39,632 bases of DNA from contig CALIBQ010000073.1 of NCBI GenBank assembly GCA_938049385.1, forward strand, positions 1 through 39,632, written 5' to 3'. The stretch comes from an uncultured Anaerolineae bacterium (lineage in GTDB: Bacteria; Chloroflexota; Anaerolineae; JACIWP01). The notes under the pieces were generated by a model, which was given only the letters and a program-made list of their open reading frames with translations, did not search any database and was not told the origin of the DNA. Made by a program: the position numbers and the translations under genes. The first letter of the stretch is position 1, and each line of letters begins with the position of its first letter. Of this stretch, positions 1 through 39,632 are shown one piece after another.

Positions 1-47
1 CCACAGATTGTATGTTTGGACTTTTCAACGCCCTCCCGCCCGGGTAC

Positions 48-76
48 TTGACAAGCCATCCGAATGCATGTATTGT
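48..76 (+). promoter_or_regulatory. Sigma70-type promoter of the membrane EEP gene
   Basis: A perfect -35 box TTGACA lies at 48-53. After a 17-base spacer comes a -10-like TATTGT at 71-76 (4 of 6 matches to consensus). It sits 46 bases before the ATG at 122, which supports that start over the longer reading frame that runs through the promoter. Function is inferred from sequence only. Confidence 0.6.
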
Positions 77-121
77 GTCCCAAGGGGAGCCGGCATCACT
101 GGCCGCACGGGAGGCGAGCAT

Positions 122-2101
122 ATGTTCCCCAACGTCCCTAACGCGAACGCCATGTCCCTGGCAGAGGAACTGCCCGATTGGGAACGCACCGCCCGCGTCC
201 TCCAGCCGATGGCCGCCACCCTCTTTTTCCTCAGCAGTCTGCGCCTCTTTGTCGCCCAGTTATCCGTTCGGGTTTTCCCCAGCCTGGGACTGCCGGCGGC
301 GGTGCTGATCGGTCTGCTGGCGGTATCCACCCCTCTCATCGCGATGGTTCTGCGCCGGCGGTGTTCCCATCCCTGGGTCATCTCCGCCCTGCCGGCGGCC
401 ATGGCCGCGGCGCGGCTGGCCGGCCAGATTGCCCCGCCCCCAGATGTCCAATGGGTGTGCGCCGCGCTGACCATCGCCCTATTTGGAGTGTATCTCCCCA
501 TGTATGCCGGCTGGCTCGCCTCGCGCGAGCGGCGCGGCATTTACGCGCTGACATGGGGGATGTTGGCCGCCATCCCGCTGGACATCTGCCTGCGGGCCAT
601 CCTCTCTTCGGCAGACCCCTTCTTCGCCAGCGGCGCTCTGCCGGCGGTGCTGGTTATCCTGCTGGCCGGCGTCATGTTCAGCAGAACGCTGACCTGGCCG
701 CGCCGCACGGTGCGCGAACCCCTGACCCCCCTGCCCCAGGGCGGGTGGGCAGATGGCATACTGCTGGCCGGCCTAGGGCTGGTGATGTTCCTGGGCTATG
801 CCCTGTTTTTCAACGCTTCCCTCGCCGGCCCGCTGGCCAACGCCCCGTATCCCGCCGCCGTGGTTACCGCAGTGGCGATCGCCGGCCTGGTCGGAAGCGC
901 CTTGTATTATGACGCCGATTCCGTCCAACTGCTCGACCAGAACCCCCTGTTCACTGCTATCCTGGCGAACCTGGGCCTGATCGCCAGTACCGCCCTGCTG
1001 GTGCTGAACCGCCCATCGCACTGGAACCTGCCGCTGATGGCCGTCGGGCTGGGCCTGTTGATGGTGGACCTGGTCCTGTTCGGCCGTCTGCTGGTCAGTT
1101 CCAGGGGCCACCCAGTGATCATCGCCGGCCTGGGTTGGTGGCTGGGCCTGCTGTTGATGCTCGTCTGTCTGGTGCCGCTCCTGCGCTATCAGGATGAGCG
1201 AGTGCTGATCACCGGCGCAGTGGTGGCAGGTGTTTGCGGGATCGCCGCCGGCGTCCGCCTGCAGAGCCGGCGCTGTCCCATGCGGGTGGTGCGCGCCGCC
1301 TCATGGGTATGGGTAGCGGCAGTGGTACTGCTCGTGGTCACGGCCGGCGCGCTGTTCATCCAGCCGGCCGGCGCCCACCCGGAACCCCGGCAGGAAGTGA
1401 CCCTGATGACCTACAACATCCGGAGCGGCTTTGGGGCGGATGACCGGTTTGATCTGCGGCGCACAGCTCGCACGATCATCGAGGCGGACGCGGATATCAT
1501 TGCCCTGCAGGAGGTGAACCGCGGCTCTGGCTTGAACGGCTTCACCGACGGCTTGATGGTCTTAATGGACATCCTGCGGCCGGCCGGCTACCGCTACTGG
1601 GAGTTCGGACCGGCGGCGAACTTCACATACGGCAATGCTATTATCTCCCGTTATCCGATCGTGGCCGGCGAAAATTTCCCCTATGTGACGGTGGTGCTGG
1701 AGCGCCGCTCCTGCCTGGCGACGCGGGTCAAGATTGGCGGCCGGCGGCTGGCCGTCTACAGCACCCATCTGACCCACGTGGGACATTCTACCCCCGAGCG
1801 GCTTCGACAGGTGCAGGAACTGCTTGCAGTGGTTCAGCCGGAGGGACTGCCGAAGGCGGTGATGGGTGATTTCAACGCCGCCCCAGAGACGGCGGAAATC
1901 TCCGCCTTGCTGGAACATTTCGCAGATGCCTATGCCGCTGCCGGCTCACCACCCGGCTACACCTTTCCTGCGCTGAACCCGACCAAGCGCATTGATTACA
2001 TCTTCATATCGCCAGAATTGACCCCTCTGGATGCGCAGGTGCTGGACAGCGCGGCCTCTGACCACCGTCCGGTGGTGGTGAGGGTGCGCTTGGCGCCGTG
2101 A
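122..2101 (+). CDS. Multi-pass membrane protein with C-terminal endonuclease/exonuclease/phosphatase domain
   Basis: The first ~400 residues are a chain of hydrophobic segments, about ten or more candidate membrane spans. The last ~230 residues are a complete endonuclease/exonuclease/phosphatase (EEP) domain. Its metal and phosphate motifs are visible: TYNIR with Asn432, LQEV with Glu464, STHLTH, MGDFNA with Asp583 and Asn585, and SDHRPV with Asp647 and His648. Family members cleave phosphodiesters in DNA, RNA, lipids or small molecules, so the substrate cannot be named. The domain follows the last span, and with an outward orientation would act at the cell surface, as in some membrane-bound EEP phosphodiesterases. 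The ATG at 122 has the Shine-Dalgarno GGAGGC six bases upstream and follows a promoter. A frame extension to the TTG at 8 is unlikely. It overlaps the next gene by four bases (GTGA), so the two are probably co-translated. Confidence 0.85.
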   Translation: MFPNVPNANAMSLAEELPDWERTARVLQPMAATLFFLSSLRLFVAQLSVRVFPSLGLPAAVLIGLLAVSTPLIAMVLRRRCSHPWVISALPAAMAAARLAGQIAPPPDVQWVCAALTIALFGVYLPMYAGWLASRERRGIYALTWGMLAAIPLDICLRAILSSADPFFASGALPAVLVILLAGVMFSRTLTWPRRTVREPLTPLPQGGWADGILLAGLGLVMFLGYALFFNASLAGPLANAPYPAAVVTAVAIAGLVGSALYYDADSVQLLDQNPLFTAILANLGLIASTALLVLNRPSHWNLPLMAVGLGLLMVDLVLFGRLLVSSRGHPVIIAGLGWWLGLLLMLVCLVPLLRYQDERVLITGAVVAGVCGIAAGVRLQSRRCPMRVVRAASWVWVAAVVLLVVTAGALFIQPAGAHPEPRQEVTLMTYNIRSGFGADDRFDLRRTARTIIEADADIIALQEVNRGSGLNGFTDGLMVLMDILRPAGYRYWEFGPAANFTYGNAIISRYPIVAGENFPYVTVVLERRSCLATRVKIGGRRLAVYSTHLTHVGHSTPERLRQVQELLAVVQPEGLPKAVMGDFNAAPETAEISALLEHFADAYAAAGSPPGYTFPALNPTKRIDYIFISPELTPLDAQVLDSAASDHRPVVVRVRLAP

Positions 2102-3147
2102 AGATATGGGATGATGCTGGGATGAAGCGGCCCACGACTGCACTGGAACGCAACCGCCTGCTCGCCGGCGTGTGGGCCGGCCGGCCTCCCACCTGGGGAC
2201 GAATCCTTCTTTTCATCCTGTCGCTGGAAGTCGTCCTGCTGGTGGTCGGAGGCATGCTCAGCGTGCCCATCACCGCGGTGTTGATGGTGCCCGCCCTGCA
2301 AGGCGGGCAGTTCCAGCTCACCGAGGAATTTGTCTTCCAGATGCTGGATATGATGAACCGCAGTATCCCCGGTCTGCTGGTGAATCTCCTCCAGTTTGTG
2401 CTGATGGCGGGCTGGACGTTCCTTTGGGTGTGGGTAGTGGACGGCCGGCCGCCCGCGACCTTAGGCCTCCAGACCCAGCGTCCCCTTCGGCAGTGGGCGC
2501 GGGGCATGCTGGTCGGTGCCGGCCTGCTGGTCCTCTCCCTCGCACTCATTCCTGTGCGCGGTGCGCTGAACGTTCTGGCAGTGACGCCGGAGGGGATTGG
2601 AAAGACCATCTTCTGGCTGAGCATCACCCTGCTGTTTTTCCTGGTGCAGGGGCCGGCGGAGGAGCTGGTGGCGCGCGGGTACCTGCTCCAAGTGTTCAGC
2701 GCACGGGCCGGCAACGCGGCCGGCGTGCTCCTCTCCTCCCTGGTGTTTGCCCTCCAGCACGCCCTCAATCCCAATCTCACCCCGCTAGCGCTCGCCAACC
2801 TATTCCTGTACGCCGTTTTTGCCGCGCTGTATGCTCTGCGCGAGGAGTCCCTTTGGGGGGTGTTCGGCCTGCATTCGGCTTGGAACTGGGTGCAGGGGAA
2901 TATCATGGGACTGCCGGTCAGCGGGGCTGGATTCGGACAGGCACCGCTGTTGCACCTGCAAACCGCCGGCCCTAGTTGGTGGACGGGCGGCGCGTTTGGC
3001 CCAGAGGGCGGGCTGACGGTAACCCTCAGTACCCTACTGGGCATCATCGTCTTGCTGGTTCTGATGCGGCGGCGTGCGCCGGCCGTTTCATCTCGCTCCA
3101 TTTCTGCGGAAGGTGGAAACCCAGGGGATTCGGATGTGGAACCGTAA
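2098..3147 (+). CDS. CPBP-family intramembrane metalloprotease
   Basis: A 349-residue multi-span protein with the three CPBP (Abi/CAAX-protease-like) motifs in order: Glu188-Glu189 with Arg193 (EELVAR), His221 in FALQH, and His259 with Asn263 in HSAWN. These residues hold the catalytic zinc or act in catalysis in Rce1-type proteases. Family members cleave within or near the membrane, but natural bacterial substrates are mostly unknown. About eight hydrophobic stretches are visible. The GTG at 2098 overlaps the preceding stop codon (GTGA). The ATG at 2122 is an alternative that shortens the product by eight residues, and neither has a strong ribosome site. The 3' end overlaps the following kinase-like gene by 14 bases, so three membrane proteins appear to form one unit. 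The protease may act on a component of the neighbouring sensor, but nothing in the sequence proves this. Confidence 0.85.
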   Translation: MKIWDDAGMKRPTTALERNRLLAGVWAGRPPTWGRILLFILSLEVVLLVVGGMLSVPITAVLMVPALQGGQFQLTEEFVFQMLDMMNRSIPGLLVNLLQFVLMAGWTFLWVWVVDGRPPATLGLQTQRPLRQWARGMLVGAGLLVLSLALIPVRGALNVLAVTPEGIGKTIFWLSITLLFFLVQGPAEELVARGYLLQVFSARAGNAAGVLLSSLVFALQHALNPNLTPLALANLFLYAVFAALYALREESLWGVFGLHSAWNWVQGNIMGLPVSGAGFGQAPLLHLQTAGPSWWTGGAFGPEGGLTVTLSTLLGIIVLLVLMRRRAPAVSSRSISAEGGNPGDSDVEP

Positions 3148-4900
3148 GCGCTTCGTCCTCTCGTTCGTGCTGGTGGCGCTGGTAGCACTGCTGGCGTACG
3201 GCGGGATCGTCTATGTCGCAACGATGACCGCCACAGAGGAAGTCGGGCAGGAGCTGGCGGCTACACAGTGGCAGACCCTTCAACGCGTCATCGGGCAGTT
3301 GACCATCGAGCTATTACCCGCCGCAAAGGAAGCCGCCGGCCGGCCGGGCCTGCAGAACATTATGTCTGGTTCCATGCCGGCTGACTGGGACAAGCTAGAG
3401 GATGAGCTGTCCGTCTCCCTGGAAAGCGCCTTTGGTGTGCGCGTTTGGGCACTGCTCGACCCGCAGGGGCGGTGGATCGCCGGCGCAGGCCTCGACCAGG
3501 AAGCATTGGGCGAGGTACCGGCCTGGCGCATCTTCCAGTCGGCGCAGGAAGGAAAAGAAGGTGCCGGCTTGTACGCGTTGGCCGGCTCGCCGTCGGCAGT
3601 AGCTGTCGCCCCAGTACAGCAAGACGGCACGGGAGAAATCGCCGGCTTCGTCATGGTAGCCAGACCGCTGGACCGCTCCTTTATGGAGCGCATCAAGGCC
3701 TACCTGGGACGTGAGGTGTTCCTGTTCGGCGATGGCAAGTTCCTGGCCGGCAGTCGGCCGCTGAGCGCACAGGAGGAAGCAGTCCGGTTAGGGTATATCC
3801 AGCGCGCCAACCGGCGGCCGGCCTCGTATCTGCCGGCGGTGGACCATCTTCCACATAACCTGATCGTCGCGACCGGGGAGCTGTGGGATGTGGAGAACCG
3901 CCAGATCGGGTATTTGCAGATCGAGATACCTAACCCCGTCGGCTCCACCATCCGCACGGCGGTGACGCTGGCCTCGCTGGTGGCCATCCTGCTGGGGCTG
4001 GCGGCATCGTTCATCCTGGCGCAGGCCATCGGAAGCCGGCTGGCGGAGTCAGCGGAACTGCTGGCAACACGCGAGCGGGAGAACGCCCGGCTTTATGCGG
4101 AAGTACAGCAGTTGAATCGTCGGCTGGAGAAACTGCTCAGCGAGCGCACCACTCAGCTCCGCGCTGCCATGAGCGAGCTTCAGGAGGCGCGCGAACAGCT
4201 TATCCAGGCGAACCGCCTGGCATCCCTGGGATCGCTGACTGCTGGCCTGGTGCAGGGGCTGAGCACTGCAGTCGCGACCATTTCCAGCGTAGTGCATGGT
4301 TTGCTGGCCGTGGAGCAGGATGAGGAACACCGCCGGCAGTTGGAGGAAATCCGCGAATCCGTCCTGCACTGCCAGGCCCTGCTGGCGCGCACGCGGGCCT
4401 ATCTCCGCCCGGGGCGCGCTCCCCGGCGTGAGCTGACCGACCTCAATCAGTTGGTGCGCGAGTCCGTGGAGGCCACCCGCCATATCTATGAGCAGGCGGA
4501 GATTGCCCTCCATCTGGACCTGGACGAGCGCCTGCCGAGGGTGCTGGTGGACGCCGTGCAGATTCAGCAGGTGCTGTTCAACCTACTGCTCAACGCCGGC
4601 GAAGCCATGGAGCATGTCGAGCCACCGCGCCAGCTCACCATCCGAACTACCAGGACACAGGGCATCGCGCAGGTAGTAGTGGAGGACAGCGGGCCGGGGC
4701 TGAGCGCCGCCGATCTCAGCCATCTGTTCGAGCCGTTCTACACCACCAAGCCGGCGCATCAGGGCACCGGGTTAGGCCTGTACATTTCCCGGCAAATCGT
4801 GGAAGCTCACGGCGGGCGCATCAGCGGCGAGAACCGGTCGGACGGTCGCGGCGCGCGGTTTACGGTTGAACTGCCGGCGGGCATGCCGGCAAAGAGCTGA
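3134..4900 (+). CDS. Histidine-kinase-like membrane sensor with degenerate H-box
   Basis: A 588-residue protein: membrane span at about 7-28, an extracellular region of ~240 residues of sensor (Cache-like) size, a second span at about 272-300, a coiled coil at ~305-365, then a kinase core. The ATP-binding half looks intact: N-box NLLLNAGEAM near 482, DSGPGL near 519, FEPFYTTKP, and GTGLGL near 544. The H-box is recognisable (ASLGSLTAGLV), but the usual His-Glu is Gln374-Gly375, so the normal phospho-acceptor is missing. It may bind or hydrolyse ATP without autophosphorylating, phosphorylate another residue or protein, or act as a pseudokinase scaffold. The chosen ATG at 3134 has AGGGGA just upstream, while an earlier in-frame ATG at 3074 lies deep in the CPBP gene. 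No response regulator is adjacent. The gene converges with the next one, leaving seven bases between them. Confidence 0.85.
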   Translation: MWNRKRFVLSFVLVALVALLAYGGIVYVATMTATEEVGQELAATQWQTLQRVIGQLTIELLPAAKEAAGRPGLQNIMSGSMPADWDKLEDELSVSLESAFGVRVWALLDPQGRWIAGAGLDQEALGEVPAWRIFQSAQEGKEGAGLYALAGSPSAVAVAPVQQDGTGEIAGFVMVARPLDRSFMERIKAYLGREVFLFGDGKFLAGSRPLSAQEEAVRLGYIQRANRRPASYLPAVDHLPHNLIVATGELWDVENRQIGYLQIEIPNPVGSTIRTAVTLASLVAILLGLAASFILAQAIGSRLAESAELLATRERENARLYAEVQQLNRRLEKLLSERTTQLRAAMSELQEAREQLIQANRLASLGSLTAGLVQGLSTAVATISSVVHGLLAVEQDEEHRRQLEEIRESVLHCQALLARTRAYLRPGRAPRRELTDLNQLVRESVEATRHIYEQAEIALHLDLDERLPRVLVDAVQIQQVLFNLLLNAGEAMEHVEPPRQLTIRTTRTQGIAQVVVEDSGPGLSAADLSHLFEPFYTTKPAHQGTGLGLYISRQIVEAHGGRISGENRSDGRGARFTVELPAGMPAKS

Positions 4901-4907
4901 TGCTCGC

Positions 4908-5909
4908 TCAGCGCTGGCGCCGCCGGGTCAACAGCCACAGCAGTGCCAGCACGCCGGCCAGCGTGAGCCAAGGATGGTTGCTGACCCACAGCGCGGCGCG
5001 CAGGCCCCTGCGGAAGCGCTCCACCCCGCTGACATCCGGCACAGCCGGCAGTTGAGCATGCCAATCCAGCTCGGCCAGGCGGGGGAGATAGCCCTGCTGG
5101 ACGCATCCTTCCAGGCTGAAGATGTAAAGCTGGTGGCTCCAGCGGTGTGCCAGGAGCAGGTCCCGCTCCAGCTCCTCCCAGGAAAGGGACGCCTGGGAAG
5201 ACGGGCCGGCGATTTCCACCCCTCCCCCCGTGTTCCCAACCCCGATGGCCTGGGCATGGGGGCCGTAGCTCCAGAGGAAGGCCGCTCCGTTGGGACGCAG
5301 GAAGCTGGAATAGAGCATCAGCACCTCGGTATCCCCTTTCACATCCACCAGCCCGCCGAGGGCCCGGATTAGCCGCGAGCCGGCCATCCGCTCATCCACG
5401 ATCAGCGGCATATGGTATACCTCGACGCCCCAGCCATCGGCATGAATGCGCTCGATCAATCCCTGGTATACCGCTTCGGCATGCCAAATGCGCTCTGGGT
5501 TGAACAAGCGATCCCATACGTTCGGGAGCAAGGTGAGCCATCTGCCGGCGTACAGCGCCTGCATGTCGGCGATATGCGGCTCAATGTCCAGACCGATTTT
5601 TTGCCAGTGCAGGGAGTGTTCCTGCGTCCAGCAGCGGAAATCGTCATAAAACTGCACTGCCTCTGCGCTGTTGCCGGCATTGAACCAGTAGCCCTGCTCC
5701 TGGGGAAGCACCAGCCAGGCGGTAAGGGGAATGCCGGCCCGCTCAATGCGCTTGACCAGCGCGGCGCGCTCCGCGGACAGATCGCGTATCGCCAGGCTGA
5801 TGCCGGCGCCCAGCTTCTTCACCGCATCGAAGACCTGCGGGGTTTCGATCAATGCCTTCAGTTGGGGAGGGTCCAATTCACAGAAAAAAGTCAATGCCGG
5901 CGTACCCAT
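4908..5909 (-). CDS. Unrecognised protein, barrel-like with C-terminal membrane anchor
   Basis: I do not recognise this 333-residue protein with confidence. It has no signal peptide. The body alternates short hydrophobic strands and amphipathic helices in the manner of a TIM barrel. A strand ending in LDIEP (Asp108, Glu110) resembles the acidic strand ends of glycoside-hydrolase-like barrels, followed by further strands such as GVEVYHMPL. A single hydrophobic helix (WLTLAGVLALLWLL) near 311-328 is followed by Arg-Arg-Arg-Gln-Arg, a tail-anchor arrangement that would leave most of the protein on one face of the membrane. The ATG at 5909 is preceded by AAGGAGGATGCG, an excellent ribosome site. 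It is the last gene of the tgt-uppP-binding-protein run. A carbohydrate-active role is only a guess from the fold pattern. Confidence 0.75.
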   Translation of the reverse strand: MGTPALTFFCELDPPQLKALIETPQVFDAVKKLGAGISLAIRDLSAERAALVKRIERAGIPLTAWLVLPQEQGYWFNAGNSAEAVQFYDDFRCWTQEHSLHWQKIGLDIEPHIADMQALYAGRWLTLLPNVWDRLFNPERIWHAEAVYQGLIERIHADGWGVEVYHMPLIVDERMAGSRLIRALGGLVDVKGDTEVLMLYSSFLRPNGAAFLWSYGPHAQAIGVGNTGGGVEIAGPSSQASLSWEELERDLLLAHRWSHQLYIFSLEGCVQQGYLPRLAELDWHAQLPAVPDVSGVERFRRGLRAALWVSNHPWLTLAGVLALLWLLTRRRQR

Positions 5910-5933
5910 CGCATCCTCCTTGACATGCCCACA

Positions 5934-6737
5934 TTACTTAGCCCCGGAAACCCATCGGTGTACCATATCCTGGCCTTCGGCCGAGAGGCAGAACTGCACG
6001 AAGTCCCTGGCCGGCCGGCCTGACGCCGGGGATGTCACAAGATAAAGACGCCGCCGCAGCGGATAGGACTCTGACGAAGCAATGGGCGGCTTGCCGTCAA
6101 CGGATAAGGCCTTCACTGCCGGCGTCAGCCAAAGGGACGAGACATATCCTACCGCGTCAGGATGTGCCGCCACCCATTCCACCACTGCCTGACTTGAGGG
6201 TGCGATCAGTGCGGACTGCGTAAAAAGTTGGGTCCCCATCGCCAGGTCCGCCAGCGCTTGCCGGCTCCCTGACCCCTCCTCGCGGGTAAGGACTTGGATT
6301 GTCCCGCCGCTCCCGCCGGCCTCCGGCCATTCAGCGTACCAGCCAGCGAACAGCCGGCCGGCCTCCTCCAGAGTAATATCCTCCATCTCGTTGCTGGGAT
6401 GGACGATGACAGCCAGCGCATCATTCGCAACAGCGTGCCACTCCAGGCGGGGGACTGCCTCGGCTTCTTCTCTTTTCCATGACACTGCGGCTAGGTCCGT
6501 TTCCCCGCGTTGCAAGAGCACCAGGCCGGCGGCCGAATCCCCGCCTTGGATGTCAAAGCGCACGCCGGGATGGCGGGCGGTATAAGCATCTGCCAGGGCA
6601 TGCAGGAGCGGTATCATCGAGGTAGAGCCGGCGATGCGCACCAGGCTTTGTGAAGGGCGCGCCGTGGTACTGCAGGCCGGCAACACGCCGGCCATCAGCA
6701 GAAGGAAGAGCAGTACGCTGGCTGCCACACGCCGCAT
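5934..6737 (-). CDS. PstS-like substrate-binding lipoprotein
   Basis: A 267-residue exported protein. A hydrophobic signal ends in VLPAC, a likely lipobox with Cys22, so it is probably anchored outside the membrane. The mature part has PstS-family (PBP-like) features: IAGSTSMIPLL at the ligand-binding start, then RFDIQGGDSAAGL, the repeated-hit motif REEGSGSR, and a late segment FVQFCLSAEGQ. Proteins of this type bind phosphate or other oxyanions for ABC import, but no pstC, pstA or pstB is present here, so it is an orphan binder or a sensor. The start is the ATG at 6737, preceded by AGGAGAGG. A longer reading frame to 6812 would overlap uppP and place a charged stretch before the signal. It follows uppP by 16 bases. 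Confidence 0.8.
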   Translation of the reverse strand: MRRVAASVLLFLLLMAGVLPACSTTARPSQSLVRIAGSTSMIPLLHALADAYTARHPGVRFDIQGGDSAAGLVLLQRGETDLAAVSWKREEAEAVPRLEWHAVANDALAVIVHPSNEMEDITLEEAGRLFAGWYAEWPEAGGSGGTIQVLTREEGSGSRQALADLAMGTQLFTQSALIAPSSQAVVEWVAAHPDAVGYVSSLWLTPAVKALSVDGKPPIASSESYPLRRRLYLVTSPASGRPARDFVQFCLSAEGQDMVHRWVSGAK

Positions 6738-6753
6738 GGCTGTACCTCTCCTC

Positions 6754-7563
6754 TCAACGCAGGAAGCTGATGACCAGGCCGAAGACCCCGAGCAGGACGC
6801 AGTATGCGGCAAAAGGATACAGCCGGCGCCGGCGCACGAACGACAGCAGGAAATGGATAGCGAGAAAACCGGACACCGCGGCGGCGAGGAAACCGGTGGC
6901 CAGCAGGCCGGCGGAGTCCGAAGCCCCCGGCGCTCCGATGAAGTCCAGGAGCTGGAGCAGGCCGGCGCCCAGAATGATGGGAACAGAGAGCAGGAAGCTG
7001 AAGCGGGCGGCGGCCGGCCGGCGCAGTCCCAGCACTAAGCCCATGGCGATCGTCGCACCGGAGCGGGAGATGCCCGGCGCGAGCGCCAGCCCCTGTGCCA
7101 GCCCGATGAGCAGGGCCTCCCACCATGTCATGCTCTCTGCTTCTTTGCCTTGCCGGCCAATGCGCTCGCTGACCACGAGGATGGTAGCGGTAACCAGCAG
7201 GAAGCCGGCGGCCCAGGCCGGCGCGGCAAAGAGCGCTTCCACCGGCTTCTCCGCCAGAACGCCCATCAGCACAGCAGGGATGGTGCCTACAATGATGAGC
7301 CAGCCGAGCCGCGTGGATGGGGTGGCCGGCCGCAGTCGGAGGGTACCCAAGGCCCAATCCCGAAGGATGATCCACAGGTCCTTGGCAAAGTACAGCACTA
7401 CTGCCGCCAATGTCCCCCAATGGACGATGGTGTCGAACACCAGGCCGGGGGAGGCCCAGCCCAACAGCCACGGCACAAGCACCAGATGGGCGGAACTGCT
7501 GATCGGGAGGAACTCGGTGGCTCCCTGCACGATGCCTAGGACGACGGCTTGGAACGGATTCAT
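6754..7563 (-). CDS. uppP: Undecaprenyl-diphosphatase UppP (BacA)
   Basis: Removes a phosphate from undecaprenyl diphosphate in the membrane, recycling the lipid carrier of peptidoglycan and other wall polymers, and confers bacitracin tolerance. At 269 residues it has the family's usual length and about eight spans. Both signature regions are intact: QGATEFLPISSSAHL at 13-27 (Glu17, Ser22-24, His26) and APGISRSGAT at 162-171 (Arg167). The start is the ATG at 7563. An AAGGAGG lies rather far upstream (about 13 bases), and no alternative in-frame start fits better. It lies 34 bases after tgt on the same strand and 16 before the binding lipoprotein, so it is probably read as part of that transcript. 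Confidence 0.96.
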   Translation of the reverse strand: MNPFQAVVLGIVQGATEFLPISSSAHLVLVPWLLGWASPGLVFDTIVHWGTLAAVVLYFAKDLWIILRDWALGTLRLRPATPSTRLGWLIIVGTIPAVLMGVLAEKPVEALFAAPAWAAGFLLVTATILVVSERIGRQGKEAESMTWWEALLIGLAQGLALAPGISRSGATIAMGLVLGLRRPAAARFSFLLSVPIILGAGLLQLLDFIGAPGASDSAGLLATGFLAAAVSGFLAIHFLLSFVRRRRLYPFAAYCVLLGVFGLVISFLR

Positions 7564-7597
7564 GGATGAACGAAGGCCTCCTTAATCAATGGGGGAA

Positions 7598-8788
7598 TTA
7601 CCCGCCGCGCGTCGAGCGTGCGCGCAGGGATTCCAGCCGGCGGAGGCGGTTGGCCTCGCGCACCGCATAATCGGTGGTTTTGTACTGGCGCAGGAACTGC
7701 GCTTTGAAATCAGCGAACGTCCCGTCCAGGATAGACTGGCGGATGCGGCCCATCAGGTTCAGCGCAAAGTGCAGGTTGTGGATGGTGGCCAGGCGCAGAC
7801 CAAGGATCTCGCCGGCCTTGAAGAGGTGGCGCAGGTAGGCGCGCGAGAAATGCCGGCAGGTGTAGCACTCGCATCCCTCTTCAATAGGGCGCGGGTCGTC
7901 GGCATACGGGGCGTTGCGGATATTGAGCCGGCCTTCGTGCGTCAGCAGGGCGGCGTTGCGGGCCAGCCGGGTCGGCAGGACACAGTCAAACAGGTCTACC
8001 CCGCGCGCCGCACACTCGAAGAAATCCTCCGGCGACCCTACGCCCATCAGGTAGCGAGGCTTGTGCTTCGGAAGGAGGCCGTTCAACAGTTCCAGGATGG
8101 CATGCATGTCTTCCTTCGGTTCCCCGACCGACAGGCCGCCGATAGCATACCCGGGGAAATCGAGGGAGACCATGAACTCCGCGCTGTGGACGCGCAGGTC
8201 AGGAAAGACCCCGCCCTGGACGATGCCGAACAGGGCCTGGTCAGAGCGGGTGTGTGCCTCTTTACAGCGCACCGCCCAGCGGTGCGTGCGTTCCAGCGCC
8301 TGGCGGTTGTACTCATAGTCCATGGGCGGGGCGCATTCGTCCAGGCACATGATGATGTCAGCCCCAAGTTGTTCCTGAATCTGCACCGCCTTTTCGGGGG
8401 AGAAGAAATGCTGAGAACCGTCGATATGGGAGCGGAAAACCACACCGTCCTCGCGAAAGGTGCGCAGGTCCTGGAGGCTGAAGATTTGGAATCCGCCGCT
8501 GTCCGTGAGGATCGGGCCGTCCCAGCACATGAAGTGATGCAGACCGCCCAGCTTTTCGATAATGTCCGCGCCGGGGCGCAGGTACAGGTGGTAGGTGTTG
8601 GCAAGGATGATTTTGGCCCCCAGCTCTTTCAGCTCGTGCGGGGTCATAGTTTTCACGGTGGCCTGCGTGCCCACCGGCGCAAACATGGGCGTAGGGATGT
8701 CGCCGTGGGGCGTGTGGATGACGCCGGCGCGCGCTCCCGTGCGGCTGTCCTCCTTGATAAGCGTGAAACCGAACCCTGCTCCTGACAT
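7598..8788 (-). CDS. tgt: tRNA-guanine transglycosylase (Tgt)
   Basis: Exchanges guanine 34 for the queuine precursor preQ1 in the anticodons of tRNA-Asp, -Asn, -His and -Tyr. The 396-residue protein is full length. Visible residues are the catalytic Asp96 in ILTDSGGFQ, the second aspartate Asp268 in LFDCVLPTR, and the zinc site Cys306-x-Cys308-x2-Cys311 with His337, spaced as in characterised bacterial enzymes. The ATG at 8788 has AGGAG five bases upstream. The gene diverges from nfi, and the 117-base interval holds the promoter region. No queuine biosynthesis genes lie in the window, so preQ1 must come from elsewhere or by salvage. Confidence 0.97.
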
Positions 8789-8856
8789 GATACTCCTATG
8801 CTCTCGGAAAGCGTGACTATCGCCTCATTATGGGCATAAGGCGGGAGGCTGTCAAA

Positions 8857-8884
8857 TTGCCGGCCGGCAGGAGCCGGCTATAAT
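8857..8884 (+). promoter_or_regulatory. Promoter of nfi
   Basis: TTGCCG at 8857-8862, a 16-base spacer and a perfect TATAAT at 8879-8884 fit a housekeeping promoter. The expected transcription start near 8891 coincides with the AGGAGG ribosome site at 8891-8896, so the leader would be very short (about 15 bases before the ATG at 8906). Confidence 0.6.
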
Positions 8885-8905
8885 TGCGCCAGGAGGTATA
8901 CAGCC

Positions 8906-9604
8906 ATGCGCGTGGTGTTCCCGCATCCATGGAATGTATCCCCGGAGGAAGCGGCCGCCATCCAGCAGAGGCTGGCCCGGCAGGTGGTTCGCGAGAACGC
9001 CGTCGGCCTCGAGTTTGCGCGCTATGTCGCCGGCGTTGATGTCGGGTTCGTCGGGGATACGGCGCGCGCCGCCGTGGTGGTATGCGAGCTCCCTTCTCTG
9101 CGCCCAGTGGCCCACAGCCTGGCGCAGGTTCCCGTTTCCTTCCCGTATATCCCCGGCCTGCTGGCGTTCCGCGAGGGGCCGGCGGTGCTGGCGGCGCTGG
9201 AAACGCTGGAGCTGTGGCCGGACGTGTTCATTTTCGACGCACAGGGCATCGCCCATCCGCGCCGGCTGGGATTGGCCTCTCATATGGGGGTGGTGCTGGA
9301 CTGGCCCAGCATCGGGTGCGCCAAATCGCGCTTGGTGGGGCAGTTTTCCATGCCGCCGGCGGAACGCGGGGCCTGGACACCGCTGACCGATGGCCAGGAG
9401 TGCATTGGTGCGGTGTTGAGAACGCAGGCCAATGCTGAGCCGCTTTTCATCTCCATTGGGCATCGGGTGAACCTGGAGACAGCGGTGGAGCTGGTACTGC
9501 GCTGTACCCGGAGATACCGACTGCCGGAGACCAGCCGGCTAGCACACACGCTCGCCAGCCGCGGCACCCTGCCCAGCGATGTCCTTCAGGGCCGGCTGTT
9601 GTAG
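8906..9604 (+). CDS. nfi: Endonuclease V
   Basis: Nicks DNA (or RNA) one phosphodiester 3' of deoxyinosine, starting repair of deaminated adenine. The 232-residue protein matches the family: Asp45 in GVDVGF, the wedge motif FPYIPG at 79-84, Glu90 in FREGP, Asp111 in FDAQGIAHPRR, GLASHMGV, IGCAKSRL, and the late basic GHRVNLETA around His186. The acidic residues are the expected magnesium ligands. The ATG has AGGAGG nine bases upstream. It is transcribed divergently from tgt and converges with the TolB-like lipoprotein gene, leaving only 13 bases between the stop codons. Confidence 0.95.
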   Translation: MRVVFPHPWNVSPEEAAAIQQRLARQVVRENAVGLEFARYVAGVDVGFVGDTARAAVVVCELPSLRPVAHSLAQVPVSFPYIPGLLAFREGPAVLAALETLELWPDVFIFDAQGIAHPRRLGLASHMGVVLDWPSIGCAKSRLVGQFSMPPAERGAWTPLTDGQECIGAVLRTQANAEPLFISIGHRVNLETAVELVLRCTRRYRLPETSRLAHTLASRGTLPSDVLQGRLL

Positions 9605-9617
9605 AAGGCCGCAAGGT

Positions 9618-10856
9618 TCACGGTGCCCCAGGCCCCCAATGGACCATGCGCTCCCGGGCGTTTTGATAGGTGAAGGTCAGGCCGGCTAGCTCCTTCTCCA
9701 GGAACGGCCGCTGGCCCGAGCCGTCGGCCTTCATGATGTACAGTTTCCACGCGCCATCCCGATTCGAGAAGAAGACAATGAAGCGCCCGTCGGGCGACCA
9801 AGCCGGCGAGACATGATCCGCGGCGCGCGGGGCCAGACCAGAACTGCGCGTGAGCTGGGTGCGCTGGCCGGTCTCCAGGTCCAGCAGGAACAGGTCCCAA
9901 TGGTCATGTAAACGCACCATGTATACCAGGCGCCGGCCGTCGGGCGAAATGGCCGGCGACGCGACGTACAGCTCATCGGTCAGCCCAGCATGTTCCCCGG
10001 TCTCTAAGTTAACGCGCTTCAACCCCCGGTCGCCGGCATATATCACCCATGCTCCGTTGGGAACAGCGGCCGGGCTGAAGCTGTGGAAATCGCTGGGCAG
10101 GTCGCGAAAGTTTTCGCCGGCCGCATCCACAACCGCCAGCCGCCAGTACGCATCGGCCGGGATGTCAAAACAGCGGTAGCCGGGGATGCAGACACGCTGG
10201 GCATCCCGCCCCCCATGCTGACGAGAGAAAATGAGGCGCTGACCGTCAGGGGTCCAAGCCGGCGTGCGCGCCTGCCTGGTCCCAAAGAGCAACCGCTCCC
10301 CCGTCCCATCCGCCCGCATCACGTATACCCCGGGCCGCTCCCCGTCCCAGCGGGTGAAAGCGAAGAGCTGTCCGTCGGGCGACCATACCGGGTCCATGCC
10401 GGCTGTCAGGAGGGTCAGCCCTGACCCGTCGGCGTTGATGGAATAAATGGGGCCGCCGGCGGAGAGCTGAAAGACGAGCCGGCCGGAGAGCTGGGGTTTT
10501 TCTGCCGGCATAGCACGCGCTTGGGAAATCGCGGCCGGCGGCGTTGGGGTGGGGACAGCCTGCACGGCTTCGGCGGTGGCCGTCATGCGGGCATATATCC
10601 AGCGCGTGGGCGTTGGTTTCGGTGTGCGCGTCATGGTCGGGGTGGGGGATCGGGCTGGCGCCTGGGTAAGCACTGGCGATGGGGACGGCAGGTTGGCCGG
10701 CGGTCGCGCAGGTGTGAGCTGGACCGCGGCAGGTGCTGCGGCCGGCGCACAGCCGGCGAGCGTGAGCACCAGCACCAGCGCTGTGAACAGCCAGATGACG
10801 CGCCATCGAAATATTCCTGTTCGTCTAACCATACGGATGTCCCGGACATTACTCAT
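9618..10856 (-). CDS. TolB-like beta-propeller lipoprotein
   Basis: A 412-residue exported protein. After a hydrophobic segment comes the lipobox LTLAGC, so it is probably lipid-anchored outside the membrane. Residues ~40-115 are a Pro/Thr/Ser-rich flexible linker. The rest carries repeated PD40/TolB-type strands with the cores WSPDGQ, WTPDGQ, ISPDGR and WSPDGR, indicating a six-bladed-type propeller. Such domains usually bind proteins or peptides, so no enzyme role is claimed. The ATG at 10856 overlaps the end of the permease gene by eight bases (ATGAGTAA), suggesting translational coupling. An alternative ATG is at 10832. Its position as last gene of a MacAB-like export operon suggests it interacts with the exporter or its cargo. 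Confidence 0.85.
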   Translation of the reverse strand: MSNVRDIRMVRRTGIFRWRVIWLFTALVLVLTLAGCAPAAAPAAVQLTPARPPANLPSPSPVLTQAPARSPTPTMTRTPKPTPTRWIYARMTATAEAVQAVPTPTPPAAISQARAMPAEKPQLSGRLVFQLSAGGPIYSINADGSGLTLLTAGMDPVWSPDGQLFAFTRWDGERPGVYVMRADGTGERLLFGTRQARTPAWTPDGQRLIFSRQHGGRDAQRVCIPGYRCFDIPADAYWRLAVVDAAGENFRDLPSDFHSFSPAAVPNGAWVIYAGDRGLKRVNLETGEHAGLTDELYVASPAISPDGRRLVYMVRLHDHWDLFLLDLETGQRTQLTRSSGLAPRAADHVSPAWSPDGRFIVFFSNRDGAWKLYIMKADGSGQRPFLEKELAGLTFTYQNARERMVHWGPGAP

Positions 10857-12093
10857 AGCGCAGGGCCTCGATGGGGTTCAGCCGGGCGGCGCGGGACGCC
10901 GGGTAAATGCCGAAGAACAGCCCGACGGCGGCGGAGAAGCCGGTCGCCAGCAGGATGGCCTGGGGCGTGATGACGGTGGTCAGGTCGGCGGAAAGGCGAT
11001 CGACCGCCAGGGCGCCGGCAATGCCCAGCATGATCCCGAACGCGCCGCCGATAAGCGACAGCACCAGCGCCTCAATGAGGAACTGCAGGAGGATATCGCG
11101 GCGTTTGGCACCGACTGCTTTGCGGATGCCGATCTCGCGCGTGCGCTCGGTGACGCTGACCAGCATGATGTTCATGATGCCGATGCCGCCGACCAGCAGG
11201 GAGATGCCGGCGATGGCCCCCAGAAAGAGGGTCAGCACGCCGGTGATCTGCCCGAAAATGTTGATGAGGTCGGCCTGGCTGATGACGGTGAAGTCGTTGT
11301 CATCCTCCGGCTTCAGACGGTGAAGCTGTCGCAGGACATCGGTGATGCTGGCGGCCACGGTGTCCATATGTTTCTGTGAGTCCACCTGGACATCAATCAC
11401 GCTGATGAGCGGTTCGCCGGCGGGACTGCGGCGGTTCGGGTACAGACGTTGCTGTGCCACGCTCAGCGGCACCATGACCACATCATCCTGGCTCCCGAAG
11501 CTTCCTCCGCCCTTCTCCTTGAGCACGCCGATGACCCGGAACGGAATGCGGTTGATTTTGATGGTCTGCCCGATGGGATAGACCTCGGGGGGAAAGAGCT
11601 TGCTGGCCAGCCGCCAGCCCAGCACCGCCACGCGTGCGCCGGTCGCCTGGTGCTCCGGCGTGAGGAACGTTCCATCCGCCGGCTGATAGTTGCGCACTGG
11701 GCCGTATTCGGGGGTGGCGCCGATGAGTGTGGTGCGGATAGTGGTCTTGCCATATTCCACATCCACCGTTCCCTGAAGAGAGGGCGCGACGGCCGTGATG
11801 TTGGGAACTTCACTGCGGATGGCATCCGCGTCGCGCATGGTCAGGTAGGCGGCGGTAGTGAAGCGGGCGCCGGCGCCCATGCTTTGGATATTGCCGGGGA
11901 AAACGAACAGCAGGTTGGTGCCGATGCTCTCCAGGCTGGAGGTAACCAGCGTTTGCACCCCCTGCCCCACCGACAGCAGGGTGATAACAGCCGCGACCCC
12001 AATGATGATCCCGAGCATGGTCAGAGCAGAACGGAGCTTATTGGCGCTCAATCCCCGCAGTGCGATGCGCAGGCTTTCCAGAAGGTACATCAT
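10849..12093 (-). CDS. MacB-like ABC transporter permease (FtsX family)
   Basis: A 414-residue permease with the MacB layout. The first span lies in the segment SALTMLGIIIGVAAVI after an amphipathic N-terminus. A large extracytoplasmic domain of ~230 residues follows, then three spans of the FtsX domain near 285-405, with the family motifs GGIGIMNIMLVSVTERTREI and IRKAVGAKRRDI. In the MacB type the transporter does not carry substrate through the membrane spans but works as a mechanotransmitter with an adaptor. The ATPase is encoded separately just upstream (18 bases) and the adaptor one gene further. ATG at 12093, with a second ATG directly after it. Cargo could be a peptide, lipoprotein, antibiotic or siderophore-like molecule. 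Confidence 0.92.
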   Translation of the reverse strand: MMYLLESLRIALRGLSANKLRSALTMLGIIIGVAAVITLLSVGQGVQTLVTSSLESIGTNLLFVFPGNIQSMGAGARFTTAAYLTMRDADAIRSEVPNITAVAPSLQGTVDVEYGKTTIRTTLIGATPEYGPVRNYQPADGTFLTPEHQATGARVAVLGWRLASKLFPPEVYPIGQTIKINRIPFRVIGVLKEKGGGSFGSQDDVVMVPLSVAQQRLYPNRRSPAGEPLISVIDVQVDSQKHMDTVAASITDVLRQLHRLKPEDDNDFTVISQADLINIFGQITGVLTLFLGAIAGISLLVGGIGIMNIMLVSVTERTREIGIRKAVGAKRRDILLQFLIEALVLSLIGGAFGIMLGIAGALAVDRLSADLTTVITPQAILLATGFSAAVGLFFGIYPASRAARLNPIEALRYE

Positions 12094-12111
12094 CCTTTTC
12101 CAAACCTCATC

Positions 12112-12870
12112 TTATGTCGAGAACCCGAGCGCGCCGGCCTCTTCCGGCTCCAGATACACACAGTCCGCCTCGCGCGGCTCGTCGCTTTCGACCAGACCAT
12201 CGCGCAGGCGGATGATGCGGCGTGTGCAGGCCGCCACATCCGGATCGTGAGTAACGAACACCACCGTGATGCCTTCCTGACGGTTCAACCGCTGGAAGAT
12301 GGCGACGATCTCTTTGCCCGACTTGGTGTCCAGGTTGCCCGTCGGCTCATCGGCCAGGATAATGGATGGATGTGTGACCAGCGCGCGGGCAATGGCGACG
12401 CGTTGTTGCTGGCCGCCGGAGAGTTCTGTGGGGCGGTGATGAATGCGGTCTCCTAAGCCGACAGCTTCGAGGGCGGCGATGGCGCGCTCGCGCCGCTCCC
12501 GCAGTCCGAGGCCGGCGTATATCAGCGGCAGTTCCACATTCTGTAAAGCGGTCGTGCGCGGCAAGAGGTTGAAGTTCTGGAACACGAAACCGATGCGGCG
12601 GTTGCGGATGACCGCCAGGGCATTATCGTCCAGTTGGCCAACGTTGACGCCGTCCAGATAGTACTCGCCGGCAGTCGGCTGGTCCAGACACCCTAGAATG
12701 TTCATTAAAGTAGATTTGCCCGAACCGGATGGCCCCATGATGGAGAGAAGCTCCCCACGGTGTATCTGCAGGGAGACGCCGCGCAGGGCCGGCACCTCCA
12801 CCTCACCCATGCGGTAGATTTTCACCACGTTGCGGACATCAATCAGCACGTGGTCGTCTCGTGCTTCCAT
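12112..12870 (-). CDS. ABC transporter ATP-binding protein (MacB/LolD type)
   Basis: A 252-residue ATPase. Walker A is GPSGSGKS at 46-53, the Q-loop Gln98 is in [21 protein letters not shown], the signature LSGGQQQR starts at 150, Walker [14 protein letters not shown] ends with Asp174-Glu175, and the switch His208 is in VTHD. The Q-loop context and NLLPRTT are typical of the MacB/LolD/FtsE group that partners FtsX-like permeases. The C-terminal tail of ~35 residues is acidic and longer than the minimal domain. ATG at 12870 with AGGGGA upstream. It lies between the adaptor (36 bases) and the permease (18 bases) in one operon. Confidence 0.94.
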
Positions 12871-12906
12871 GTCATGATCCCCTATGATGCCGTTTCGCCG
12901 GCGAGC

Positions 12907-14304
12907 CTAACGGCCGCCAAAGCCACTGCTTCCAAAGGTGCTTTGCAACTGCTGGAGGGTGGAAACCGTGCGGATGATCACCTGGTCCCCTTCCGACAGC
13001 CCTTGGAGCACCTCGCTCTCCTGGTCGCCGCGCAAACCCAGCTTCACCGCGACACGGGTGGGAGAGCCATTGACCAGTTTCTCAACGAAGAACTGATTGG
13101 CCTGCCGGTCATACTGCAAAGCACGGTTCGTGATAATCAGGACATTGTCCCGCCGTTCCGTGAAGATGTCGATGTTAGCGGTCATGCCGGCGCGCACGCG
13201 CGGGTCGGTTTGATCAATGATCACCTTCACCTGATAGCTGGTGATGCCCCCTACAGAGGTTGCTACTGGCGCGATGTAATCCACATGGCCGGCAAGCTCC
13301 ATACCGGGTAACGCGTCCAGGGTAACCCGCGCCTGCTGGCCAATCGCTACCAGAGGGATGTCCAGCTCATCCACGTTGACGTTGATATAGAACGCAGAAT
13401 CATCGATCAGGATGACGGCCGGCTGACCCAGGGGAGCGGATTCCAGCTCCCGGATGTTGACCTGGGCAACGATGCCAGCGAAGGGAGCGACCAGCCTAGC
13501 CCCTTCCAGCGCGTTGCGCGCCTTCTCCAGGTTGATCTCCGCCTGATGGACCTGCTCGCGCGCAATAGCCAGGTCTTCTTCGCTGGGGGATTTCAGCAGA
13601 CGTTGTAGGTTGGCCCGGGCCTGCGCCACCTGGGCCTCAGCGGCCTTGATCTGGCTTTCGGTGGCTCCCTGGGTGGCGAGCTGGTAATTGGCAAGGGCGG
13701 CCTCGTACTGGATGGTGGCCTGCTGAAGCTGTAACGACTGCGGCAGCGCGCCAACGCCGCCGACCCAGGCGACCTTGTCATACGCGGCCTGTGCCTGTTG
13801 GAGGGCGATGCGTGCCTGCTCCAGGCTGGACTTTGCCACCGTGATTTCCTGGGGGGTGGGTCCCTGTTTCAATTTGTTCAACGATGCCTCGGCGCTTTCC
13901 ACGCCGGCACGGGCGGCGGCGATGTCTTCGGGGCTAGGGCCGGCCTCCGCCTTGGCGAGCTGAAGCTTGCTGATTTCCAGGGCGGACTCCGCCTGTTCCA
14001 CCGCCAGTTGATAGTCGCGGTCATCCAGGCGCGCCAGCAGTTGCCCTTCCGTCACCCGGTCGCCTGGCTGTACCAGCACTTCTGCGACCGTGCCGGCGCT
14101 CCGAAAGGTGAGCGCCGCCTGACGGTTGGGGGAGATGGTTCCCGTAGTGGTGACTTTGGACACTACCGTGCCGCGCTCCACAGTGACGATCTGGTACTGC
14201 GGGGCCTGCGATGCGGCCTGCCGGCTGTTGTAATAGTACACCCCTGCGCCGATGCCGATGATGACCAGCAGGATGATGATCACGATACGCCATGTGCGGT
14301 TCAT
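12907..14304 (-). CDS. MacA-like periplasmic adaptor (HlyD family)
   Basis: Membrane-fusion adaptor that couples the MacB-like ATPase and permease. From the ATG at 14304 it has 465 residues: an N-terminal membrane anchor (WRIVIIILLVIIGIGAGVYY), a lipoyl/barrel-sandwich half (VERGTVVSKVTTTGTISPN), a long alpha-helical hairpin of ~180 residues rich in Ala, Glu and Gln (AQVAQARANLQRLL), the second lipoyl half (RLVAPFAGIVAQVNI), then a beta-barrel and membrane-proximal domain. The hairpin is longer than in many MacA proteins. The frame is open to 14445, but a strong promoter with its start near 14441 argues for a start at 14304 (or GTG at 14316). The ribosome site GGGAGG is somewhat far from the ATG. 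First gene of the exporter operon. Confidence 0.9.
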   Translation of the reverse strand: MNRTWRIVIIILLVIIGIGAGVYYYNSRQAASQAPQYQIVTVERGTVVSKVTTTGTISPNRQAALTFRSAGTVAEVLVQPGDRVTEGQLLARLDDRDYQLAVEQAESALEISKLQLAKAEAGPSPEDIAAARAGVESAEASLNKLKQGPTPQEITVAKSSLEQARIALQQAQAAYDKVAWVGGVGALPQSLQLQQATIQYEAALANYQLATQGATESQIKAAEAQVAQARANLQRLLKSPSEEDLAIAREQVHQAEINLEKARNALEGARLVAPFAGIVAQVNIRELESAPLGQPAVILIDDSAFYINVNVDELDIPLVAIGQQARVTLDALPGMELAGHVDYIAPVATSVGGITSYQVKVIIDQTDPRVRAGMTANIDIFTERRDNVLIITNRALQYDRQANQFFVEKLVNGSPTRVAVKLGLRGDQESEVLQGLSEGDQVIIRTVSTLQQLQSTFGSSGFGGR

Positions 14305-14447
14305 GAACTGTTGCACTGCCCTCCCTATTCCGTACGTGTAAGCCAGGTTGATTACAACCATGCTATTAGACGCCGGGGGGCGGGAAATATTCGAAACCCA
14401 TTCCGGGGAATCAGACGAAACGCCGGCGTCCATACGTGCAAACAATT

Positions 14448-14476
14448 ATCATATTCCAGGCATATATTTTTGTCAA
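14448..14476 (-). promoter_or_regulatory. Strong promoter of the MacAB-like exporter operon
   Basis: Read on the minus strand: a perfect TTGACA (14476-14471), a 17-base AT-rich spacer and TATGAT (14453-14448), followed by AATTG. The predicted start near 14441 leaves an untranslated leader of about 137 bases before the adaptor ATG at 14304. Between 14305 and 14440 I see no further clear regulatory element or gene. Confidence 0.7.
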
Positions 14477-14488
14477 AGCCAGCGGGTA

Positions 14489-14578
14489 CTGGCGGCTGAA
14501 GCCACAGCAACAACTGCGAAGCTAGCCTGCGAAGGCTTCTCGCAGTCGGCGCAGGCCCGCAGTTTCAACTGCCAGGCG
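14489..14578 (+). repeat. REP-like structured intergenic repeat
   Basis: This stretch has the layout of a dispersed intergenic repeat that I recall from other bacterial genomes, including cyanobacteria and Chloroflexota. It has a short hairpin around GGCTGAAGCC, the word CTGCGAAG twice, a hairpin CTGCGA/TCGCAG, then GTCGGCGCAGGC and a terminal GCAGTTTCAACTGC hairpin followed by CAGGCG. The orientation is arbitrary. It lies between the exporter promoter and the terminator of the URO-D-family gene and codes for nothing. Only one copy is visible here, so its repeat status rests on pattern recognition. Boundaries are approximate. Confidence 0.5.
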
Positions 14579-14626
14579 ATGAGCCAATACTTTTTCAACA
14601 CCCTCGCGAGGAGGATGTGTAATGCA

Positions 14627-14663
14627 AAAAGTGACAGCCACTTGCCAAGTGACTGTCACTTTT
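14627..14663 (-). terminator. Rho-independent terminator of the URO-D-family gene
   Basis: A nearly perfect 37-base dyad. The outer arms AAAAGTGACAG (14627-14637) and CTGTCACTTTT (14653-14663) pair over 11 bases. One mismatch follows, then an inner stem CACTT/AAGTG and a three-base loop GCC. On the minus strand it ends in a run of five T. It starts about 20 bases past the stop codon of the gene at 14684 and could also stop rightward transcription. Confidence 0.8.
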
Positions 14664-14683
14664 CAACCTAGGAAAGAGCGGGC

Positions 14684-15811
14684 TCAATAACGGCCGTAGC
14701 GGTCAACCAACTCACGCATCATGGTGATGCGGTATTCGGGGGCACCGGGCGACACTTGGTCGCCGGCATTGGCAATGAGGCGGGGGCTGTGCCGGCGGAT
14801 GTCCAGCCAGCGCAGTACCGCCTGGCGGAACTCCTCGTCGCTGACCTCGGGGAGCCACACGTTCGGGGGGACACCGCCGGAGAGAATGAGGTCAGGGCCG
14901 GCCTCTTGCCGGCACTGCTCCGGGGTCAAATCGCCCATCGGTGCGGGAGTGACGGCATCGGCACAGGATGCGCCAAGTTCCGCGAAACAGCGCAGAATCC
15001 CTTTCAGCCGGCCGTCAATGTGTACGGCGCTGAATTTGCCGGCGGCCCGGATGCGCGAGATGGCCTCACGGTAAAACGGCTCCGACCACTTCTTAAAGAA
15101 GTGCGGGGGCTGAATGTCGCCGCTGAAATTGTCCCCCATGATGATGACCTCGGCCGGGCTTTGGCAGACCAGGTCCACCAGCTCCAGCACGTTGGCGTTG
15201 ATCTCGTCAATGACCTCCCGCATGACGTGCGGCATATCCTGCACGGCATACATAGTTTGTTCGATGCCCATCCAGTAGGCCAGCAGGTGTCCCATGGCGC
15301 TGTAGCCGATGGGCATGTACACCACGCCCTGATCGCCGACAGCATCCATCCACGCCTCATAGCGTTCCCAGCGGGGGAGATAGCGCCGGCGGCCCAGTGC
15401 ATAGGCCAATACGCGCAAGTCTTGTTCGGTGCGCACGCCCCATTGGGAGATGTTCCAGGAGTAGCTTTCCTCCTCCCAGCGCCGCTTGCGCTCGATAACC
15501 CCCATTGGGGTTTCGAAGCGCCAGGTGATCTCCGGACCAGTGGGGGTCATGGTCTTGGTCGTGGTGGCGATGACGTCAGGCGGATAGAGGACATCGTAAA
15601 AGGCGCAGAGGTTGACGATGTAGAAGCCGGCGCCCACCTTGCGGTGAAAGGCCAGCAGGTCCCATTCCACGTCCAGATGCGCTTCGGAAAGGTCCCAAGG
15701 GATATGGTATTTCTGATAGAACCAGTGAGAGAGGTCAAGGAAGAAGGGCACCTGGTCGGGTGTTTCGCCGCGATAGACGGCGAGGATGCGCTGGCGTTCA
15801 GACATGGGCAT
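14684..15811 (-). CDS. Uroporphyrinogen decarboxylase (URO-D) family protein
   Basis: A 375-residue protein of the URO-D superfamily, which includes heme-pathway HemE and the MtaA/CmuA-type methyltransferases that move methyl groups between corrinoid proteins and thiols. The start SERQRILAVYRGETPDQVP is typical of the methyltransferase-like side rather than HemE. In the place of the zinc His-x-Cys of MtaA this protein reads HIDG, followed by cysteines in LRCFAELGASCADAV and EQCRQEAG and the strand LILSGGVPP. No corrinoid protein or methyltransferase partner is encoded nearby, so the reaction is unknown. The ATG at 15811 has AGGAGG six bases upstream. It stands alone, with its own promoter and terminator. 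Confidence 0.85.
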   Translation of the reverse strand: MPMSERQRILAVYRGETPDQVPFFLDLSHWFYQKYHIPWDLSEAHLDVEWDLLAFHRKVGAGFYIVNLCAFYDVLYPPDVIATTTKTMTPTGPEITWRFETPMGVIERKRRWEEESYSWNISQWGVRTEQDLRVLAYALGRRRYLPRWERYEAWMDAVGDQGVVYMPIGYSAMGHLLAYWMGIEQTMYAVQDMPHVMREVIDEINANVLELVDLVCQSPAEVIIMGDNFSGDIQPPHFFKKWSEPFYREAISRIRAAGKFSAVHIDGRLKGILRCFAELGASCADAVTPAPMGDLTPEQCRQEAGPDLILSGGVPPNVWLPEVSDEEFRQAVLRWLDIRRHSPRLIANAGDQVSPGAPEYRITMMRELVDRYGRY

Positions 15812-15862
15812 GGCCGGCCTCCTGGATAATAATGATGAAAAAGCGATGCTTATCAGACCAGC

Positions 15863-15891
15863 ATTATAGCATGAGGGCCAGATGGGCGCAA
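15863..15891 (-). promoter_or_regulatory. Promoter of the URO-D-family gene
   Basis: On the minus strand: TTGCGC (15891-15886), a 17-base spacer and a perfect TATAAT (15868-15863), about 50 bases before the ATG at 15811. The rest of the gap to 16158 holds no convincing gene. Short frames there lack ribosome sites and recognisable sequence. Confidence 0.65.
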
Positions 15892-16041
15892 ATGCAAGGT
15901 CTTCAGAATGAGGCGATCATGTTCATGCACTGTGTCGTGCCGACCTTGCTGGTAGATGGCACACTGGTAGTGGGTGACCCACCGGAAAGTCGTGAAAAGC
16001 TTGCCCATGAAAAAATATGTGCGGATGCAGGTAAGATAATG

Positions 16042-16047
16042 TATAAT
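16042..16047 (+). promoter_or_regulatory. Candidate -10 box upstream of the SARP regulator
   Basis: A perfect TATAAT in an AT-rich patch, 110 bases before the ATG at 16158. The sequence 16-18 bases upstream does not resemble a -35 box, so this promoter, if real, is weak or needs an activator. Confidence 0.35.
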
Positions 16048-16126
16048 AAGATGTAGAGAGCTGAGATATTCGGATGCCTCTCTCTCCTCAACCTTTAGCA
16101 TGCCCCTTTCGGAGAGAATGATTTGC

Positions 16127-16145
16127 CCTGCTGGGGAACAGCAGG
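16127..16145 (+). promoter_or_regulatory. Hairpin overlapping the ribosome site of the SARP regulator
   Basis: CCTGCTG (16127-16133) and CAGCAGG (16139-16145) pair perfectly around the loop GGGAA. The right arm contains the start of the Shine-Dalgarno AGGAGA (16143-16148), so in the mRNA the ribosome site would be partly hidden. It may limit translation of the regulator or respond to a ligand or to temperature; only the pairing is observed. Confidence 0.45.
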
Positions 16146-16157
16146 AGATTCCAAAAG

Positions 16158-19100
16158 ATGGTCGAGAGTAATTGGGAAGCGCATACAGCTCCGCCACTCG
16201 CACTGCGGCTCTACTTGCTTGGCCCGCCGGCAGTGGAATGGGCGGGAAACCCATTACTTGTTTCTCGCCGTCAGGCGCGTGCCCTACTTTTTCGGTTAGC
16301 CTGCCGGCCGCAGCCCGTCCCGCGCGAGCACCTCTGCGCTCTGCTGTGGCCCGATGTTTCCGAAGCGCTCTCCCACCGCAGTCTCACTCATCTGCTGACC
16401 CACCTGCGCCGTGCGCTTCCGCACCCTGAGCTGATAGTTTCCACCTCAGATGATGTGCAGTTGAATACGGCCCGCGTCTGGACTGATACGGTCGAATTCG
16501 AACGATTGTGCCAAGAATCTGGCACCGTTCCTGAGAATACATCTGTGCACCCCATATCTACCACTGGTGGGAAGTCGGCCGGCGCGGAACCCAGCCGAGA
16601 GCCTCTCCACACCCATAAGGCAAGTAAAGCCCTTGAGCAAGCCGTCGCACTGTACCGAGGGGCCTTTTTGGAGGGTTTTTCATTACCCAACAATTCGGAG
16701 TTTGAAACCTGGATGGAGGTGGAGCGTGACTGTTGGAAGCAGTTGTACCTGAGGGTGTTGAACGCTCTCGTGAACCAATTAACAGCGGAGAACGAGCATG
16801 ACACTGCGATCCGTTACGCGCTGCGCTATCTCGCGGTGGATGAGCTGGCCGAGAGTATGCACCGCCGGCTGATGGGGTTGTATGCCGTATTGGGAGATCG
16901 GGCAGGTGCCGTCCGGCAGTTTATGCGATGCAAGGAGCGTCTCCAAAGCGAGTTAGGAGTGGAACCGGCGCCGGAGACTGTGGATGCGTACCACGGTATC
17001 TTGAAAGGTCGGGCGGCCTCGGCGGTGCGGGTTTTCGTACCGCCGGAAAGAGGGGCATTACCAAAGACGGAGCCTCCTTTCGTGGGACGGCAGGAAGCGT
17101 TGAATTGGCTCCATCAGCAGTACGCCGAGACCCAGAGGGGTCGCGGTCGCGTTATCCTGGTCGCTGGGGAAGTCGGCGTAGGGAAGACGCGCCTGATCCA
17201 GCATTTCATCAGGCCGCTTGCTGACCAATGTCTGATATTGACCGCACAGTGCTACCCCAGCGGCCGCACTATACCCTTTCACCCTATTGTGCAGGCCTTG
17301 CGTGCGGTGCTGAGCAAAGAAGCGCGGGACCGGGTGAAACGGGATGGGGAACAGCATGGTCAGGTATTGGTAAATAATGCAACCTCATTGATCTGTGCCT
17401 CCTTACCCCAACTGCCGCGTTTCTCGGCGGCGGTCTGGCTGGCTGAAGCATCCAGATTGCTACCCGATTTGAACACCATTTACGCAGAACTGCCCTCGCC
17501 CATCCGGTGCGAGCCCGAGGAGGCACGCACGCGCCTCTTTGAAGCGCTCTGCCGGCTGGTGATCGGCCTGACGAACGCTTCCCGATTTGTTGGCTTCCCC
17601 AATCCCGTCATCGTGTTTCTGGATGACATTCACTGGGCCGATGACGCGACATTGGCATGGCTGAGCTATCTCGGCCAACAAATTCGTAGCTGGCCCTTGT
17701 TGGTCATCGGCGCCTACCGCGTGGAAGAAGCGGATGCAGTTGCCGAACTGCGCCGAAACCTGTCCCTTCCAGGCGCCCTGCAGGAGCTCGAACTATCAGA
17801 GCTAAACCTGGCTTCTGTTATGGAACTGTGCCGGTTTTTCTTAACGGACAGGCCGGGCGGTGAAGAGAAAGGTGATGACACGATTACCTTTGCCGGCCGT
17901 TTGACTGAGGTTACCGGAGGTAATCCATTTTTCGTTTTGGAAACCCTAAAAGCATTAAGAGAAATGGGGCGGCTCCCAGGAAATCTGGAAGACGCCCATG
18001 ACATCCCTTTGCCATCCAGTGTGCGGGAAGCCATGGAAGAGCGCATACGGCATCTGGGCGAGTACGCACAGCAAATCATCGAGGCCGGCGCGGTCCTCGG
18101 CCTGTCCTTTGATTTTGAGCCGGTGCAGATGACCGCTGGGCTTGTGGAAATCCAGACCCTGCAGGGCCTAGATGAACTGGTCCGCCACCAACTGCTGGAA
18201 GAGGAGCAAACCGGATATCGCTTTCATCATGAGCTGACACAAAGGATCGTGGAAGCGCAGTTGAGCCCCATGCGTCTGCAGTTGCTTCACCGCCGGGCGG
18301 GCCGGGCATTGGAACAGCTCCGGATTGACCAGCCGACAACGCTCGCCCATCATTATGAAGTGGGTGGGGATGCCCGCTCCGCGCTGTATTACTATCAGCT
18401 TGCTGAACAGCGTGCGGAAGCGCTGTTCGCTTGGAGGGAGGCCGAGGGCTATCTTGGCAAGATGCTGACCTTGATTGACCGGCTTGACCCTGACAGTTCG
18501 GATGCGGAATATCTGAACGAACGGGGACAGATATTGGCCAGCCGGGCGCATATGCGCTTCCTCCAGGGCCGGCTGGCAGAGCGGGATGCTGACCTGTCCG
18601 CGCTAGAGACGCTGGCTCAGACGAGCGGCGATGAAGAGCTCCGGATGCAGTTTCTGATCCATCGGGTGCGGTACCTAAATCTGGACAGCCAGTACGAGAA
18701 TGCCATCGCGACCGCTTCCGAGAGTCTTACCTTGGCGGATCGTCTGCACAACCCAATAGCCCGTTCCCGTCTGTTGGTACAGGTTGGTTTTGCCCATTAC
18801 TTTCTGGGGCACCCCCAGCAGGCGCTGACGGCGCTGAAATCTGCCCTGGCGGTGGAAGGGGCAGACACAGATCGGGAAATGCGCGGGCGCATATTCCATA
18901 TCTTGGGCTACGTGTATTTTCATCTGGGTGATTTTGCACGCTCGCTCGCCTGTCAACTCAATGCCTACGAGTGTCACCAAGCAGTGGGCGACTACAACCG
19001 TTTGGCATGGGATGGCCTGGACATCGGTGCGTTGTATCTGGAGCAGGGAGACTTTGTTGAGGCCAGGCGCTGGCTGGACGAGGGCCTGGCCCTTGCCCGC

Positions 19101-19898
19101 AGGATAGGGGCACAGCCGGCCGAGGCCCATGGGCTGACGCAGTTAGGCTGTTGGGAACTGCATCAGGGGCATTATCTGACTGCCGCCGGCATCTTTCAAC
19201 AGTCGCTGGTCTTACAGGCCGGTGTTCGCAGTGAGCATGGTCAGGCGGCGGCTGAGATGGGCACCGGCCTGGCCCTGTACCACCTGGGTGATCTGGTTCA
19301 AGCCCGGCACTGGCTGGAACGTGCGGCGGCCCGAGCCCGCTCTATCCGGCATTTGCGACGCATGGCAGAAACGCTCGTTGGACTGGGGTTAGCGGAAAGC
19401 GCGGATGGACAAATCAGCAGTGCCTTGGCTCACTTACACGAGGCGGTGCAGATAGCTCGGGTCAGCGAGTGCGGCGAGGCACTGGCGGTGGGGCTGGCCG
19501 CCTTGGCCAGGATTGAAAGGCGCTCAGGCGAACTGGCCCATGCAGTAGTTTACGCGGAAGAAGCGGTGCGCGTTGCCCGGGAGAACGCACTGCCCGTTTG
19601 TGAGCGGTGGGGCGAGATGGAGTTGGGCCTTGCAGTGCTGGCGCAGGGTAGGGCGGCGCTCGCTCAAGAGCACACCTCGCGGGCCGTTGCCCTGGCGAGC
19701 GGCCTACATGAAGCCTGGATCGGCTCCGAAGACGTGTATGCGGCTCATACCGTAGCACTGAAGGCTCTTGGCCGGCACGCGGAATCCGAAGAGCATCAGC
19801 ATCGAGCAGAGGCCATTCTCCAGGCGAAGGCAGAGCATATCTCCGATCCGGACCTGCGCCGGCGCTACATCCTGTTCGCCCAATCCCAGACAGCATAA
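16158..19898 (+). CDS. SARP/BTAD-type STAND transcriptional regulator with TPR repeats
   Basis: A 1246-residue regulator of the AfsR/SARP-like architecture. Residues ~13-95 form an OmpR-like winged-helix part (VSRRQARALLFRLA, LCALLWPD, SLTHLLTHLRRALP). Residues ~165-285 are the bacterial transcriptional activator domain (BTAD). Next is a STAND-type ATPase beginning FVGRQEALNWL near 308, with Walker A GEVGVGKT at 337-344 and Walker B VIVFLDDIHWADD near 484. From ~720 to the end run TPR-like helical repeats (FHILGYVYFHLGDFARSL). Such proteins switch on target genes after ATP- and ligand-dependent oligomerisation. ATG at 16158 with AGGAGA nine bases upstream, partly inside a hairpin. A terminator follows the gene. 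The train of secreted-protein genes downstream is the obvious candidate target, by position only. GCCGGC words are sparser here (about 3 per kb by eye) than at the window's left end. Confidence 0.92.
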   Translation: MVESNWEAHTAPPLALRLYLLGPPAVEWAGNPLLVSRRQARALLFRLACRPQPVPREHLCALLWPDVSEALSHRSLTHLLTHLRRALPHPELIVSTSDDVQLNTARVWTDTVEFERLCQESGTVPENTSVHPISTTGGKSAGAEPSREPLHTHKASKALEQAVALYRGAFLEGFSLPNNSEFETWMEVERDCWKQLYLRVLNALVNQLTAENEHDTAIRYALRYLAVDELAESMHRRLMGLYAVLGDRAGAVRQFMRCKERLQSELGVEPAPETVDAYHGILKGRAASAVRVFVPPERGALPKTEPPFVGRQEALNWLHQQYAETQRGRGRVILVAGEVGVGKTRLIQHFIRPLADQCLILTAQCYPSGRTIPFHPIVQALRAVLSKEARDRVKRDGEQHGQVLVNNATSLICASLPQLPRFSAAVWLAEASRLLPDLNTIYAELPSPIRCEPEEARTRLFEALCRLVIGLTNASRFVGFPNPVIVFLDDIHWADDATLAWLSYLGQQIRSWPLLVIGAYRVEEADAVAELRRNLSLPGALQELELSELNLASVMELCRFFLTDRPGGEEKGDDTITFAGRLTEVTGGNPFFVLETLKALREMGRLPGNLEDAHDIPLPSSVREAMEERIRHLGEYAQQIIEAGAVLGLSFDFEPVQMTAGLVEIQTLQGLDELVRHQLLEEEQTGYRFHHELTQRIVEAQLSPMRLQLLHRRAGRALEQLRIDQPTTLAHHYEVGGDARSALYYYQLAEQRAEALFAWREAEGYLGKMLTLIDRLDPDSSDAEYLNERGQILASRAHMRFLQGRLAERDADLSALETLAQTSGDEELRMQFLIHRVRYLNLDSQYENAIATASESLTLADRLHNPIARSRLLVQVGFAHYFLGHPQQALTALKSALAVEGADTDREMRGRIFHILGYVYFHLGDFARSLACQLNAYECHQAVGDYNRLAWDGLDIGALYLEQGDFVEARRWLDEGLALARRIGAQPAEAHGLTQLGCWELHQGHYLTAAGIFQQSLVLQAGVRSEHGQAAAEMGTGLALYHLGDLVQARHWLERAAARARSIRHLRRMAETLVGLGLAESADGQISSALAHLHEAVQIARVSECGEALAVGLAALARIERRSGELAHAVVYAEEAVRVARENALPVCERWGEMELGLAVLAQGRAALAQEHTSRAVALASGLHEAWIGSEDVYAAHTVALKALGRHAESEEHQHRAEAILQAKAEHISDPDLRRRYILFAQSQTA

Positions 19899-19937
19899 TC
19901 ATCCATTGTAGCCATTTTGTAGCCACCTTTGTGTCAT

Positions 19938-19977
19938 ACTGCATCCAGGAGGAGCATTTGTCCTGGATGCAGTTTTT
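19938..19977 (+). terminator. Rho-independent terminator after the SARP regulator
   Basis: A perfect 13-base stem, ACTGCATCCAGGA (19938-19950) with TCCTGGATGCAGT (19961-19973), a ten-base loop and then five T (19973-19977). It lies 40 bases past the stop codon and separates the regulator from the following genes. Confidence 0.9.
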
Positions 19978-20037
19978 GTCGTTTCCATGATGGACGGCCG
20001 TTGTCCACCATATATTTTCCAAAAGGGGGATTCCAAC

Positions 20038-20457
20038 ATGCCGATGTATCAACCGCATTGGTCCTCTGTGCCGTTAGGTGCAACTGGCCACAAACTGGAA
20101 TTCATTCGCACCTACAAATGCTTCTCTGAAGGCAGGGCCGGGGAACGGGTTGTGTACAAAGACGTCGAGTTTTCGCAGAAGGTGGAGTTCGCGGAGATTC
20201 TCCTGTCCGGATTCAACATGTGGTACACGCGGGGAGGTGACTGCGAGGTCCAACAAATTCGGGTGGATGCATGGATTGAATCCATCGGCGCTCAGGCCCC
20301 GGATTACTTCTCGGAGGAAGCAAGGATCAGAGCGGAAAGGACCGTTACAGTCAAGCTGATGTACACCCTGATAGACGAGGACCCCTCCGGGCCGGAGGAT
20401 TTCAACGACGCCTGCATCGGATTCACGGTGGTCGCGCTGACGCGCCCCCATGATTGA
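20038..20457 (+). CDS. Small protein, possibly H-type-lectin-like
   Basis: A 139-residue protein without signal peptide or membrane span, starting at the ATG at 20038 behind AAGGGGGA. An earlier ATG at 19987 has no ribosome site. I cannot assign it firmly. The pattern of strands, with VEFSQKVEFAEILLSGFNMW, EVQQIRVDAWIES and a closing IGFTVVALT, resembles a single beta-sandwich of the H-type lectin kind, in which a conserved Phe/Trp-rich sheet carries the binding site. It stands between the regulator's terminator and a large secreted protein. Carbohydrate binding is a guess to be tested by structure prediction. Confidence 0.75.
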   Translation: MPMYQPHWSSVPLGATGHKLEFIRTYKCFSEGRAGERVVYKDVEFSQKVEFAEILLSGFNMWYTRGGDCEVQQIRVDAWIESIGAQAPDYFSEEARIRAERTVTVKLMYTLIDEDPSGPEDFNDACIGFTVVALTRPHD

Positions 20458-20618
20458 GCGAAAGGCAGGTGCCGGCCCCAATGTAAAAACTGCATCCACA
20501 GAAATTGTTCGCAATCCGAGGAAACTCAGGAGAGGTTTTCCCATTTCGATATCGCATCTGGTTTCGTAGGCGGTAGGAGAGGATGGCTCGATTGTCATGC
20601 ACGTGCAGGAGGGGTGCC

Positions 20619-22124
20619 ATGTCCCACAAAGTTTGGGTCATCAGTGTCATGATGGTATTGGTCCTGGCGGCCGGCTTTATGCTGGCTGTAGCCCAGGAGC
20701 CAGGTTCTCAGGGCGATATGGAGATTCAAGCGGCTGTCGGGTCCGATTTCACCTATCAAGGTCAGCTTCGACAAGGCGGCAACTTGGTCAGCGGTGCTTG
20801 TGATTTCCAGTTCAGCCTGTGGAATGCTCCCAGCGGGGGAACACAAGTGGGAAGCACGCAGACCCGGACGGGCATCGCGGTGAGCAGTGGCCTGTTCACG
20901 GTGCAAGTGGATTTTGGCACCGGCAGTCTCTTTGAGCCGGCTCCCTTCACGGGTGATGCCCGCTGGCTAGCTGTCGCGGTGCGCTGTCCGGCAGGCAGTG
21001 GAAGCTATACGACACTAACTCCGCGCCAGCCGCTGACCGCGGTACCCTATGCCTTTTCTCTGCGGCCAGGTGCCCTCATCAGCGGAACGGTTCCTCTGCC
21101 AAATGCGGCGGTGGCTGTTGTGAATTCCAGCAATGGTTTGGGGCTGACGGCGTACAGCATTCGTGGAGGCGGGATCAAAGGCCGGAGTGCCGGCGAGACA
21201 GGTGTAGGTGTGTTGGGCGAGGCGGCCGGCGCGCACGGCATCGGTGTGAAAGCAGTCCATGAGCCAAGCGGCAATTATGCGGAGATGGGGCTTGATTGGA
21301 CTGCACTGCGCGCCGAAGCAGTCGTAGGTGATGGCCTGCGCGGCGAGGCGAGGACGGAGGACAAGTCCGGTGTGTACGGTGTGAACTCCCATACGCGTGG
21401 TTACGGCGTGTTCGGCCGCAACACCGGGACAAGCAATATTGGTTATTTGGGCGGCTCAGCCGCCGGCGCTTATGGCGAAGCTTACTCCACGCGCGGTATC
21501 GGAGTGTGGGGAGTATCCAGGGTGGATTCGGGTGTGGGCGTGCGGGCGGAGGCGAATTCCTCAGGTGGCACCGGCGTAGATGCACGCGCGCTCGGCGCGA
21601 ATGGAATCGGCTTGCGGGCAGAGGGTGGTCCCGGCGGCGTTGCCGCACAGTTCCGCGGGAACGTGCGGGTGGTGAGCAAAAGCACCGGCGCCACCATTAT
21701 CGAATTGGGCGAGGGGCTGGATTACGCGGAGGGCTTTCCTGTGATTCATGCGGACGAGGTCGCGCCGGGTATGGTCCTGGTGATTGACCCAGAGCATCCG
21801 GGTCAACTGCGGCTGAGCCGCGAGGCGTATGACCGTCGGGTCGCCGGCATCGTGACGGGCGCCAACGGCCTGGGTTCAGCCATCCATCTCGGAGGGGAGG
21901 AGTTTGATTTCGGGGTAGCGCTGGCCGGGCGGGTGTACTGCAGTGTGGATGCGGCATACGGTGCAGTGTCGCCAGGTGATCTGCTGACCACTTCTCCCAC
22001 TCCAGGGCATGCTATGGTCGTGAAAGATTATGAGAGGGCGCAGGGCGCTGTGCTGGGCAAAGCCATGGAAGGACTGCCGGCCGGCCAGCGGGGTCAAATC
22101 CTCGTGCTGGTAACGTTGCAGTAG
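20619..22124 (+). CDS. Large secreted protein with Gly-rich repeats and conserved C-terminal domain
   Basis: A 501-residue exported protein. The signal peptide ends near AVAQE. Residues ~35-150 form a beta-rich domain starting DFTYQGQLRQGG and ending TPRQPLTAVPYAFSL, a module I associate with secreted proteins of Chloroflexota and related bacteria. The middle (~170-345) is a series of loose glycine-rich repeats with the theme GxGVxGxA (TGVGVLGEAAGAHGIGV, RGYGVFGRNTG, RGIGVWGVS), suggesting a beta-helix or fibre-like shaft. The C-terminal ~140 residues (LDYAEGFPVIHADEVAPGM to the end) resemble tail-type caps of cell-surface or phage-fibre proteins. The ATG at 20619 follows AGGAGGGGTGCC. It begins the secreted-protein train and may be a surface fibre. 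Confidence 0.8.
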   Translation: MSHKVWVISVMMVLVLAAGFMLAVAQEPGSQGDMEIQAAVGSDFTYQGQLRQGGNLVSGACDFQFSLWNAPSGGTQVGSTQTRTGIAVSSGLFTVQVDFGTGSLFEPAPFTGDARWLAVAVRCPAGSGSYTTLTPRQPLTAVPYAFSLRPGALISGTVPLPNAAVAVVNSSNGLGLTAYSIRGGGIKGRSAGETGVGVLGEAAGAHGIGVKAVHEPSGNYAEMGLDWTALRAEAVVGDGLRGEARTEDKSGVYGVNSHTRGYGVFGRNTGTSNIGYLGGSAAGAYGEAYSTRGIGVWGVSRVDSGVGVRAEANSSGGTGVDARALGANGIGLRAEGGPGGVAAQFRGNVRVVSKSTGATIIELGEGLDYAEGFPVIHADEVAPGMVLVIDPEHPGQLRLSREAYDRRVAGIVTGANGLGSAIHLGGEEFDFGVALAGRVYCSVDAAYGAVSPGDLLTTSPTPGHAMVVKDYERAQGAVLGKAMEGLPAGQRGQILVLVTLQ

Positions 22125-22152
22125 CGCCGACGGTTTCTGGAGGGGGTGAACG

Positions 22153-23751
22153 ATGAGAAGCACAGGTACAACACCTGGCCGGCGGCTTGCCCGACTGCTC
22201 TGCATGATTACAGTACTCCTGCTGTTTCCCCTTATTTTCATGGTACCAGGCGGACAGGGGACGGCCGCGCCACCTGGCGGTTCTGCAGTGGTTACGCGGG
22301 AGGAAGCATACCGTGCGGCAGGAAGCTGGCTGAAGTTCGTCCTGGAGCGAGACGGGCAGTGGGCCGGCAGTACACAGCCGTCCCTCGGAACGCTCGGGGA
22401 ACTGCGCCGCGGCGCCATGACGACGGCCTATTACGTGCCGGTAAGCCCGCGCGGTTACATCGCACTCTCTATTCTCCGCGATTTCGCGCCCATCATGGCC
22501 TATTCCACCGAGAGCGACCTGGTCCCGGCCGAAGAGGAGGGCATGGCCGGCTTGCTGAAAGACGTGGGGCAGACGCGCATCGAGTACATACTGCGGCAGT
22601 TTGGAAGTCTAGAGGCGGCGCGTTTGGGAGAAATTGACCCCGCCACGACGGCGCGCAGCCGTGAGCTGTGGTCTCGGCTCCTGGTGCCCGAGTCCGGGGA
22701 TTTTTCGGAATTGAGCCTGATTCTGCCAACGTCCAGCGGGAGGGCCGGCCCTCTGCTGAGAAGCTTCTGGAGCCAGCGCCCCCCATACAACAATCTCTGT
22801 CCGAACCAGGGCTGTTCCTGGCCAGGCTTTGGAAACTTCAATCAGAACGCCGTGGCAGGATGTGTCCCGCTGGGAATGGCGCAGATCATGCGGTATTACG
22901 CCTGGCCGCCCTCATTTAGGGGACAGCCGTACCAGTGGACGGACATGCTGGATGCATATATCTGGGACTCGATTGACCGCCGTTTTGAGGACCTGACTGG
23001 GGCCCCAGTGTCGCAGGCGCAGATTGATGCCGTCGCAGACCTGGTCGCGGATGCCGGTTCTGTCCTGGACATTGACTATGGATGTAACAGCACAACAGCG
23101 TACATGTGCAACTGGTATTACGATGATGCCCGCGATGCGTTCGAAGACCATTTCTTCTATTCCGATCCTCGATGGGACGAGCCGATGTGTGAGGAACGCG
23201 ACAGCTATGATTTTCTGGCGTGGTGGTACATGATCGTGGAGGAAATAGATCATAATCGCCCCATGCTGTATCGCATTGCGGACGACGATTTCTCTCATTT
23301 GATCGTAGTGGATGGGTACGACGATACAGGCGGTCACTATCAGGTCCATGCCAACTACGGATGGGGTCTGGAGGGACACACCACTTGGTACACGTTAGAC
23401 GAATTCGACTGCAGTGGCCCGTGCGACTGGGGAGAATACGAGATGGTGCGCATGATCTATCCCCGCACCGGGTTGTGTGTGCATATCTCAGGGCTGTTCA
23501 GCCCGGCCAGCGTCCCGTACTATGTCTACTGCGACCTCCTGCTGTACGACGTCACCATTCAGGGCGGTGCGTGGTTCCAGTTCCTGCCAGGCAAGAAGAT
23601 CACTTGTGCCGAGGGTTCCTTCGCCGACATTCTGGGGAATAACGACCCCGGCACCCGGTTCTATTCGGAAGGGCTATGGTCGCGAGGTCTCAAGATCAGC
23701 GGGGGCGGCAAAGTCAAACTGTATCCCAACGGGAGCATCAAGATGTATTAA
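22153..23751 (+). CDS. Secreted C10-family (streptopain-like) cysteine peptidase
   Basis: A 532-residue exported peptidase precursor. The signal peptide (LARLLCMITVLLLFPLIFMV) is followed by a propeptide-like region of ~170 residues (TREEAYRAAGSWLKFVL, GYIALSILRDFAPIMAYS), which resembles the Spi-type inhibitory prodomain. The catalytic domain begins SFWSQRPPYNNLCP, with the nucleophile Cys237 in VAGCVPLGMAQIMRYYAWP. The catalytic His382 is in FSHLIVVDGYD, followed by YQVHANYGWG, a typical C10 ending. A C-terminal extension of ~95 residues (from about 435) contains beta-strand-like repeats. The peptidase would be made as a zymogen and cleave proteins outside the cell. ATG at 22153 behind GGAGGGGG. 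It is 28 bases after the fibre-like gene, likely one transcript. Confidence 0.88.
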   Translation: MRSTGTTPGRRLARLLCMITVLLLFPLIFMVPGGQGTAAPPGGSAVVTREEAYRAAGSWLKFVLERDGQWAGSTQPSLGTLGELRRGAMTTAYYVPVSPRGYIALSILRDFAPIMAYSTESDLVPAEEEGMAGLLKDVGQTRIEYILRQFGSLEAARLGEIDPATTARSRELWSRLLVPESGDFSELSLILPTSSGRAGPLLRSFWSQRPPYNNLCPNQGCSWPGFGNFNQNAVAGCVPLGMAQIMRYYAWPPSFRGQPYQWTDMLDAYIWDSIDRRFEDLTGAPVSQAQIDAVADLVADAGSVLDIDYGCNSTTAYMCNWYYDDARDAFEDHFFYSDPRWDEPMCEERDSYDFLAWWYMIVEEIDHNRPMLYRIADDDFSHLIVVDGYDDTGGHYQVHANYGWGLEGHTTWYTLDEFDCSGPCDWGEYEMVRMIYPRTGLCVHISGLFSPASVPYYVYCDLLLYDVTIQGGAWFQFLPGKKITCAEGSFADILGNNDPGTRFYSEGLWSRGLKISGGGKVKLYPNGSIKMY

Positions 23752-23765
23752 GGAGGGGGCCAGGG

Positions 23766-24074
23766 ATGATGAGGTGGAATGGGTTCATTGGGATTGCCCT
23801 ATTCGCCGGCGCGCTGCTGATATTCTCCTTGGTCGGCTTGGCCGCGGCACAGACCGGCGGAGGCTATGACCTATCCTGGCACACCATCGATGCTGGCGGT
23901 GCTACATTCAGCGCCGGGGGTAGCTACTTATTAGGCGGGACGATTGGCCAAGGGGATGCCGGCAGGATGACCGGCGGGACGTTCATCCTGGCCGGCGGCT
24001 TCTGGGGTGGAGGTGTGGGTGAGATGCCGGCAGGGGTTCATGCGAACCTGCCGCTGATACTGCGAAAACATTAA
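23766..24074 (+). CDS. Small glycine-rich secreted protein with LPLILR tail
   Basis: A 102-residue exported protein. The signal peptide ends near AAAQT, followed by the repeats GGATFSAGGSYLLGGTIGQ and GGTFILAGGFWGGG. The same theme, ending in a short linker and a hydrophobic-Pro-Leu tail (here LPLILRKH), recurs in my memory of Chloroflexota secreted proteins, where it may be a sorting or anchoring signal. No enzyme motif is present. The chosen start is the ATG at 23766 (another at 23769), eight bases past AAGGAGGGGG. The frame stays open to 23676 inside the peptidase gene. It follows the peptidase by 14 bases and precedes the SRPBCC gene by 12, so the genes are co-transcribed. Confidence 0.8.
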   Translation: MMRWNGFIGIALFAGALLIFSLVGLAAAQTGGGYDLSWHTIDAGGATFSAGGSYLLGGTIGQGDAGRMTGGTFILAGGFWGGGVGEMPAGVHANLPLILRKH

Positions 24075-24086
24075 GGAGGATGTCCC

Positions 24087-24533
24087 ATGGCACATTTGAG
24101 GCAGGATATCATGATTCACGCTCCGGTGGCGAAAGTGTACGCTTTTGCCCGGGACCCCCGGCACTGGGCGGACTTTTGGGTGGGCCTCAGCGAACCCGAG
24201 GAACTGACGGGAGCGGGCGAAGTCGGGACAGAGGTAAAGCACAGCTATATGATGGCCGGCATACGCTTCCCGGTCACCAGCCGGGTGCTGGAAGATTTCT
24301 TTGGTCCAGAAGGCGCTAGGTGGAAGGGCAGTATCGAGGGGCCGCTGGCCGGCGAACAGACATGGCTGTACACACCCGCGGCGGATGGCACGCAGGTGAC
24401 GGTGGATATCGAATATACAGTGCCCGGTTCAGCCCTCGGTAGAATTGCCAATCGGCTGGTCATCGAGCGTATGCAGGAGCGCGCTCTGACACAAACGCTG
24501 GAAAACCTGAAGATGTTGTGTGAGGCATTGTAG
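24087..24533 (+). CDS. SRPBCC-superfamily protein (polyketide cyclase/dehydrase-like)
   Basis: A 148-residue cytosolic protein of the START/Bet-v-1-like helix-grip fold. The start (LRQDIMIHAPVAKVYAFARDP) is the classic first strand and helix of polyketide cyclase/dehydrase proteins. Next come WADFWVGLSEP and a final helix ending in LENLKMLCEA. Such proteins bind a hydrophobic ligand in a deep pocket, and many have no known reaction. ATG at 24087 with AAGGAGG upstream. Last gene of the secreted-protein train, which ends at the terminator at 24587. Confidence 0.85.
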   Translation: MAHLRQDIMIHAPVAKVYAFARDPRHWADFWVGLSEPEELTGAGEVGTEVKHSYMMAGIRFPVTSRVLEDFFGPEGARWKGSIEGPLAGEQTWLYTPAADGTQVTVDIEYTVPGSALGRIANRLVIERMQERALTQTLENLKMLCEAL

Positions 24534-24586
24534 TAGCCCGCAGTCCCTATTCAGGTGATTGGCACCGGGAACAACCGAGTACCGCA

Positions 24587-24630
24587 CCGCCCGGCAGGGG
24601 ACAGCATTTATCCCCTTGCTGGGCGGTTTT
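24587..24630 (+). terminator. Rho-independent terminator of the secreted-protein train
   Basis: CCGCCCGGCAGGGG (24587-24600) pairs with CCCCTTGCTGGGCGG (24612-24626) with one G-T pair and one bulge around an 11-base loop, followed by TTTT. It starts 53 bases past the stop codon of the SRPBCC gene and overlaps the following promoter by two bases. Confidence 0.8.
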
Positions 24631-24657
24631 GACGCTTTGTGCGCTTGATGTTACAAT
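24629..24657 (+). promoter_or_regulatory. Promoter of the formiminotransferase/acyl-CoA carboxylase operon
   Basis: TTGACG at 24629-24634, a 17-base spacer and TACAAT at 24652-24657 (five of six matches in each box). It begins inside the T-run of the preceding terminator. The leader to the ATG at 24785 is about 120 bases long and contains two GC-rich dyads (24673-24699 and 24723-24753) that could fold in the mRNA; no known riboswitch was recognised. Confidence 0.7.
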
Positions 24658-24784
24658 ATATTCCAAATATGGCCCCGCGCCGAAACCCGGTTCGCGGGGT
24701 TATCATTTGCGGTTGGGCATGGGAGCCGCCGGCGAAAATATAAGGCGGCGCTCATCATATCATCACAGAAAACCGAGGGAAGCT

Positions 24785-25678
24785 ATGAAGCAGATCGTCG
24801 AATGTGTGCCCAACTTCAGCGAAGGCCAGCGCAAGGAGGTCATTGACCAGATCGTCGCGGCCATTGCCAGTGTGCCGGATGTTATCGTGCTGGACGTGGA
24901 GGCAGACCCGGACCACAACCGCAGTGTGATCACGTTTGTGGGGGAACCGGCCGCCGTCGAAGAAGCGGCCTTCCGCTCCATTGCCAAAGCCGCAGAGCTG
25001 ATTGACCTGCGCCAGCATAAAGGCAAGCACCCACGTATGGGGGCGGCCGATGTGGTGCCGTTCGTGCCTCTGCGCGGTGTGACCATGCAGGACTGTGTGG
25101 AGATGGCCCGCCGGCTGGGCAAGCGGGTCGGAGAGGAGCTGGGCATCCCAGTGTATCTCTATGAGGAAGCCGCCACGCGCCCGGAGCGGCGCAACCTTTC
25201 CGATATCCGGCGCGGCGAGTATGAGAAGATCGCTGAGGAGATCGGCAAGGTGCCGGAGCGCGAGCCGGACTTTGGGCCGGCACGCATGGGAAGCGCCGGC
25301 GCCACCGCCATCGGCGCACGCCCGCCCCTGGTGGCCTTCAACGTGTACCTGAACACCAACAGTGTGGAGATCGCCAAGACCATCGCCAAAGCCGTGCGCC
25401 ATTCCAGCGGCGGCCTGCGTTATATCAAGGCCCTGGGCCTCTTGGTGGAGGGGCGCGCCCAGGTTTCCATGAGCGTGACCGATTTTCACGGCACCCCGCT
25501 CCTGCGGGTGCTGGATCTCATCCGCAGTGAGGCGGCGCGCTGGGGCGTCAGCGTGACCGAGAGCGAGATCGTCGGGCTGGTGCCGGAGGACGCTCTGCTC
25601 GATGCGGCCGTCGCCGCGCTTCAGCTTCACCGCTTCAAGAAGGACCAGATTCTGGAAAACCGCATCATGGGGCTGTAA
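24785..25678 (+). CDS. ftcD: Glutamate formimidoyltransferase
   Basis: Transfers the formimino group from formiminoglutamate to tetrahydrofolate, the last step of one histidine-degradation route. The 297-residue protein contains the N- and C-terminal halves of the formiminotransferase fold but not the cyclodeaminase domain of the bifunctional animal enzyme. The start [14 protein letters not shown] is diagnostic, and the catalytic His82 falls in KGKHPRMGA exactly as in characterised enzymes. Also visible are DHNRSVITF and [14 protein letters not shown]. The ATG at 24785 follows GAGGGAAGCT; a longer frame reaches back to 24629 over the promoter and is rejected. No hutH, hutU or hutI lies here. 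It is the first gene of the carboxylase operon (23 bases to the next gene). Confidence 0.93.
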
Positions 25679-25701
25679 GCCTCAGGAAGGATGCTCCGCC
25701 C

Positions 25702-27255
25702 ATGGGGGCACATGAGGAGAAGATACGCCGGCTTCGGGAACTGAAGGCATTATCTGGCCTGGGCGGCGGAGAGGAGCGCATCCGCCGTCAGCATGAACAG
25801 GGCAAGCTGACGGCGCGCGAGCGGCTCGAGCTTCTGCTGGATAAAGGGAGCTTCACCGAGCTGGACCGCTTCGTCACCCACCGCTGTTATGATTTTGGCA
25901 TGGAGCGCCAACGGGTCCTGGGGGACGGCGTGGTGACTGGCTACGGCACTATCGGCGGCCGGCTGGTCTATGTTTACGCCCAGGACTTCACCACCTTTGG
26001 CGGCTCCTTGTCCGAAGCGCACGCGGCCAAGATATGCAAGATCATGGACCTGGCCATGAAGACGGGCGCTCCCATCATCGGATTGACCGATTCGGGGGGC
26101 GCCCGCATCCAGGAAGGGGTGATGAGCCTGGCCGGCTACGGCGAGATATTCCTGCGCAACACGCTAGCCTCGGGCATGGTACCGCAGATCAGCATCGTGA
26201 TGGGGCCGTGCGCCGGCGGCGCGGTCTATTCGCCGGCCATCACCGATTTCATTGTCATGGTCAAGGACACCAGCTACATGTTCGTCACCGGGCCGGAGGT
26301 GGTGCGCGTCGTCACCCATGAGGACGTGACCTTCGACGAGTTGGGCGGGGCACTGGTGCACGCGACGGAGAGCGGTGTCGCCCATCTGGCCGTGCCCACG
26401 GAGGAAGATGCCGTTTTTGTCGTCCAGAAGCTCCTGTCGTTCCTGCCATCCAACAACATGGAAGAACCGCCGTATGTCACTCCGCGGGATGATCCTCTGC
26501 GCGAGGATGCGGAGCTGGATGAGATTGTCCCGGAGGAACCGAACAAGCCCTACGACATGCACGAGGTCATCGCCCACATCGTGGACGACGGCGATTTTCT
26601 GGAGATTATGCCGGCGTGGGCGCAGAATATCATCATTGGGTTTGCGCGGCTGGGTGGCCACAGCGTAGGCATTGTGGCCAATCAGCCGGCGGTGCAGGCC
26701 GGCGCGCTAGACATCAATGCCAGCGTCAAGGCCGCGCGCTTCGTCCGCTTCTGCGATGCCTTCAACATCCCCCTGGTGACCCTGGTGGATGTGCCGGGCT
26801 TTTTACCGGGTGTGGCCCAGGAGCACGGTGGCATCATCCGGCACGGCGCCAAGCTCATGTACGCCTACGCGGAGGCAACGGTCCCTAAGCTGACGGTGAT
26901 TATCCGCAAGGCCTACGGCGGCGCCTATATCGTCATGAGCTCCAAGCACCTGCGCGGGGATATCAACCTGGCTTGGCCGACGGCGGAGATTGCCGTCATG
27001 GGGCCGGAAGGGGCGGTGAAAATCATCCACCGCCGGGCGCTGGAAGAGGCAGACGACCCCGATGCGGCGCGGGAGCAGTTGGTGCAGGAGTATCGCGATA
27101 AGTTCGCCAACCCGTATGTTGCCGCCTCGCGCGGGTATGTGGATGCGGTCATTGAGCCTCATGAGACCCGCCCGCGCCTCATCAACGCCCTGGAGATGCT
27201 GCACAACAAGCGAGAGGCGCTTCCTCCGAAGAAGCACGGGAACATTCCGCTGTGA
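25702..27255 (+). CDS. pccB: Acyl-CoA carboxylase carboxyltransferase subunit (PccB-like)
   Basis: Carboxyltransferase that moves the carboxyl group from biotin to an acyl-CoA, most likely propionyl-CoA (giving methylmalonyl-CoA), or works in reverse in a decarboxylase or transcarboxylase. The 517-residue protein is a single fused crotonase-like pair, as in PccB and the 12S transcarboxylase subunit, not the split AccA/AccD of acetyl-CoA carboxylase. Landmarks: [18 protein letters not shown], the acyl-CoA loop [12 protein letters not shown], the oxyanion-type [21 protein letters not shown], and [14 protein letters not shown]. The substrate-deciding residues cannot be assigned by eye. ATG at 25702 with AGGAAGG upstream. 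The biotin carboxylase gene follows after 23 bases. Confidence 0.9.
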
Positions 27256-27278
27256 GCCGGTAGGAAAAGGGGTGCTAG

Positions 27279-28793
27279 ATGTTTAAAAAGGTCTTGATCG
27301 CCAATCGGGGCGAGATTGCAGTGCGCGTCGTCCGCGCCTGCCAGGAGCGCGGCATTAAGACCGTGGCGGTCTATTCCGACGTGGACCGCACGGCCCTGCA
27401 CGTGCGCTACGCCGATGAGGCCTACCATATCGGGCCGGCGCCGGCGCAGGAGAGCTATCTGAACGGCCAAGCTATCATCGAGGCGGCACTGCGCGCCGGC
27501 GCGGATGCCGTCCACCCCGGCTACGGCTTCCTTTCAGAAAACGCCGATTTCGCCCAGATGGTCATGGATGCCGGCCTGACCTGGATCGGACCTTCACCCG
27601 AGGCGATCCGCACTATGGGCGACAAGATTGCGGCGCGCAAACTGATGACCCAAATCGGTGTCCCTGTGGTGCCGGGCGTCGAGGTGGGCTTCCATGAGGA
27701 AGAGGTGATCCAGGCCGCCGAGTCGCTGGGCTATCCCCTGCTGGTCAAGGCCTCTGCCGGCGGCGGGGGCAAGGGCATGCGGCTAGTATCCAGCCCCCGG
27801 GAGCTACTGCGCTCTCTGGCGGCGGCCCGCCGGGAGGCCCTCAGTGCGTTCGGCAACGATACCGTGTATCTGGAGAAAGTGATTTCCAGAGCGCGTCATA
27901 TCGAGATTCAGGTGTTGGCCGACCACCACGGCAATTATATCCATCTTGGGGAGCGGGAGTGCAGTATCCAGCGCCGGCATCAGAAACTGATTGAGGAAGC
28001 GCCGTCCATGGCGGTCACGCCCGAACTGCGCCAGGCCATGGGCGAGGCGGCCCTTCGGGCAGCGCGCGCAGTGGGGTACACCAATGCCGGCACGGTGGAA
28101 TTCCTGCTGGACCGGGACGGGCGGTTCTACTTCCTGGAGATGAACACCCGCCTGCAGGTGGAGCATGCGGTGACGGAGCTGGTGACAGGCATTGACATCG
28201 TCAAGGAGCAGTTGACTATCGCCGCAGGTCGGCGCCTGCGCTGGCGGCAGGAGGATGTGCAGATCATCGGGCACGCCATCGAGTGCCGCATCACGGCAGA
28301 GGACCCGTACAATGATTTCATGCCCGTGGCCGGCCGCATCACCAGCCTCATCGAGCCGACCGGCCCTGGTGTACGGCTGGAGAGCGGCATATACGCCGGC
28401 TGTGAGGTGACGCCCTATTATGACCCCTTGATCGCCAAGCTGGTGGTGTGGGGCGAGAACCGAGCGGAAGCGATCCTGCGCATGCGGCGCGCGCTGGAAG
28501 AACTGCGCATCGGCGGTATCCATACCTCTGTGCCGTTCCATCAGCGGGTGATGGACAGCGCTCGGTTCCAGACGGGGCAGTTTGACACGAGTTTTGTGGA
28601 AGGGCCGGACGGTTTTTGCCTGACCAGTGAGGTCCAGCCGGAGCTGGTGCGCATTGCCGCCATTGCGGCGGCACTGGTGGAGAAAGAGCGGAGCGAGCAG
28701 GCTTTGATGCTGGGGCAGGCGCATCAGCGGATGGGGGGAAATCATTCTGGCTGGAAGCAGGCCGCCTGGCGCTACTTCCCGCGCGGATGGTGA
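27279..28793 (+). CDS. accC: Biotin carboxylase subunit
   Basis: Uses ATP and bicarbonate to carboxylate the biotin carried by the next gene's product. The 504 residues cover the whole fold: N-terminal FKKVLIANRGEIAVRVVRAC, the ATP-grasp glycine loop KASAGGGGKGMR, ERECSIQRRHQKLIEEAPS, and the metal-binding FYFLEMNTRLQVEHAVTE, then the C-terminal domain (GHAIECRITAEDP). About 50 residues follow the usual end of AccC and differ from the biotin-carrier linker of fused alpha subunits, so the carrier is a separate protein. The ATG at 27279 is preceded by a weak GGGG site. It is seven bases from the next start, indicating coupled expression. Confidence 0.95.
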   Translation: MFKKVLIANRGEIAVRVVRACQERGIKTVAVYSDVDRTALHVRYADEAYHIGPAPAQESYLNGQAIIEAALRAGADAVHPGYGFLSENADFAQMVMDAGLTWIGPSPEAIRTMGDKIAARKLMTQIGVPVVPGVEVGFHEEEVIQAAESLGYPLLVKASAGGGGKGMRLVSSPRELLRSLAAARREALSAFGNDTVYLEKVISRARHIEIQVLADHHGNYIHLGERECSIQRRHQKLIEEAPSMAVTPELRQAMGEAALRAARAVGYTNAGTVEFLLDRDGRFYFLEMNTRLQVEHAVTELVTGIDIVKEQLTIAAGRRLRWRQEDVQIIGHAIECRITAEDPYNDFMPVAGRITSLIEPTGPGVRLESGIYAGCEVTPYYDPLIAKLVVWGENRAEAILRMRRALEELRIGGIHTSVPFHQRVMDSARFQTGQFDTSFVEGPDGFCLTSEVQPELVRIAAIAAALVEKERSEQALMLGQAHQRMGGNHSGWKQAAWRYFPRGW

Positions 28794-28799
28794 GCGGCG

Positions 28800-29306
28800 A
28801 TGAAGTATTACGTGACGGTCGAGGGACATACATACGAGATAGATGTCCAGCCGGACGGCGAGGTGTTGGTGAACGGCGAACGCCAGCAGGTGGATATGCA
28901 GAGGAGCGGCCGGCTGAACCTCTACTCTCTGCTGGTCAATCACGCCTCGTACGAGGTGGTGATTGAGCCGGATGCGGAGCGCCGCAACGTGTACGAGGTA
29001 CTGCTGGAGGGGGCGCGCTTCTCGGTACAGGTGGAGGATGAGCGATCGCGCCGGCTGGCGAAGGCCGTGCTTTCCCTGCAGGCGCCGCCCGGGGAATTGA
29101 TACTGCGGCCGCCCATCCCGGGGTTAATTGTGAGCGTGCCGGTGGAGGCCGGCCAGTCGGTGGAGAAGGGGGAGACGCTGGTGGTGTTTGAGGCGATGAA
29201 GATGCAGAACGAGATCCGGGCACCGCGCGATGGCGTGGTGCGGGAGGTGCGGGTGCGTCCGGGCATGCAGGTAACGCAGAACGATGTGTTGATGATATTG
29301 AAGTGA
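28800..29306 (+). CDS. Biotin carrier protein of acyl-CoA carboxylase
   Basis: A 168-residue biotin carrier. The C-terminal ~75 residues form the biotinyl/lipoyl domain, with the acceptor Lys134 in VFEAMKMQNEI, an intact biotinylation motif. The N-terminal ~90 residues (KYYVTVEGHTYEIDVQPDGE) form a separate strand-rich module, as in the small carriers of methylmalonyl-CoA decarboxylase and oxaloacetate decarboxylase rather than the usual Ala/Pro linker of AccB. This supports a propionyl/methylmalonyl-CoA-type enzyme. ATG at 28800, six bases past the carboxylase stop. A biotin ligase is not in the window. Confidence 0.9.
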   Translation: MKYYVTVEGHTYEIDVQPDGEVLVNGERQQVDMQRSGRLNLYSLLVNHASYEVVIEPDAERRNVYEVLLEGARFSVQVEDERSRRLAKAVLSLQAPPGELILRPPIPGLIVSVPVEAGQSVEKGETLVVFEAMKMQNEIRAPRDGVVREVRVRPGMQVTQNDVLMILK

Positions 29307-29331
29307 TGGTGGGAATAAAGGGGCTAGAATT

Positions 29332-29360
29332 TTGACAAAGTGGGCCGGCGATGATATATT
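29332..29360 (+). promoter_or_regulatory. Promoter of tRNA-Lys
   Basis: A perfect TTGACA at 29332-29337, a 17-base spacer and TATATT at 29355-29360, ending 12 bases before the tRNA. This is a textbook strong housekeeping promoter. It lies 25 bases past the stop codon of the biotin carrier gene. Confidence 0.8.
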
Positions 29361-29372
29361 AGGAATGCTTGT

Positions 29373-29445
<73 letters not shown>

Positions 29446-29646
29446 CCTTTTTATTTATTGCCCCTTGGATGGAATAGTACGCAGATCACTCCTTGATTTG
29501 TAGCGTGTTTCTTACTGTTATCATCCAATATGCCCCCAATAAAATGTTGCCAAAATGACCGGCCAATTCTGTTCTGGCCGGCATGATGTACGAATTACAT
29601 CCGCCCCACCCCCCTCTGCCCTTTCATCCGGCGGACGAGGTGAAAC

Positions 29647-29675
29647 TTGACAAGTCGAAGGAACGCTGATAATAT
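29647..29675 (+). promoter_or_regulatory. Promoter of the cupin gene
   Basis: A perfect TTGACA at 29647-29652. The -10 box is TAATAT at 29670-29675 (spacer 17) or GATAAT at 29668-29673 (spacer 15). It overlaps the left arm of a 20-bp palindrome, so a bound protein would block RNA polymerase. Confidence 0.65.
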
Positions 29676-29691
29676 GTATACGTATACATAT
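29672..29691. promoter_or_regulatory. Perfect 20-bp palindrome, probable repressor operator
   Basis: ATATGTATAC followed at once by its reverse complement GTATACATAT. It contains the hexamer GTATAC twice. It covers the -10 box and likely transcription start of the cupin gene, the classic position of a repressor site. GTATAC-type operators are known for some GntR-family (FCD) regulators. No such regulator gene is in the window, so the binding protein is unknown. Confidence 0.65.
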
Positions 29692-29721
29692 ACAGCCACA
29701 TTTTCAGGAGGGAATAACTAA

Positions 29722-30111
29722 ATGAACCTCATCCGCCGGCAAAATGTCCCCCTGCGGCCTCTTCCGGGTCGCGCTATTCAGCTTGTCGTCGGCCAGCAAA
29801 ACGCAGCATCCAGCAGTGAGTTGATCACGATGGGATTTGCCCACTACAGCTCTGAGTATGGCCCTATGAGCCCACACCGTCATGCGGAAGAGATCGTGCT
29901 GGTCCTGGAATCGGACCGCGGCTATGTCCGATATGGAGGGTTCGGCGACCAGCCCACCGAGTTGGGAGAACGCGTGCCGCTGGAACCGGACATGATCCTG
30001 CACTTTCCGGAAAACGAGTGGCACGTCTTTGAGTATGACGAAGGGGGACATATCACCATCGCATTCTTCTATCCCAGCGCCAACGTCTACTCTGCACAGA
30101 CGTCCAAATAA
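29722..30111 (+). CDS. Single-domain cupin protein
   Basis: A 129-residue cytosolic protein with the small cupin barrel. Metal-binding motif 1 is SPHRHAEEIVLVLESDRG (two His and Glu), and motif 2 is LHFPENEWHVFEYDEGG (His). Such proteins may be isomerases, dioxygenases, sugar lyases or ligand sensors, and nothing decides between these. ATG at 29722 with AGGAGGG about ten bases upstream, under a promoter overlapped by a palindromic operator. It converges on the catabolic operon at 30189-39632, separated by a GC hairpin, and may serve the same pathway. Confidence 0.85.
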   Translation: MNLIRRQNVPLRPLPGRAIQLVVGQQNAASSSELITMGFAHYSSEYGPMSPHRHAEEIVLVLESDRGYVRYGGFGDQPTELGERVPLEPDMILHFPENEWHVFEYDEGGHITIAFFYPSANVYSAQTSK

Positions 30112-30159
30112 TCTGTTCGGATGATGCGAATATTCTCAAGGGGCAAGCAATGAGAAGGT

Positions 30160-30184
30160 GGCCTGGGGTTTTGTACCCCAGGCC
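30160..30184. terminator. Hairpin between convergent genes
   Basis: GGCCTGGGGT (30160-30169) and ACCCCAGGCC (30175-30184) form a perfect 10-base stem with a five-base loop. It sits between the cupin gene and the last gene of the catabolic operon, ending five bases from that stop codon. No T-run follows on either strand, so termination would be weak or need a factor; it may instead protect 3' ends. Confidence 0.6.
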
Positions 30185-30188
30185 GTGT

Positions 30189-30977
30189 TCATCTCTCGGG
30201 AAAGGCCGTGCGGAATGCCGCAACCCTTTCCGCGGCTATACGAGCGAGTCCCACGCCGTCAGCCAGCACCATCAGCATCTGGTACCCACGGCGGTATAAG
30301 GCCTCGGCCTGCTCCCAACTGGTACAGGTCGTTGCCAGCACCTTGCCGGCCTTGGATGCCTGTTCCTCAGCGCCGGCGATGGCGGACTGCACATCCGGAT
30401 GGGACGGATCGGCGAAATGCCCCATAGCAGTTGCCAGGTCCATCGGCCCAATAAATATGCCGTCCAGCCCTTCTACCTGAAGGATCTCCGGCAGGTTCGA
30501 GACAGCCTCCGGCGTTTCGATAGCAATGAGGACCAGGATCTCCTCATTGGCATGCGCAAGATAATTTGCGGCGCTCCCCTGCCCGAAGCCGGCCGCGCGT
30601 GGACTGCCGGCCACACCGCGAATACCCGCCGGCGGATACCTGCAGGCGCGCACCGCCGCCTCCGCCTCGGCGCGGGTATTGACGTAGGGAAACAGGATGC
30701 CGTAGGCCCCCGCATCCAGAATACGTTTGGCAATGACGAAATCGTTCCACGGCGCGCGCACCAATGGCACGCAGGAGGTCCCGCTGATGGCCTGACACTG
30801 GCTGATAAGCGTCATGATATCTCCCGGCCCGTGCTCCATGTCGATCATCAGCCAGTCGAAGCCGGCCCGCGCCAGGATCTCTGCGGTGAGGGGACTGCCC
30901 AATTGGGCCCAGGCGCCAACAGTTTTCTTGCCCTCGCGCAGAAGCTGTTTCACTGGATTGTTGAAATGCTGGCTCAT
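30189..30977 (-). CDS. HpcH/HpaI-family aldolase
   Basis: Class II pyruvate-type aldolase of the HpaI group, which splits 2-keto-3-deoxy sugar acids or 4-hydroxy-2-keto acids into pyruvate and an aldehyde. The 262-residue protein has the active-site landmarks: DMEHGP with the catalytic His, PLVRAPWND with the carboxylate-binding Arg, IAIETPEAV with a metal-binding Glu, and FIGPMDLA with a metal-binding Asp. AGYGILFPYVNTRAEAEA-like sequence and GIRGVAGSPRAAGFG are also typical. The ATG at 30977 overlaps the preceding stop by four bases (ATGA). As the last gene of the operon it probably performs the terminal cleavage. Products could feed the operon's AOR (aldehyde) and central metabolism (pyruvate). 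Confidence 0.92.
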   Translation of the reverse strand: MSQHFNNPVKQLLREGKKTVGAWAQLGSPLTAEILARAGFDWLMIDMEHGPGDIMTLISQCQAISGTSCVPLVRAPWNDFVIAKRILDAGAYGILFPYVNTRAEAEAAVRACRYPPAGIRGVAGSPRAAGFGQGSAANYLAHANEEILVLIAIETPEAVSNLPEILQVEGLDGIFIGPMDLATAMGHFADPSHPDVQSAIAGAEEQASKAGKVLATTCTSWEQAEALYRRGYQMLMVLADGVGLARIAAERVAAFRTAFPER

Positions 30978-32089
30978 GAATGGCGCTCGTCTCCATCGGG
31001 AGAGGGATCGGTGGACCCGGTGGCCGGCTGATGCCGGGCCAGGTATATCCGCTTCAGCACGTGCAGCTCATTGAAGATCGTCCACTCTTCCGCGATTTTG
31101 CCGTCCCGGATGATGTGCTGGGTAAGGCCCCAGATACGCACACGCGCCCCCGTGGGCGGTCCATATATGCCGTGTCCCAGGTGGGTGCCCGGCAGGCTCC
31201 AGCGGAGAGAAGTGCGGATGGCGCCATCGTCTTCCTCATTCCAGAAAATCTGCTCCACATCGAACCGGGCATCGGGAAACGCCGCCAGGAGCGAGAGCAC
31301 GAACGCGACATACTCCTGCTGTCCGTACAGCTCCCTGCCCGAACACAGATGGCCGACATATCCTTCGGCGTAATAGTCCCGCACTTTATTCAGCATGCGC
31401 CAGTTCCAGATTTCATGCGCACTGCGGCGGATAAAATCTTCCACGTCGAACTCGGGCGACTCTTTGGGAGGCATGACCGCCGGCGGAAACTGTCCAATGC
31501 CCCGTTCAATCTCGCCGTGAGGTTGTGGTGGGGCTGGATTCTGGACATCGCGTAACGCTAAGGTCGCCACCACTTCCTTCTGGTCCAGGCCAAGCTGTCG
31601 GATGACTTCCAGATCATCGCGCAGGAGCCATTCTTCACAGATGCGGTTTTCTTTCACCAGGCAGAGCGCGATACCGCGCCAGACCACTTTTCGGCCGGTG
31701 GGAGGCCCGTAAACGCTGTAGCCGGTGTTGTGCGCCACGTTGGTGATGAGATGCGAGGTGAAAAAGCCGGCCTCGTCATCGCCTGTCCAGACCACTGCGT
31801 CAGCGTACAGTTTGCGGTCCGGGAACGCCGCCAGTACGCCCAATGTATCGGCCACGACCTGCTCCCGGCCATATGTAGTGCCATCGGCGCCATGTACCAC
31901 ACAGTTGTGTAGATAGTGGGTATATATCAGCCCCACCCCTTTTTCCTCCCAGATGGAATGCGTACAGCGCACAATGTAATCTACGATATCCGAATACCTT
32001 TCATCAAAGCCCCGCATGGACTGTCCCAGTTCCGTGGAAGGGGCGAGCAGTTTGGAGATATCCTGATGTTTAACGCGTTTCGGCGGCAT
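30974..32089 (-). CDS. Tandem SnoaL-like (NTF2-fold) protein
   Basis: A 371-residue protein made of two SnoaL/NTF2-like domains, about 35-170 and 225-350. They share the core YGPPTG (VYGPPTGRKVVWRG and IYGPPTGARVRIWG), each preceded by LAAFPD and followed by a strand with ICEEW or IAEEW. SnoaL-type folds form a cone-shaped pocket and include polyketide ester cyclases, isomerases, dehydratases and ligand carriers. Here the reaction is unknown. No signal peptide. ATG at 32089 with AGGAGG five bases upstream. A related C-terminal segment is encoded at the right edge of the window, so the operon has at least two genes of this kind. Confidence 0.85.
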   Translation of the reverse strand: MPPKRVKHQDISKLLAPSTELGQSMRGFDERYSDIVDYIVRCTHSIWEEKGVGLIYTHYLHNCVVHGADGTTYGREQVVADTLGVLAAFPDRKLYADAVVWTGDDEAGFFTSHLITNVAHNTGYSVYGPPTGRKVVWRGIALCLVKENRICEEWLLRDDLEVIRQLGLDQKEVVATLALRDVQNPAPPQPHGEIERGIGQFPPAVMPPKESPEFDVEDFIRRSAHEIWNWRMLNKVRDYYAEGYVGHLCSGRELYGQQEYVAFVLSLLAAFPDARFDVEQIFWNEEDDGAIRTSLRWSLPGTHLGHGIYGPPTGARVRIWGLTQHIIRDGKIAEEWTIFNELHVLKRIYLARHQPATGSTDPSPDGDERHS

Positions 32090-32133
32090 TCTATCCTCCT
32101 ATTGCATGATTCGGCGCATCTAAGTAATTGCTA

Positions 32134-33306
32134 TTACATCACGACATCTGCCGGCGGTGACAGCGGATACCGCCCGAACCGCTGGGCAGATTCAAAAAGC
32201 GCCACAACGTTTTCTGGTGGAACGTCGAAGCTGATGTTATGACATGGAGCGAGGATGTATCCACCACCGCGTCCCAATTCATAGATGCGGCGCGCTACCT
32301 CTTTCGCGATGCCCTCTGGAGTGGCCCGCGGCAACACCTGCTGGACATCAATGCCCCCATGAAAAACGATTTTGTCCCCGAAGGCCTCTTTCAGGGCGAG
32401 CGTGTCCTCAAACCCTTTGACAACGGTCTGAATAGGATTCAGGATATCCACCCCAATCTCTATCAGGTCCGGGATGATGGGCAAGATGGCGCCGTCGCAG
32501 TGCATGAAGACCTTGGCGCGGGTCTCGCTCTTGATAGCCTCGATCCAGGCTTTCAGGTAGGGTTTAATGAATGTCCGGAACATCTGGGGCGAGATCAACA
32601 GCGATTCCTGGGTTCCCATGTCGTCGGTGATGACAACGACCTGCACGTATTTCCCAACCGCCCGCATATATCTGCGGTACATCTCCTGGATAAGGGAGGA
32701 TATCTGGTTGAGCAAAGCGTGTGCAAGCTCCGGATTGAGCGCAAAGTCCAGGAAGATTTTATCATATCCCCGCAGTTGTGCGGCAATTTGGAGAATGCCA
32801 ACTTTGATGCCATCTGCGCCGATCACGTAATCGGTGTTCTCGTACCAGTAGCGCGCCTGCTCCTCCAAGCCGGCAAACATCGCCGGCTGGTCCGGGTCGG
32901 GCCACTCAAAGTGGGCGATATCCGCGATGGTCAGGTCGCCCTTCCCCAGCGGATGGCCGGCGATAAAGTAATACTGTCCCCGCTCCGTCCACTTGAAGGG
33001 CGTCTGCCACATGTCCAGGTACGCTGGCTCACCATCCAGGACAATGTCCCGCACGCCCACCCAGCGCGGGATGAGCCAGCGGAAGTCCAGGCCCAACCGC
33101 TGAGAGAGCCTTTCCGACAGGACGATGTTCTGGGCCATCCGGTCCAGGATGGTGGGTTCCGCCGGCAGTTCCGGATCACCGAGAAATGCCCGCAGGCGCT
33201 GGTAAGCAGTGCGGTGGAAGGACCCGATATGCTTTCCGAAATCCACCAGGACCCGCTCGGGTTCCTGATGGGCGCATGTTTTGGCAAAGGCTTCACGACG
33301 GTTCAT
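32134..33306 (-). CDS. URO-D-family protein, methyltransferase-like
   Basis: A 390-residue member of the uroporphyrinogen decarboxylase superfamily, distant from HemE. The opening NRREAFAKTCAHQEPERVLVD is typical of MtaA-like and uncharacterised catabolic members. The putative metal site reads FMHCDGAI, followed by DILNPIQ, FHGGID and the closing GGYILAPCHNI, all standard positions in this family. In characterised relatives these residues hold zinc for methyl transfer to or from a corrinoid protein. No corrinoid protein is seen in the operon, so demethylation or another one-carbon step is only a possibility. ATG at 33306, six bases after the AOR stop, with GAGGA upstream. Confidence 0.87.
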   Translation of the reverse strand: MNRREAFAKTCAHQEPERVLVDFGKHIGSFHRTAYQRLRAFLGDPELPAEPTILDRMAQNIVLSERLSQRLGLDFRWLIPRWVGVRDIVLDGEPAYLDMWQTPFKWTERGQYYFIAGHPLGKGDLTIADIAHFEWPDPDQPAMFAGLEEQARYWYENTDYVIGADGIKVGILQIAAQLRGYDKIFLDFALNPELAHALLNQISSLIQEMYRRYMRAVGKYVQVVVITDDMGTQESLLISPQMFRTFIKPYLKAWIEAIKSETRAKVFMHCDGAILPIIPDLIEIGVDILNPIQTVVKGFEDTLALKEAFGDKIVFHGGIDVQQVLPRATPEGIAKEVARRIYELGRGGGYILAPCHNISFDVPPENVVALFESAQRFGRYPLSPPADVVM

Positions 33307-33312
33307 TGCTAC

Positions 33313-35169
33313 TCAGTCCTCGGAATAGGGGATTCCCAGCTTTGCCAGCCGCTCCCGAGTAGGTTTCCCCTCGCTGTCCCAGCCGCGCAGGGCGTAATAC
33401 ATGGGGAGCATGGTCTTCATGTCGGGCACGACACCAGCAGATGTGCCGGTGGGTCTGGGTTCATGGGTGAATCTTGCCGGCAGGCGGTCATCCTCCGCAG
33501 TAACTCCCAGCCGAATGTTGATCAAGCGCTTCAACTGGAAGAGGCGGTCCCCAGTTTCGAGGATATCCTGGGTAGTCCAATCCCAGCCCGTGGCCGCATT
33601 CACCAACGCGCTGAGCCGCTCTGGTCCAAGGGCCCCCTTGATCAGGAACTTGCACAGCCCCAGCGGGTTGAAGACGCCGGCGTAATTCTGGTAGTCATAA
33701 CACAATCGCACATTGGCTTCGCTCGACTCATGCCGGGGTACTGGCGCGGAATAACCCAGGTCAGGATGTTTGACCCCGTATCCGTTCCAGTACGTGGCGG
33801 CTTCAAGGTGACAGGCCCCTCTCGCGCCGGTAGCGTAATTCACCGCCATACTGAAAAACGCACGGGGATCATGGTATGCCACTTCCAGCCCCTTGACGTG
33901 GATCGCGAACTGTTCCGCCCCTTTCCCGATGCGGACTGCCGCATCGCGCACGCCCTCACCAAGGACAGCTCCCAACCCTTGGCGATATGCGATCCGATGA
34001 ATCATCTCCAGCATGGCATCCGCATTCCCAAACCGCAGTTCGATGCCGCCTGTATCTTCCGTCGAAAGGAGTCCTCTCGCGAACAGCTCCATTCCAAAGG
34101 CGATCACCGCCGAGGTGGAGATGGTGTCCAGACCATACCGATTGCAAAGGGAATTTGCCAGGGCAACCGCTTCGAAACTGCTCACATAACACATGCCGCC
34201 GAAGCCGGCGATGGTCTCATACTCCACCCCCTCGCCGCGCGGTACCCGGTAAGGGCCTTCCTGGATCTCGATCTCCTTGCCACAGCCAATGGGACACGCG
34301 AAGCAGTGCGTGCGTTTTTGAAGATATTTCGGATAGAAGGTTTGGCCGGCCAGGTTTTTCACCTCCGGCCAGTTCCCAAGCATCCAATTGCGGATGGGGA
34401 AGTCGCCGTACTCCTCGCTGATCGCCACACCGCCGGCGGTGCCCATCATGGTCATGGGGAGAAGCGTTTCCTTCAGGAACTGCGTTTGACGTTTCACCTC
34501 TTCCCGGATGCGCTGGGGATCGGGGTAGGTCGGCCGCTCTTTCCCGCGCACCACGATTGCTTTGAGGTTCTTACTGCCCATCAGCGCGCCCATCCCACCG
34601 CGCGCCGCGGCCCGCACATAGTGAGGTGGCCCCACCATGATGCCGGCAATGCGGACTAGATTTTCGCCGGCGATGCCGATGCCAGCGATCTGGGCCTGGG
34701 AATCGGTTTCCTGCAACAGCATCTCGCCGGCCTGGAACCAATCCTTGCCCCAGAGATGCGAGGCACTGCGTAGCTGAACCGCGCCGGAAATTCCATCAAT
34801 CCAGAGGTACACCGGTGATGAAGCCCGACCAGTGAGGATGATGCCGTCGAAGCCGGCGGCCCGCAGTGCGGCGCCCCAATGGTGTCCGACATTCGATTCG
34901 TTCCAGATGCCCGTCTCCGGCGAGCGTCCGCACCAGGATGTCCGGCAGGCTGTCGGCACTATGGAACCCGTCAATAGGCCGTTCATCACGATCAGGGGCG
35001 CGGCCGGGTCGAGCGGGTGCACGCTGGCATCCATCTCATCAAAGTAAATTTTCGCGGCAAGCCCAGAACCCAACAGCCATTTTCGCGCATCTTGCTCTGC
35101 GATGGGCTGAACGGTCCGGGTTTGTGTGGTTAAGTCGATGCGCAGCAATTTACCTGCGTAAACCGACAT
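33313..35169 (-). CDS. Aldehyde:ferredoxin oxidoreductase (tungsten-pterin enzyme)
   Basis: Oxidises aldehydes to acids with ferredoxin as electron acceptor, using a tungsten (or molybdenum) bis-pterin cofactor and a [4Fe-4S] cluster. The 618 residues cover the whole family length. The N-terminal domain begins YAGKLLRIDL. Cluster ligands Cys289-x2-Cys292-x3-Cys296 (HCFACPIGCGKE) and distal Cys506 (NPLGLCKF) match the spacing of Pyrococcus AOR. The pterin-binding RAAARGGMGALMGSKNLKA is intact. The substrate is not predictable by eye. ATG at 35169 behind GGAGG. In this operon it may oxidise the aldehyde released by the HpaI-type aldolase or a sugar aldehyde. It indicates anaerobic metabolism and a need for tungsten uptake and pterin genes elsewhere. 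Confidence 0.93.
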   Translation of the reverse strand: MSVYAGKLLRIDLTTQTRTVQPIAEQDARKWLLGSGLAAKIYFDEMDASVHPLDPAAPLIVMNGLLTGSIVPTACRTSWCGRSPETGIWNESNVGHHWGAALRAAGFDGIILTGRASSPVYLWIDGISGAVQLRSASHLWGKDWFQAGEMLLQETDSQAQIAGIGIAGENLVRIAGIMVGPPHYVRAAARGGMGALMGSKNLKAIVVRGKERPTYPDPQRIREEVKRQTQFLKETLLPMTMMGTAGGVAISEEYGDFPIRNWMLGNWPEVKNLAGQTFYPKYLQKRTHCFACPIGCGKEIEIQEGPYRVPRGEGVEYETIAGFGGMCYVSSFEAVALANSLCNRYGLDTISTSAVIAFGMELFARGLLSTEDTGGIELRFGNADAMLEMIHRIAYRQGLGAVLGEGVRDAAVRIGKGAEQFAIHVKGLEVAYHDPRAFFSMAVNYATGARGACHLEAATYWNGYGVKHPDLGYSAPVPRHESSEANVRLCYDYQNYAGVFNPLGLCKFLIKGALGPERLSALVNAATGWDWTTQDILETGDRLFQLKRLINIRLGVTAEDDRLPARFTHEPRPTGTSAGVVPDMKTMLPMYYALRGWDSEGKPTRERLAKLGIPYSED

Positions 35170-35211
35170 GCTTGACTATCCTCCATGCGATGGTCTGTCC
35201 AGCCCGGTTCC

Positions 35212-36636
35212 TCAGCCTTCTGACAAGAGGATAGGCGTGACATGGGATAACTCGCAGAAGTGCCGTAATTCGGCGACATGGTTGCCGGCGACACCGGAGA
35301 TATGGTTCGCCCCGAACTCAGCGATGAGACGTTCGAAATCAGCGTTCAGCTTTATAAACGCGGTGGGAAGTTGATGGGAACCGCGTGCTTCCACGAAGGC
35401 CCGGTATTCTTCTTCGGAGGGCGTAACGGCCTCGCCGGCCAGGATCGCCATGCAGTACTGTCCCTTCCGCCGGAACAGGCGGGCCAGGGTGACCGGCCCA
35501 GGAGCCATCTGAAAATACGTGATGGCGCCGCCGCCAGGCCGGATGGAAGGGCGCAGGTCAATCCGGGCGAGGTTCTCAGCCGGGTCATCGGAGCGATTCG
35601 CGTACCAAGAGCATATCGCACCGCAGTTCGGGATATACAAGGTGCGGCTTTCATCGTCCAGGTAGCTGACGTCGCCAAAGAAGGGGGGCACTCCACCGGA
35701 GACCAGTTTGAGGACATGCATGGTCAATGCACCATCAGCGTCTGCCTCACAGGACATCGCGACCGGTTCTTTGCGTCCGCCGGCGTCATAAGGGCTGGGG
35801 ACGAATGCGGCAGAGATGCACTGCGGCACATAATGATTGCTCAGGTCAGGCATGCATTTCACCGCGATGAAATCCAACTGTTTCTCCTCGATGATTTGCT
35901 GGGTTGCAAGGTAACAGCGCACCTGGAAATTGAGCTTGTCCGAGGTCAGTCCCCCTTTGTCCATGTCCGTATGTCTGGCCAACCTGACCAGCCAGTCCGC
36001 CATCGGCTGTGCCTGTTCTGGTGCCAGGTGTTCCGCTCGCCGGATGATTTCCAACTGGTCGATATGTTCTGTATCAATGCCGAACAGCACTCTCCACTGC
36101 ATCGGATCAAACGATCCGGTATCGATGCCCAGGCTTCGCCCGCCGAACAGCCCGAAGATACTGCCGCGCAGCCGTCTGAGCGCGAAGGCAGCTCGGATGA
36201 AGGGCATGACTCTTTGGGCCAGATGTGGGCTGTCGAAGTCCTCGCGCAGGCGGAGATGGGGATAGCCGATCTGGTCCAGCGCGCCGCCGGCTCCCAGCAA
36301 GCCCACTGTCCCATGCGTGGCCGGGCTTTTGTTGGACAACAGCAGGGTTGGAAGCCCGAGCTTCTGGATGGCATATACTACCAGGTTCGGCTCGGTCCAG
36401 CACGGGATATGGGCAACCAGCACGTCAGCCTTGGCCGCCGTAAGGGCGTCCACTTGCTGGTCAATGTCCTGGCGAGAGCGAGCAACCGACTCTGCGCAGA
36501 TGAGTTCCACGGGCTGGCGGCGGAAGAATGCGATCGCCTCCGCGTGCCGAGGTTCGGTCAGCCGGCGAAATACCTTTTCCCACTCGTGCGGCCGCTCGTC
36601 GCCAAACGTGATCAGTCCAACCCTCGGTAACTGCAT
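35212..36636 (-). CDS. L-fucose isomerase-like sugar isomerase
   Basis: A 474-residue protein of the L-fucose/L-arabinose isomerase fold, which converts aldoses to ketoses with a metal in a subunit-shared site. Signs include the N-terminal Rossmann-like VGLITFGDERPHEWEKV, the repeated small-residue loop GLFGGRSLGIDTG, the acidic metal region MSCEADADGALTMHVL and the closing HISGVAGNHVAELRHFC, which supplies the histidine region. It is shorter than FucI (~590 residues) and resembles the uncharacterised FucI-like group, so the substrate is open and catalysis of another reaction is possible. ATG at 36636 with GGAGA nine bases upstream, two bases after the SDR stop. Confidence 0.85.
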   Translation of the reverse strand: MQLPRVGLITFGDERPHEWEKVFRRLTEPRHAEAIAFFRRQPVELICAESVARSRQDIDQQVDALTAAKADVLVAHIPCWTEPNLVVYAIQKLGLPTLLLSNKSPATHGTVGLLGAGGALDQIGYPHLRLREDFDSPHLAQRVMPFIRAAFALRRLRGSIFGLFGGRSLGIDTGSFDPMQWRVLFGIDTEHIDQLEIIRRAEHLAPEQAQPMADWLVRLARHTDMDKGGLTSDKLNFQVRCYLATQQIIEEKQLDFIAVKCMPDLSNHYVPQCISAAFVPSPYDAGGRKEPVAMSCEADADGALTMHVLKLVSGGVPPFFGDVSYLDDESRTLYIPNCGAICSWYANRSDDPAENLARIDLRPSIRPGGGAITYFQMAPGPVTLARLFRRKGQYCMAILAGEAVTPSEEEYRAFVEARGSHQLPTAFIKLNADFERLIAEFGANHISGVAGNHVAELRHFCELSHVTPILLSEG

Positions 36637-36638
36637 GC

Positions 36639-37424
36639 TTATTTCTCCATATGCCTGGGGAATCCCTGGATCGAACGGCCTCCGTCCGGGAACACCGTCT
36701 GGCCGACGAAGTAGCTGGCGTCATCACTGGCCATGAAAAGGACCACACGGGCGATCTGCTCGCACGAGGCGATGTAGCCGATGGGCAGACGGTCCATCAG
36801 CACGGATATTTTCTCGGGGGTCTGCACGACCCGCTCCATCAGCTTGGTCATCACAGGGCCAGGCGCAACGGCATTGACGCGGATGCCGTAAGGGATCAGC
36901 GCCAGGGCCATAGCCTTGGTAAGCTGTGTAACCCCGCCCTTTGCCGCGCAGTACGGGATCTGGTCGGCCAACGCCAACTGGGCCATGACCGAGGACAGGT
37001 TGACGATGACGCCCGGTTTATGCTGTGCGACCATGACGCGGGCGGCGGCCTGGCTGACCAGGAAGGTCCCTTTCAGGTCTACGCCGATGACCCAATCCCA
37101 GTCTTCTTCCGTGGTGTCGAAAAAGTTGGCGCTGTGATTGACGCCGGCATTGTTCACGACGATATCGATGGTCCCGTAATGCTCCACGGTATGGGCAATC
37201 ATCGCGTCCACATCGGCTTTTTTACTGACATCGCACTGGATGAAGATAGCGTCTCCGCCGGCACGTCGAATATCCCCCACTACAGCTTCGCCCAGGTCCA
37301 CACTGCGGCCGACCACCACAACCCGCGCACCCTCTTTGGCAAACTCCCGGGCGCAGGCGGCACCAATACCTCGCGTGGCTCCGGTAACGATGGCGACTTT
37401 GCCCTCAAAGCGTTTCATGCTCAT
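36639..37424 (-). CDS. SDR-family oxidoreductase
   Basis: A 261-residue short-chain dehydrogenase of the classical type that interconverts an alcohol and a ketone with NAD(P). Landmarks: the dinucleotide loop TGATRGIG at 14-21, NNAG at 91-94, catalytic Ser144/145 in NLSSV, Tyr158 and Lys162 in YCAAK, and VAPGPVMTKL. The substrate is undefined; in this operon a sugar, sugar lactone precursor or polyol is plausible. The start is the ATG at 37424 behind GAGGACACGAA. A frame extension to 37457 begins with an unlikely His-rich stretch. It lies 51 bases after the creatininase-family gene. Confidence 0.92.
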   Translation of the reverse strand: MSMKRFEGKVAIVTGATRGIGAACAREFAKEGARVVVVGRSVDLGEAVVGDIRRAGGDAIFIQCDVSKKADVDAMIAHTVEHYGTIDIVVNNAGVNHSANFFDTTEEDWDWVIGVDLKGTFLVSQAAARVMVAQHKPGVIVNLSSVMAQLALADQIPYCAAKGGVTQLTKAMALALIPYGIRVNAVAPGPVMTKLMERVVQTPEKISVLMDRLPIGYIASCEQIARVVLFMASDDASYFVGQTVFPDGGRSIQGFPRHMEK

Positions 37425-37475
37425 TTCGTGTCCTCGATGATGTTGTTCATGATACATCGGTGCGACATGAAGCCG

Positions 37476-38288
37476 CTATTTCACCGGCGGCTTCACACCC
37501 ACCGGCCAGCGGGTCATGATGTCGTTGATTAATTCAACGATGAAGTCGACGGTACGGGTAACCAGTTTTTCACCCTTCTCGCGAGTGGCTTTCGTGGGGT
37601 CGCCGATGACGCCGTTCTTGAGTTCCAGATATTCGGGCCGGGCAAACGTGCCCTCGAAATGATACATCATGCCGGGCCGCGGGGTCATACCAGGAGCGAT
37701 GATCCATCTGCGGTCGACCAGCGGCGTTCCTCCGCCAGGCTCTGCTTTGCTCATATCAATGTACTGCGGGTATAAGAACAAGCCGACGGAGGTCTCAGCC
37801 TCATCGGCATGCCACATATAGTCTTCCAGGACGTCCTTATTGTCGCGCAGGAAGTCATACCAATGCAGTGAAAGGGTGAAATAGCCCTCGAGACCCAGCT
37901 TATGCACCGCGACCAGGGTGGTGCTCACCTGTCCATGTGCGGAGAGGATGATGAATTTATTGTAGCCGGCGACGGCCGCCCCGCGGATGATGTCCACCAA
38001 CAGCGCGATATGGGTCTCGTAGCTGAGGGGGATGGTCCCCGGCATATGCCAGTGATGATACGGGTGCGAACCATACATCGGGCAGGGCAGGAGCATCGCT
38101 CCCGACTTCTTTGCCGCTAATTCCGCCATCCCGATGGCATTGAAGGCATCCACACCGCAGGGGCTGTGCGGCCCGTGCTGTTCGATCGCCCCGATGGGCA
38201 GTATCGCCAGATCGCACTCTTCCTTCGCCCAGCGGCAAACCTCGGTGTACGGCAATTCCTGCCACCAGAGAAACTTGCGTTCAGCCAT
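37476..38288 (-). CDS. Creatininase-family amidohydrolase or lactonase-like enzyme
   Basis: A 270-residue protein of the creatininase/MftE/FAPy-deformylase superfamily, which hydrolyses cyclic or linear amides with two metal ions. The metal residues are largely visible: Glu36, His38 and Asp47 in GAIEQHGPHSPCGVD, His118 in LSAHG, and His160-Asp-Glu163-x-Glu165 in HADEAET. HMPGTIPLSYET is the family loop. One difference is SAHGQ where the common form is HGGN, with Gln120 at a usual ligand position. Ring opening of a lactam or lactone would fit between oxidation by the dehydrogenases and later steps, but this is inference. ATG at 38288 with AAGGAGA eight bases upstream. Confidence 0.9.
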   Translation of the reverse strand: MAERKFLWWQELPYTEVCRWAKEECDLAILPIGAIEQHGPHSPCGVDAFNAIGMAELAAKKSGAMLLPCPMYGSHPYHHWHMPGTIPLSYETHIALLVDIIRGAAVAGYNKFIILSAHGQVSTTLVAVHKLGLEGYFTLSLHWYDFLRDNKDVLEDYMWHADEAETSVGLFLYPQYIDMSKAEPGGGTPLVDRRWIIAPGMTPRPGMMYHFEGTFARPEYLELKNGVIGDPTKATREKGEKLVTRTVDFIVELINDIMTRWPVGVKPPVK

Positions 38289-38337
38289 GGTACTTGTCTC
38301 CTTTGATCAGAGATTTATGGATATGAGATGATTGGCG

Positions 38338-39393
38338 CTAAATGGTGGGCGTAACGCCCATTTCCTCGCCAAGCGCCAGCAGTTCCTGATACAGGCTCGC
38401 CGGCAAGGGAATGCCCTCCGCACGGCGCGCTTGTTCCGTCCGATATTCCAGCTCCCCGGGGATGAGCATCTCCTTGCCCTTGTCCCACATGGGTGTGGAC
38501 TTGATCTGATCAATGAAGGCCTGCATGCGGGATTGAAACTCCTGCCGCGACATGACCGTTTCCAGCTTGCACGCCATGAAAAAATGTCCTGTCAGGCTGG
38601 GTTGGTCGGGGTATTTGTACATGCCGCGCAGGTCGCTCAGGAACGCACCGCCGGTCAGCACCCCGCACAGAATGTCCACTACGTAGGCCAAGCCCAACCC
38701 TTTGTATCCGCCGAGCGGCAGAAGGAAGCCCTTGAAAGCCTCGGCGGGGTCATCGGTGGGCCGGCCCTGGCTGTCGGTAGCCCAATCCAGCGGTATCTTC
38801 TCGCCTTTTTGGCTTGCCAGCAGGAGTTTTCCGCCGGCCACCACAGATAGAGAGATGTCTAGCACAAATGGAAATTCCCCAAAGGTTGGGAAGGCGATGG
38901 CGATAGGGTTATTGCCGACCACGGCCTGGCTGGCCCCTGGCGCGGCCATATTGGGAGCTACGTTGGTCGTGGCCAGGCCGGCCATCCCCTTGTCCACCGC
39001 CATGCGGGCATAGAGAGCCGCGGCGCCAAAATGATTGCTGTGGAACGCTCCGACCGCACCGATGCCATATTGTTCTGCCAGTTCGATGGCGCGGTTCATA
39101 GCGGCTTTGCCCACCACCGGGCCGGCGCCGTTGTCCCCATCCCAAACCTCCATGGCCAGCTCTCCCCGCGCCTTGCGGATGTTCGGTCGGGGATTGATGG
39201 CGCCTTTGCGCAGCCTGTCCACGTACATCTTCGTGCGCAGGACGCCGTGCGAGTCAATGCCCCACAGATTGGACTGCACCAGCGACCAGGCGAAGAAGCT
39301 GGCGTCGTCAAGGGGCATGCCGGCGGCGTGAAAGAGCGAAGCGACATATTCCAGGAGTGCATTGGCACTGGTAGATACTTGTCCCTCAGTCAT
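38338..39393 (-). CDS. Ldh-family (malate/L-lactate-type) dehydrogenase
   Basis: A 351-residue NAD(P)-dependent oxidoreductase of the family that includes L-sulfolactate, ureidoglycolate, malate and 2,3-diketogulonate dehydrogenases, unrelated to classical lactate dehydrogenase. Typical motifs are GIDSHGVLRTKMYVDRLRKG, FHSNHFGAAALYARMA, TTNVAPNMAAPG and NNPIAIAFP. It converts a 2-hydroxy acid to a 2-keto acid. The start is the ATG at 39393, giving the usual family length. A longer frame to 39516 runs antisense to nothing but adds an unrelated basic stretch and overlaps the neighbouring stop. Located 49 bases before the creatininase-family gene in the operon. Confidence 0.92.
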   Translation of the reverse strand: MTEGQVSTSANALLEYVASLFHAAGMPLDDASFFAWSLVQSNLWGIDSHGVLRTKMYVDRLRKGAINPRPNIRKARGELAMEVWDGDNGAGPVVGKAAMNRAIELAEQYGIGAVGAFHSNHFGAAALYARMAVDKGMAGLATTNVAPNMAAPGASQAVVGNNPIAIAFPTFGEFPFVLDISLSVVAGGKLLLASQKGEKIPLDWATDSQGRPTDDPAEAFKGFLLPLGGYKGLGLAYVVDILCGVLTGGAFLSDLRGMYKYPDQPSLTGHFFMACKLETVMSRQEFQSRMQAFIDQIKSTPMWDKGKEMLIPGELEYRTEQARRAEGIPLPASLYQELLALGEEMGVTPTI

Positions 39394-39445
39394 TTTTTCG
39401 GACAGGCCCCTGTTAATGTAGAGTGAGTGAAGTCTGCTGTGCTCA

Positions 39446-39632
39446 TTACCTCGCCTGTTCCCGCATACGTTCGAAAAGGTCCACGCCCATTTGGAGGAAA
39501 AGGTCGGGTAGATCAATGAAGACCCAGTTCTGCACCAACCGATCGCCTTTCCTGCGCCACCAATCGGCTACCCGCATGCCAACCCTCTTGCCAGTTGCCG
39601 GCACCCCAAGGTATTCCCCCAGGTGCGTGGCG
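39446..39632 (-). CDS. SnoaL-like (NTF2-fold) protein, 5' part missing
   Basis: Too short for standard gene finding; found by reading the right edge on the minus strand. 61 residues are visible before the stop TAA at 39448-39446, and the start lies beyond the window. The text THLGEYLGVPATGKRV, a strand ADWWRRKGDRLVQNW, then DLPDLFLQMGVDLFERMR matches the end of SnoaL-like ester cyclase/NTF2 proteins and aligns with the second half of each domain of the tandem protein at 30974-32089. It precedes the Ldh-family gene by 52 bases, so the operon continues to the right. Confidence 0.8.
   Translation of the reverse strand, partial: ATHLGEYLGVPATGKRVGMRVADWWRRKGDRLVQNWVFIDLPDLFLQMGVDLFERMREQAR

Follow-up and report, generated by a model that had tools for sequence, protein, structure and literature searches.

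Gene Content and Organization of the Locus

The window, i.e., the whole analysed stretch of 39,632 nucleotides from an uncultured Anaerolineae bacterium, carries close to its 5' end a cluster of three genes on the forward strand, the last of which encodes a histidine-kinase-like sensor. The following features were assigned:

48..76, +: sigma-70-like promoter match TTGACA-17-TATTGT 5' of the cluster (weak: one match found versus 0.8 expected by chance)
122..2101, +: multi-TM protein with a C-terminal Exo_endo_phos (EEP) domain, first gene of the cluster (Pfam; order kept in the sister species)
2122..3147, +: CPBP/Rce1-like (Abi-domain) intramembrane protein, 341 aa (Pfam, residue alignment)
3134..4900, +: pseudo-histidine kinase gene, 588 aa (ORF, Pfam, structure model, orthologs with 85% identity in two sister species)
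4241..4276, +: degenerate H-box AGLVQGLSTAVA, residues 370-381 (codon reading, FixL alignment)
4580..4609, +: N box NLLLNAGEAM, residues 483-492 (identical in three species)
4682..4702, +: G1 box EDSGPGL, residues 517-523 (identical in three species)
4724..4750, +: F box LFEPFYTTK, residues 531-539 (identical in three species)
4763..4786, +: G2 box GTGLGLYI, residues 544-551 (identical in three species)

The gene order EEP-CPBP-pseudokinase is kept in all three species compared, i.e., the window species and two sister species of its genus. The pseudokinase gene starts with the ATG at 3134 and shares 14 nt (3134-3147) with the CPBP gene. Between the last nucleotide of the EEP gene (2101) and the CPBP start codon (ATG at 2122) lie 20 nt; with the GTG at 2098 as start codon instead, the two genes would overlap. 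An overlapping operon with genes of a protease and a phosphodiesterase-like protein had been proposed in the original prediction. The three-gene cluster and the CPBP/kinase overlap agree with this proposal, but the EEP and CPBP genes do not overlap if the latter is read from ATG 2122. The CPBP/Abi domain (PF02517) was detected with 59.2 bits (cut-off 22.4), and the putative catalytic residues E180, E181, R185, H213, H251, and N255 are present in this protein as well as in a relative from another family.

Searching the genome with the Pfam Response_reg model gave 56 receiver-domain matches, of which 54 exceeded the cut-off; none of the 56 lies on the contig of the window. The lack of a response regulator gene adjoining the kinase gene, as originally described, therefore applies to receiver domains on the entire contig. 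Directly downstream of the pseudokinase gene, a convergent gene (4908-5909, -) encodes a protein of 333 aa for which Pfam gave no match up to an E value of 0.1; the position of this gene is preserved in both sister species.

CPBP homologues occur widely in the class, namely in 40 out of 100 genomes. Among the other class genomes whose CPBP surroundings were examined, no kinase of this type was found beside the CPBP gene in the same operon, and within the reach of these data the pairing of a CPBP gene with a pseudokinase gene is thus specific to this genus. In two class genomes an ordinary REC-GAF-kinase is encoded near the CPBP gene; due to the NUDIX gene situated between them, these two cases of mere proximity were rejected as same-operon arrangements.

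Domain Architecture and Predicted Structure

The pseudokinase is composed of a first transmembrane segment, an extracytoplasmic CHASE4-like sensor domain, a second transmembrane segment, a coiled coil, a DHp domain without the acceptor histidine, and a HATPase_c domain. Pfam scores exceed the cut-offs for HATPase_c (85.5 versus 26.4 bits) and CHASE4 (33.8 versus 26.2 bits), whereas HisKA (PF00512) stays below its curated cut-off in the window protein (16.1 versus 26.9 bits) and across the three orthologs (14.2-18.5 bits). For the sensor half (residues 1-333), no relative was found elsewhere in the own genome, and of 396 genomes of the class only those of the sister species yielded one, apart from a single marginal match. 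Likewise, the search of these 396 genomes gave no relative of the full-length protein outside the genus, and a search of genome contigs for related loci returned only the known sister ortholog and distant kinases.

The AlphaFold2 model has a mean pLDDT of 70.9 and a pTM of 0.42. It predicts a DHp hairpin formed by helices 309-393 and 397-424. In the ATPase domain, the pLDDT of most blocks is 91-97; it drops to 79-86 for residues 531-550 and to 60-70 where DHp and CA join, and in the blocks around the H-box (361-380) it reaches only 54-67. Fold matches of the model include FixL, ZraS, HK853, the pseudokinase DivL (4q20), and the NifL-NifA complex (9qq6). The closest solved relatives are the FixL chimeras 8a7f, 8a3u, and 4gcz (E about 1e-28).

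Loss of the Acceptor Histidine

In a residue-by-residue match with the FixL structures 8a7f and 4gcz (E about 1e-28), Gln374 (codon 4253-4255) is placed opposite the acceptor histidine of 'ALAHELNQPLAAIS', and the adjoining acidic residue is replaced by Gly375 (codon 4256-4258). Both orthologs (85% identity), one of them annotated as 'Anaerolineae bacterium isolate RSWS7', keep the Gln-Gly pair, whereas residues 378-379 of the H-box differ between the species (TA in the window species, SP in the sisters). FixL alignment and ortholog conservation therefore agree with the original reading of an H-box in which Gln374 stands for His and Gly375 for Glu. An alignment of 44 relatives shows histidine at this column almost without exception. 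In a wider alignment of 184 kinase rows, 179 have a residue at the column, which is histidine in 169 of them. The ten exceptions consist of six repeated copies of the pseudokinase ortholog group, three orthologs of a second histidine-less kinase from the same genus as the window species, and one unrelated alphaproteobacterial sequence. Of the features of a HisKA-type sensor histidine kinase, the acceptor histidine, the adjacent acidic residue, a HisKA match above the cut-off, and a cognate response regulator encoded nearby are lacking, and the HATPase_c domain with its four boxes and the predicted DHp hairpin are present. Judged by its sequence, it is a membrane-bound pseudo-histidine kinase.

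Two further DHp histidines, His388 on helix 1 and His412 on helix 2, are conserved and were considered as alternative acceptors. This option was rejected, as both lie off the acceptor level of the hairpin, His388 being displaced by about 14 residues, which corresponds to some 21 A of helix, and His412 being located on the second helix. Kinases with the acceptor histidine in place can likewise carry histidine at these two columns. Neither of the two outcomes named in the original prediction as refuting it, homologues with the histidine retained or another histidine in the acceptor place, was thus obtained.

Proteins of this kind are already known, and glutamine is a recorded replacement. A survey reported the histidine to be missing from 0.9% of HisKA domains (722 of 76,471; PMC12632262), so that its absence here is not surprisingly rare; another source gives about 1%, with glutamine among the replacements (PMC5361649). 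In the chloroplast sensor kinase CSK, green algae have Gln or Tyr in place of the histidine and higher plants have Glu, and the histidine-less protein binds ATP, with no autophosphorylation seen (PMC5054060).

Several other atypical kinases were encountered. The second histidine-less kinase of the same genome (L125:3235-5277, +; contig C30, 31234-33276) comprises 681 aa with Response_reg, GAF, HisKA below the cut-off, HATPase_c, and an OmpR-type DNA-binding domain; its acceptor histidine is replaced by glycine (ASGIAGEINNALT). Its orthologs in both sister species are 97% identical, keep this glycine, and have the slowest-evolving ATPase domain among the kinases compared. The alphaproteobacterial sequence (L053; MAG: Alphaproteobacteria bacterium RGIG1672) is a kinase-like protein with glutamine for the acceptor histidine and the acidic residue kept (AISQELKNPL), and represents an independent His to Gln change. 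In another family, two genera have membrane kinases that look like orphans (L126:3334-4650, -, also represented by L026 and L132; and L217); these keep the histidine, and the next, normally acidic residue is glycine (AHGFASPV, AHGLASPI). The His-Gly kinases of two other genomes (L026/L132 and L217) had suggested a two-step origin, in which the acidic residue would have been lost first and the histidine afterwards. With 44 sequences, L132 was placed as the sister of the pseudokinase with a support of 0.953; with 162 sequences this placement disappeared, irrespective of whether the H-box columns were included.

Selection on the DHp and ATPase Domains

The comparison covers three species, two of which are close to each other. 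The sister orthologs are separated from the window gene by about 0.6 synonymous changes per site. The dN/dS ratio is 0.16 for the whole gene, 0.04-0.05 for the DHp domain, which belongs to the most constrained parts of the protein, and 0.17-0.18 for the ATPase domain. Those ordinary kinases of the three genomes that have orthologs span 0 to 0.15 for DHp and 0.03 to 0.26 for the ATPase domain, and the pseudokinase values fall within both ranges. The ATPase domain evolves faster than that of most control kinases, yet within their range, and with a larger set of control kinases the notion of a specially relaxed ATPase domain was abandoned.

Among the 148 residues of the ATPase domain, 26 vary between the three species, and none of these variable positions is situated within the motifs N, G1, F, and G2, which together comprise 34 residues (0 of 26; hypergeometric P = 5e-4). 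All four boxes are unchanged, and the earlier description of these motifs as intact was borne out. Judging from these motifs, the protein probably binds ATP or ADP; the weak ATP binding of the histidine-less DivL (PMC4211667) counts against this assumption.

A sequencing or assembly error, or a gene in decay, would offer a trivial explanation for the lost histidine. Identical Gln-Gly pairs occur in two separately assembled sister species despite the synonymous divergence, the full-length frame is open and under purifying selection like that of ordinary kinases, and the ATP motifs are free of variation. For these reasons the Gln-Gly pair is regarded as genuine, and error and decay, being extremely improbable, were ruled out.

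Comparison with Known Systems

Similar to the window protein, DivL of Caulobacter has a histidine kinase fold with a replaced acceptor (Tyr550), and autokinase activity is not expected. DivL is PAS-based, binds DivK~P, and controls CckA, whereas the window protein has a CHASE4 membrane sensor, is encoded beside a CPBP gene, and carries Gln followed by Gly. CSK of some green algae shares the glutamine at the acceptor position, but is a soluble plastid protein with an unrelated sensor and context. RocA of group A Streptococcus is a membrane-bound histidine-kinase-like protein that acts on CovS and is thought to signal through contact with this kinase. It keeps a dispensable DHp histidine (H246) and has a degenerate CA domain; in the window protein the situation is reversed, with intact CA motifs and the acceptor histidine gone.

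In case of NifL, the GHKL domain binds nucleotide without hydrolysis and the output is a protein contact, which may resemble the situation here, but NifL is a soluble PAS protein acting on NifA, and NifL of A. vinelandii retains the conserved histidine. RcsD resembles the window protein as a membrane protein with an inactive histidine kinase domain; its own HPt domain relays phosphate, whereas no HPt domain was found in the window pseudokinase. In the pairs Abx1-CovS and SpdC-WalK, a CPBP/Abi-domain membrane protein is functionally tied to a membrane histidine kinase, a tie that may exist in the present case as well. The kinases of these pairs are active and have a genetic tie to a response regulator, unlike the histidine-less protein studied here, which shares its operon with the CPBP gene.

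Candidate Mechanism and Alternative Explanations

Autophosphorylation at the usual site and phosphate donation to a response regulator would be lost in the window protein, whereas dimerisation via the DHp helices would be retained and ATP or ADP probably still be bound. A ligand at the extracytoplasmic CHASE4-like domain may then change the shape of the dimer, and this change would most likely be read out through protein contact. Characterised pseudo-histidine kinases signal by contact, namely DivL (PMC4211667), RocA (PMC7028121), and ChrS (PMC9491836). We tentatively favour the co-encoded CPBP protein as the contact partner (probability about 0.45), since Abi-domain proteins bind histidine kinases via membrane or signal-processing parts. 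Abx1 binds and regulates CovS (PMC3578759), and the CPBP-type protein SpdC does so with WalK (PMC5854430); the product of the overlapping upstream gene may likewise reach the pseudokinase through transmembrane contacts. The adjacency of both genes in three related genomes is in itself weak evidence for an interaction.

According to the original prediction, the sensor might control the protease. This direction is possible, but should not be taken as the default, because in the precedents it is the Abi protein that regulates the kinase, and Abx1 acts on CovS without need of protease activity or of its protease-like residues (PMC3578759). A three-gene membrane module in which the histidine-less, ATP-binding sensor directly controls the CPBP intramembrane protease without phosphotransfer is considered rather unlikely.

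The main rival to the CPBP protein as partner is an active histidine kinase encoded elsewhere in the genome, an option just as well known, with which the pseudokinase would form a complex or heterodimer and whose kinase/phosphatase state it would tune, the CPBP protein being accessory or unrelated. Precedents are given by RocA-CovS, DivL-CckA, and the truncated ChrS with HrrS (PMC7028121, PMC5361649, PMC9491836), the strong constraint on the DHp domain is in line with this explanation, and some thirty other kinase-like matches in the genome offer candidates. No active kinase gene adjoins the pseudokinase gene, however, and there is no obvious paralog as a partner, given the isolated sensor half described above. 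This explanation is less probable than the favoured one, though ahead of the remaining alternatives.

Considerably less credit is given to two explanations that assign a central role to the ATPase domain. On the one hand, this domain might still be catalytic, its target being either the histidine of a kinase with which the protein forms a heterodimer (phosphorylation in trans) or a different residue within the pseudokinase itself. Fully conserved ATP motifs in a domain that varies at other positions, as well as the conserved His388 and His412, are consistent with such activity; but the acidic residue is lost together with the acceptor (a partner would supply it in trans), and neither histidine is suitably placed or peculiar to proteins lacking the acceptor. 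On the other hand, binding of ATP or ADP by the GHKL domain might control the contact with a soluble target, e.g., a transcription factor. The GHKL domain of NifL indeed binds ATP/ADP and does not hydrolyse it, ADP stabilises the complex with NifA (PMC9866876), and the structure of this complex is among the fold matches. This second explanation is equally improbable, as no gene for a NifA-like or other regulator is present in the operon and NifL differs from the window protein in being soluble and PAS-based.

The number of bacterial pseudo-histidine kinases studied so far is small. The pseudokinase described here brings along a ready partner hypothesis in the form of a CPBP membrane protein co-encoded in three species. 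If the favoured contact with this protein holds true, a sensor with a kinase fold would be wired directly to a CPBP protein; if the protease is what is controlled, a kinase-fold sensor would have been turned into a protease regulator that operates without phosphotransfer.
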